A DNA stretch of 64,000 bases from Taxawa tesnikishii (nom. ined.) (taxonomy: Eukaryota; Ascomycota; Dothideomycetes; Dothideales). The translations under genes were made by a program, and so were the position numbers. Of this stretch, positions 1-64,000 are shown one piece after another (within the stretch, counting starts at the first letter, position 1; the number at the start of each line of letters is the position of its first letter). The notes under the pieces are model-generated. The model was not told the origin of the DNA. It was given only the letters and a program-made list of their open reading frames with translations, and ran no database searches. Location: NCBI GenBank assembly GCA_030247885.1, contig JAPDRO010000004.1:186001-250000 (forward strand). Reading direction: 5' to 3'.

Positions 1-3000
1 TTGCTCATCAGACGTCTCCTGAAGATAACGACCGAGGAGTGGGGTCTGAAGAACTCTGACCATGTATTACACGTTGTCTGATGATCAGGATGACCCGCCG
101 CATGTGCTGTAGTAGGCAGGAATCATGTACTGCTAAGAATATGCTAGAGATACTACCAACCTATGTGTGTGCGAAGAGTTGATCATGCGTCAAGGATCGA
201 CAGATCTCACAGGTTGTCTGCGCTGTGTACTGCGGGTGAAGGTTGACCGCATCCCTGAGCAGGTGCTATTAAGTTCACTGACCTTCGTTGTACGATTCCA
301 TAGCCAGCAAAGGTCCTCTCGAATCGCTTGCGTGGACCAACAACGAACCCTAGTGTACGTGCGTAGTGGTATGGACGAACCTGGACATTTGGGGAAAGGA
401 TTGGCTTCGAATTGATCGGTAGTTTTGGGGAATTGTCCGAGTTGCTGGAGCGTAGCTAGTGCCATGTCTCAACCGGATTTTGGTTAGGTAAATCGAGTTA
501 CCGACTCATGAGGCAGCGAGGGCTACATTTATTAGTCGACACTGCAAGCACATGAGGTTTGCTTCAAGTCCTCATGGCCAGTAATCGGCCTCGCACAAGG
601 CCTGTTTCAGACACGGATTTTCCAAGCGTACCACCTCGTCACGATCGACTTCTGTGGAGCCCTCTGCAGGTTCGTAACTAACGCCAGTGGTGTGGATCAG
701 AACGTGTGATTTCCCACTCCACGTGTGCTTGTGCCCTGCGCTAATGGCTGTTTCCGCTGTAGTGAATGTCGCTCAGTCCCTTCACACGTTCGTTGGACAC
801 GGTGCCATCGACTACAACATCAGTATGGCTGGACGTTCTAGCGCGCGGGGCCGACTTGGAATGTTGTGCACACCAACCTCTGGTCAGACGACAGGAGGGT
901 GCGGTCTGGTTTGGTGTGGGAAAAGAGCCTCATCTGGACACTCAGATCGCGACCCCTGCGACAAGCGAAGCATTATTTTGCCTTGTTTAGGCTTGATGGC
1001 AGGTCGTTGATGCCGCATCCTGTGACGCATGCGGCTGCCCCTTCCCGTCTCCAGGAGATGGCACTTGCAGACCCCGTTGGTCGCGAGAGGAAGAGCCTCG
1101 ACCATTGAGTCTATATTCCCGGGCCGATAAATGGTCGGCAACACGCAGTTCGTAGTCCGTCGTCTACCAAAGCCTCTGGCTTGAACGGATTTTAACTCCT
1201 AGGACACACGTACTCCTATAGGAGCTGGCGGCGCCGCGAGCTAAAACCTTATCGGGCCACCGTTCACTCAACCACCGCCGTTAACAACCAGAATGCAGGG
1301 AGAGTAGTAGGCTAACAGTGCTGTGCATGCGCTTTGGGATTTGTAAGGCAGCCCTCAATGGCTTATAGATGAGGATGTGATGCCGCCATTATGTACCGAC
1401 TCGGGCAGGCAGAGCACAGCGCGGGGCGTGATAAGATAGTGTGCAAGCCACGCTTCAATAGTCGTGTTGATCGAGAATCCCAGTCACCTGCGAACGCTTC
1501 ACAACTTCCATCCCCAAACGTAGTGCCGAAGGTGGGGGTGAGGAGGCTGATGGTGGGAAAGGAGACGATGATTTGGTACGCTGTTACACGGTAGGGATCG
1601 ACGATTCAAGACTTCCCTAAAACCTGCAGGAATGCACGCCGCTTCGCGCCTACTGGTAGCGCAGAGCCGCAGCGATCCCCGCGACCCACGACCCGCGGTC
1701 GCGCCTCGTCTCGTCCTACCGCGAACGGTGGTTGGTTGGCTGGCCCGCTAGTCCAACTTGCAACATGCTATACTCTTATAGAGCAGCCACAGCGCAGCTT
1801 CAGCGGAAACACCTGCTCTTAATAATAGGCATCTATGAAGCGGCGCGCTCTCAAAGTTTTGCGTTTAACAGAAGCGACTATATGTAGGTACTAGGTACGC
1901 CACGCTGCTGCTGACGTTACCGCTCAACCGGGGAAAGCCGGAATCGTGCGCAGCGCCGAGAAAACTCGCCGTCAAGCAGCGGCAGGCAAATGCAGGCGAG
2001 ACCTGCAGCCATCTACGGCTAGAACTCCGCAACGCCTGGCATGTAGGCAGTTAATCGTTTGTCTCATACACCTAACAAATCTTCCGTAGAGATAGGTATT
2101 CACGGTACCCGATATGTTGATGTACCGAGTAGTAGACAAGTCAGCGAGCGCTGGTCCACCGCTTCCATTGCGACGAACAGGTGGGCTGAAAAGAGTGGAT
2201 TTCCGTCAAGACTTCAAACGTCGTACGGCTTCGTCCTTCCTCCAAACCTGCCGAATAAGTCGCATAGTAATGGATACCGAAATGTACGGTGCGGGATTCA
2301 CACGGTATAGCCTAGCCAAGGGCGAGGCTTGGTGTTCCGTCATGCGCAGGTAGGCGGCACTGAAACTCGCTTTTTGCCCCTCAGGTGTGATTAGCAAAGC
2401 ATACGTGATGCTGCTGGGTTCCTTTACTTCCCTGTACACCGATGATGAACTGTGTGCTCAACACACAATGTCGGCGAGGATGTCCTGTTCCACGCAGATT
2501 AGGCTCTATTAGCGAGCGTCAGGCCCAATGACAACCTTGCGTGCAGGCAGGCATGCATGACAGTATACTTTGATAAGCTGTTGAAGCGGAGTCGGACGAT
2601 AGGCAAGGCGTCTTGGATGGTGAAGCAGAATGCTCACTACCCAGCATCGGGGTCTGGATGGCCGGTTCCACGGTGACAAGCACGAGCGTCAGTTGTGTAT
2701 AAGACGAACGTCAAGCTCGCCATCGACCATGCCTTTCGGAGTCAGCTTGCATACCAGCGTAAGCTGCGAGCCAACTCGACTCGTGAAGTCTTCCATTGAT
2801 GAAGCTCAATCGTCGCTTGGCGGTTGCGGCCGAGATGTCCGGTTCCACAATGCTGGGCTTCGGCTGTCATACGGACGTCAAGCTCGACGACATCCATACC
2901 ACCTTCAGGGCAGAGCGTACATAGCAGAGTAGCAGTGTAAGCTGTGGAAACGGACTCCGACTCATCGGAAAGGCGAGGAAGGATGGGAAATCTTCGATTC

Positions 3001-3386
3001 TCGATCAAGCTTGCCCATCGCATAGTCTGAAAGTACGGGCCCACTTGGACAGAACGACAGGGGTGGCGCACAAGGTGGAATTTAGAAGACCCCGCGCAGA
3101 GTAGGTTGTGCGCGATTTGCAGGACATGACTGATGGGCAGCGAGGGGCTGGTCAGCGGTATAGGGCGAAGGCATACCTGTGGATTTATGTCAGAATGACA
3201 GCAGGATGCTCCGACGCGGCTCAGAAAGCGTGCCCACGAGGGAAGTTCAGGCGAGGCACACCATGCGTCCGGGCCCCCATTGTCAGCGCCGATCGTGGGA
3301 GTCTGCTGTGATTTGCTGTGCGCGTGCGCTGTCCCAATCTTTGCGGTTCCAATCACTCGACTTCAACCAATGCGCGCCCCGGCATG

Positions 3387-3426
<40 letters not shown>

Positions 3427-4308
3427 GCTGCATGCATGGATATGGCTGCGCGCCGCACTTGTTTGATCCTGTCCCATCCATTGTCTGCTGCCCATCCGTT
3501 CCCGTGTGCAGGCTCTCAATGCTCGACCAGGCTAGGCTGGAGGTAGTACACGGTAGGCTGTAGGCCTCTTCCTGGCCATCCCACCCGTGCGGTCTGCATC
3601 AGGCCGTTGGAGCGCAGCGTACTAATGCTAATGCTCGCATGCATAAGATGGGCGTTGGCCTGCGCGCGCACGCTTACATCACTGGCTTCGCGCGAATCTG
3701 CAACGTCCATCGCTCGTCCCAATCCTCTTCGCCCGCATCTCTCGATCTGCAGAAAGCCGCCGTCGCTTGTCTTCCCCATCACCTGGCCCGCCCTTGCTGC
3801 CCTTACTGCCCTTGCTCGCTTCTCTCTCTCTTCCCGTTTTGCCTAGCCTGCTCGGTAGGTCCGCCGCCTCACTGGTACAGTAGCGGTAGCGTAGCGCGTG
3901 CATCGCGATGGGATTAGCGTCGCTCCCCACAGACTTTCGTCATCCCTGACCTCTGAACCCCGGCCGGGCACGTTGTGCAGACCAATGCGAGAGTTCACCA
4001 TCACACGCTCGCCAGCCTGGCCAATACTTCAAGTACCCCATCCCATGGAGCGCTTCTATTTCTGCTCTCAGTAACAGGGAAGCTTTTGCTCCATATCGCC
4101 TTCTCCCCGACCAACTTCTTCTTCGCCCGATCCGTACGCGAATTCGTCTTTCTTCATAAGTACCTGTTCCCTTCTTTATACCATCGGAGCCTCAATCCGT
4201 GCCCGCTTCGATACACATTGCCGGAACCAGCCCCGTCAAGCCCGGTTTCCTTTCACGGCTCCTCATTCTCATACAAGCATATCATCTGTCCTTCAAGCAC
4301 ATTGCGAC
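1..4308. other. Gene-poor region and leader of the zinc-finger gene
   Basis: I see no recognisable protein family, tRNA or transposon in this stretch. Open frames are short, mutually overlapping and of low plausibility. A pair of weakly similar stretches near 2655-2730 and 2835-2890 (both with a CGGTTCCAC core followed by CGTCAAGCTCG) suggests an old degenerate duplication. The last few hundred bases (about 3960-4308) are pyrimidine-rich and probably form the promoter and 5' leader of the downstream C2H2 gene. The leader assignment is inference from base composition and position. Confidence 0.5.
3385..3426. repeat. TGCC tetranucleotide microsatellite
   Basis: About ten and a half perfect tandem copies of TGCC, read directly. 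It lies in non-coding sequence about 0.9 kb upstream of the zinc-finger gene. Confidence 0.95.
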
Positions 4309-5775
4309 ATGGCAGCTGTGCTAGCACAACCACAGCCGGGCAACCTGCTGCAACGCCGTATGAGCCAGGCCCAGTATGCTCCCTCTCTGGACGTCGCCGG
4401 CTTCGTGAACGCGTACAGCATGACTCTCAAGCCGACAACGACCACAACATCAGACGGACCACCCGCCGGCACCGTCTCAATGCCGCCACCACCTGCCCAA
4501 TTCCCAGCGCCCGCCATGGAGGCACCGGCGCCCATGAACGTCTTCTCTGGAACTGGTTTGCACTCGAACGCTATGTCCTTTCAGCCCAACCCTCTCGCAC
4601 TTGACACGACCTTCACCAATCCATATAACTTCGCGACAACCTTCAATGCCAGCATACCAACCATGCCTTCGATGGAGCCGGCAAATACCTGGCCCAGCTC
4701 CTATACCAATGTTCCATTGGCCCCTATCAACACGCAACTGCGGAGCAACAACCTTCCAACCTATTCAAGCTCGCCAATCATAAAGTCGGAGGATCACTCG
4801 CCGGTTCAACCGAGTCAAGTATTTTACGATGCTTCTTCCTACTCTTCGCAAGTGGAGAGCTCAAGTCCGACAGGTTCGGACGACAGCAACAACGTTACCT
4901 TCTCTACCGACGTGGATACTCTTATGAGAGCCATTCAATCCAAGACCAAGCCAGCGGAGGAAAGACAGGCAAAGAAGGAGCCAATCTCACCGCTGACTTC
5001 AAGCCCTACGAAGCCCAAGAAGAGATACCAGTGTACCGTGCCGGACTGCAACAAGTCGTTCTATCAGAAGACACATTTAGAGATCCACACACGTGCTCAT
5101 ACTGGAGTGAAGCCATTCGTAAGCAATTTTCTGGCTTCGATGTTCCGACCCAGACACTGACGTTGCCTCTCACAGCTTTGCAAAGAACCCACCTGTGGTC
5201 AGCGATTCTCTCAATTAGGCAACCTGAAGACACATGAGCGGAGGCACACCGGCGAACGCCCATACAGTTGCGACATTTGCGGCAAAACCTTCGCACAGAG
5301 AGGCAACGTGAGAGCACACAAGATTGTTCACACATCGGCAAAGCCCTTCACATGCAAGCTCGACAATTGCAACAAGCAGTTCACTCAATTAGGCAATCTG
5401 AAGTCACATCAGAACAAGTTTCACGGAGAAACAATCCGCCGACTGAAGCAGCGATTCGAGAACTTCAAAGAAGGCGACGTTGTGAGCACCTGGGAAAAGG
5501 AGATGTGGGAGTACTTCGGCGGCTTGTACAAGAACTGCAACAAAGGCATCAAGGGTCGTGGCAAGGACCGACGTATCAGCAACACCGGGCTCAACATGGG
5601 CTCCGTCCCTCCTAAGGATGAGGACGCTTCCAGACGCAACAGCTACGCCAGCGTTGCATCGACATCGAGCGGCTACTCCGTCACCGACATGTCGCCTACC
5701 ACGAGCGGTTTCAACATGGGTATGCCTGTGCCTGTTCCCGTGTTTGCCACGCATCAAAACATGCGGATGTTTTGA
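4309..5775 (+). CDS. C2H2 zinc-finger transcription factor (AZF1-like), 2 exons
   Basis: Nuclear DNA-binding regulator. Exons are 4309-5118 and 5176-5775, with a phase-0 57-nt intron (GTAAGC...CACAG). The spliced protein is 469 aa. The first ~235 residues are low-complexity and rich in Pro, Ser and Thr, as in fungal activation regions. Four C2H2 fingers follow in tandem: CTVPDCNKSFYQKTHLEIH, CKEPTCGQRFSQLGNLKTH, CDICGKTFAQRGNVRAH and CKLDNCNKQFTQLGNLKSH, joined by TG(E/V)(R/K)P(Y/F)-type linkers. The intron sits exactly between fingers 1 and 2. The finger block and the following basic segment resemble fungal Azf1-type regulators. That name is family inference and the target genes are unknown. 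The reading frame is unbroken, unlike many genes in this window. The ATG is the first in frame after a pyrimidine-rich leader. Confidence 0.9.
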
Positions 5776-6253
5776 GAATGCTCGTTGACTTTTTTTCTGT
5801 TGCTTGCGCTTTCTTTTACGATTCAACGATACCACGGTGGTTTACATGATACGGGCTTTACGACATTTTTTTTAGGGAGCATACATGGCGTTCACAGGCG
5901 CAGGTAAACTTGGAATCGCTAGAGCAGTCGATCCAGTATAAATCCTGTATAAATCCTGTATACTGTGTGAGGAGGCTTGTATGATTAGTTGTACGGCATT
6001 CGTCTTTTGGCATCATATATGCGTTGACAATTATCTGCTATGAAGCAGTTATCGAGCTCTCGTCCAACTGCCCATGTGATCTTCATCCCACGTCAGTTTC
6101 CAAACCTTCAACAGGGCGCGCCGTTTAGCGCTTACAGCGTCACGTCTACTCATGATCCACTGCGCATAAGATACATAGGAGAACCCCACGACTACACGGC
6201 GGAAACGGTGGTTCAATTGCGCAATGCCAACATGTTTACAGACAATGCTCGTG

Positions 6254-6310
6254 CGTCGCATCTATTGAGCCCACCACTACTTCAAAGTTACGAGCCCACC
6301 ACCTCGCTTA
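6254..6310 (+). repeat. 57-bp inverted repeat, left arm
   Basis: This segment recurs in reverse complement at 6593-6649 with only two differences, both C/T transitions. The arms are 282 bp apart and the similarity stops sharply outside them. They may be the ends of a small non-autonomous DNA element or remnants of an inverted duplication. C/T-only differences would fit mild RIP, but two sites are too few to prove it. Confidence 0.85.
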
Positions 6311-6592
6311 GCAGATGTTTTCAGGGGTTTCTGATTATGTAACATCTACTAAAGTCATGTAGCTGACTCGTGCAGACTTGGCTCTAAATGTTTCGTTTGT
6401 AATGAAAGCACTTAGGAATCTATGGAGAACAAGAGTTCTTAGGGAATTCATAGTCAATGATAGCATGCATAATTAGCATACTTATGCATACATCTTAGAC
6501 GAATGAGAAGCCGCTAGCCATATCGACTCATGACTTGAATCATGACATCTTTTTGGCGTGATAAAGTAGCCTTAGTAATACAATTACGGTAG

Positions 6593-6649
6593 TAAGCGAG
6601 GTGGTGGGCTCGTAACTTTGAAGTAGTGGTAGGCTCAATAGATACGACG
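6593..6649 (-). repeat. 57-bp inverted repeat, right arm
   Basis: Reverse-complement partner of 6254-6310. The core AGTTACGAGCCCACCACC is identical in both arms. No coding sequence is recognisable in the 282 bp between them. Confidence 0.85.
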
Positions 6650-9600
6650 ATGCTCGTGGCATACGAGACACAGCGGTAAGTGGGGCCCAGGCGATCCGCA
6701 TGGGTTCATCCACACCAATCCACGCAGGAGCAGGAAACCTCCATCGGGAGGAAGGACTGCACGGGATGAGGTGAGGTGAGGTGAGATGCCGACGAGTCAT
6801 GACAGCCTCGTATCATCAGATCGGTCTCGAGCAACACACGGGATCTCGACTGATTGACTGCGGAGAAAGAGGTTCGGAGCAACTTTGGCGGGAAACTCTA
6901 CGTCATATAGGTTTCTGCCCCAGTAGTGTGCGGCTAAGGGAGATTGCTGTTGGTATCAAGTGAAGTGACCGCGTGTAGACGGCTGACTACGCCGCTTACG
7001 CGGCCCAACCTTCGATTCACTGTACAGACTAAAGGCTATGCATCAAGTCGGCTTTGGCTGCATGATTAGACCGCCAAAAGCTTACAAGCCTGTGCCACTA
7101 ACCACTCCGTGAGACCCTCTTAACAACGGGCCTCTCCCACCAACTCCATCGCGTCCCGATCCTTAGCATCTGGGATATCCCAGGCGCGATCGAGATCGTA
7201 TATGCAGGTTGAACATCTTGGATCCGACTAATAAGGATGCGATGAAAAGGGGACAGAATGACAGGTTTCCCTGAGTCATACCCCAGCACCTTCCTGTTTA
7301 TCCAGCACAACGCATATCCGGCTGTAGAGGTCTTCGAAGATCGGGAACAACCTTTTCGACTGCGCTGCAAACTCGGCTCTACATATCTACTGCCTCCAGG
7401 AACCGGGCGCCATCGCCGCTCCTGTCCTGTTGCGTCAATCTCACCCGCTCGAACTTCATGCTTTCTACAACGACACACCTTCTCTCAGGTGCCTGACTGA
7501 CCGCCCGTGGTGTAGATAAGCTCGGAAAGAACCTTGGACGACCTGTCAGATGCATTGCAGGGTTTTACCCGCCCGGTTCCTCTGCTTCGGCTTCTTGCAT
7601 GACACATATACGGACAGCCTGTCCTGCTCCCCGTCAAACGTGTTCCCACAATCGGAGCAGGCTGCGACAGGTTCGTTCGAAGCCAGGATCGAAAGCTCCC
7701 GCGCCAACCTCGTTGGATGGCCACGCTGTGGCTGACGAGTATGCTCGAATCAAGGTTCAGTGTATCGTGGACCGCGATCAAGGTTGGAAACAGGTTGCTG
7801 GTGTTCAGCGACTCGCGCGGCCAATCATGTGTTTCGTTAGGCGTTTATTCTGGAGATGATCTGGCTTCATGACAACAACAGCAACACTCTTGACATGACC
7901 CTGGAGCAACTCAGGAGACCATTGGAACGGTCAACGTGGATGTAATGCGCACCTCTTCAGGAAGAAGCCTCATCTGTCCTCGTGTGTTTTTGGAGCCGGA
8001 CACCTGACTGTCGTTTTCGACCCCGTTCTTATCTCACGACAACAACACACCCATTCACTTGTTTGGTTTGTTCCTGGATGCAGGGCACGCAGTTCGCGTA
8101 CGGTGGGAAAACTGGAACGACCCTGCAGATGTTCGGTCGAACTCTGGTCTTCACGATACCCCAGGGCAATCTTTATCCTTTGGTCGGGTGTCCTGCTCCC
8201 CGTATGTACACCCCACGCACTAATCTGAAACAGCATTGGTCATGCATCGTGCAGCATGCAGACACGACGAGTCAATAGTGGCAATGCCGTCCCACACCCG
8301 GATCGCATACCTACCGCTATTCGAGAGCATTCTTCAACATGTGTCCAACCATTTGCTGCTCGGTGAGTCACTCCGGAACCGTGATCTTCTGCACATGACC
8401 ATGCAAAAGCAGCTTCGCTTGACGAGTTGTCGGCAGGAAGCGATACGGACAGCATCTGACAATCTCCATGTCATCACTCAGACGGTCGATACCTGTGCGG
8501 AGTGGGCGGTTCGCTTGGTCGTGGGTTCTACCGGTAGCTGTTCAAGTGGCCACGAGGAGACTGAACTGGAATTCCCTTAATCGGTGACTGGACTTCAGCA
8601 GCCGCAGTACGCAAGACCGCATCGGGACTTCAGACAAACGTCGGATCACCCCCATATCTTGTCCTTTGTTACGGATGAGACTGTGCGACTCGCAAAGGGG
8701 CAAGTTCTGTCCTGACATGCTCAGCGTCCCTCGCGGATCTTCCTGGCAGAAGACCGCTATCATGCGGCTTTCGCTGTGCCAGACCATCACTGTCCGACCC
8801 TTCGTTCAGCTACGTAGGGACGGGCGACAGAACACCTCTGTGTTGACCCACCGTCGCACTATCGTCCGCTACCTATCCCTTCCAGGAAGGCAGCTGTGCT
8901 AGAAGCCTCGCTACCGCGCCTATCTATTGTTCTAAGCTAAATACTGTCAAGAGAGGTTGGGGATTGCCGCGGATCGGGAATCCGCAAAAGAAGAGATGCA
9001 GTGGCTTTGCCAGAGTGCCAGAGTGACAGGATATCAAAGGTCGAGTGCCCTTGTCGACTTGTCAGTCGGCTATCCTCGTCGTCAGGTGGTGTTCAAGACT
9101 GCATCCCAAAGTATCGACTTTCGATTCCGTTGAGCTTCCAGGAAACCTATCGGCACTCTCTTCGTCACAAGCAACATGTGGTATGTCGACTAGATGTCAA
9201 GGCCAAGAGCAGATGTATCTTGGCATATCGTTCCGTTGTATGGCTGTATATTGTCTAAGGGAACTGTCACTTTGTTGCTTCCGTAACACCCCGCGTAACA
9301 CTCAGCGCATTGTATGACCACACGGCCCAGGCAACGAGGGCGGTGAAGTGGTTAGCATGACAAAGAGTCTTGCTGTGAGTAGAAGCGTGCAGGAACCCGT
9401 TTGTCGACTGCTTGCATTTCGGCGCTGGCCGCCTTGCTAACAAAGATTTACGATCGATGGCGCCTCTCCGTCGAAGACTCATATAAGTGAGAGTTGAGAT
9501 AGGATACCGGTGAACGCCATGCTGACGACCTCTAACCCCATCTGGCCTGCCTAGGCTGAAGCGGAAACTGGGAATGTTCGGTGGTCCCGGAGTCCGGATG

Positions 9601-9933
9601 ATCTCACAAAGGATCATGGCTCGATAGTCCTAAGTGTTTTCAAGAATGAAGTCTATCGAGAACAGGCAGAAACAAAGGTCGCAGGGACTGACAATAAGCG
9701 TCTGTTCCATGTTCCTCCTGAACGTATAGCAGATCCCATTCGAGCATTCGTTTTTCTGTTGTTGTTCTATGATGCTGTTGGCTCGCAAGAGCAGTTGACA
9801 GTTTAATTAAATAGCCACGAATGCGCCATGACCTCTGATATTCTCATAACGTACGATGGTGTTCACCTTCTTCACATTTCCAAGATCCCTTCTTTCCAGG
9901 AAAACATCATGCAGGATATTTCTATGCATCATC

Positions 9934-11361
9934 CTACACAGATTTCGGCATCTTGAGCCCACCAAAAACCAATCCACAAACGCCCACCATACCCGCTCCA
10001 CCGATCGCATATGCCACATCGCGCCCGGCCCACCAATACAGAGAACAAAAGATGAGAGGTCCCAAACTCCTCCCCGCCTGACCCCAAGAGCGGTGATTAC
10101 CCAACTTCTCGCCTCTTTCGCCCGCCGCCGCTTCAAACGAACTCAAGCTGTTCAGTCCCGTGACAACCGTCGCGCTTGTCACAGCCAGCAGCGCCGCGGC
10201 GCCATACAGCTGCCTCTCTGTCTCCAGTCTGGCCAGGAGGAAGAAGGCGGCTGCGCAGGCGAGGACGCCGAGCTGGACGACGCGCAAAGGCTTCAGTCGC
10301 CGCGTCACGCCGCCTTGCAGGATCGAGGCCACGAGTCCGATGAAACCGAGCAGTTTTCCATTCTGAGGGGATGAGTAGGCGAAGAGATCGTAGGTCATAA
10401 AAGAGAGGGAGAATTCCATGCCCGAAAAGAAGAAGACAAAGATGAAATGTGTGAAGTTGAGCAAGAGATGCGAGTTCGTCCGCTGGTGCTTGACCTTGTT
10501 GTCGCCCACAGCCTTCTCGCTTGCAGACCCGTTCTCTTGCTGTGCCTGCGGCAGCGTCTCCGGCAGCGCGTAGTAGAGGTAAATCGTCTCGACGACGATC
10601 AGGAACAGCGAAAACCCAGCCGCAGTAGCGAACGGGTTGGCCTGAACGGATGTGACGTTGGCCAATGCAGCCCCCAGCGCCGGACCGAATGTGAATGCGA
10701 CACTGAATGCCGCACCTACGAGAGCCATTGTCGCACCTCGTTGCTTGTCATCGCTGATGTCCGTCGCAATCGCCAGTGCAAGTTGTACATTTCCCTCGCT
10801 TAACCCTCCTATACGGGGTATAAGTATCACCTCCAACAATACTGCCGCAGATTCACTCACCAACAATGCGGCTGGCCAAGAAGGTCCGGAAATCAGACGC
10901 TGCAACCCACAGCGCAACGCTGAGAATGTTGCCGCACATAGACCATAGCAGAGCTGTCCGACGTCCGTAGCGGTCCGAGAGCGTGCCGATGACGGGCGAA
11001 GCGATGGACTGGCAGAGGGAGAAGAGCGACCCGAGCGCGCCGCCTAGGAGAACGATGTCGTAGCGGTCATTGATCGGGCGCGCAAAGCTGTTCTTGTAGG
11101 CATTGAGGAGATTGAGGACGCGTGTGAGGAGCGAAGGGTTCGATGAGAGCGAGGATGCGGTGCTGTCTTGGGCGCGGTAGAACTCGAGGAGCTGTGGGAA
11201 CAGGGGAGGATGAAGGTGAACGAGATCTTGGAAATGCTTTGTTAGTCGCGCTGGAGCTGGTACCGGGAGGACACACATACCAGGTCAAGTAGAAGGGATA
11301 TGAATAGGACCTTCAGCACCTGCTTGCGCCGGGCTGGCGCGACAGGAGCCTGCTGGGCCAT
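9934..11361 (-). CDS. MFS transporter, MFSD10/YCR023C-like, 3 exons
   Basis: Predicted multi-spanning major facilitator transporter of the family that includes yeast YCR023C and human MFSD10 (TETRAN); the substrate is unknown. Exons on the minus strand are 11361-11281, 11226-10861 and about 10808-9934. The first intron is 54 nt (GTATGT...CCAAG) and the second about 52 nt (GTGAGT...TATAG). It carries the MFS loop 2-3 signature GTLSDRYGRRTAL, the motif GGLSEGNVQLALAIATDIS after the second intron, and further hydrophobic helices to the C-terminus (GLKMPKSV). The frame breaks early in exon 2. LISFTFILP and LFPQLLEFYRAQ lie in different frames across a C4 run (plus 11203-11206), as if one base were missing. 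The start ATG at 11361 gives MAQQAPVAPARRKQ followed by the first hydrophobic helix. Confidence 0.85.
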
Positions 11362-12009
11362 GGTGAGATGTTCTCGAAGCTGACCGTCCAGCGGTCAGAG
11401 TGGAGAAGAAGTAGAAGGGATATAAGAGACCACAACCAGGAACAGGTTTCGGACATGCGGCGTTTCGGCGTCACGTCATGTCAGGACCATCTATAGTTGT
11501 GGTTCGGATAGGGGACACATGGATCGACTTCCAGGAACAGTAAGTGGGCTGATGCATCCTGGCTTGAAAGGGTTCGGCTCACGTCGATCACTCAAGGGAG
11601 CCGCGGCTCTAGTCAACCTACACTCTTGCTTCAAATACGACATCTCCATTGTCCATAAATACGCATGGTTGCGACCAACAAAAACTGCTGGGTACAGCAT
11701 TCCTCTCCTGGGCTTCGAAGGATCCAAGGATCGAAGGAAGCCAGCATCGTGTTCACGCATGCAAGCGAGCGGATGCCGGCCATCAGCTTACACCACTTCC
11801 GCCGGAGGATCATCTGGAAGGCATCCCGTCTCACTTCACAGCCTGTTTGGCAGACCGCTCTATCAAGCGTCTTCTTGCGACTTCCTGCTCATACAGCTCC
11901 CTGTTGTCATCAAATGTTCCTTCGGAATAAGCTCTCCCATAAGACCGTTATGCGCAACATCAGGGCTTCCTGGCTCATGGTCCACCTTCCGCATCTCGGA
12001 ACCCCGGCC

Positions 12010-12049
<40 letters not shown>

Positions 12050-12399
12050 ACGCTCATACACGTAGCCCCGACACACCCAAGGTGTTCGCACGAAGTGCTC
12101 GCGATCCATCGTGTCTTTTGAGAACCTCAAGTGCCAAAAGGACGAGCGCGTGAAAGTCCATGACAACAATGAGGACAAAGACAGCACTCAGACACCACAA
12201 GCTTCACGATTGAGGTTGGCAACATTTTAGTAGTGAAGGCCATCTTTGCCCGTCTGGAACACCTGGCAACCGAACGCCTGTTAAAGGAATGCCTGGGGCC
12301 CAACCCACCATCGCCGTTCCGAGATGGTGGATATAAATCATCCAGGCAGGACTATCTTACATCGAGTAGGGACCTCGCGACGCCTTGTTCAACAACATA
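11362..12399. other. Intergenic, no gene seen
   Basis: Between the MFS transporter promoter and the tRNA pair I see only short overlapping frames and an AT microsatellite. No domain, tRNA or repeat family is recognisable. Confidence 0.5.
12015..12045. repeat. AT dinucleotide microsatellite
   Basis: About 15 perfect AT units, read directly, in intergenic DNA upstream of tRNA-Glu. Confidence 0.95.
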
Positions 12400-12505
12400 T
12401 CCGTCATGGTCTAGTGGCTAGGATTTACCGCTCTCATGTTGAGGTTCCGATACGGGTCCTCTAACAGAAAGCCGGTAAGGCCGGGGTTCAATTCCCCGTG
12501 ACGGA
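12400..12505 (+). tRNA. tRNA-Glu (CTC) with 35-nt anticodon-loop intron
   Basis: The cloverleaf reads cleanly. The acceptor TCCGTCA pairs perfectly with TGACGGA, the anticodon stem is TACCG/CGGTA and the T-stem is CGGGG/CCCCG around TTCAATT. The anticodon CTC is followed by A37, then an intron of about 35 nt (12437-12471, boundary ambiguous by sequence) at the canonical 37/38 position. The A box (TGGTCTAGTGG) and B box (GGTTCAATTCC) are intact, and a TTTTT terminator lies at 12508-12512. It decodes GAG. It faces the tRNA-Leu gene 272 bp downstream. Confidence 0.95.
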
Positions 12506-12507
12506 AG

Positions 12508-12512
12508 CTTTT
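12508..12512 (+). terminator. Pol III terminator of tRNA-Glu
   Basis: Five consecutive T residues start two bases after the discriminator base, as expected for RNA polymerase III termination. Confidence 0.8.
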
Positions 12513-12777
12513 TGATCAGTACTGGCCCGTTGCCTTTACGGACCGCAGGCTACGAGTCCTTGGGCGTTTCTTTTTCCCATGCTGGGTGGGCTGTTGCGGG
12601 CATGGGAGATCAAAGCCGCAGATTCGGCGTTCCAGCTTCGTTCGGACCGGAGAGCTGCCAGACCCACCTTGCAAAAATTGCCAAAGCCGAACTCTTGAGC
12701 GCAACGCCAACCGCCCGTCTTCAGCCATGCGGCACATCAACAAGAGAACGGACACCCTTGCGGGCATAAAAGCATGT

Positions 12778-12938
12778 TGACGAGGGTGGGACTCGAACCC
12801 ACGCTCCGAAGAACTAGTAAGTACCCTGATCAGAGCAGGTAGTTCGTACCTGAAACTAGCGCCATAACCACTGAAAGAATGTTAAAGAACGAACTGTGAG
12901 GACGAATGGTGAGTTGTGCTTACCTCGGCCACCTCGCC
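12778..12938 (-). tRNA. tRNA-Leu (CAG) split by an anticodon intron and a 53-nt D-loop insertion
   Basis: With two inserts removed, the minus strand gives a complete type II tRNA-Leu. The acceptor GGCGAGG pairs with CCTCGTC (one G-U), with A as discriminator. The D-arm is GCCGAG-TGGTTAT-GGC and the anticodon stem is CTAGT/ACTAG around TTCAGG. The long variable arm is TTC-TTCG-GAG with a UUCG loop, and the T-arm is GTGGG-TTCGAGT-CCCAC. Insert 1 (12820-12848, 29 nt) is the canonical 37/38 intron. Insert 2 (12871-12923, 53 nt) lies in the D-loop. It starts GTAAGC, has TTTAAC about 12 nt before the end and stops at TTTCAG, so it looks like a spliceosomal intron. It also interrupts the A box (TGGCCGAG|TGG). 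The B box GGTTCGAGTCC is perfect, and a TTTT terminator lies at 12768-12771 (minus). It is either a functional gene needing unusual splicing or a recently interrupted pseudogene. Confidence 0.85.
12871..12923 (-). other. mRNA-type intron-like insertion in the D-loop of tRNA-Leu
   Basis: This 53-nt segment has the donor GTAAGC, a TTAAC branch-like site and the acceptor TTTCAG. That length and signal set match the protein-gene introns around it. It is not at the 37/38 site used by nuclear tRNA introns. The boundary can slide by one G because both junctions carry a G. Its splicing route is unknown. Confidence 0.7.
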
Positions 12939-13002
12939 CGGTTGTGATTTGCAATAATCACGTGACGTTTGCGGATGTTGTTCATATCAATAGTTTGGCC
13001 AA

Positions 13003-13260
13003 TCATCGAGTTTGAGTGCCGGATGATTTGTCAGGATAGACGGGTGAGACAAAGAGGACGTCGACACGAATGCCGTTGATGGTACGAGCACACTCGACTC
13101 GTTCATCGAAGCCCCTAGCGAAACGTTAGTACCTTATCGTAAATCATTTCAAGAACACGTACCTATCCATACCGTCCAGGACGATGATCTGAACCTCGGG
13201 GACCTGAACTGGTGCTATCCTCGACAGTAGAAGGTGATTAGGAGCTGGACTTTCGTGTGC
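13003..13260 (-). pseudogene. Relic of an NCOA5-like RNA-binding protein (anticodon-binding-like domain)
   Basis: Read on the minus strand and spliced across a well-formed 48-nt intron (13115-13162; GTACGT, TACTAAC, CGCTAG), this gives APVQVPEVQIIVLDGMDRGF and then DERVECARTINGIRVDVLFV, followed by SPVYPDKSSG and a stop at 13003. The pattern (VQIIVLD, a short helix, then RVDVLF-SP) resembles the C-terminal anticodon-binding-like domain of NCOA5-type fungal RNA-binding proteins. It stops long before such a domain normally ends, and I see no convincing upstream exons. I therefore call it a fragment left by duplication or decay. The family call is from memory and tentative. It lies just upstream of the 5' end of the split tRNA-Leu. 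Confidence 0.45.
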
Positions 13261-14009
13261 TTTGCACCTCTGTGAGGAGCACTCCGCGTCGTCTGTTCTG
13301 TTGCAGAAGGTGGTTAGCATAGTGCAAGTGAAAGGACTGACCGCTGAAATCTCAAACCGCTGTTTACTGTTAAAAAATAAAAATCGAGAAGAGGCAAGAT
13401 TCGTGTGCGGAAAAGCAGAAAGTGAGCATGAACATGTCACGTTCAACTCCCCTAGTATGATTTTCTGAGTTTTTATTTTAGATGCGTCCCTATCCCTTCC
13501 CTACTGGCCCATCTTGTCGTCTCTGCGCCAGACGTTCCCAACCGAATGTCCGCCTTCTTCCCATCCGTCATGAACATTTAGAAAGAGAAGCCGTTGAGAA
13601 CATCATGATCCGGTTCCTCCGTAGATACCGAAGTCCAGCGCGAACGGCTCTTCATCCACGCATCCAGCAACGCCTGCGCAAATGGGTATATGCAAAAGTT
13701 TGACAAAGGAGAAGGCGTATGCAGGCATCCATGCAGAGCAGCACAGTGTTCGAAGTGCCAATAGAAAGACCGACCAAGACGCCAAGAGGATTAGCATATG
13801 CAAAAGAGGATAGTGATGGATACAGAAAGGACCGGATAACACAAAGGACAGATAACGATGAGCACGTAACGCATGGTGACACAACAACACTAGCCTTAAG
13901 ATAGTAGCACAGCAAAAGAGGTGAAGCACGCAACGAGAACGGTGGACCAAATCAGCAAAGAACAAGCAGTAGACACGGGAAAATGAAGGAAGGATTGTGA
14001 TTTGTCAAA

Positions 14010-15497
14010 TCAAGCCAAGTTCAACTTGAGCATGCGCCGCAGGTTGTCCTCCATGCTCTTGACATCGGGCGAACCGGAAGGTGGCCGATCGAGTCCTTGA
14101 ACGCCTGGAACGTGTTGTTGATCGAACCCGTAGCTCTGCGCCTGCGTAGGCGGAAACGACTGTTCCTGGTGACTTCGAGATGATGACGAAAACGGCTGCG
14201 CCGCTGCCGCTTGTTGTTCAAGCACGTATGCTTGGGAAAAGGAGTTTGGATCGATCTGGTGTGGACCGTGGTGGTGATGTTGCGGTTGATGTGGCGGTGA
14301 AGCGTATTGCTGGTACTGCCGGTGCGCAGTTGGAGATTGGGTATTGTCGTATCCGAACTGTTGGCGCAAGCCGGAAGGACGACTGGGCGAGTCATTCCGT
14401 GCTGCCTGGAACAGCGGAGAGAGATTGCGATTGCCTGCAAAGGTTCAGACAACTGTGAGGGATCTTGCTGCGCGCTAACTGAGGTCACTTACCGTAATGA
14501 AGGCTGTTACTGGCTCCGTTGGAGCCGTCCGCTTGCCCGTGCTGTGGTGGTGTCGCTTGGAAAGGCGAGCCATGGTTGCCATAACTGGAGGTATGTTGTA
14601 GTCTGTCTGGCGTGGACAATCCAGAATCCCGGCTTTGGACGTTCAGCAATTGCTTCAATGATTGGGTGTAGGCCTCCATCTCCGCCTCGTCTTGATTGGC
14701 CGTAGGGACGTTGTTCGGGGCCGTGTGCGATCTGTTGGAAACCATTCCCGGCCGTGCTGGTTGTGGTGTACGTCTGCTTGGGCTATCTGCGCCGTCCATG
14801 TCCATAGCGAAGATATCTCGACTGGAATTTGACGGGGTCAAGCGTGGTCGGGAAACGGAGGGGAATCCTCCAGCTGCGAAGAGGGCCGACTGTGTGATGG
14901 GCTTAATTGTGCCTGCAAGCTCGCAAAGCCGCTGGAACTCTGCCTCTTTGCTTTCTCGTCACGGTCCGCCTTAAAGAAAATATCGAGTGGTGACTTTTGT
15001 TGCTCTCGGGCCAGGGTGGGGTTATCTGTTTCTGGCGATGAGTCCGACTGTTCCGTTGTTCTGTCTGCTGCCCTCTCCATGCGCGCTTGTAGTCCAGACT
15101 CGGCGCCAGCGGCAGGAACCGATTTGGAGAAAAACTTTGGGACAGGCAGTGCTGATGGAGCGGGCGAAGCGTGGAATGTTGGACCGGCGTATGCAGGTTT
15201 GGCGGGAGTCATGGTAGCGGCTGAGTTGTTCACGGAGACGGGTCTTGTTCGGGGTTGCGCAGCTTCTGATACCGGATTGCCGCTTGGTTGTCTCTGGCGG
15301 GGGTGCTTCTTCGACCTGGGAGTTGTTGTTGCTGGCAGGTTTGAGTCGGAATAGGCGTCCATGTTGTGCTGTTGAGCCTTGTGTTTTTGGCCTCGGCCTT
15401 GGTGTTTACGGCTTTGCGCCGGGGTGTTCTTCTGGTAGTCCATGTTTCTGTGTGCGCTGGAGTGATGGTGTGGTGCAGCGATCGCAGCGCTTGACAT
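14010..15497 (-). CDS. PNRC/EDC-type mRNA decapping activator-like protein
   Basis: Probably a disordered cytoplasmic activator of mRNA decapping. The segment YAGPTFHASPAPSALPVPKF matches the proline-rich PNRC motif, which in Edc1/PNRC2-type proteins binds the Dcp1 EVH1 domain. FFSKS and SPLDIFFKADRDE follow. The rest is Gln/Pro/Ser/His-rich, and the C-terminus has a short helix (MEDNLRRMLKLNLA). The start ATG is at 15497 (MSSAAIAAPHHHSS). A clear intron lies at 14435-14492 (GTAAGT...TTTGCAG). Between the first part and the segment LTPSNSSRDIFAMDMDG the frame changes within about 14840-14970. This is either a one-base frame break or a 50-nt intron with a weak GTGACG donor; the sequence alone cannot decide. 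The motif assignment is good, the cellular role is inferred. Confidence 0.7.
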
Positions 15498-16092
15498 GGC
15501 AGCGTGTTGTGTGGGGTTGAGGGGATGTGTTGGTGGTCGCGGTTGTACGTTGTCGAAGCGCCCGTGAAAGTAAAGCCAATGGAACTGTCGCAAAGGAGAG
15601 TGCAGGAACAACAGAGGCTCCTTGTCGCATTGAACAGAGAGGTAGATCGAGAGGTACTGCGCTTCGTGGAATGTGCAAGACGCAGGTATGCGCTTGTGGA
15701 GATCCCGTCAGAAAACGAAGAGTGTCGCCGTCCTGTCGTGTTCGTGTCGGGTTGTGGAAGAGGGACAAGACGCATCTCGCTCGCTCGTGGCTTTGGGCAG
15801 CGGAATGACGCCTGTGTGTTCCGCCACCTGAGTCATTAGCGCGCGCTTGCCAGCCTTGCCGACGACGCCGAATGCAAACAGCATCACTAGACCGAGCAAA
15901 CGCAGGTGACAGTGTTGCCTCATCGCTCTGAGCTCTCCCTCACTTTCGCCAGCAATACGTTGTTCTAGCTACACAAACCTTCCTGGAAGCTGCAGGCGTT
16001 CGCTGTGGTAACACGCTGTCTTCAACCACAAAGCACGAACGACCGGCATACCCAAAACCCCACCAACCGATCACGTCCTACCACCATCAGCC
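15498..16092. other. Divergent promoter between the EDC-like gene and RBX1
   Basis: 595 bp separate the two divergent start codons. Overlapping short frames occur on both strands with no recognisable domain. It presumably holds both promoters and 5' leaders. Confidence 0.5.
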
Positions 16093-16876
<784 letters not shown>

Positions 16877-17286
16877 TTATCGCACTTTCCTTCCGTCTAC
16901 GACAACATCATATGTTCCTCCTCCGCTCTTCGCCGGTAGCCATCGTACAGGGTTCCTGTTGAAGAATGGCCAGGGCGGAACAACGACCAAGAAAGTGAAT
17001 GCGGTACCTCCCAGACCAATCCAGAGCGTGTTGTGAATGTTTTGCGTAACGTAGCCGATGATGAAAGCGAGGAACTGCAGAGAGCGTTAGCAGGAGCATC
17101 AGAGGGTTGTTTGTGCGTGGACCTACACCAGCAGTTGAGAGCAGCAGCGTTGACAGGAGATCAGCCAGGCGCTGGCCTTCGAAGTCCTGAGCGTTATAGT
17201 CAGCAACTGCCATGTTGGACGTCGTGTATTACACGCACGATCTGGCCCTCCCAGACGGACCGGGCCTGTTCCAGCAGGGTGTCCAT
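16877..17286 (-). CDS. SPC1: Signal peptidase complex subunit SPC1 (SPC12/SPCS1)
   Basis: Small ER-membrane subunit of the signal peptidase complex, which assists removal of signal peptides. Exons on the minus strand are 17286-17239, 17186-17127 and 17074-16877, all phase 0, with introns of 52 nt each. The protein is 101 aa, typical of the family. Its hallmarks are the N-terminal helix MDTLLEQARSVWEGQI, then DFEGQRLADLLSTLLLSTAG, then two hydrophobic spans (FLAFIIGYVTQNI, IGLGGTAFTFLVVVPPWPFF) and the conserved NRNPVRWLPAK tail with a glycine run. No frame break. Confidence 0.95.
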
Positions 17287-18454
17287 GTTTTAATACTTGC
17301 CCAGGCTCACTCAGTCAGCAGACGAAGGTTGAGCTAAGGCCAGTGAAGTTCGGGACACGACTGTCGTGCCTGGTCTCTCGGCCTGAGCTTGATGTTTGGA
17401 GAGGGGACACGCTGATTGGACGCACAGCCTAGCCCTACACGGAGACCAAGCCCCCACGGCAGTGCCGGATGTGCGTGACGATTTGATACGCCAGCAACCG
17501 AAAGGACGCAGACCTGCATCATGCGAGATGATTGCTGCCACGACAGATGCGTCGCGCTACATTCAGTTTCACAAAACTGATCTTTTCGCAGGATTGAGGC
17601 CTCGCAGTTTGCAACAAGAGAGACAGCACTATTGAAGAGCAAGCAGCCAGCGTCTAGCCCCGAAGCCACAAAGCCCAGGAACGTGCAAACCCAGTTGCCC
17701 AGTTGCCCAGTTGCCCAGTTGGGCGGGTCTAAGCGCGAAAACTTCGTCGAAGCTGAGGCGACCTTGCCCTGCTTCCTGATTCCTCCACCGTCTACATCAG
17801 TGCCATCTTTGGCCGTGACACCTGTATCGCTCAAAAGCAACTCTTCGCTCCCCCCTTTTTTTCTTCCGCTAGTTCTTCACCTAAAACTCTTTTTCCTCGC
17901 AGCTTTCTTGCGAAACAGAGGACCGGATCTTCCTTGCCCTCAGCGACTTCCCAATCCGCTTACTCCCTACCGGCTCCTCCGAGGCTGGCAGTTTGGCGTA
18001 GCAATTAACTTCCACCGCCCGCAATTCTATACCGACTCTCCACCAACGCTGCGGCGTCTTTACACCTAACACCACCAAGTTGGCGGGACTTCACGTACTC
18101 TACTTCTCCTTCATCCGCCCCCTCCTCGGCCCTAAGTTCAGGGTCGTCTGCGGAGGCGACTTGAAGCCTCCATAACTGGCCCTTAGGAGAACAGGAAACC
18201 AGCCTCCACGAATAGTAGTGAAAACATAACCATCTTCCATATCCCGGTGTGAGGGGTAGAAGGCCCAAAAATCTCGCAACACTCCCTTACGGCTTAGTGT
18301 AGGGCTCTCCTGCGCGAAGCCAACTTCCAAATTGAGCGCCTTTCGAGGGTGAGCGCTAAGCGCGCCGCTCACCGATATACGCTATCAGCGCAAAGCGTGG
18401 TGGAGTAGAGCAACGTAGACGAGAAGATACCAACGACTCGCAACAACAGATACA
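17287..18454. other. Intergenic region upstream of SPC1 and the CorA gene
   Basis: 1.17 kb between divergent genes. Only short overlapping frames and a small minisatellite (17691-17722) are seen. It presumably contains both promoters and possibly an unplaced first exon of the CorA gene, because the conserved frame of that gene extends upstream of its apparent ATG. Confidence 0.4.
17691..17722. repeat. 8-bp minisatellite (CCAGTTGC)4
   Basis: Four tandem copies of CCAGTTGC, the last with one mismatch, in the SPC1/CorA intergenic region. Confidence 0.9.
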
Positions 18455-20417
18455 ATGACGGACACCCCCGTTCGGACAGGTCCCAGACCAGGTTCAGCAG
18501 GTTCAGCACACCTGTGTCTGACCTGGATGACCACCGCCGCCAACCCGAATCCCTGCCAAGAGCTGAAAGACCAGGTTCCAGGCGAGGCACGCTTGCCAGC
18601 GTTGTCCAGGAAAGACCAGACCTCGCTGCCCTCCAGCAAGCACTCGAACATGGTATGGTTGCAAGAGACTTTGAGCAAGCCATAGTAGACGACGACAGAA
18701 GCGTCAAGTCAGGACAAGAAGGGAGGCCTAGGCGCGGATCAACGAGTCCCGTGGTCGCCAGGCGCAACACTTTCAGGCGCGCACAACACAGTAACAACAT
18801 GGACGGTGACAAGCCTGCGAGAAGTCGTGAATCTTCTCGTTCGCGGTCTACCTCGCCTCCCAACTCGGTGGACGCATTCGCGGATCCCAGACGCCGCCGT
18901 GCCGGTACAATCAATAGCCAAGTGCCGTCTTTTACCAACCTGAGCCTGCAGCGTACTGCCTCGATCGGTACCCACAGGCGTCGACCCACTTTCAGTGAGG
19001 CCAACGCGAACGACGATGCGAAGTCTCGACGCAGCTCTGTCGAAGATGATGTCTGTTTCCCTACAGAAGAGTGCAACAAGACTTACACGATTGATTTTGA
19101 GGAACTCGAAGAATTTGTTGCAGAAGCTCACAAGAAGACTCCGGTGGCGCACCCATTCTCGGCGCACCAAGCGCATCATGCACACCCAGTTCAGCACAAA
19201 GTCTTCCAAGACCTCCGGAAGTCAGCCAGCCGCACCAGCATTCCTCGCAGTGGCATTGAACAGTATGGCAATGACGTCATCGACGAGAAACTGGACATCT
19301 CCGAAAAGAAAGCCGATTTGTCTGATCCAGAACTTGAACTGCAGCGTCAGGTGACCGCCACTGACAACCTCAACCGATGGGCTTTCTTTTCCTCGGAGAT
19401 TGATGAGACTATCCACGCCCCCGAGCTTGGTGGTCTCCTCATGCCCAAGGAGACTTTCCGAGATTTGTTCGAGCTCGGACCTGAAGGAGGTGTCTGGTGG
19501 CTCGACATGCTCAATCCGTCAGAGGAAGAAGTGCACGCCATCTGCAAGGCCTTCGGAGTCCACCCTTTGACCCGGGAGGATATTACGACCCAAGAGACTC
19601 GTGAGAAGGTCGAGCTGTTCCGCTCATACTACTTCGTGTGTTTTCGCTCCTTCTATCAGGAAGACAAGGCCTCTGAAGATTACATGGAGCCGATTAACGT
19701 GTATGCTGTGGTATTCCGTGAGGGGCTGCTTACTTTCTCGTTCTGCGTCAATCCTCACGCCGCAAACGTCCGCAAGCGTATTGCTCGCCTTCGTGATTAT
19801 GTCAGCCTCACCGCCGATTGGATCTGCTACGCTCTCATCGACGAGATTGTAGACGCTTTCGGCCCCGTCATTCACGATGTTGAACAAGAGACCGATACGA
19901 TCGAGGACAACGTCTTTACGGCGCGCTTCGAGGACTCGCGCGAAATCCTCCGGCAGATTGGTGATTGCCGCAAGAAGGTCATGTCCCTGCTGCGCCTTCT
20001 CGGTGGCAAAGCGGATGTTATCAAGGGCTTCGCCAAACGCTGCAACGAGCAGTACTCTATCGCTCCGCGAGTGATGTCGGCCTTTACCTTTCTGACGTTC
20101 AGGATCACGTCGTCACCATGATGAGCAACCTGTCGCACTTCGAGAAAATGCTGAGCCGCAGTCACGCAAACTACCTCGCCCAGATCTCCATCGACAACAT
20201 CACGCAGGGCAACAAGGCCAACGAGCTGCTCGGCAAGGTCACGCTTCTCGCCACCATCCTGGTCCCGCTTAATCTCATTGCCGGTCTCTTTGGCATGAAC
20301 GTGCCTGTCCCGGGTCGCGACAGCGAAGGTCTTGGGTGGTTCTTTGGCATTGTGGGAGTGATCCTGTTTTTGTCCACAGCATGCGTCCTGGCTGCGAAGA
20401 GGATGCGGTACATCTGA
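18455..20417 (+). CDS. CorA-type Mg2+ transporter (ALR1/MNR2 type)
   Basis: Membrane Mg2+ channel of the CorA superfamily. A long Ser/Arg-rich N-terminal region (fungal ALR/MNR2 style) precedes the CorA core. Landmarks include WWLDMLNPSEEEVHAICKAF, VHPLTREDI, the helical stalk VEQETDTIEDNVFTARFEDS, and two C-terminal transmembrane segments around the signature LFGMNVPVPG (20290-20310), ending LAAKRMRYI. Two frame problems are visible. Near 20070 the frame of CNEQYSIAPR must change to that of SDVGLYLSDVQDH; one base appears to be missing and no intron fits. At the N-terminus the ATG at 18455 is out of frame with TPVSDLDDHRRQ. So either a base is lost between 18460 and 18514, or the start lies in an unseen upstream exon. 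Read literally, the product would lack both membrane helices. Confidence 0.88.
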
Positions 20418-21125
20418 TTATGGAAGACACAAAAAGGGGAACGATTGGATGATGGTCGATGGTTGCTTGTTCGGGCGTTCTGTTCTGAGCGTTGGCGTTG
20501 CATTCAGCGCGTTGGGCGTTGCCTTGCGTCTTGCTTGATACCTAATTGTGCGTTTTTGTCCAGTGGCATATTGATAGGGTGTTCTGCCTGGTTTTGTGGT
20601 ACTACACGTATAGAAAGTCGATACACTACATTCTGATGTCAGCCCTTCGCCGTTACTGGCAGCGTCGCAATGATGGGACCCTATCCGTATTTCCATACAT
20701 GCTAGTATTGCTGCTGCCCTGCAACAGCGAATAGTCGCTTTACCTGTCAGCATATTGAGGACGGGCGTTCTTGCTTTCCCTTTGCGAAGCCCTGATCCTC
20801 TCTGATCCTACAACAACGATCGAAGGCGGTGAGAATGCGAATGCGATTCTGACAAATGGAAGCTGCTTTGTTTCCAACGCCAAGCCGGCTATAAGAGACC
20901 TTGTCGCCGATCTAAACGGGGCCTCTTCCACATTGCCGCAATGCACGTCACGCCGACTAAGGTCTAAACTCTAAATGGCAGGCGAACCGAAGACTCGCCC
21001 TCCGCCTTCTATCTCAATCCTTGACCCTGTCCCTCGTTTGCAGGCAACACAGAGGCTTTCCCCGTCAAGACCTCGTCCTTTATCTCCTCATCGCAAGAGG
21101 AGTCTGGACGTCTCTCGAGTCTCTA
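20418..21125. other. Intergenic, CorA 3' end to ABC transporter promoter
   Basis: 708 bp with no gene or RNA seen. It presumably holds the CorA 3' UTR and the promoter of the ABC transporter. Confidence 0.5.
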
Positions 21126-26417
<5,292 letters not shown>

Positions 26418-28948
26418 TCTGGCCGCTGCACGCCGTTTTGATTGTTTGGATAGATTGAAAACGTATACAGCCATGGCCACATGCTTCACATCTTCCCCTT
26501 TTCTGGGTATGGTTCTTGTGAGAAGTAGTTCAGTTTTTTGCTTGTGGAATCGGTGGGTCCTGATTACCCTTCCCTAGCTAACAACTTTGAGACATGCGCT
26601 TTACCGCAGCAACACTCGATGCGGCGTGGTCTCGGGATATGCTTCCCACAGGGAACTGCTTTTTCGATGCAGCGCAGTTCGGCAGTGTACGTCTAGGAGG
26701 ACGGGGAAGCTGCTTTTCGCCCGCCGACTCGCCGGACCTTGAGCAGAAGGGAATGCAAACGCGGGGTGGTTATGCGCGTGGGTGCAGTAGGCGGGTCGGT
26801 ATGCAGGATGCTGGGGTGAAGAAGGTCTGCACGGATGAAACGGAAAGGGACCGTACCGCTGGCTGGCCGCATATCTCAACGTCTGCACCTGTCCATGAAG
26901 GCTGGGGAAATTGTGGTTCAATTGTACGCTTATGTGCTGTGTGTATGCGAGTGGAGCCTGTGGCTCTTCTGCATACCGTGCCCTGTACTTTCCAGCTACG
27001 TGTCCTCTGCATCGTGTCTTTGTGTCTGGAGGACGGCCCTTTTGAGCCCCCATCTGTGGGTTGGTCCGGCCTGATGAAGTTGACTTATTGGGGTGCAGTT
27101 CAGAGATTGTTTCGAGATGGATGGCATTTGACGTGGGGTGCTCTCAGACTCCCAGATCGGGAGTGGCGCAGAGGTAGAGAAACGCGACTCGAGAGCGTGG
27201 TTGGATGCACTCGTCTATCGGAGTGGAGTTGACCTCTGTGTGGAGTCGTCTCAAACGCCGAGGAAATGTCCGTGCCGGGCCCACGGACAGGCGCCACTCT
27301 TGATCGCAGTAGCGTCCCAAGCGGTCGGGAAACTCTTGATATCTCAAGCAATCAGTCCGCCACCGCGACTCAGCCCTCTTGCATGCCTAGGACAACTTGC
27401 GATTGAACGTTGTGTGCTGTCGAGCTCCTCGCGAAAGCGCGTGTAACAATGACTGCAAGCCGACTGGACTGGACTCGACCTCTGCGTTGTGCGTAGGCTC
27501 TCCCGTCTTGCGGCCTCAACCTCAACGACTCCGCTGTGGGGTGGAAAGAAGCAGCGTTCTGTGCCACTGTACTTGGATCAGGCACAGCGCCGTCAGCTCG
27601 TCTGGCTATCACAGATATACTTCCGGTAGATTGACCGGCCCGCCCGCTCGCACCGACCTGGTATCAGGTAATGCAGAGATCGAGTTTCCAAAGCACGATG
27701 AGCACCGAGAAACGCATACACTTCCCGTGCCTGATTCCGGTCACTGCATTAGCCGGACCGCTCTCTGCACAGGAGAATCCCCCACCGCGATTTAGCTGAT
27801 TCAGTCCAACCGCGAAGGTAGTCTAGCGTGGCTCGCACGTTCATCTGACGTGCCTCAGTCATGCATATCAGTGCTTCATCTGTTGTACGACTGTGGTCCG
27901 ATTGCTCCGGCATTAGATCAATACTGGTTTCCCATAACCGTCCGCTGACACCCTTGTCTGCCGCAGAGAAGTCCACACACACTCGGGACATCGCCAGTCA
28001 ATTGTGATCTATAAAAAATTACGATAGCACGGTTGACAGGACAATGGAATCTAGACGGCACAGTCGAATACCCTGGGCTTCGGTAACAGCTGGCTATTGC
28101 GCCATGTCCGCAAGATCTGTGCGTGTTGCATCTCATATGCGAGGTAACTTGCAATGGGTATAGAGCACTTTTTACGAGTTACAGGACCCGGATTTGAGAA
28201 TCTGGTTGCGCTGTGATGAGATACTCCTCAATCTCCGGCAACGCACCAGAGTCTCCCTGGAACATTAGAGCACTTTCTCTTTTAAGGAACCCTCCTGCCT
28301 ATCGCTTGCTTTCACACTCCTCCTTTGCATACATTCCGGTCTGCTGCCCATACCTTTCCTAGGGTTGTGTGGCACGACGCAAGTTTGCAAGAGAGACGGT
28401 TTGTCTCGCATCACACCAGGTTCCACACCACCTTGTTTGTTACCAGTCTGCTAGCCTGTGGATTTCGTTCGTTGTCTTGAAGGCTTTATGCTCGTCCAAT
28501 CGTATCGTTGCAGCGGTATCGCAACAGCTTCACGCATTCATATACAGCACACCGACAGCCCTCATAACACACGATACCCGATACGACCCCGCCACAAGAC
28601 CTGAATTTCGTACAGCGATTGAGAAGAGTCTGTCCTGTCAATTTCGAAGTCAAGAGAGTTTACACATCGCTACCCCTGTTATACCCGCTGAAACGGTAAG
28701 TTTGCTTTCCCCAGAGCACTTCCCCGGCTTTCCAGCGGCGCATTCCGCCTGTCCGGCTGCTGGTCGAAGTTTCATGATTCAAGACGATTAGGTTTGCTCT
28801 AGGGTAGAGGCTAATTAATTGACGGATCAAGAACGCGTTAGCATAGTGTTGCAGAAAGAACACAGAATTGCTGTCGGCATTTCCGGTACGCGAGTCGCGC
28901 TAGCTTGGCCGTTCATTCGTGGCGGCACAACCCACGTCAAGAGCAGTA
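26418..28948. other. 2.5-kb intergenic region, no supported gene
   Basis: The longest open frame (26594-27232, 212 codons) is Cys/Arg-rich with no recognisable domain and has equally long overlapping frames on the other strand, so I do not call it. Around 28260-28950 the sequence may include promoter, leader or a first exon of the downstream gene (a GTAAGT donor-like site at 28697), but no start is convincing there. Confidence 0.4.
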
Positions 28949-31460
28949 TGGTCCTGAACAAGTGCGACATTGGCAAGAAACCACGCCATGCCAACAGCAA
29001 ATCTCGCCTTGCTACCCAGCCTTGTGCCAGTATCGCTGGACTTTCTCCTTTGACCGGAGGACCTCGTGCCCGCAGAGCAGGCAAGCAACCTTCTGTAAGC
29101 CCACGCCATGATCTGGTGGTCGTCAAGAGCAGATACTAATAATAACTCACAGAAGTTCGCGCGCGAAATCACCAAAGCACTAGAAGGAGAGGTCGATTTC
29201 CCGGTTCAGGCGTTCGCTCTTGTTGCATTGGACAAGAACGGTGCTACTACTACACATGCTTTCGACGCGCTTGGTGACAGACTACGATTGACGTCCGACC
29301 AATGGAACAGTATGCAACTTGCAGTACGCCTCATCTGATGTATGCTGACCTCGTTCAAGGTCTCCGCCAATCGGTTGGTTTCCACCCAGCCAATCCCACC
29401 GACCCGGAAGAGAAGCCACCTACCCGCAAGCGGAAAGCTGTCATTCACGAGGACGACGACGACGACGACGACGACGATGATGATGATGATGATGATGAGG
29501 ACGACTACCTTGGCCGTCCACCGAACGCATACAGCTTTTGCGTAGATGACGAGGAGAAGCTCACCGAATTTCTCACATATTGTTTCATCCAGCTAGGACA
29601 GGATACGCTCAAGCTCCTGTGTAAATCATGGATCGAAAGCCTCTGGCCCAAGAAACGTGCGAACTGGCCATACTGTGCTAGCAAACCCGGTTACAAACCG
29701 AGCAAGAGGTACAAGCCGAATGATCGGCCTAAAGAACCAAAAGGCTGGCCCAGCCTGGAAAAGGTCCGCCACATGGAACCTGACCATATGAACAGGTTTG
29801 GTAAGTCGTCAGCATGCACATATGGGGCTTTGATTGACTAAAAGCGGCCAGAGCGCGTTGATTTCTCCTTGCATGCCTCACTGCTTGGCTGGGACGAGAA
29901 GCAATTCCTGGAACACAACCAAGGAACTGTCAGGCATAAAGATCTGCCTTTCGCGCTCAGACCAGGCGGTGGCGGCTTCGTCGAGTTTCTTAAGCTGGCA
30001 TTCCCTTCCGACTCTATCAAGGTTGACCCAAAGACCAGTGAGATCAAAAGGAAAATGGTCCCACAGAGACGGCTGTACCTTGAACAGGTCTACACTGTCC
30101 TAGCTCGTAGAGACGAATACCAACAAGGATGCATAGGTGTGTCGCTATGTGTGTTGACCTTAGACATTGGCGCTTACTGATTGTTCATGCAGATGGGGAT
30201 ACCATGTTGAACTTTGACTGGAACACGGAAGTGTTAGCTGATTGGAAAGCTGCTGAGATTAGGACAAAAGCACGCCTGCAGGGAGCAAAGGCAACGAGTC
30301 CAGCCCGACCTGGTTCCCCCGATGAAAATTCTTCTGATAGACAACACGCCAGCGTCGTCTCGGACTTGTCGTCCCACTCATCACCTGCGACGTCACCAGG
30401 CACGCCGACAGAAGTCGGTAGCCCAGCACCGGGAGCTCGCCAATTATCTCCTGCATCCCAAACAAGGTCCCATACGGTGGACAGATGTACCTCGCAGGAG
30501 CGCTCCCATCGGCAACTATTGTACGAACCCGAAGTCGCAGCTCCTCCGGTTCGTGTCCCTACAGTGCCGAGCATGGTTTCCGGCGCATACTTGGCCGATC
30601 ACGCACGCGTGGTCGAGAATCCGGGCGAAACCGATACAAGGGTCACTTCTACAGCATGTCAGAGGCCCAAGACGCGCAAGAAATCCAGTTCTAGAATACA
30701 GAAAGCCGCCAGGCCGCGAGAGCCTCGTAAGCGAGGCCGACCCCTGAAGTACGTGGCGATTCTGTGTTGCCTCAGACACCTCTAGCGGTATCAGACGTGC
30801 CTGCTCTGCCTGCCTTGATTCCATTACCTCCTATACAGGCGCTCCCTGTTCCACCAGCTCAGCTGGCGGCGCATCAACATCAGTTCGCTGTGCCCATGCT
30901 GCGTACCGATTCAATGCTCCCTGATGCGCCAGACACGTCCGTTCATTACGCATCCGCATCGTATGAGCACTGGCGTCCCTCTTGTACCGTACCCGTTGCA
31001 CCTGTGGCTGGCAACGTGCCTCCAGTATACCAGATGCAACCGATCCCAGCGCAACCAGCTTTTTCCACCTACGGCGATGCAACCGGTCCAGCCGCCAACG
31101 CTATACACATCCTTCACCAGTAGTGCTCACGAAGCTCTAGATCCGTCAGCGGTCTCTCGAGCGCCTGTATCACAGCCTTTCGAACCTTCTTTACCACCAC
31201 CAGTCCCTCAGCACGGCATGTACTTCGATCAACTCAGCGGTAGCCAGCACCAAGTCACTACAACTCCGAACTTCTCGTACCCTTCGCCGGGGCCGCTCGG
31301 ACCCACCAACTGCTATCACCAGCCGGAAGCGGAGGTCTCGTACGGTGTCGCATCCCAGGTCGATGCGAAACCACAACAGCTTTACCAAGATTCCCTTGTC
31401 GGACCTTTCTACGATCCTGCCCTCGGGGAGCCTCAACCGGATTTCGACCCTTGGCTGTAG
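28949..31460 (+). CDS. DUF2841 (YDR124W-like helical bundle) protein
   Basis: Fungus-specific protein of unknown function, probably nuclear (basic linkers, disordered C-terminus). Confident introns are 29095-29152 (GTAAGC, TACTAAT, CACAG), 29801-29851 and 30137-30192. The domain core contains LCKSWIESLWPKKRANWPYC, GWPSLEKVRHMEPDHMNRFE and RVDFSLHASLLGW, matching the YDR124W-like pattern (a W-P-K-K stretch followed by EPDHL/M). A run of 15 Asp plus Glu/Asp precedes it. The C-terminal half is Pro/Ser/Gln-rich with an AT-hook-like RKRGRPLK. Frame joins are unresolved at about 29290-29340, 30745-30790 and 31075. The first and last look like one-base breaks, the middle one like an intron with donor GTACGT. 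The start ATG at 28949 is a guess; translation could begin further upstream. Confidence 0.7.
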
Positions 31461-32540
31461 CAACGAGGAGAGACCCTTCTTAAACTCTTCGTCAACTCTT
31501 CTTCTCCAGTTCTTAACGCCCTAGCCGTCCCCCACCCCCTTTTTGCGTTGCTGATTCACATCCAAATCTCCTGCGTTCTAGCGGCTCACGACATCAGGAA
31601 AATAAGATGACACACATTGCGCCTCTTTCCCATCGACAACGCTTCGAGACCTTGCACTTACTTTCTGCTCCTCAATGGCGCCTCGCCTCCGCTCTCATCA
31701 CTCTCTTATCCCGGTAACTCCCAAGCTGTCTGTCTCTACCACTGTATGATCCTTTCGGCATAGATCAGGCGCTTTTTAGCTTCTTCTTCTTCTTCTTCTT
31801 CTTCTTCTTCTTCTTCTTCTTCTTTCCTTCTTCTTCTTTTCTGTTGGCGTCGGCACGAGCACGGGGTAGAACACATCATGAGCATGAGTTAACGAAACGA
31901 ACGAATTCATGAACCCCCCAAAAAACAAGGCGTTTCAGGAAAAAACAAAACAAAAAAAACCCCGGGTGGGAACACTGTATTCGTTCCGTCTTTCGATAAA
32001 CAACCTATTTTTGAAAAAGTCTTCCGTTTACATCCGCCAGCTGAGCTTTGCGTCCGGATCACGTTGGTGACCCCTTTGAGGACCAGCATACGAGGCTGAT
32101 TGCAATCAACGGGGCCGCCCCTGGTTGGTGTGGCTTTGGGGGGAAGAAGACATGTACACTGTTTCTCCTCCTGATCTTTTGGTTTTCCGTCCAAGCAGTA
32201 GATTCGGCCACGAAAGAGCCAACACAACGCTAATAGCCAAGTATGCACCACAAGCATCACCGCCCCGTTGATTGTACCCACACTGTGCTGGTGGTGAAAG
32301 GGGCGCACCGATGGTATCTACGGATGTAGGAACTCACATCAAGCGGAAAGGATCTTCCGCAGCCCATCAAGAAATTCTCCGAACCGAGCGCCTGCAACTT
32401 CCCGTGAAGACCAAAGAGCACTTTACAGAATGGTAACCGAGGAACGTTGCGTTTTGTGGTGATTCGTTTTGTGGCGGTCTTGGTACATGAAACTTCCTCT
32501 CAGCTCTCCCTCCCCTTTTTACTTTCTCCCAACTCGCTTT
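31461..32540. other. Convergent 3' intergenic region
   Basis: 1.08 kb between the stops of the DUF2841-like gene and RPA49. It contains a CTT microsatellite and several A and C homopolymer runs (31916-31965). No gene is recognisable. Confidence 0.5.
31780..31824. repeat. CTT trinucleotide microsatellite
   Basis: About 15 perfect CTT units followed by a few imperfect ones to about 31840, in the 3' region of the DUF2841-like gene. Confidence 0.95.
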
Positions 32541-34020
32541 CTATCTCCTCCGCGGCGGATTCCTGGTCTTGGGGAAGTCGAGCGGCAACTTCAACTTCGC
32601 AATCCTGCGCTGCGCCGCAACAGCTTTGGTCCCGATGCCCAACTCTGCCGTCTCCTTCTCCGTAGGCGGGGCGACTTTGCAGCCCAGCTCGTGGAAGTAT
32701 TGTGACATCCTGGCAACAACAGAAGCGCATCAGCAATCTCAGGCTTCCCCATCCAAGGAAAAAAGATGTTTGTAGCAAAAAAGCGAAAAGAAAAAAAGTA
32801 AAAAACTCACTGCTTATTCTCCAACCTCAGATCCTCCCTCAAATCGTTCGTGTCGGTCCTCCAGTTGTCGACGAACAAGCTCAAGGCGGCGATATGCGTC
32901 ATCAGATTGTCAACGTGCCACTTGCTCAGCTCACCCCCTGGCTGAAGCGCTTCCGGACCCCGTCGACCAGGCCCTGGGGCCAGTCTCCCATCTTGGCGCG
33001 CATCTGCTCCTTCATGGGCAACTTCTTCGAGTTCTTGCCCGCGGGCCGTAACGCCGCGTTGAAGTCGAGCAAGAGAAGCAAGTAGCGAAGGGCTTTGAGG
33101 GTTTGGACGTTGTTCCTGTGCGCGACGGTGCCGAGGCGGTTGGCCACGAAGCGCGAGGAGAGTTTTACGTTTTGCTTTGCCGCGACGGCGTCCTGCCAAT
33201 CCTTGACCGCGAGGTTGCGCATCTCAGCCGCGGGCACCAGGACGTTGACCGGGTACACGTCTTCGACCTTTTCGGCGCCAAGGTTGGGCTTGGGGATCGG
33301 TTTGGCGGCCAGGACGGAGTCTTGCAGTTCCTGCCGCTCGGGCATCGCGTTCGAGGCTTCCTTGACCGAGTCCAGGACGGCGGCTTCCACGGCGTCGGGT
33401 TTTTGTCCGTCGCGCGCGCCGGTGGTGATGGCGTTCTCCGTCTTCGAGGCGATTGCTTTCTTGGCCTTCTTGGTGCCGAACTCCATTCCCAGCTCCAGAC
33501 GCTGCTGTGCGAAAGAGCGTTGTTCATTCTGTGCGCGCACCTCGGCGGTCTCGGAACGGAGGGTGCTGCGAAGGGTGACAGCATGGGCGGGCACGACCTT
33601 TAGAGAGGAGGTGGTGGGGTCATAGACGCCGATGTAGTGGGACAGGAGTGTGTTCGGGTCCGAGTGTGCAGTGTAGTCCAGTTTGGGATGCGAGGAGGAG
33701 TGGAGGAGGACGGAGTGGGTTGACGGGTTGGGCGTAGAGGAGCTCTTGTAGTCGGCATTCAGTTTGGCGTATGGCTTGAAGGATGCAGAAGGGAAGCTGA
33801 GGCCGGGTGTAGAAGCTGTGCAGTGTTAGTTGACATAGTTGGGGGTTCTTTCCACATTGAGAACATAGTGTCAAGTCTGGTGTCTCTGGACAAAGAAATC
33901 GTGCCTACCTATGACGGGATGCAGCTCGTCCTTCAGCTGCGGCCAAGTCACGCTGACGGTACCAGACGGCGTCTTTCTGGGCTTGTCCAGCCCGGATGCG
34001 CGCTTCCGCTTTTCGCCCAT
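32541..34020 (-). CDS. RPA49: RNA polymerase I subunit A49 (RPA49)
   Basis: Nucleolar Pol I subunit that, with A34.5, forms a TFIIF/TFIIE-like module for initiation and elongation on rDNA. Exons on the minus strand are 34020-33909, 33815-32811 and 32709-32541, with introns of 93 and 101 nt. The start gives MGEKRKRASGLDKPRKTPSG. The dimerisation part includes YIGVYDPTTSSLKVVPAHAV and MEFGTKKAKKAI. The tandem winged-helix part includes RFVANRL, LKALRYLLLLLDFNAALR and ELSKWHVDNLMTHIAALSLF. The C-terminal exon gives YFHELGCKVAPPTEKE and ends KTRNPPRRR. One frame break lies at the G5 run (plus 32934-32938) between RKRFSQG and ELSKWHVDN; six G would keep frame. It is divergent to the promethin-like gene. 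Confidence 0.93.
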
Positions 34021-34116
34021 GTTGAGTGCAGGTGTACAACAATGTGCGTTGTTCTGGTATACTGCGCTGGTTGGGCTGCTGACGGTCGTCCTGTCTTCTT
34101 CACATGCAACTTCAGA

Positions 34117-34140
34117 GGGATTGGGATTGGGATTGGGATT
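34117..34140. repeat. (GGGATT)4 hexamer repeat
   Basis: Four perfect GGGATT units in the RPA49 5' region. It is similar in length to a telomeric hexamer but not in sequence (TTAGGG), so I do not call it interstitial telomere. Confidence 0.9.
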
Positions 34141-34282
34141 TTTCCTAAGCGAGGCCGCGGAAGAGACAGGCTTGGCATGCGGCGTCGTCGACGTTTGATT
34201 GGCCTGCGGAACAAACACCGCCACAAGGACTGGACCTCAACGTCATTTTAAGGTTCGCAGACCAGGAAACAAGATGTGGAGA

Positions 34283-34319
34283 AGCACCAGCACCAGCACC
34301 AGCACCAGCACTAGCACCA
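34283..34319. repeat. AGCACC hexamer repeat
   Basis: About six copies of AGCACC with one base change, in the divergent promoter. Confidence 0.9.
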
Positions 34320-34581
34320 ATGATATGATCCTTACGCCCATCACCGTCAGACACACTCCAAACGTTACTTGCTCCTCGGCGCATATATGAATGCGAGATA
34401 GAGAAGGCCGTTCTTGCTGCTATCCCGTTCGGAAACATCATCTTTGTTTAACCGTCTTCCCCATTTCGGACCTTGTACCCCCTCCAACAAGACCTGATCC
34501 GACCGGCTTGTTGGAAACAAGCAGCAGGCAAACACCCCACTTCTAAACCGCGACAACGACAACAACTACCCCTCACCCAGC

Positions 34582-35538
34582 ATGTCCCAGTTACTCGGCA
34601 CCGTCGAGGGCATCGGGAGTAACCTAGCCAGTCAAGGCCAAGGCATCCTCGACAGCGTCTTCCCACCAGAGAGACGCGCAGCCGTGCTGGACAAGATCAA
34701 GGGCTTCGTGATCAAGAATCCCAAGCTATCGGTACAACGACTCGATCCACATCCAATCGACTGGCGCCACGGCTGACAATATCCCCCTCCCCAGGCATTC
34801 CTCGCTTCCAACATCGCCCTGACAGCCGGCCCACTAATCCTCTTCGCCCTCTTCTCCCTCACCGTCCTGGTCTTCTCCCTCGTCGTCGCTCTAGTCGTCG
34901 GTCTCCTCATCGCCGTCCTCTTCACCGTCGGCGCTGTAGGCGTCGGCCTCCTTGTCCTCTTCCCAACCATCTTCTTCACCACACTCGTGGCCTGCTTCGT
35001 CTTCCTCTGGGGTCTGGGCGGATATTACCTGCTGAAATGGTTCAACCACGGCGAGACGCCCGCGCCCGAGGGCAAGGCCATCGGTGACAAACTGAACTCG
35101 TTCACCGGCGGCAGGCTCAATTTCCTGATGAAGGATGCACGCTACGAGGTCAATGCGGCGAAGAGGAAGGAGTATGAGGACGCGCAGAGGGCCAAGGCGG
35201 GAGGCAACGAGAACGAGAAGAACGAAAGCCAGCCGAACGGACAAGCAAACGGACAGGCAAACGGGCACGCAAACGGCACCCCGAAGAAGCCGAAGAAAAT
35301 CGACAGCAGTGCGGGAGGTGGAACGCCGAACAAGGCGCAAGCCGGCGCCGACGGAGTCAAAAAGGGCTTGGACGCGGGGAAAGACCAGGCTGCCAAGGGC
35401 GTCAACGGAGTCCAGAAGAACGTGGGTGACACGGCGAACAAAGTCACAAAGACTGCCAACGTTGACGGTGCGACGAACAAGGTGAACAACGTCACGAGCG
35501 GGGTGAAAGGTATCGGCAGCATGTCCGGCCTCACCTGA
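34582..35538 (+). CDS. Promethin/LDAF1-like lipid-droplet membrane protein
   Basis: Likely ER and lipid-droplet membrane protein of the promethin family (LDAF1 in animals, Ldo proteins in yeast), partners of seipin in droplet assembly. Exons are 34582-34731 and 34795-35538 (63-nt intron), giving 297 aa. After an amphipathic start (MSQLLGTVEGIGSNLASQGQ and ILDSVFPPERR), residues about 51-120 are a nearly continuous hydrophobic hairpin with small residues (FALFSLTVLVFSLVVALVVG, then further Gly/Val-rich spans). A cytosolic hydrophilic tail follows, rich in Lys, Asn, Gly and Ala, with short repeats (NGQANGQANGHANG; repeated GVNGVQK-like and DGATNKV-like units). The family is assigned from topology and composition. 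No frame break. Confidence 0.75.
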
Positions 35539-36582
35539 GCCTTTTCCTCGCCACTTGCTTTTTCGGCAGAGATTTTGTTCGGTATATTGGTTATGAATGG
35601 GCGAGGAACGGAGACCAAAACGCTTGTACTTGGTACCTGCATCTGCGCGGAGTATTTCGGACGGCAGGATCGCATGCTTCGTTCGCACGCCATCAGCGGT
35701 TTTTACGCCTTGGTTCTCAAACATTGCAAAAAGTGATTCAAAGCTGGTATTGACGGTGGAGCAGGGCCTACTTTTCAGCCGTAGTCATAACATCGGTTAT
35801 CCAATACCGCACTGAGCCTAACGCACAAGGAAGCGTGTGATCCGAAAGCAGCAATATTGGGGCCGCATACTGCAGGTGAAGATGATACCGAGACACGTCT
35901 GCCTACCTTGTATACCCACCTTGACGCTTTCCGCTACTGCGGTGTTCCAGTGTTCATCTTCGACGATGAGGGTTCCACCCAGCCTCATCGGAATTCCGGA
36001 GGGATTCCATGCACGTTTTCGAGCCAAGCACGGAGTCTATCAAAGATAAAGTCTTTTCTGGCTCCAGACTTACTACTATACCGAGCAGTCGCTTAGGTGT
36101 CCGTCAAGGAGCCGAGAACGTGGGCTAGCTGACCGTAAGGTGTATATGTTCGGTTGTAGTTCCATAATCGATATTTCCTTTGCCTCCTTCGATAACCTGA
36201 CAGGCCCTGGCACTGCGGGTGTAGAGCAATACAAATACCTCGCAACATCCTCTACCCAACCCAGTTTTGTCTTCCTGCGACACAGAACCGAAGTCGCCTC
36301 AGGCCTGTCTTGCACTGCACTCTCCCTACTCCGGGGATGTCTTCAAGCCCGTACTCTTCTCACTCACTGTTCTTTCTGCGGCGCTAGCGGGTCCGCTCGA
36401 CCTTGCAGAAAGGGCAGCCCCTGCCTCAGCAGATGCGCATTGCACTATTTTTTTACGAACGGCAAAGTCAGGAAACTGCTACCAGGGTCTTCTTGCCATA
36501 ACGATGCGGTTTATCTGAGGAAGAGGTCTTCAGGAGTGACTATTAGTTCGCGCAGGCCACAGCGAGCCGCCTTCCCGTATCC
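35539..36582. other. Intergenic, no gene seen
   Basis: 1.04 kb between convergent genes with only short overlapping frames. A degraded fragment is possible but I recognise none. Confidence 0.5.
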
Positions 36583-39047
36583 TTACAAATCCACAAACTC
36601 GCCCTTGACCGCCGGATCCTTCTTCCTCAACTCCAAGTAGCCCAAAACCCTGTCCGCCATCTTGTGCGTGTCGAATCCGAAGTGCTTGTACGCCAGCTTG
36701 CCGGGTAAACTGTGTCCGAAGCCCTTCATCCCGATCATGGCGTCCGCGTACCTTTCCCATCCGTTCGCGACATACGCCTCGATCGCCACGACCGGTACGC
36801 CCTCGTGTCTCTTGAGCGTGGCGCGCTTGTACTCCAGCGGCTGTCGCTCGAACAGCCTCTGGCACGGGAAGCTTACCACGCGGACGCGCAGACCGTGAGA
36901 TTTGCGCAGAGCGTCGGCAACGTCAACGGCGAAGGAGAGCTCCGCGCCCACGCCGATGAGCGTCAGTTGCGCGTCGTCGGCATCTTGCAGCACGTACGCA
37001 CCCTTGGCGACCTGCGCCCTCTGTGTGCCTCGGCTTCGCAGCTGCGGCAGTCCGTGTCGGCTCGTGCTGATCATGCTCGGTCCGTTGCGGTGGCGTAGCG
37101 CGACCTGCCACGCGCCAGCCGTCTCCTCGCTGTCTCCGGGGCGGAGGTACAGCAGTGTGGGCATGGCGCGGAAGAGGGCGGCGAGCTCGACGGGTTGGTG
37201 TGTTGGGCCGTCTTCGCCCATGCCGATGCTGTCGTGTGTTGCGACGTGGATGCATTGGAGCTGTTGCAGTGCGCCCATACGTACCGCAGGCGCGGCGTAG
37301 AGGTAGAACATGAAGAAGGACGAGGTGATGGGGATTACGGTTCCGGGCGAGAAAGCGGCGAGACCGTTGGAGATGGCGCACATTGCGTGTTCGCGAACAC
37401 CATAGTGGATATAGCGGCCTGTGTAATCGCCGTTGATCCCGCAAGTGGTGCGGAGGGAAGGCTGAAGAGGGGCGGACGGATGTCAGTAAGGTGGTCCGCT
37501 AGACAGGATGGGAGGGGTTGCATTACTTACGTGCTGGAAGGCGTTCTTGCCGCTGTACAAAAGGTTCACTGACGGAGACAGATCGGCCGTCCCTACCATG
37601 AACGTGTTAAACTTCTCGGCCAGTGGGTTGATGGTAAGACCAGATGACTTCCGTGATGGGGTCGGCGCATCGGGATACTCCTTCGGTATGAGATCTTCCC
37701 ACCCAGCTGGTAGGTCGCCTGTCATGCGTGCCTCGAACGCCTTTCCCAGCTCCGGATGCTGCTTCTTGTAATCTGCGACCAACTCCTGCCACTCCGTAAC
37801 CCATTTCTCGCCCCTTTCAGGCAGATCTTTGAAGAAATCCTTCATTTCGTCCGGAAGCTTAAGTGACTCGTCCGGATTGAAACCCCACGTCTCCTTCATA
37901 GCTCGCACGCCATCCTCTGGAAGGGCGACACCGTGAGCCACAGCATCGCCGGCGACAGAAGAGCCAACACCGATTACGGTCCTGATGTTGACGAACGTGG
38001 GTTTCTCGCGGCTGCTTCTAGCCTGTTTGAGTGCAGCAACAATGCCATCAACATCAAAGCAGCCATCTTCGATGTCGACAACGTCCCAGTTGCAGGCTCT
38101 CATCTTTGCATTGATGTCTTCCGTGTTGGTCATATCAACCGATCCGTCGCAGGTAACCTGATTGTTGTCGTACATTATGGTCAGATTGTTGAGTTTGAGA
38201 TGCCCTGCGAGACTGATAGCTTCTAGTGCGACGCCCTTGTTACACATTAGCGTGCAGTCCCTCACTGCTCAGGAAAGGATTTACTCACCTCCTGTAGGCA
38301 AGCATCACCGACCATACACCATGTGTGGTTGTTGACTAGATCGAAATCGGGCTTGTTGTATGTTGCCATCAAATGCTTGGTAGCCATTGCCAGCCCAACG
38401 GCATTAGCTACGCCTTGCCCAAGCGGTCCAGTAGTAACCTGTGCGGCGAGTCAGTTCTGCTTCTTCTGCGGGTGAAGAGGCCCATCTCACCTCGATACCC
38501 TCGTGCTCCCGCTCAGGATGGCCCGGGCAGAGGGCGTCTGCTCGATCTGAATGATACGACTTCAGCTGGTCCCACGTCATGTCCCGGTATCCAGTGAGAT
38601 GGAGAAAGCTGTACTGGAACAGGCATGTATGGCCTTCATATGTCGTTGGTTAGCGTATCTTCCCGTTTCAGCTCCGTCTCTGCAGGTCAAGCAGGCGGCG
38701 GCAGAGTAGGGTTGAAGGGTCCACATACCGTTTGACAGCACGAAACGATCTCGATTGAACCAGTCCGGTGAGTGCGGCGCATAACGCATGGCATACTTCC
38801 AGAGCGCCACGCCAATCGCGGCCATCCCCATGGCACCACCTGGGTGACCGCCCTTGAACTGCGCGCAGAGATCTGCGATCAATACCCGGAAGGTCCTGAG
38901 AACCGTTTCGTGCTCGTCGCTCAATTTTTCGACGGTTTTGTGCTCAATCCGCTCCTCTTGCAGGAGACTGTCTTTGAGGATTGACGAATAATCGCCATGG
39001 TTGCCGTTCGTTTGGGGTGCTGCGGCGGGCTTCTGGGTGTCTGTCAT
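36583..39047 (-). CDS. Transketolase family, dihydroxyacetone-synthase-like
   Basis: Thiamine-diphosphate enzyme moving two-carbon ketol units. The sequence is nearer to dihydroxyacetone synthase (formaldehyde + xylulose 5-P) than to housekeeping transketolase, judged from [20 protein letters not shown] and [19 protein letters not shown]. The ATG at 39047 starts [15 protein letters not shown]. Four clear introns: about 38621-38730 (donor after AACG, CGCTAAC branch), about 38439-38488, 38236-38288 and 37462-37530. Landmarks are [20 protein letters not shown], the ThDP site [20 protein letters not shown] with NN at [30 protein letters not shown] for the pyrimidine domain, and [17 protein letters not shown]. 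It ends AVKGEFVDL, so there is no obvious C-terminal peroxisomal signal of the SKL type seen in methylotrophic DHA synthases. Intact frame. The physiological substrate is uncertain. Confidence 0.9.
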
Positions 39048-39498
39048 TCTGCTTGTTGCTTGAATCCGGATACAAAGAGGTGACAACAGGGTATGACACA
39101 ACGTTATGGACAGAAGATGACGGAAGAGATGAGAAGAGGCATAGAAGAGTGTTTATATGCAAAGAGATATGAAGGCCTATGATCTTATGGTGAGGGGAGG
39201 TCTCTTGAAGTGCACGTGTACTGTGGATCTCAAGATCTAGGTTTTGATCATGACCTACCAATCTCACGGAAATACCGTATGTGGCAATCCGATCAGCTAT
39301 AGCACTTGCGGAGAAGTGGAAGGGACGAGGAGAATGCGAGATGCGTGCAGGAAATCGAGAGGATTGACTTTGCGGAGGCGGAGGCGGCTCTGCTAAAAGG
39401 AAGGTTTGCCGACAGGCCGTATATCCATTGCACAACCTGTCGAGAACCTCTTCTCATCACGACTCGAGCGGACAAGGTAGCACAATTGACGTTCAAAC
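39048..39498. other. Promoter region of the transketolase-like gene
   Basis: 451 bp with no gene. It separates the transketolase-like start codon from the oxidoreductase relic on the opposite strand. Confidence 0.5.
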
Positions 39499-39880
39499 GA
39501 AGCTGCGGTCTTTCCCCTCTGCATCGCTACCGCTGTGCTCGGCCTCTTCTCCAAAGACTTCCTCAACTTGACTTCCCCCAAAACAACCCCACCAGCAATG
39601 GCAAGTACTCCATCTTGATTTGGGGTGGCAGCTCAGGTGTTGGCTGTAACGCCATTCAGCTATCAAAAGCTGCCGGCTTCAAAGTCACCCTTTGAAGATC
39701 AGCGATCGGTACTGAGACAGTCAATGGGCGCCACATCTGTTCTTGTGGCGAGTTCGTGGAAGAGCTTGACTAGACAAGTCGAAACAGATACTTGTCCTCT
39801 GCGCAGGTGGATCTTATTCGACAGGCGCATAAAGGAGCTGATACTTCCGGACCAACTACACCAAAGAAGGCGATGAGGGT
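39499..39880 (+). pseudogene. Relic of a zinc-type (MDR) alcohol dehydrogenase / enoyl reductase
   Basis: EAAVFPLCIATAVLGLFSKD is followed in a shifted frame by LDFPQNNPTSNGKYSILIWG and GSSGVGCNAIQLSKAAGFKV, then a stop. This is the middle of a medium-chain dehydrogenase/reductase, including the nucleotide-binding glycine motif GGSSGVG. The catalytic N-terminus, the rest of the Rossmann domain and the C-terminus are missing, and the reading frame shifts once between the two blocks (39570). Sequence after about 39695 is only weakly suggestive. It is a truncated host-type gene, perhaps left by a rearrangement next to the transketolase-like gene. Confidence 0.75.
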
Positions 39881-40109
39881 CGCGTGGTCACGAATTCCTG
39901 CCATGGAGAGAAATACACGTAGAATCTTCAACTATGCCGAATCATCGTCGAGACTTTAGACGCCATTCAATATCACCCATATACAGTACAGTACAAACGT
40001 GCTTCCTGGCCGCGACTCATGCGTCCATACACATCCCTGCCTCAATGCCACAACGCCGTCCGCAGAGCCTGATATCCACCGCCACCCTACCCAAGACTTG
40101 TCTCCTCCC

Positions 40110-41651
40110 TCAAGCCGTTGACTGTCCATCTGCCTCAGCGGCCCGCGCCTTAGCCGCCAACTGCGTCCTCCACTCAACAAACTCCCTCTTAAGTACCTCC
40201 CCGTGCCTGCGTCTATAACCTTGGATACCTCAATGGCATTACTCTTGGCTTCGCGGCGAATCCTCCACACACCATCCTCCGTAATGGTAGCCTTCAAAAG
40301 TCCAAGAACGCGCCAGCGAATCTGACGCACGTGTTTGCGTCCCAAGACCGCCTACCTTGATGCTGCACAATGCCGGGTATTTTCTGCGTGTCGAGTTCTT
40401 GAATGTTGGTAAGAAATCCGGCCCGGTCACGGAAGCCGACGATAATTTTGGGGACTCTGTAAGATGTTAGCGCAAAGTGCACATGGAAAATGGACACGGT
40501 AAATGGTGGCAAGTAGGCAAGAAAGAGGACATGCCCAAGGAGGAAGGACTGGGCCCAGAACTTCATTAATTTGCGCTCGTAGTTGAGGATGTCTCTGTCC
40601 CTGTCGCCTTCAGGCGGTCTCGCAGTCTTGAGCTCGATCCAACGGGCAGGTTCGTCAGGATGTCCAGGCTTGTAGCCTAGTACTGTACTAAAATCAGAGA
40701 GTGGTTCCCTCTAAGCAGGCAGTACGCACCGCCGTCCACTTCGCCACCAATGATTAGAGACGTGGAACCAATGCCTGTTCGGGCGATACTGCAGTACTGG
40801 GCGTAGTTATCCACGACCTCGTTTTCACGCCCTTCAATCTCTTCTCGAGACGTGTCTTCCCACGGACGCGGCATGAGACAGAGGGTTTCAAACTTGTAGC
40901 CTAGTAAATGCCGTTAGCTACAGGTTACAAATCAAGCGTACTTAGTCATGTACGTACCCCAGAAGGTGGCTAGATCCGGGGTGGTGCATTGTGCTGGAAA
41001 TGCCTCTGAAGAGTATTCTGTTTCGCTTTCGCCAGGATCTTTGCTCCGTGGTTCTCTTCGACGAATCTGGCGTATGTGAGCACATGCCGTAACAGCTTTC
41101 GAGCAAGATCATTGGGAAGCTCCTACATTGTGTCCTTCGAATGTTACGTTAGCCATGGGTGCTTTTGCGTATCTGGACCATATTGCACACTTGGAAGCGG
41201 GTTGCGTTCATCTCAAATCCATCCATGTTGTCAAATGGAGCCGTCAAGATCTGCAAGACTCTGGTGAGCGTACTGTTTGCCTCGCAAGTCAGGACAGATG
41301 CGTACGAACCTTGGTCATCATGCCTCGCCAGGTAATCAGGTCAGCGTCAAGCTTCTTGCCCGCACGCTTCTCCGCCTCCGTGAGCGTGTCGAGGAGGCCG
41401 TCCAGATGCTCGTCCGGAGAGTCACTCCGTGAACGGAAGGTGTCGAATCCCTTGGAGAGATCTATAGGCTCAGGCTGGTCGCTTGGGTTAAGCTTGAAGA
41501 AAGGCGGATAGTAGTATCGCAGAGAGATGTCGGAGAATGGGTGTAATACGTGATCATTGTCGTAGGAGAAGTATGCCACCTCTGTGGGCTTCTTGATGCT
41601 GGTCTTGTTGGCTGTGAAGCGCTGGAGGGGTGCAATTTGAAAGCTCGCCAT
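40110..41651 (-). CDS. RAI1: RAI1 decapping nuclease / pyrophosphohydrolase
   Basis: Nuclear partner of the 5'-3' exonuclease Rat1. It removes defective caps and 5' triphosphates so RNA can be degraded. Six exons on the minus strand: 41651-41310, 41250-41191, 41122-40958, 40900-40730, 40676-40535 and 40456-40110. The start is MASFQIAPLQRFTANK. Motifs are YYYPPFF, ITWRGMMTK, FWGYKFETLCLMPRPWED, YAQYCSIARTGIGSTSLIIG, GEVDG (metal-binding Glu/Asp), WIELKTAR (catalytic ELK) and KFWAQSFLLGVPKIIVGFRD. The intron 40457-40534 has a GC donor (GCATGT...TTACAG); splicing there gives LLGVPKI exactly. Two frame breaks, near 41049 (ENH|SKDPGESE) and 40192 (GRYL|REFVEWR), each look one base short. The stop at 40110 applies to the conserved frame. 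Confidence 0.92.
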
Positions 41652-42266
41652 AGTTGTCCTACCCACCACTGGCTGTCATTTGCGCATTGTAACAGTCTGT
41701 TGTGTGTTCGAGCTGCGGGCGAACAGGCAGACGGGTAAAGCAGAGCCAGAGGCAGAGCAGGGTGCGAAAGCAGTTATACAGTACTCAGGGTAGCCACCCT
41801 GTCCGGATCAAGTGTGTGTGAGTGATCTAGAGCAAGTCGAGTATAGGGTAATAGGTATTATTGTCGGCAAAGTGGTCTGGACGAGGTAGAACGCGTTGCG
41901 CGTCGAATACGAGACGCAGGGCGCGTTTATAATGATGACAATATTGAATCTCGTACAGAACATCACCGCCACAACCGACGGAGTATTATCATAAGTTTCT
42001 AAAAGCAGTACGGCGCTGTTATGCGCCTTGCAAGTTTACGAAGAGGGTGCGTTTTGCTGCCCCTCTACTTAGGAGTCTTTCCACGGACGACCAGAACACA
42101 ACAGTTGAGCGTACGAATCCCTCCATCATAATAGAGATCTTGACTTGTGATGCACTGTCAGTGTTCTTGGCGGGAAATAATGCATCCAAATGCATGCCTC
42201 TACTCGTACGCCCTGCTCCATAAAATCGTTTCAATCCTCTCTCACCCCTTCCATCGACGGATTCAC
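41652..42266. other. Intergenic, RAI1 promoter and SEC8 3' region
   Basis: 615 bp without a recognisable gene or RNA. The first part presumably holds the RAI1 promoter and leader. Confidence 0.5.
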
Positions 42267-45200
42267 CTACTCCAACGCCCTCATCGCCTTCTCCAATGCC
42301 CTCTGCCCCTCTCCCTCCCTTCCCTCACTCGTACCCCAAAGTCCCAAAATCTGCAGCCCCTGATCCTTATCGATCTCATTCCTCCTCACCGCCTCCACGA
42401 TACTCTCACTGCCCCTCTCAAACAGTTCCCAATACCTCGCCGCATCACCCAAGTCCGCCCCAGGATCCAAGTTCTTGAGGTTCTGCTGCAGGACGAGGAT
42501 ATTCAGCGCCATGCGCGCGTTTCCATGAGCGTCCATGGCGGGACAAAGAGCCACAAGCGCGGGGAGACGAGTGCGCGATTGGCGAGTTGTGCGAGGTGAG
42601 CCGTTATGCTTGCATATGCGGCGGGTGGTAGCAAGGCGGAAAGGTCTTCATCGAAGTTCAGGATTGTTTTGTTCAGCGCCAGGATGGCGGGGTCGGGGTC
42701 GTTGTACGGTTGATCTAGTTGGTAGGTTGTACCGAGCGCTTTGGCTATGCCGTATAACAGGTCCAAACGGAGCTCCAGGTGCAGAGTACGTTGAACCAAC
42801 AAGGAGAGTTCGGAGAGGGAGGTAGTGAGGGCGTCGAAGTCGACGCTGGAGGCATGGTTTAGTGGGAGGTAGGCATGCTGGGGTGCGGTTGGAGAGGCAC
42901 TGGAGGTCCAGCGGCGGGTTTGAGGGCGGGTGTTGGGGTTTGTCGGGTTGAGGGAGTCGGTTGCTCGGTCGGAGATGTGTCGAAGCCGGATGAGATGGGT
43001 TGTTAGCCATCGCTAAAGCGGTCAGTAAATTTGTTCCGAGTAAGAGAGCAAGCACAGTGACGTACTGTGCTAGTGTACAGCGTGCAGAGATTGGAAATGG
43101 CTCTGCGGTCAGTGACCAGGTCCGCTTCCTGAAGGGCATGATGTTTGTTCTCCGAGATTAGATAATACGATTCCTGCGCCATCAATTAGCACCCGACGAA
43201 GACCATGCGAGGCAGTCGACTGACCTTCACAACCAGTTCGGGTGTTTGAGTGTCGTCGGCTCGAAGCAGCTCGATGACAAGATTACAGATGTCACCCTTT
43301 TCTGCGAGTCCGGCCGCACGTTTTGGTACCCTTACGGCGTTGCTGTCCGGTAATGTTCTCGACACTTGGGCTGATAGTTGTTTAGTGGCTGTTCCGTGGG
43401 TACGTGGAACAATGAGCTTACCTTTGTAATAATTGTAGAGCCGGTCGTAGTACGTACGCATCTGCGAAATCACCAGCTGACTGAACGCTTGGTCGTGAGG
43501 CAGATTGTCTAGCATCTTACAAAACGCCTCGACCAGTTCGACGAACTGAGCAGTTCCCTGATAACCGTCAGATGGATGGTGTTCTTGGACTGAACGGAGG
43601 GATGAATTGTTACCTTGAAGATAGGTTTTCCAGCTCTGGATTGCCACTTGGGGTCCTGCCGGAAAGCATCCAACTGCGCAGACGCCGTTGAGGAAAGTTC
43701 GGCCAACGTCTCCTCGAGCTGCGGATAAAAGACATTGATGAGGAACTCATCAAGAAACGAGGTGAGAGTGCTGAGCACCACATCGGAATTTGGTGGCACA
43801 ACCTCTTTCAATCTGGTGAGGAAGTTGAGCGACGGTGGGAGCAGCACGCCCATGTTGAACACGCTGGGCTCCACAAGCAATTTGTGGCCAGTTGCTGATT
43901 TGTCGGGCAGGCGATCGTTTTCAGACGCCTTCGCGGCATTCTGAGTGTTGGAAGAGACCAAGCCGGGCACAGACGCCTTAAGTATGAAATCCAGATTTTC
44001 CCGCTCGGTCGCAAGGTCGGTCGATTTAGTGTCGGTATCCGACAGTTTGAACAGTCGCTGTAGTGAAAATGTATTTAGCCCTACCTGCAATTTGATTCAG
44101 TCCGCGTATGCGTACCTTGTTTCTGTCTCGGGCATGTGGTTTGAACATGTTCGCATTAGGATCGTTTTCTGGCAGCGTACGGTGGCTCATGTTGCCGTTT
44201 GTAGCGAGATGATCATGCAAAGAGAGCGGATCTACGAGCAGCGTTAGTGCCAAGCCCGCTAATGGCTGGATGGTCCGACCTACTTCGCTCTGGTATAGCT
44301 TCCACAGCTCGTTGAAACTCCTCAGCTGTGACTTGTCCCGAGAGCCTTCCCTTCGCTGAATGCCGGAAATCACATCGTATGCCACCCTGTGCCCCTCTGC
44401 AATCGCCTCGAACTTGGCATAGAGGGTAGACAACATGTCTTCGAGAACGGTCTTCCGGTCGTGACTGCTTTCTTCCGAAAAGTCGAACTTGCTGCCGTCA
44501 TGCCTCTTTCTCCGTAGCACGGGCGGATGCCGTTGCTCAGTTTCAGTATAGGATTTCTCAACAACCCGGAACAACTCGACCGGAAGGCGCTGTTCGATCG
44601 CATCAACCGCCATATCAAGACGAGACATGCGGTTGAGCGATTCGAGCAGTAGCTGGATGTAAGAGAAGGTATCGGCTTCCGGGTTGCGGGAGACGTCCTC
44701 GATGAGTGGTTGAGAAAGATCCAAAGAATCCAGGAAGTTGTACATCTCGCGGCCATACAGCCCCTAGGCACGCCATCCGCTTCTCCCTTCTGATTAGTGT
44801 ATTGCCTCCATCGGTCTTCGCAGTATGGGCTCTTGAGATACAAGTGGCTGTGCAGCTCCTCTATAAGTATATCCGTTACGGAGTGCTCCTGATTACTAAG
44901 ATACACTCGCAAGTCATTCATGGCGCCGATCTCCTCCATCTCAGGTCTTCTGATAAGCCTGAGTGCATTTTGTAGCGTATCCACAACAGCAGGGAACCTC
45001 TTCTCTGAGATCTGCGCTTCGAGTTTCTCGGGGACTGTCTGGAGCTGCTCGATGGTAGTGAGCAGTTGTAACATCTGGTCGTAGTTCTGACTTGAAGTCG
45101 CAAAGGTCTTGAGTTCTGGTCGGGTAGTACTAAGGTTACTCTTCGCTTGAACAAGCGATTGTCTCAGCCCTCTGACCCTTGTTTGTGATGCTTGAATGCT

Positions 45201-45822
45201 GTCCTGAATCTGATGGAATGTTCCTATAGAACTGTTGAAACCTTGATGGTGCTCGTTGACAATGGTCTTCAAGGCATTCTGCAGCTGTTGATGTGTTTGC
45301 TGGAACTGATCGTACTCGCTAGCCAAACCCAGCGAGCTCGGATCCATAAGTTGCAATGCCACTTTCACCGGGACGCATGACTTTGAAGACATGAAGGACC
45401 ATTGCTGATCTATGTAGCGAAGTACATCTACGGTGAAAGACGAATAAGCACAAACCCGGGCAGCGAGTCCGGACCGGGAGCTGCGACTGACCTTCGATTT
45501 GTCTGCTTCCCTCACCGTAGCGCGCGGCTCCTGGCCCTCTGCTCCTACTGCGACTCGAATCCCAACCCCTATCGCGACTCTGTCGGTTTGCTTGTCGCCG
45601 GTCGAGGTGTGCTGGCCCTGTCACACGCGAGCTCCGGTATCCGGGGTCTGGCTGTCTCCCAAAGCCGCCGTATCCTCCAGGCCCACGCGAGCGACTACGC
45701 TCAGCATCGCTGGTATCGCGACTGCTAGTATCGAGGTCATAGCGGCTGCGCAGGTAATTGCTGCCGTCACCGTTTGTATATCCTCTGTCTCCGTTTGTGG
45801 GCTGGCGCGTCCAGGAGGCCAT
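42267..45822 (-). CDS. SEC8: Exocyst complex subunit SEC8
   Basis: Subunit of the exocyst, which tethers secretory vesicles at growth sites on the plasma membrane. Eight exons, with introns at 45428-45491, 44058-44115, 43558-43613, 43371-43421, 43174-43224, 43013-43065 and others of 50-65 nt. An Arg/Ser/Gly-rich N-terminus (MASWTRQPTNGDRGYTNGDG) leads into the conserved core: VLRYIDQQWSFMSSKSCVPV, VALQLMDPSSLGLASEYDQF, IVNEHHQGFNSSIGTFHQIQ and ELHSHLYLKSPYCEDRW. It continues through long helical stretches to ALNILVLQQNLKNL and EKAMRALE. Two frame breaks: at plus 44761-44764 (VPRG|LYGREMYNFLD; a G4 run that needs five) and near 42557-42564 (NRALVSP|ALVALCPAMDA). It is divergent to CTR9. Confidence 0.94.
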
Positions 45823-46334
45823 GGTGGGTTGTTTTGTCTCCCTGTAACTGCCTGCGCTGCTGCACTCCTAGCTCTTACACATTGCTGCCGTATCATGTGA
45901 TGTTAAGCTCCAACCCCTTCAGTTTGCTGGGATGACCTGAGAAGAGTGAAGACACAATGAGTGAGACAGTGTATTGTATGGATTGCGGAGAGCTGGACGG
46001 GAACGCGCATATTGTCCCGGCAAGGACTCGGCAAACCTTCCGCACTCTGGAAACGGATGAACGCGAGCTTCACTTGCGTCGCGGAAAGTCGCACATGTTC
46101 CATCGCTCTACCACACCTCTGTCATTTCTTCTTCGCGTCACATAGTCACTACACCCGCCACTCTCGTCCAGGATCTGGTCCCCTCCTTCTTGAAACATCT
46201 GCGCTCTATTACCGACCGTCTATGAAGCCTTAGGTCCCTCATTTCCCGGCGCATTCCTAAGCGCAAGAACCGCGACCTCCTCTACGAACACTCGCCATCT
46301 ATCTCTACGACACATCACCAGAATAGCTGGAGCG
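45823..46334. promoter_or_regulatory. Bidirectional promoter between SEC8 and CTR9
   Basis: 512 bp between two divergent start codons, with no other gene. Its promoter function is inferred from the arrangement alone; I cannot point to a defined element. Confidence 0.5.
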
Positions 46335-49300
46335 ATGAACGGCTATACCAATGGAGTTAACGGGCATGGCTCTCCGGAGCCTCCCGCTTTCGAGCGCTTT
46401 TCAGCCATTCCTCCGGCTATTGACGTCCCCCTCGCTGATACTGGAGACGCCGTCGAAGTAAACTTGGAGGAGCTCATGGACGACCCGACTGAGATGTGCT
46501 ATCTGTTGGAGAACGAGAATGTTGCCCGAAACTACTGGATGACCATTGCTATGGCCTACGCCAAGCAGAACAGAGTCGATCACGCTGTAAACGTTGTGGT
46601 TAGGGCATTGAGCGCAAAAAAGATGGGAGGACAGATGACAAGCTCATGCTGCTTGTCTCCCAATGCTGGCTTCACTTTTTGCAATGCAGAGGCGCCCTAC
46701 GTGTGAAACCGGGTATGGAACAATGTTTGGAATACTGCGCGTCTATGGCTAACTGAAAACAGAAGGGCAGCTCGCCTCGGAAGCGCGAACCAAAGAATAC
46801 TATCTTCAGCAGGCTACAAGCACACTCAACGAGGCTTCAAGGATCAATCCAACCTACCCTCCTCTCTTCCTCGCGCGTGGCGTCCTTCAGCTTCTCCGCG
46901 CGTCATTACAAGTACCCAAACCGGGTCCGCAGGGAAACGCAGACCGAATCAACATTCTTCAACAAGCTTCCAAATCTTTCGACGATGCGATACGTACCTC
47001 CGGGGGTCAAAACGTTATGGCTGTACTTGGAAAAGCAAGGACACTATTCTCACTCGGAAGCTACGCCCAGGCACTGTCGGCCTATCAAAGTGTGCTTGAA
47101 CTGGCGCCTGATCTCCACGACCCGGATCCGCGTATAGGAATTGGTTGCTGCATGTGGCAACTCGGACACAAAGAGGAGGCGAACAACGCATGGCAGCGCT
47201 CGCTGGAGGTCAACCCCAAATCCAAGGTCGCGACCATCCTGCTCGGTCTTTACCACCTCGATCAAAGCTCGCAGTATCCCACCACGGACCCCGAGTTCCA
47301 GAATCACTACAAAAAGCCATGACGCAGTATACTCAAACTGCTTGGAAGCTGGATAACAAATATCCATTGTCTTGCGCGACATTTGGCAATTACTTCCTGC
47401 TGCGGAAGGCTTGGCCAACAGTGGACCGACTTGCACGTCAAGCCATTGAAGCCACAGACGTGAATGCGATTGCCAGTGATGGCTGGTATCTTCTGGCGAG
47501 AAAAGAGCACTGGGAGAACAATGTGGCCAGAGCAGCTGAGTATTACGGCAAAGCGGATCTTGCTCGCGGTGGAGAAGACAAGGGTTACCTGCCTGCGAAA
47601 TTTGGAGCAGCCCAGCTCAAGGTCGTGTCCGGCGACCTAGACGGTGCGAAGTTCCGGCTGGAGAAGATCGTGCAACAATCAAAGAACATCGAGGCGATGA
47701 CGTTGCTCGGTATCCTCCATGCTGAGGAGGTCTACGCCAGTCAAGCTTCCGGTGGGAAGGAAGACAAGTCTACAGAGATGCGAAAGGCCATTGCGTTTCT
47801 TGAGCAGGTTCGCATGGCTTGGAAAGACGTCAAGCGGAAAATTTCCCCGGATTCGACGGTTCTACTCAATCTTGCACGGCTTTACGAGATTGACAGCCCA
47901 GAGAAGAGTCTGCAGTGCCTACAACAGGTTGAACAGATGGAGATTGACGAAATTCCGGATGAGGACCGACCGGAGGGTATCGAGGATGAAGCGGCGATGC
48001 GAGCTGCCCTAAGAGAAAGCCTGCCTCCACAACTCCTCAACAACATCGCCGCATTTCATTATCAAGCCGAGCGTTACGGTCAAGCCCGCGAATTCTTCCA
48101 GAGTGCTCTAAATGCTTGCGTCAAGATTGGCGACAAAGACGCTACCATCGACACCGATGCCCTCGTAACGACGATCAGTTTCAATCTTGCTCGGACCTAT
48201 GAAGTGGAGAACATGCTTGACGAAGCCAAGAAGGTTTACGAGGGTCTGTTGGAACGACACCCTGAATACGTCGATGCCAGAATCCGACTTACCCTCATTG
48301 CTCTGAAGCAAGACCCCAAGGAAAGTGGGTCACAAGCCATCAAAGCATTGATGGAAGCCGAGCCAAGCAATCTGGATGTGCGCGCTCTGTACGGATGGCA
48401 TATCCACCGGTCGAAGAGGAGAACGCACAACGTCAATGAAGACCAAGAACAGAGGCATTACAAGCACACGCTGCAACAGTTCGACAAGCATGACCGATAT
48501 TCCTTGACAGGCATGGGTAATCTATTCTCCCAGATCGCGCGTGAGATGCCCAGAGCTACTGATCAAGACAAGGAAAGACGCTCCAAAATGTACAGCAGGG
48601 CTGTTGAGTTCTTTGACAAGGCGTTGCAACTCGATCCCAAGAATGCATATGCCGCTCAGGGCATTGCCATTGTCCTTGTTGAGGAGAAGAAAGACCACAC
48701 AAACGCCATCCAACTGTTTACCAAAGTTCGCGAGACGATCAAGGATGCGAGCGTCTCCATCAACCTTGGTAACGTGTTTACCGAGAAGGGACAGTACGCT
48801 CGTGCTACAGAGAATGTGAGTTTCAAAACTGCCCATATCTGTTTGAGAAGCCACGTCAAGCTAACACAAGTGTAGTACGAAGCTGCTTTAGCGAAAGACC
48901 GAACGCACGACCCTCAGATCCTTGCCTCCCTCGGACGGGTCTGGCTCATGCGCGGCAAGCAAGAGAAGTCTGTCCCCGCCCTGAAAACCTCCCTGGAGTA
49001 CGCCCAAAGAGCGCTTGAGTACTCTCCCGAGCAAGTTCACTTCAAGTTCAACGTCGCCTTCGTCCAAATCCAGATTGCCCAACTCATCTACAGCCTTCCA
49101 GAAGCTGCACGTACACTTGCCGACGTTGAAGCTGCGTACAACGGTCTCGATGAAGCCATTGAGAGCCTCGGCGCTATCGCCAAGGCTCCGAACCCACCGT
49201 TCCCGAAGCACGATATCGAGCAGCGCGCAAACATGGGTCGCAACACAATGCGCAAACAGCTCGAGCGAGCTATGCAATCTCAACGCGAGTTCGAGAGCAA

Positions 49301-50132
49301 GAACGCTGCCCGCCTCGAACAAGCTCGCCAGACGCGCGAAGCAGAAATCCGGAAGCGCGAAGAGGAGAAGAGGGCGGTGGAGGAGAAGGCTGAAGAGGAG
49401 AGAAGAAAGATCAGAGAGGAGAGAGAGCGCATCAGGGAACAGGATCGCATGATTCTGGAGCAGAAGCTCGAAGAGGAGAGGGCGAGGGAGGAGGCCGATT
49501 TGACGACGGACGAAGAGACAGGCGAGAAGAGGAAGCGGGAGAAGAAGCCCAAGAAGGGCGGAAAGAGGAAGAAGAAGGGCGACGAGAGCGATACCGACCC
49601 GGATGCCGAGACGGATGGAGAATTCGAGGGCAAGAAGGGCAGAAAGAGCAGAGGCAGAAGCACGGGTGCGGACACGGCGACGGGCGAAGACGGAGAAGAG
49701 AGACCCAAAAAGAAGAAGAGGAGAAAGCTGGAGCGCAAGACGAAGCAGAGCGGCAAATTCAAGAGCTCGGAAGTCGTGGTCGACAGCGATAGCGATGACG
49801 AACAGGTCACTCAGATGAACGACAATGCACGGCTGGCGGAGAAGATCAACGAGGCCGAGAACGACAACGACGAGAGTGGAGACGACATGTTTGGCGAGGA
49901 AGAGGAAGAGCAGACACCAGCCGAATCTAGGCGCAAGAAGCCTGCTCGGATCCTTGACGAGGATGAAGACGATGAGGACGAGCTCGCTGGCGGCGATGCA
50001 CCCATGGAGGTCACGAACGGAGCTGCAGATGCTGACATCTCGATGGTGGATGAGTCCGTCGGTGCGGCGGGCAACGAGAACGCGCAAGACGGAGTCAATG
50101 AGGATGCTGCGATTGCTGGCGTGCAGAACTGA
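46335..50132 (+). CDS. CTR9: CTR9, TPR scaffold of the Paf1 complex
   Basis: Scaffold subunit of the Paf1 complex, which travels with RNA polymerase II and supports histone modification and elongation. Exons are 46335-46712, 46763-48815 and 48876-50132. The N-terminal part ends LVKP. A long array of TPR helices follows: NVMAVLGKARTLFSLGSYAQ, GIGCCMWQLGHKEEANNAWQ, FFDKALQLDPKNAYAAQGIA, ASLGRVWLMRGKQEKSVPAL. After about residue 950 the chain becomes a charged coiled coil (AEIRKREEEKRAVEEKAEEE) and then a Lys/Glu/Asp-rich tail with KKKRRKLERK and many acidic Ser sites, as in other CTR9 proteins. Two frame breaks sit in A runs: A6 at 46616-46621 and A5 at 47311-47315. Each needs one more A. Confidence 0.96.
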
Positions 50133-52076
50133 TCGGCTGCATGGAGGCAAAAGTAGCGGGCGTTCAAGGCGTGATCAGACTGAGGCATGGCTAGCAACGT
50201 GCAAGCAAGACTTTTCATCTATAGCAATTCGGAGCCTGGGTGCCTTCTGTATCAACAGTACTTATGAAATACCAGATGTTTACACTCATCCCCTCCGTTC
50301 CGGGGCCCGCTACTCGTGCAGACGGACAGTGTTCTCGAATGGCAGTCGAGCTGCCGGGCGATTTCTATCAAAAAGGCAGCGGCAATATGACGCGAGCACT
50401 AGGAGACCTAGATCCAAGGGGCCTCCAGCCTTCATAGCTGCCGCCACGGCCAATGGGGGCAACGATGCAGTCCAAGTCTGACCTGTAGTAGGCACAGATG
50501 TGGCGACGTTGGTGCTGTCTTGAAATAGCAGTCGGACAGCTGTTTGAACTGCCTGTCGAGAGCATCAGAGCTGCCGTACAGCATCCGGGCCGGCACCAAA
50601 TCCGGCCGTCATCCGTTTTCTGCAGAAATCGACAAAGCAGTTCATTCCACCTCAACCGCAGACACCTCGAGTATCACGCAAACCCACCATCAAATGAGAA
50701 TGGTTTCAAGACTTACCCTTTCACTGCCGCAATGTAGGAAGGCTATCGCGAGAGGAGATAAGGATAGGATATGGCTGGGCTGGGCTTCAACTTCGGACAC
50801 GGCATCCTCTCTATCAATAATGACTGTGGCGATGCCAGCTATGCAAGCTATTACCACTCAATTCCTCTGCCACAGAGGGTGCGCCATATACAGCCCATTG
50901 AACAGTCATCCAGCTCAGGGCTATGAACATAATCAGGAAGAACAAACACACGAATACTTTTCTCACGAGCATAACTTCAGCTTCATTAAAGATTTCTTTT
51001 CCAAAGACATCGTCTAGAATGCGCGAACATCAGTGAGGTTTCAACGTTGACGGTTCAAAAGCGTACCCACCGACGTAGGAGAGTCGACGGGGCAATTCAA
51101 ACTCCCGCCCGGATCGCCTTCTTGTCTTCTTCGGCTCTGTTGGCTGATCCGATGGAGTTTTGTGTATGGCATGTGAGAAAACATGCCCTGCATCGTAGTA
51201 CCGCTTTGCTGACATGGCCGAGTTGCTCTGAAAGTTATGTCAACACTTTATTCGCCATCAACACTCACAAGGACTTCCACATACATGGTGCAAAATTTAT
51301 CCAGTATGCGACCAAAAATATCAACTTGCAGCTACGAGGGTGTATATGTGCTCTCCATTCGCTCGAGCGTCTTCACTGAATTGTTGAGGGCGTTTTGTGG
51401 GCAGAGGGGAAACCACATTCACCATCTGTGTGGTAGAGTACCAAATGTACGGTCATGATGCTTCGACAGCACACATCGTGCTTTGGCTCACAGAGAGGGA
51501 CGTGGTACGCCCTAACTCAGTTCGCCATCTCCGCATATACAATGTGGAGTCCAATCCCGACTACAGTATTCGATAAAGCTTAACCGTACGTCTGCCCCAA
51601 CTCTACCACAGCAAATCGAAGCACGGTTTGATGACCATACGGCCTCTCGGGAAGACCTTACCTGCGTGTAAGCAATGTGGTGCCACCAAGCTCAACAGTC
51701 CCTCTTCCACGACCGCCCTCATGTAATGAACTCCACTGCTTGAGTGGTTCCCGCGACAACTACGGAGTCAAATCTTCCTATGCTCAGTGTATACGTGCGG
51801 AGATCCGTACACAATGGCACGTTGAGGGAGAGGGGACTTATTATGCGCGTCACCAGTATTAGTCTCCGACAGCAGAAGAGCTTCGTGAGACACCCGATCT
51901 CTCAACAAAGCTTCTTAGCATAGAGACCTCATCAACACAGGTTCACGGGTCCATATGCCAGCCCAAACCCAGTGTATTAAAGCCGCGGACTGCTCGCTCA
52001 AGCCTTCAGTTCCTCCAACGACTCTTACCTTCTCAGACCTCTCGTTTTTAGATTCACGTTCGTTCTGTTTGACGGG
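50133..52076. other. 1.9-kb intergenic region, nothing assignable
   Basis: Only short overlapping frames. A tRNA-like string near 51210 (GACATGGCCGAGTTG) has no matching T-arm in place. No repeat family recognised. Confidence 0.45.
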
Positions 52077-53481
52077 ATGTTCTCTCCCTTCTCTTCTCGG
52101 GCTTTGTTGCCTTGCACGCCCTGCAAGCAGCCCGTCCTGCAGTTGCCTATCCACAGGCTGAGACCACTCCTGTTGGCAGTGTAAGTAGTTGTGCCGCATC
52201 GCAGTCCTGGATGCATACATGTTACTACATGCTTCGTGCTCGAGTGCTCATGAACCACAGGGAAATACAAAGCGTGATGTTTGCTTCGCCAATGGCGTAA
52301 CCTACAACAGTGGGGATATCGTCGCCGACGGCAACGACGTCCAGTACCAAATCTACTGCGACGAAGATAACAGCGGTACCAGCTTCGCCAATTACTCCGT
52401 CGGCTCCGGCGGCTTCAACGTCTGTTTCCAGGCTTGCGATGCTCAACCTGGCTGCAAGGGCTTCACCTTTTCCGGCGGCGACTCTGGCATCTGCTACTTC
52501 AAAGACCGGATGGGCGCCTTTACCAGTGACGAGAACCTTGTTTCTGCCTTCATTGTCCAGAACGCGTCCACTTCGAGCTCCGGCTCATCCACGCTCATGA
52601 CGACTTCGACTTCCTCTTCCGTCATGCCTTACCCAATGTCCAACACCTCGACCACGGCCATTCCGACCGCTTACGAGACCGTCAGCGTCAGCTTCGTGAC
52701 CATGACATCCGCGTCCGTGTCCAGCAGCACCCCATCCGCTACCCCTACGGTCTGTTCCTCCACCAACGGCACCTTCACCGACAACGACGGCAACCGCTGG
52801 ATCGTCAAATGCAACACGGACAACAGCCAGCCCGACCTCGACCAAGCCAGCGTTCCTTCCTTCCTGGACTGCTTCAACTCTTGCGCCGAGACACAGGGCT
52901 GCGTGTCTTTCACATTCCTGGGCGGCGATGGTGAAGGAACCTGCTACTTCAAGGGCTCTGCTGGCACGCCCTCTCCTGCCCAGGGTGTCGATATGGCTTA
53001 CATGATCAGTCCACCCGCTCCCAAGACTTCCACATCTTCGTTGATGGTACCATACCCAACCAATAGCACCTCATCCTCGCCCCCAAGCTCCCCGACCTCT
53101 TTCAGCCTCGCTTTCGTCACCCCGACCGCCGCCTCATCTTCCTCGCCTTCTTCTTCATCCCCTGCGCCGACCAGCACCTCCTCTGCCTCCGCAGAGCCAC
53201 GTCTAACTGTTACAGTGACCGCCACCGCTACGGTTACCGACACAGTTACTGATACCGTGACCGTCTACGCCTCGAGCACGATGAGTCCAAGCCCAACTAG
53301 CAGCTCCGTGCCCGTCGTCACGACCACCTCGACTGCGCCTGCCGTCACTGTTACTGACACTACGACCGTTACAACTACGGTGACCACTACACAAACTGTC
53401 ACCGCGACTGTGGTTATGAGCCCTGTCTTTACGACCGTGACCGCCACCTCAACCCCCACCGCTACTGCTGCTACCCGCTAA
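52077..53481 (+). CDS. Secreted protein with two PAN/Apple-like modules and Ser/Thr-rich stalk
   Basis: Probably secreted or wall-associated. Exons are 52077-52180 and 52261-53481, with an 80-nt intron. A signal peptide (LLFSGFVALHALQAARPAVA) reads in the frame that joins exon 2. The ATG at 52077 is one base out of that frame across a CCC run (52086-52088), so a C is probably missing. Two similar Cys modules follow. Module 1 has YQIYCDEDNSG, FNVCFQACDAQPGCKGFTFS and GICYFKDRMG; module 2 has WIVKCNTDNSQ, FLDCFNSCAETQGCVSFTFL and GTCYFKG. Spacing and the C-x-F-T-F...C-Y-F-K pattern fit PAN/Apple-like folds. They are separated and followed by Ser/Thr/Pro-rich linkers with repeated TVT units. No C-terminal hydrophobic tail, so a GPI anchor is unlikely. 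The ligand is unknown. Confidence 0.8.
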
Positions 53482-54580
53482 GCGGTGAAGTTTCAGATGG
53501 TAAGAAAGCAAGCCTGGGAAGGTGGGTGTGAACAGGGGAAAGCTTAGGAAGAGTATGCGTTGATGGTATGAGGAGTGAGGCTGGATGGACGATGATGATG
53601 TCGGATCGACCCAAAAGAACTCCCGTGTCTTCTTGCGATGTTGTATACTAGCTGCTTAGGGTCTGTCTTTTACTTGAAGCAATACATGCGTCGCTCAGAA
53701 TGATTTGCTCCAATACCGCTTTTCCATAACCCCTTGGAGGACCAGTACAGCACCGATTGCTATCAAAGGGGCGACCCATGGCGGGACTCGCGTTGAGTTC
53801 GCGACGAAGCGCGTTGATCTTGGCTTAGTCGGCAAAGATGTACAGGCCGATCCGATCGGGCCAAACGAGTTCTCTATCAGGTGCTGTATCAAAAATATGT
53901 TGTTGTAGACACTGCAGAAACGTGTAAACATCTTGACCAGACCGTGCTAATAGGAGCGGTGAGTGCTAACGTGACCAAGTATTACAACCCAGCAGGAGGC
54001 CGTGAGGTATCTCATCCTAGGAAAGGCCCTTGAAGAAACTCGAGACAACAAGAAAATGTACAAAAGCGTAGAAGAAGGAATGGAAATGGGTACCAGAAGG
54101 AGTAATAGTCCTCACAAAGCAGAGATGAATGGAGAAAGAGAGTGCTAAAGCTGATACTGGTCCTACGAAAGACGCTGACAGTTATTTATGTACGAAAAGA
54201 GGCTCTCCAGCACGAAAGATTATAGTCGCTCCAACGCAGCAACGCTTCTTGGGTTGCGAGTGTGACCGACCACCATGGCTGGCTGGGTTGCAGTCTCGAT
54301 TGCATCCGCTGGACCAGTCCTACACTCTTTCCGCAACATCCATGGAGACCAGACGAACACCGGTATGAACGAAATGACTGTGGCTTGGAAGATTCGTCGA
54401 AGAGTCATGGCAGTTTGTACGTCCAGGCCAGATGTGAGGATCGAGCAAAGCAGAGTAGAGTGGGATAGGCGGCTTGGAGGGTAAAGTCGAAGCCGTACTG
54501 CAGATTTATGCTTATTATGCACGGTGACTAGTGCACGCTAGCGGCAACGTTACCTTTTCGAGCGATTCGCTGAGAAGTGT
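53482..54580. other. Intergenic between the PAN-like gene and the transposon
   Basis: 1.1 kb with short frames only. A 78-codon minus frame (53695-53931) with one hydrophobic stretch was considered and not called. Confidence 0.45.
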
Positions 54581-54581
54581 A

Positions 54582-54606
54582 TGATACCTCGGCAAAAGTC
54601 TGCGTA
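54582..54606 (+). repeat. Tc1 terminal inverted repeat, left
   Basis: Perfect reverse-complement match to the right end of the element; flanked outside by TA at 54580-54581. Confidence 0.93.
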
Positions 54607-54771
54607 ATTCCCCGAATCCTCCGAATCCAGAAGCCTACCCTCTGATGCACCACCCTATGCCCTGTACCTATAACACTAGCAATTAACTAGCAAACTGAGT
54701 ATGGAATAGTTCAGATCTTGGAGGTTTGCATGGCAACTCAGGAATAGTGATTTTCTTCAGTATCTAGTGTA

Positions 54772-55849
54772 CTAGCCATCATTCTGAAGGCAAGCCTGGA
54801 TCCTATCCACCATACTCACAACACAGTTATACACTGCATTACTACTGATATGATCCCAAGCATGTACAAGGGCATCTTCCATCCTTTCATGTACAAAGTC
54901 ATTACCACCACTCCATAGATCCATGCCAGGATATAGCTGAAAGAGCTGCTTTTGAGCATAGCCCATACATGCTCAATGGGGTTCAGATCTGGTGAGTATG
55001 CAGGCCAGTCTTCCACCAGTTTGATGCCTTCCTTTCTGAAAAAGCTGCTGTCTTTCTGGCTGTGTGTATACCAGCGTTATCTTGCTAGAATAGCAGGTCC
55101 TTATGGTACATAGGAAGTAGGCCCATAGTAAGAGCATCAATGTATGAGTTTGCTGAGTACCCTTGCCTCTTTGACTCCATATCCCTACGCATAACAATCA
55201 ATTCAGTCTTGTAGTTGCTATATATGCTAGCCCATACCATCACACGTATGTCCTTGCTCTTGTTGAATGGTTGAACCTTGTCTTTCTGGTATGCTTAGCT
55301 AGTAGCACGCCATACATAGGCAGCTGGTTTACTAGATCCACGCTCTACAGAGCACTCATCTGAAAAGATGACTTTTAGCCAGTCTTCAACACTCCAGTCT
55401 TTGTGTAATTCACACCATTCTCTTCTCCTTTCAGCTGAGGCTTCTAACAACAAAGGTCTCTTCTTGGCAATCCAATCCTTGATGCCTTGGTCCTTCAGAA
55501 CTCGGTAGACTGTAGCATGGCTGCAATCCAGCTGGAGATCCTTCAAAAGCTGGCCATAGTTGTGAAATGGATATTTACGCGCATAACGCACAATTGTACG
55601 CTTTGTGCGCTCTGTACAAGCTTGTGGACGGCCCATGCGAGGTTTGGAGACACCGTGTAGTCGCTGAGAGGACCTTTTGATAGTAGTACTAATGGTACTG
55701 GCTGTAAGGTTGAAGATCTCGCGTATTTGACGCTGTGGTACACCAGCAATAGCCATTCCAACGATCTGATTTCTTGTAGCTGGTGAGATCTCAGTATTGC
55801 GACGTCTATTACGCGGTATCACAGCAAGAGCACGAGTTTGTGGCGCCAT
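54772..55849 (-). pseudogene. Tc1-type DD34E transposase, interrupted
   Basis: The N-terminal part is a paired-type helix-turn-helix DNA-binding region (SPATRNQIVGMAIAGVPQRQ, GRPQACTERTKRTI, ATVYRVLKDQGI). The DDE catalytic triad is visible as IFSDECSVE, QDNAGIHT and DLNPIEHVWAMLK, with the Asp-Glu spacing of Tc1 elements. In-frame stops occur at 55295-55297 (TAA) and 55085-55087 (TAG, just before QDNAGIHT). Two further frame shifts sit in homopolymers, a T5 run at about 55039-55043 and an A4 run at about 54950-54953. The stops suggest inactivation; the shifts may be sequencing artefacts like those in neighbouring genes. The C-terminus reads VSMVDRIQACLQNDG. Confidence 0.9.
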
Positions 55850-55903
55850 AGTGGTGGTTGAATTGATAGAGTGTTATTCTAGCTGACGCGTCGCGCGAAT
55901 CTG

Positions 55904-55928
55904 TACGCAGACTTTTGCCGAGGTATCA
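55904..55928 (-). repeat. Tc1 terminal inverted repeat, right
   Basis: Reverse complement of the left terminal repeat; flanked outside by TA at 55929-55930. Confidence 0.93.
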
Positions 55929-56222
55929 TACAGCAACAACGCGACATAGAGGTATACGGCGCATGCTTGGTACCATACGATTGTATATCTCGTGAATCGA
56001 TTCGTTGTAGCAGAAAACAGAACCCAGTAACCTACATCACTTTCTAGCGCCAGATCCCGGCAGCCTCGCTGAATGCAGTCACTCTCGATGGCTTACTGAT
56101 GCGTTGCGCACTTTCGTATAGCTGCATGGTCGCTCATTTCCGGCAGTCTTTAGAAGCGCTGCGTTCTATCACAAAGGAGTAACACGTAAGGATCTCTCAA
56201 GAACGAAAACACTCATTCAAGA

Positions 56223-58868
56223 ATGCCCGCCGCGCCGGACACCGCGTCTATCCTCTCTGGGACCTCCTCCGCTCGTACACCCTACACGCGCTCCGCCCTC
56301 TTTACCCTCGATACCTTCTCCAGCGCAGATTTTATTGTCAAGGATTTTGTCGAATCGCTATCGGATTCGGCTACACCCGCATCGCGTCGGTCAGGTCCGG
56401 CTACCGCCAATGCAGCATCCACACAGGCCTTCGATCCGAAGCCATTGATTAGGACCTTTGAGCAAGCGCTGAACAGACTGAAGACGTTGAGTGAAGACCT
56501 GGAAATCAGAGAGAATGAGCTTAGCGCAAGTGTGAGGCGAGCGGAGGCACAACACAACCAGAACATCCGATCAAGGGAGCGGGAATTGGAAGAAGCCGTG
56601 GACTCATTCCGGCGATTGGAGAGAAGTCTGGATGGTGATATTGAGGGTGGAGGGAATGCTGCTGTGCGCATTGGCGAGCGTCTTGAAGAGCTGGACAGAC
56701 AACGACAACGAGCACAGGACGCCAAGTTCATACTTCAATGTTGGCTCGAGGTCAGCGCTCGCGGAGATCTGTCGAGCTTGGAGGATATGCGAAGACTAGG
56801 CGGTGGTGAGGGCAAAGTCAGATGTGCGCACATTGCTAGACAATTACTCAAGATCAGTCAACGCTTGGAGCCACAGGTCAATGGAACGAATGGAGTTCAA
56901 TTCGCCAAAGGCTACAGCGTGTCAGAAGTGGACGGCGAGACTACGAATGGAACCGAGGGCGGGCATCAACCGAAGGAGATCATAGAGAAGTTTTGGAATC
57001 GCTGGAAAAGGATCTACTGAAGCAATTCGACGAGTTTTACCGAAGACAAAACTTTGACGGCATGCGGGAATGCGCCATTGCCCTTCGCGACTTCGGAGAG
57101 GGTGCGAGCGTAATGGGTCTGTTCGTCAACCAGCACCAGTTCTTCATTGACAGGAGTCAGCTTGTCACAGAAGAATTGTCCGGGGATCCGGAGACGTGGG
57201 AGCGTCTAGCTGATCCAGACACCGAACCCCGGGCGTTGAGCCAAGCTTGCAGAGTCTCATCGACGAGGTGAAGCTGGTTGTCCAGGAAGAAAGTTTTATC
57301 ATCAAGAGGGCCTTTCCTTTCTACGAAGAAGTACTTGCGAGGTTCTTACAAAGAGTCTTCCAGCAGTCTATCCAACAACGGCTAGAGATGGTCCTCGACA
57401 AGGCCAACTCCATCTCGTTACTCGCTTTCCTACGCTCTCTGCAATCCGCGAAAAGCTACATCTCCGCTTTGGTTGAGGATCTGAAAGCCCATGGGTTAAC
57501 TGAACATCCGGAACCTGCTTCGTCACAGACTGCTGCCGTTCTCGACCAACAGCTTGAGGATCTGTTTGTGCCGTACTTTGTCGGTTCCTCTTACATCGAG
57601 AACGAGAAGCGAAATCTGGCAGAGCTGTACTCTTCTCTGCTGTTCAAATTCACCACATATCACGTAAGTCGGTTCGATCCCGCACATGGTTGTGTCACCA
57701 AGCTGAAAGTGTTTCTTAGTCGCGGCGGCGGAAAATACCTACTTCGTATCTGAGTTCGCTGTCTGCACGCAGCAAAGAGCTTGTCTCATCAGCACGCGAT
57801 GCATACCTTGAGCGTCTTGACTCTGCAGACATTCCCAGCTCCCAGAAGGCGATGCTTTTACGACTTGCAGGCATGAGCCACGCCAGTGCTGCTGCACACA
57901 ACCGTAACGAGATTGACGTCACCGAAGAGGATGGCGCTCTCAGCTTGCCGTACACTAAGCGGATGATCAAGTGGCTAGCTGAGGGTGTAGGCAGAGGCCT
58001 TGAGCTCGCCGGAGGTCATGAAACACCAAAAGATATACGTGAACTGCTTGCTCTTCTCATTAGCCACATGGGCGAGATGTATCTGGAGACGGCGCTCGAT
58101 GCTGCAACGGACGCGGCGACCGCGCAGGAGAACAACACCAAGTCCGAACCCGACTTTTCATACATTTCAGATCTGCGATCCAGCATCACCATTTTGGATC
58201 TTCTCGATGTGACCATAGAGAAACTCCTTCTACCTCTGGCTGCGGCCAACGTTACGGTTCGACGCGATCTGGAGAAAACGAGGGATGAGTTCGTCAAGCG
58301 GATGGAAGGAAAGATCGATACTCTTTTGCAAAGGACTATCGACATTGCGGTGTCGTGGACGTCCCGCTTGCTATCTCAGCAGAAGAAAACAGACTTCCGC
58401 CCTAGGGATGAGGCTCAACTACAGCTCGATCAGCTGCAAACTCCCACCTGTCTTGCCATCTTCAATTTCCTCACGCGCCTCTACTCGCGCACTTCAGCAT
58501 GTCTTTCAGGTCGCGTCTTGGGGAAATTTTCGGAAGAATTGGCACTCGGCTTGCGGTCACTGTTGTTCAGCCATTTCCGGTCTTATCAAGTCAGCTTGAC
58601 GGGCGGACTTGTGGTGAGCAAGGACATCACCAAGTACATTGAACTCCTGCGGTCATTCAATTTGCCCGAGAGCTTTAATCCGACCCTGGAAGTTTTGACT
58701 GAAATCGCGAACTTGTTCGTCATCAATCCTGAAGCGCTGAGGGATCGGCTCAGAGGCGTGGGGAGTGCGGCGCTGACGGGCATCGAGAGAAACGATCTTA
58801 GACCTTACATCCTCAGGCGCGAAGATGCGGGGACAGTGGGCGTGCAGAGTGTACTTAGCGCGTTATAG
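56223..58868 (+). CDS. SEC10: Exocyst complex subunit SEC10
   Basis: Exocyst subunit that with Sec15 links vesicle-bound Sec4 to the rest of the tether. One confident intron, 57664-57719 (GTAAGT...TTCTTAG). The N-terminal coiled coil reads FEQALNRLKTLSEDLEIREN. Conserved core: FIVKDFVESLSD, DEFYRRQNFDGMRECAIALR, GLFVNQHQFFIDRSQ, VVQEESFIIKRAFPFYEEVL, FLQRVFQQSIQQRLEMVLDK, KAMLLRLAGMSHASAAAHNR and RSYQVSLTGGLVVSKDITKY. It ends VQSVLSAL. Two frame breaks sit in short runs: T4 at 56991-56994 (IIEKF|ESLEKDLLKQ) and C4 at 57227-57230 (DPDTE|GVEPSLQSL), each consistent with one missing base. The start MPAAPDTASILSG is the first ATG after the leader. A Tc1 element lies just upstream. Confidence 0.94.
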
Positions 58869-59177
58869 GTATGATGGGCGCTCTCTGAGAAAACAAGCCA
58901 CATTTCCATGTGATTAATCACACTGTATCTCGAGTGCAGCTTGCTTGTTACACTTCTTGATGCCGTACGAGATGACTTTTCGCAAGGCAGCCAGCTGACC
59001 AAGGTTCAGAACCTCTGTAGCGCCGCAAAACAACATCCCGCATGCCAGTGTCAAGTTAGAATTAGAGTTTCCTCCATCCTATCCACGGTTTTTCGACCGC
59101 AGTGATCACACTGATGAAGATCACAGGAACCACTAGCTGAGTCTTAGACGGTCTTACTCCCGCTTCCCCTTGGTCGT
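58869..59177. other. Convergent 3' intergenic space
   Basis: 309 bp between the stops of SEC10 and the downstream minus-strand gene. Nothing seen. Confidence 0.5.
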
Positions 59178-59690
59178 TCATGACTTGAGCCCCGGCTGGT
59201 TCAGCTCCGACCATAGCTCAATGAGCTCGTTCTCGGAGGATATCCATCTCTCCTCGTTCCGAGGTCCGCACAGCACACTGATGCAAATCACACCGGGCGG
59301 AGTGCAAAGCAGGGACCTGGCACCGCTTGCCCGCTGCATGAGATGGATCATGGTCTCGATTCCTCCGCTATCGTCTTTGGCATTCGTGGCAAGTCTCAGC
59401 TTGGTTGGAAAATTGTCCGAAAATCGTATCTTGCGGACCATGTCACGATGTGCTTGTGGTAGAGATTTCACCCATCTGCTTCCGTTCGCGCCGTTGGTGT
59501 GGAAGATGGCGTTTTCGCCGTAGTAGAGCTTGGCGAATCTTTGACGTGATTGGCGGTTGACGTGAAGCAGGCGTGGAGGCTTGTAGTCGGCCTTGATGTA
59601 ACGAATGTCCGCATCCGGCGTGAAGGTCAAGTCAAATATCTGAATGTAGAGCTCAGGAGGAAGATTGTTGATAAGGTCGGATAATTCCAT
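59178..59690 (-). CDS. Short F-box/2EXR-like hypothetical protein
   Basis: A 170-residue single-exon frame. The N-terminus LSDLINNLPPELYIQIFDLT matches the start of fungal F-box-like and 2EXR-type proteins (L-P-E-L-x-x-I-F). PPRLLHVNRQSRQRFAKLYY follows, a pattern common in large ascomycete families of this kind (LLHVNRQSR...YY). The remainder has no catalytic motif. Such proteins are often substrate adaptors or orphan family members; no specific role can be given. Intact frame, sensible start and stop. Confidence 0.75.
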   Translation of the reverse strand: MELSDLINNLPPELYIQIFDLTFTPDADIRYIKADYKPPRLLHVNRQSRQRFAKLYYGENAIFHTNGANGSRWVKSLPQAHRDMVRKIRFSDNFPTKLRLATNAKDDSGGIETMIHLMQRASGARSLLCTPPGVICISVLCGPRNEERWISSENELIELWSELNQPGLKS

Positions 59691-60317
59691 GATAGTAACG
59701 ATGAGTTTGCTGCTGGCTGCGATCTTCAGGCGCGTTCGATTTTCCGAAGTGTGTTGTTCCCAGGATGATGGAGCGCTTCGCCTATGGCATACCCAGAGTA
59801 GGAGCGCATGTTACACAGCGACATGCAGAACATATATTGCAATGAAGATGGCGATATCGTAGCGTTGTTTGGTTCCGCTGTTTGAATCTGCAAAATGGCG
59901 GTCAAGTAAAGGGGAGGCAAGAGTCAAATTGTAAAAGCGGGTCATATGTGATGGGATTGCCGCCGGATTCCTGCGGATGTCTCTCATCAGATATGCAATC
60001 GTACTCACCGCATGGCTCCGATCACAACGATGCCAAGGTGTTCCTTTCCAGCATCCTCCTTGTCGCGCTCCGTCTAGGCAGACTTGAACGGGTGAAACAC
60101 AGGCGGGAGCAGAATTTGACGGGGACAAACAAAGGTCAAGTCATCTAAGACCCCAAACCTTGACCGGGCTCTTGATAATTGACTTGGCTAGGGTTGTGTA
60201 GAGAAGCACAGTTGTAGGTGCGGCTTATGAGACACATTCAATCCAAAAGTATCCTCCAAACTGGACTCTCGTTTCGTTGTGCAGGTCGAACAGTGGGACG
60301 TAAGTGCAAAAATCCAT
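59691..60317. other. Intergenic, no gene seen
   Basis: 627 bp with short overlapping frames only, between the F-box-like gene and tRNA-Tyr. Confidence 0.45.
60308..60312 (-). terminator. Pol III terminator of tRNA-Tyr
   Basis: Five T residues on the minus strand, five bases after the discriminator base of tRNA-Tyr. Confidence 0.8.
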
Positions 60318-60408
60318 TCTCCGCTGCCTGGATCGAACAGGCGACCTTATGATATTCGGAACGCTTCCAATTACAGTCATACGCTACTTCCAGCTGAGCT
60401 AAGCGGAG
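60318..60408 (-). tRNA. tRNA-Tyr (GTA) with short intron
   Basis: The acceptor CTCCGCT pairs perfectly with AGCGGAG, with A as discriminator. The anticodon stem is TATGA/TCATA around CTGTAA, and an intron of about 17 nt follows position 37. The T-arm GCCTG-TTCGATC-CAGGC pairs fully. Eukaryotic tRNA-Tyr genes always carry such an intron. The D-arm is slightly unusual (GCTGGAAGTAGC in place of the common GGTAGAGC), leaving one weak pair. Pol III T5 follows. Confidence 0.93.
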
Positions 60409-61607
60409 GCAGCTGAAAAGGCGAGGTAATCACCTAAGGCGCTAGTAGTTGCGGTAAGCTACCATATCAAAATAATATATCCCATGTCAAAGTTCAAACT
60501 TTTCTCTCGCGCCCAGAAGTGCAATTTAGTTTCTGGTCGAGAGTTGGAGTGCCCATCTCGTCCCGCTACTCCAGTGGTCTGTTGCTCTTCGAATCTCCAG
60601 CAATAGAATGAAGATGGGTGCCAGCATCAAAATACCTCCACTTAGCTCCGCAAGACTGCAACTGCTTATGGGTTATCTTGAGGTCGACCTGTTCGACGTT
60701 GAGCGTAGCTGAGCGTGCGAAGTGCGCTCCGCACGCTCCTCGAGTCTCAGTGTTGTGTAGCGGAATCACGGTGTAATATAGGAGACAAGGGTTTGTCGGC
60801 AGGCGAAACTCTGTGCATTTCAAGCTATCTGCCACGGTGACCAAGTCAAGAAGTCTTCAAAGGCTCAGCTAGTATAGCAATTGCCGGTGTTAGAAGCCTC
60901 GACTGTCCCTTAATAAACACTCGTGACCTCGACAGAGAACGTTGACCGACTCTCATCGCTAAACCCCGCCCATTGACACGTCCACCTCGGCCACCGAAAC
61001 CATGCAGCCTTTCAAAACCAAACACCAGAGCCATCCATCGTGCGATTCGTTGAATTGTTTCGTCATGAAGGAAGTGAAAGACGTAGTTGTGGAGCTTCAG
61101 CAGCCGTGATCATTGTTGACGAGATTGAGAGCCGTGATCGAGGGGCGATACGTTTATTTGCTGGATTGAGTGTGAGTATACCGTATGTTTCAATTGCTGC
61201 GCTGTTGCGGAAGCTCACCTGCGGGCTCTAGTCTTTCTTCTCTTGCGCTTCAGGCGTCGGACTCTCTTCTTTCTCCACTTCGCTCTCATCTTGATAACTT
61301 GCTATCGACTGTGTCAATTGCGTGCAATCGAAGCAACCTCAGAAGGAAAACTCACGTTGTTGTCGAGATGAGTGTTATGGTTTGTAGGAAGAAAGAGCGG
61401 AGCTTTCCCAGCTCGAAATGTCAGTTGTGCGAAGTGGGAGCTCGGACGCTAACCGGCTAGCGTGGGTTAGTCAGCGGTGACGTTCGAAGGCTCACGTGAA
61501 AGTGCGCTTTGGCTGCCTGATATCGTTCTTTCACGACAAATCAACACAGCATTCTACTTCGAGCGCATCTCACACTGACAGGTTTAGGGGTGAGGTGTGG
61601 TGAAGAG
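60409..61607. other. Intergenic, no gene seen
   Basis: 1.2 kb upstream of the FHA kinase with short frames only. Part is presumably promoter and leader of the kinase gene. Confidence 0.45.
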
Positions 61608-63685
61608 ATGTCTGGCGTTGACTCAGTATTCACTATCAGCTCGGGCGGTCACAGGACTCGACCTGCAGCGTACCTCGTCTTCATGAACACCGAGACAAGA
61701 GAACAGAGTAGCTCGGTTATCGGTACCTTCTCGGCGACGGACAGCTCACCATGGCACAGGTCTACAGCCAGTGTTACCGAGAGAGTACTTCTATGTTGGT
61801 CGGAGGGAGGTCGAGAAGTACGCTGCTGCATTCTTGGTGTAGGATCTCCTGTTCCCTGACTCGGACAGATTTCTCGGCGTAACGGATCCTACAATCTCAG
61901 CTCGACAGCTTTACTTCCATTGTCTGGTATACGAAGATGATGAATCGCATGGTATCCCGCCTATGGTCTACGTCCAGGATCTTTCACGGAACGGCACAGT
62001 CTTCAAACGGGCCACGAATGGAATGCCGTTGCCGGACGCGATCTCTTCTTGTGTCCTCGATCGTGAAGTGGGAGCGGTGTTACTCAATCACGGCGACGAG
62101 CTATGCTTGACTGAGACCATCGTGATCAAATTCGAGTCCTTCAGTTTTCATCAAATCCTTCCGGACCCATTCGCCTTTGTTCAGAAGCAGGAGATGAAGG
62201 TGATCGATTGTTTTGATCTTTTGACGTTCTCGTACTGAAATCAGCAGGTATTCAGGGATCGATATCATGTAATGCGCCGCTTGATTGGTGCTGGTGGCCA
62301 TGGCAGTGTTTACGTAGCTCTGGAAAACATGACAGGGCGTCAACTCGCATGCAAGATCCTGTCCATTGATGAACACCTGAGGAGGGATCTACAAGATCTC
62401 TCACGGTTCCGTTCAGCTGAAATGCATGCACTTTCCGATAAGGCCAGTGTACAAGGGAACGAAGCTTTGCAACGATATTCCCAAGCAATTGTGGCCAGAA
62501 GACTGAACAAGCTCGAGAGAGAATACGATGTTCTGGACGGCTTGAGCCATGCAAGTCGAAACTGAACTGGTTGCTTCGTATGTACTGACATAGGACAGCC
62601 CAACATCATCACCGTTGAACAAGTTTTCTTCACGACGCACAATATGTAAGCTCAGTCCTATCATACCATTCGGCCTAGCTTTGACTCTCCTCAGCTACAT
62701 CATGCAAGAGCTCATCACTGGTGGAGATCTTTTCTCCTTCCTCAACTACAAGCGCGGCCGTCTCGAGGACGTCGAAGCTGCCGTTGTTGTTCGGCAATTG
62801 CTCAAGGCTGTTGAATACTTACATGACATGGGCGTTGTCCACCGTGATATCAAGCCCGACAATGTTCTGATGACATCCTGGCGTGATGGTGCTCGAATTG
62901 TGCTCACGGATTTCGGCCATGCAACTAGGATTGAGCTGGATGGCGGGTCAAAGCACGCCGACTACAGCAAGCATCGGATGCATTCGACAGTCGGAACATA
63001 CGAGTTTACCGCTCCGTTTGTTTGCATGCATCATTAACCCCACAATCGATCGCTAACATTACTCTGCAGGGAAGTTCACGGGAGAAATCGGACAATTCCA
63101 AAGGACCGAGGCTACAGCAATGCCATTGACATGTGGTCCGTCGGCGCTATCGCCGCTACCCTTCTCTCGGGAGATGTAATTTTCGTGGATCGAAAAGATG
63201 AGGCATTTGAAAACGACCCGCTCAATGCGATTATGACACTCGCTGAACGTTGTGATCTTTCGATTGTTGACTGCGGTTCGGTTTGGAAGTCAGTTGGGCA
63301 CCGTCCAAAGGCATTCGTGAAATCGTTACTGGTTCTGGAGGAAGATCGCCGCCTGACCGCGAAGCAGGCCTTACAACATCCATGGTTCACCAACCATCGT
63401 CACGCTGCAGAGTTCGAGGGCGTCTACCAAAGGGCGATCAGTGACTGGAAGCCTCGTACACCCAATAAAATCCTGGTGGAAAGCGTCGATACTAGTCGTC
63501 TGGGACCGGTATCGTTCCCGACCAACCACCGCCAGGTTCCTCAGACATCAGAAATATCCCATTACTTCAACACGCCCTTCAAGCCGCCAGTACCACGCTC
63601 CCAGGACGTCTCTCCGCTCTCGAAGAAGACCAACCACACATCTTTACCCCCTTTCCACGAGGGTGTTTGCTCGCCCGACCGCTGA
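61608..63685 (+). CDS. FHA-domain Ser/Thr kinase, MEK1/CHK2-like
   Basis: Checkpoint-type kinase with one N-terminal FHA domain, the layout of the meiotic kinase Mek1 (Rad53 has two FHA domains). The FHA part reads YVGRRE, DRFLGVTDPTISARQLYFHC and VYVQDLSRNGTVFKR. The kinase part has the Gly loop IGAGGHGSVYVAL, ACKIL (catalytic Lys), HRDIKPDNV, LTDFGHA (DFG) and GTYEFTAPEV, with a WSVGAIAATLLSG helix. Introns: 62200-62247, 62551-62598 (GC donor GCAAGT...GACAG), 62646-62694 and 63016-63069. The N-terminal end is unresolved. A TAG at about 61841 interrupts the frame between YVGRRE and DLLFPDSDRF, explained either by a very short (33-nt) intron or by a sequence error, and the first ATG at 61608 is a guess. 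The sequence ends normally at 63685. Confidence 0.85.
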
Positions 63686-64000
63686 GAAGGGCTTTGCTGT
63701 ATGCTCACTAACCCCGCAGGGACTCAATCACTCAGCAAAGTGGGCATTTAATCTAGCTTTACCATTTACATGCCGCCGGCACGAAGTAATTTACGCAACC
63801 TGCTGTTGCGAAGAAATCTTGCGGTTGTGTTCGGGGTCTTTGATTCTGTCGCAGTGTGATGGTTCATACTTTGCTTTGTATACCCCACCTGTACAATAGC
63901 CTTCTTTTGTTTTCTCCTCTTTGATACCGCTGAAAACTAGATACTGGCAACATTTTCATCTCCTGTATCGTGCTCAATGCCCGAAAGGAAGCTGTCTCCG
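63686..64000. other. 3' flank of the FHA kinase to window end
   Basis: 315 bp with no gene seen. Probably 3' UTR and intergenic sequence. Confidence 0.5.

Follow-up and report, generated by a model that had tools for sequence, protein, structure and literature searches.

Can a nuclear tRNA gene carry an mRNA-type intron and still give rise to a usable tRNA? The question is raised by a tRNA-Leu(CAG) gene with a split D-loop in the window, by which we mean the whole stretch of 64,000 nucleotides that was analysed. A sequence-only reading of this locus had claimed that a 53-nt insert running GTAAGC...TTTAAC...TTTCAG interrupts the gene, that its removal restores a tRNA-Leu(CAG), and that an ordinary 37/38 intron, a B box and a Pol III terminator are present as well. 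All of these were found. The insert lies at 12923-12871 on the minus strand, ARAGORN calls a 108-nt tRNA-Leu(CAG) with a 29-nt anticodon-loop intron once the insert has been cut out, and the gene has the B box GGTTCGAGTCC and a T4 run at 12771-12768. The features of the gene are listed here in window coordinates, together with a neighbouring tRNA gene used for comparison and two paralogs from elsewhere in the genome.

12778..12938, minus strand: tRNA-Leu(CAG) gene, 161 nt with both introns; mature part 79 nt including the discriminator base
12924..12938, minus strand: exon 1, acceptor 5' strand and start of the D arm, GGCGAGGTGGCCGAG
12871..12923, minus strand: mRNA-type D-loop intron, 53 nt, donor GTAAGC, acceptor TTTCAG; absent from L002 and L003
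12881..12885, minus strand: branch-site-like TTAAC (within TTTAAC), its second A (12882) 11 nt before the last intron base
12849..12870, minus strand: exon 2a, remainder of the D arm, anticodon stem 5' strand, anticodon CAG (12852-12850) and G37
12820..12848, minus strand: ordinary 37/38 tRNA intron, 29 nt; length from ARAGORN, exact placement from our own reading
12778..12819, minus strand: exon 2b, anticodon stem 3' strand, variable region, T arm and acceptor 3' strand
12789..12799, minus strand: B box GGTTCGAGTCC, B-box pattern match C29:198789-198799
12768..12771, minus strand: TTTT (T4), Pol III terminator-like
12400..12506, plus strand: neighbouring tRNA-Glu(CTC), comparison gene, with an ordinary anticodon-loop intron only
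C33, match 1127853-1127951: L002, tRNA-Leu(CAG), uninterrupted
C23, match 952949-953043: L003, tRNA-Leu(CAG), uninterrupted

The split in the D-loop falls after GGCCGAG, which would place the insert between tRNA positions 15 and 16; this site and those given below follow tRNA numbering by our own reading, and some have equivalent registers. The insert had also been said to cut the A box. The A box is indeed interrupted, as it is in the other genes described below whose insert lies in the D arm, and the claim can be refined in that the first intron bases nearly rebuild it (TGGCCGAGGTA), judged against what we take to be the A box consensus. The uncut precursor, when folded, showed no clear cloverleaf (z = -1.76). 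Stretches resembling TATATATT occur upstream of some of the interrupted genes described below (L109, L116), with no clear one at the window gene. The upstream regions of the window gene (12970-12958, minus strand) and of a tRNA-Leu(CAA) gene, L115, have AAACGTCACGTGA in common, which is perhaps a common promoter element. The window also holds a tRNA-Tyr(GTA) with an ordinary anticodon-loop intron at 60318-60408 (minus strand).

The sequence-only reading had left the number of tRNA-Leu(CAG) genes to be counted. The genome to which the window belongs (G000; 29.4 Mb, 34 contigs) contains two further copies, L002 and L003, neither with the insert, and both read straight through GGCCGAGTGGTTATGGC at the insert site. 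The window gene and these two paralogs are identical at 79/79 mature positions, their differences being confined to the 37/38 intron, in which the window gene has diverged from L002 and L003. Given this identity and the empty sites, the insert is a clean and exact addition to an unchanged gene. A pseudogene test on the window gene revealed no mutations in the mature part and no broken stems. On paper the gene is nevertheless dispensable, since two uninterrupted Leu(CAG) genes exist.

The window gene is one of eight intact-looking tRNA genes with mRNA-type inserts, nine inserts in total. The others are a Leu(CAA), two Leu(AAG), one of them with two inserts, an Arg(CCT), two Ala(TGC) and an Ile(AAT), and the eight are spread over six contigs (C3, C8, C29, C31, C32, C33). 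The finding is larger than first noted: a set of spliceosomal-type introns in tRNA genes and not the oddity of one gene. The nine inserts are as follows.

Window gene, Leu(CAG): site 15/16, 53 nt, donor GTAAGC
L115, Leu(CAA), C31: site 15/16, 53 nt, donor GCAAGA (GC-AG ends)
L059, Leu(AAG): site 12/13, 57 nt, donor GTAAGT
L116, Leu(AAG), C31, first insert (L116a): site 12/13, D arm, 55 nt, donor GTGAGT
L116, Leu(AAG), C31, second insert (L116b): 3' side of the variable arm, 56 nt, donor GTAAGT
L109, Arg(CCT): site 17/18, 54 nt, donor GTAAGT
L130, Ala(TGC): site 19/20, 54 nt, donor GTACGT
L134, Ala(TGC): site 19/20, 53 nt, donor GTTCGT
L135, Ile(AAT): site 18/19, 54 nt, donor GTGCGT

An anticodon-loop intron is also present in 7/8 of these genes and is absent from Ile(AAT); the Leu(AAG) gene on C31 (L116 with L117) therefore has three introns: an mRNA-type one in each of the D arm and the variable arm, plus the one at 37/38. 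The mature parts of both Leu(AAG) genes and of Ile(AAT) (74/74) are those of an uninterrupted paralog, and Leu(CAA) differs from its uninterrupted paralog at a single base in the variable region. Downstream of L059, no TTTT lies within 90 nt. A decayed copy of tRNA-Arg(CCT), L133 (C12:566095-566260), has a broken T arm and an intron site that is still visible; its insert fails the splice-signal test given below. Two more loci were left out of the interrupted count. L099 (with L129, on C11) is a solo tRNA-like 3' part consisting of a T arm, the acceptor strand TTCACGAC, as in L100, and T6, with no recognisable 5' half in the ~300 nt upstream, and L131 is a T-arm-like stretch not accepted by ARAGORN.

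All nine inserts are 53-57 nt long and have U2-type ends, GT-AG in eight and GC-AG in one (L115), with G as the fifth base in 9/9. In every one of them the A of a branch-like motif lies 10-13 nt ahead of the insert end; the motif reads TTAAC in the window insert as against CTAAC, CTGAC or CTAAT in the other eight. When these signals were cast as a test (G[TC]NNG at the start, AG at the end and a YT[AGT]AY whose A falls 10-13 nt from the end), which was set post hoc, it was passed by 9/9 tRNA inserts and by 6/400,000 letter shuffles of the window insert. The insert lengths coincide with an excess of mRNA intron-like stretches of 50-59 nt in the window, where a motif scan without gene models found 18 (the window insert included) versus 4.1 in shuffles; over all lengths the scan found 38 versus 26.7 expected. 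In their cores the tRNA inserts are mostly unrelated to each other.

The number of such genes has to be read against how they were found. Three B-box patterns were used to seek tRNA genes and gave 90, 60 and 58 matches versus 66, 45 and 42 for reversed controls, and since the controls give nearly as many, most matches are due to chance. Among the 90 matches of the first pattern, 64 were inspected, 6 lie on organelle-like contigs and 20 were left uninspected, 6 of these 20 being full-length matches to the Rfam tRNA model. By hand count the 64 hold 21 recognisable tRNA genes, five of which are interrupted (the window gene, L059, L116, L115 and L109), or 4/20 if the window gene, which triggered the search, is set aside. 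For the second pattern 30/60 loci were scanned, a T arm and a matching acceptor being required, and none was recognised with an insert. From the third pattern four of 58 matches were fetched (L130, L131, L132, L134). L130 and L134 proved to be the interrupted Ala(TGC) genes, L134 having been chosen through a search with L130, and at least six further matches fall in uninterrupted tRNA genes in L003, L010, L011, L012 and L075 and in one non-tRNA stretch of the window. A search for a split-D-arm motif gave 14 matches versus 18 in the reversed control, so that its matches are mostly chance; the one clear case, Ile(AAT), was confirmed in L135. Altogether 38 nuclear tRNA genes were examined in full; eight contain such an insert, and the other 30, which correspond to 31 ARAGORN calls less L130, do not. 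The ratio 8/38 is not a frequency, because the eight were enriched by targeted searches, and 5/21 is the fairer figure. ARAGORN gives an anticodon-loop intron to 25 of the 30 uninterrupted genes, one of which (2 nt, L003) looks misplaced. Patterns for interrupted Leu-CAG, Leu-AAG, Ala and Ile tRNAs each had 0 matches in a viral contig collection, as did the Leu-AAG and Ala patterns in a genome contig collection, which says little given that the collections are not fungal.

Genes of this kind expose a blind spot in annotation. With default settings ARAGORN finds nothing at the window locus, and with long introns allowed it makes only a false Ala(CGC) call on the uncut gene. Rfam gives the uncut locus only a sub-threshold tmRNA match (15.3 bits versus a cut-off of 47); tRNA and tmRNA form one Rfam clan, of which the best match alone is displayed. 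On eight uncut sequences, namely seven interrupted genes and L133, ARAGORN made three calls, all with a wrong anticodon, and on the same eight after cutting it called seven, L133 being the one not called. The names given to the cut Leu(CAG), Arg(CCT) and both Ala(TGC) genes agree with our own reading; the two cut Leu(AAG) genes were named (taa) and the cut Leu(CAA) SeC(tca), one base off, as were their uninterrupted paralogs. Ile(AAT) in L135 gave nothing uncut and Ile(aat) cut. All eight uncut interrupted genes were thus missed or assigned a wrong anticodon, and such genes may therefore be missing from other annotations. One further ARAGORN name was rejected: L100, an uninterrupted gene that it calls Ala(TGC), is read by us as Ser(TGA) from its GTCGTGA acceptor, long variable arm and CTTGAA loop, and the call appears, in our reading, to have a misplaced intron.

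If one interrupted gene has uninterrupted paralogs, are there tRNAs for which no such paralog was found? A search with the Ala(TGC) 3' part gives two genes, L130 and L134, both interrupted at the same site, and the only other match for Arg(CCT) is the decayed L133. A genome search for an uninterrupted D arm with anticodon-stem strand of either tRNA, at up to 3 mismatches, found none, its four matches being the interrupted L130 and three whose last letters differ from both stems; a more diverged or unassembled gene would be missed at this setting. Since the searches turned up no uninterrupted gene for either tRNA, the interrupted class as a whole is unlikely to be dead. The introns of L130 and L134 are related but diverged (0/500 shuffles as good in the core), so that the Ala intron probably predates the separation of the two copies. 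In the acceptor stem, pair 7:66 is G:C in L130 and A:T in L134, a paired change such as would be expected if the spliced tRNA were under selection.

Other Pol III genes of the same genome are relevant as well. Three U6 snRNA genes were found (L064, L065, L066; 47/1430 candidates scored), and 3/3 have an mRNA-type intron. It sits at one site, TGCACT|GTAAGC...CAG|AAGGATG, is 51-56 nt long, has diverged between the copies, and has a branch-like motif at 11-12 nt in all three. The three genes match the model over positions 1-66 only, because each is split by its intron. Had there been an intact U6 gene, it should have outscored these three and appeared in the list; U6 therefore most likely must be spliced here, which points to contact between Pol III transcripts and the spliceosome in this organism. 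For 5S rRNA, each of the 47 matches listed (47/1720 candidates scored) covers model positions 1 to 120, with no intron seen; these being uninterrupted, not all Pol III gene classes are affected. Within the same 47 listed matches, the 5S rRNA genes are dispersed over many contigs.

The proposal of the sequence-only reading, a spliceosomal intron in a Pol III tRNA gene, is strongly supported by similar signals in eight tRNA genes at six sites, and is also backed by the mRNA-type introns of the three U6 genes and by the lack of any uninterrupted Ala(TGC) or Arg(CCT) gene among those found. Judging from these sequence features, the tRNA-Leu(CAG) gene of the window is very probably a functioning nuclear gene whose D-loop insert is a spliceosomal intron of the U2 type; at least nine in total, in eight genes, would be of this sort, and the mRNA-type inserts as a group are most likely spliceosomal introns, presumably spliced, in working tRNA genes. 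Several points stand against this: the two uninterrupted paralogs of the window gene, the TTAAC branch motif, the GC donor of L115 and the lack of TTTT at L059. The paralogs in particular would suit a recent inactivation of the window copy, in which an intron-like piece landed in the gene and the two uninterrupted copies suffice. A recent insertion would leave the exons unmutated, and copies can decay, as L133, an interrupted Arg(CCT) copy, demonstrates. When the idea was first raised, several intact Leu(CAG) genes together with random mutations in this copy were named as the marks of a pseudogene; the two uninterrupted genes exist, but the mature part is without any change. Random inserts, moreover, would not carry a matched donor, branch and acceptor, as 9/9 do, and between the two Ala genes an acceptor-stem pair has changed on both sides. 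We therefore regard inactivation as improbable. An assembly artefact is scarcely credible: the inserts lie on six contigs, differ in sequence and have exact splice signals, which assembly errors do not make.

Two other origins can be weighed against a spliceosomal one. An introner, that is, a mobile intron family that copied itself into tRNA genes, was the alternative offered by the sequence-only reading, and several genes are indeed affected. A few pairs of inserts also score above most shuffles in their cores (Arg_L109/L116a 1/500, L116a/L116b 5/500 and L116a/window 10/500), as is expected when 45 pairs are compared. However, 0/500 was reached in the core only by the two Ala introns, which share a site, and the window insert, searched with its flanks and the only one of the nine so queried, gives a single genome match at E up to 10. 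An introner origin thus found no support, and we consider it quite unlikely. Still less likely is that the inserts are tRNA-endonuclease introns at unusual positions with a bulge-helix-bulge (BHB) structure, as in the red alga Cyanidioschyzon, where PMC3978253 describes ectopic D-loop introns of this kind. In one alternative register the window insert reaches 3/4 inner and 2/3 outer pairs, whereas full inner and outer helices are present in 0/9 inserts under a simplified rule of our own that admits equivalent registers within 3 nt. In addition, BHB introns need neither GT..AG ends nor a branch motif, and 9/9 inserts have both.

If the inserts are spliceosomal introns, Pol III would make a Leu(CAG) precursor with two introns, U1 and U2 would recognise the short D-loop intron, and the spliceosome would remove its 53 nt in the nucleus, allowing the D arm and cloverleaf to form. 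Thereafter RNase P, RNase Z and the tRNA endonuclease, all dependent on a folded tRNA body, would act; the 37/38 intron would be cut, a ligase would join the anticodon halves, and the mature tRNAs of the interrupted genes would be used. Pol III transcripts are without the cap and CTD, which help mRNA splicing. By analogy, U6 indicates that this lack can be overcome. This fungus probably uses its mRNA splicing machine for part of its tRNA. It is also rather likely that the spliceosome is directly needed for translation here, in that the only Ala(TGC) and Arg(CCT) genes found, and part of the Leu and Ile genes, would require spliceosomal splicing and mostly then tRNA splicing, two unrelated systems on one transcript.

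Introns of mRNA type have precedents in small structured RNAs. Fungal U6 snRNA genes with such introns are known, as in S. pombe (Tani and Ohshima 1989; Canzler et al. 2016; both as cited in PMC5832005), and here too a short GT..AG intron interrupts a Pol III gene whose product is a small structured RNA. Unlike U6, which is itself a spliceosomal RNA, the host here is a tRNA, mostly with a second intron for a different enzyme system. Fungal U3 snoRNA introns likewise lie in a small structured RNA, have canonical spliceosomal signals and vary in presence between paralogs, again with a host other than tRNA; PMC5832005 names U3 and U6 as the only small structured RNAs for which frequent interruption is known to date. 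With regard to position, the Cyanidioschyzon merolae and Guillardia theta nucleomorph genes treated in PMC3978253 are comparable, having introns in the D-loop or otherwise outside 37/38, sometimes several per gene. According to that paper, the ectopic introns of C. merolae sit at BHB motifs and many tRNA introns of the G. theta nucleomorph form no defined BHB, whereas the inserts described here have GT..AG ends, a branch motif and no full BHB. From ordinary nuclear 37/38 tRNA introns they differ in position, length class and sequence signals. Spliceosomal introns in fungal nuclear rDNA, reported for Mycoarachis inversa (PMC11782384), are a further case in which mRNA-type introns occur outside the genes that Pol II transcribes, although those lie in Pol I-made rRNA and these in tRNA.

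Within the open-access literature, as represented by titles and the starts of abstracts and with most subscription papers outside its range, no report of spliceosomal introns in tRNA genes was found, and they are unmentioned in the available parts of PMC5832005, PMC4090602, PMC13149111, PMC11782384, PMC4033280, PMC3978253, PMC6461891 and PMC4494063. If true, such introns would link pre-mRNA splicing to tRNA supply, would extend the spliceosomal splicing of Pol III transcripts beyond U6, and would offer natural material for testing how uncapped transcripts are recognised by the spliceosome.

Some minor observations were made on the same assembly. Contigs C25 (80 kb), C26 and C28 are organelle-like; on C25 the tRNA genes of the two strands occupy mirrored positions, and C26 and C28 resemble alternative versions of a second organelle stretch, whose tRNA sequences differ from those of C25. 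In the window, a TA microsatellite at 12012-12069 gives weak, sub-threshold matches to microRNA models. The CTR9 protein of the window matches PDB chain 6af0_A, which we take to be from a filamentous ascomycete, at 675 bits, versus at most 203 for the other Ctr9 chains listed.
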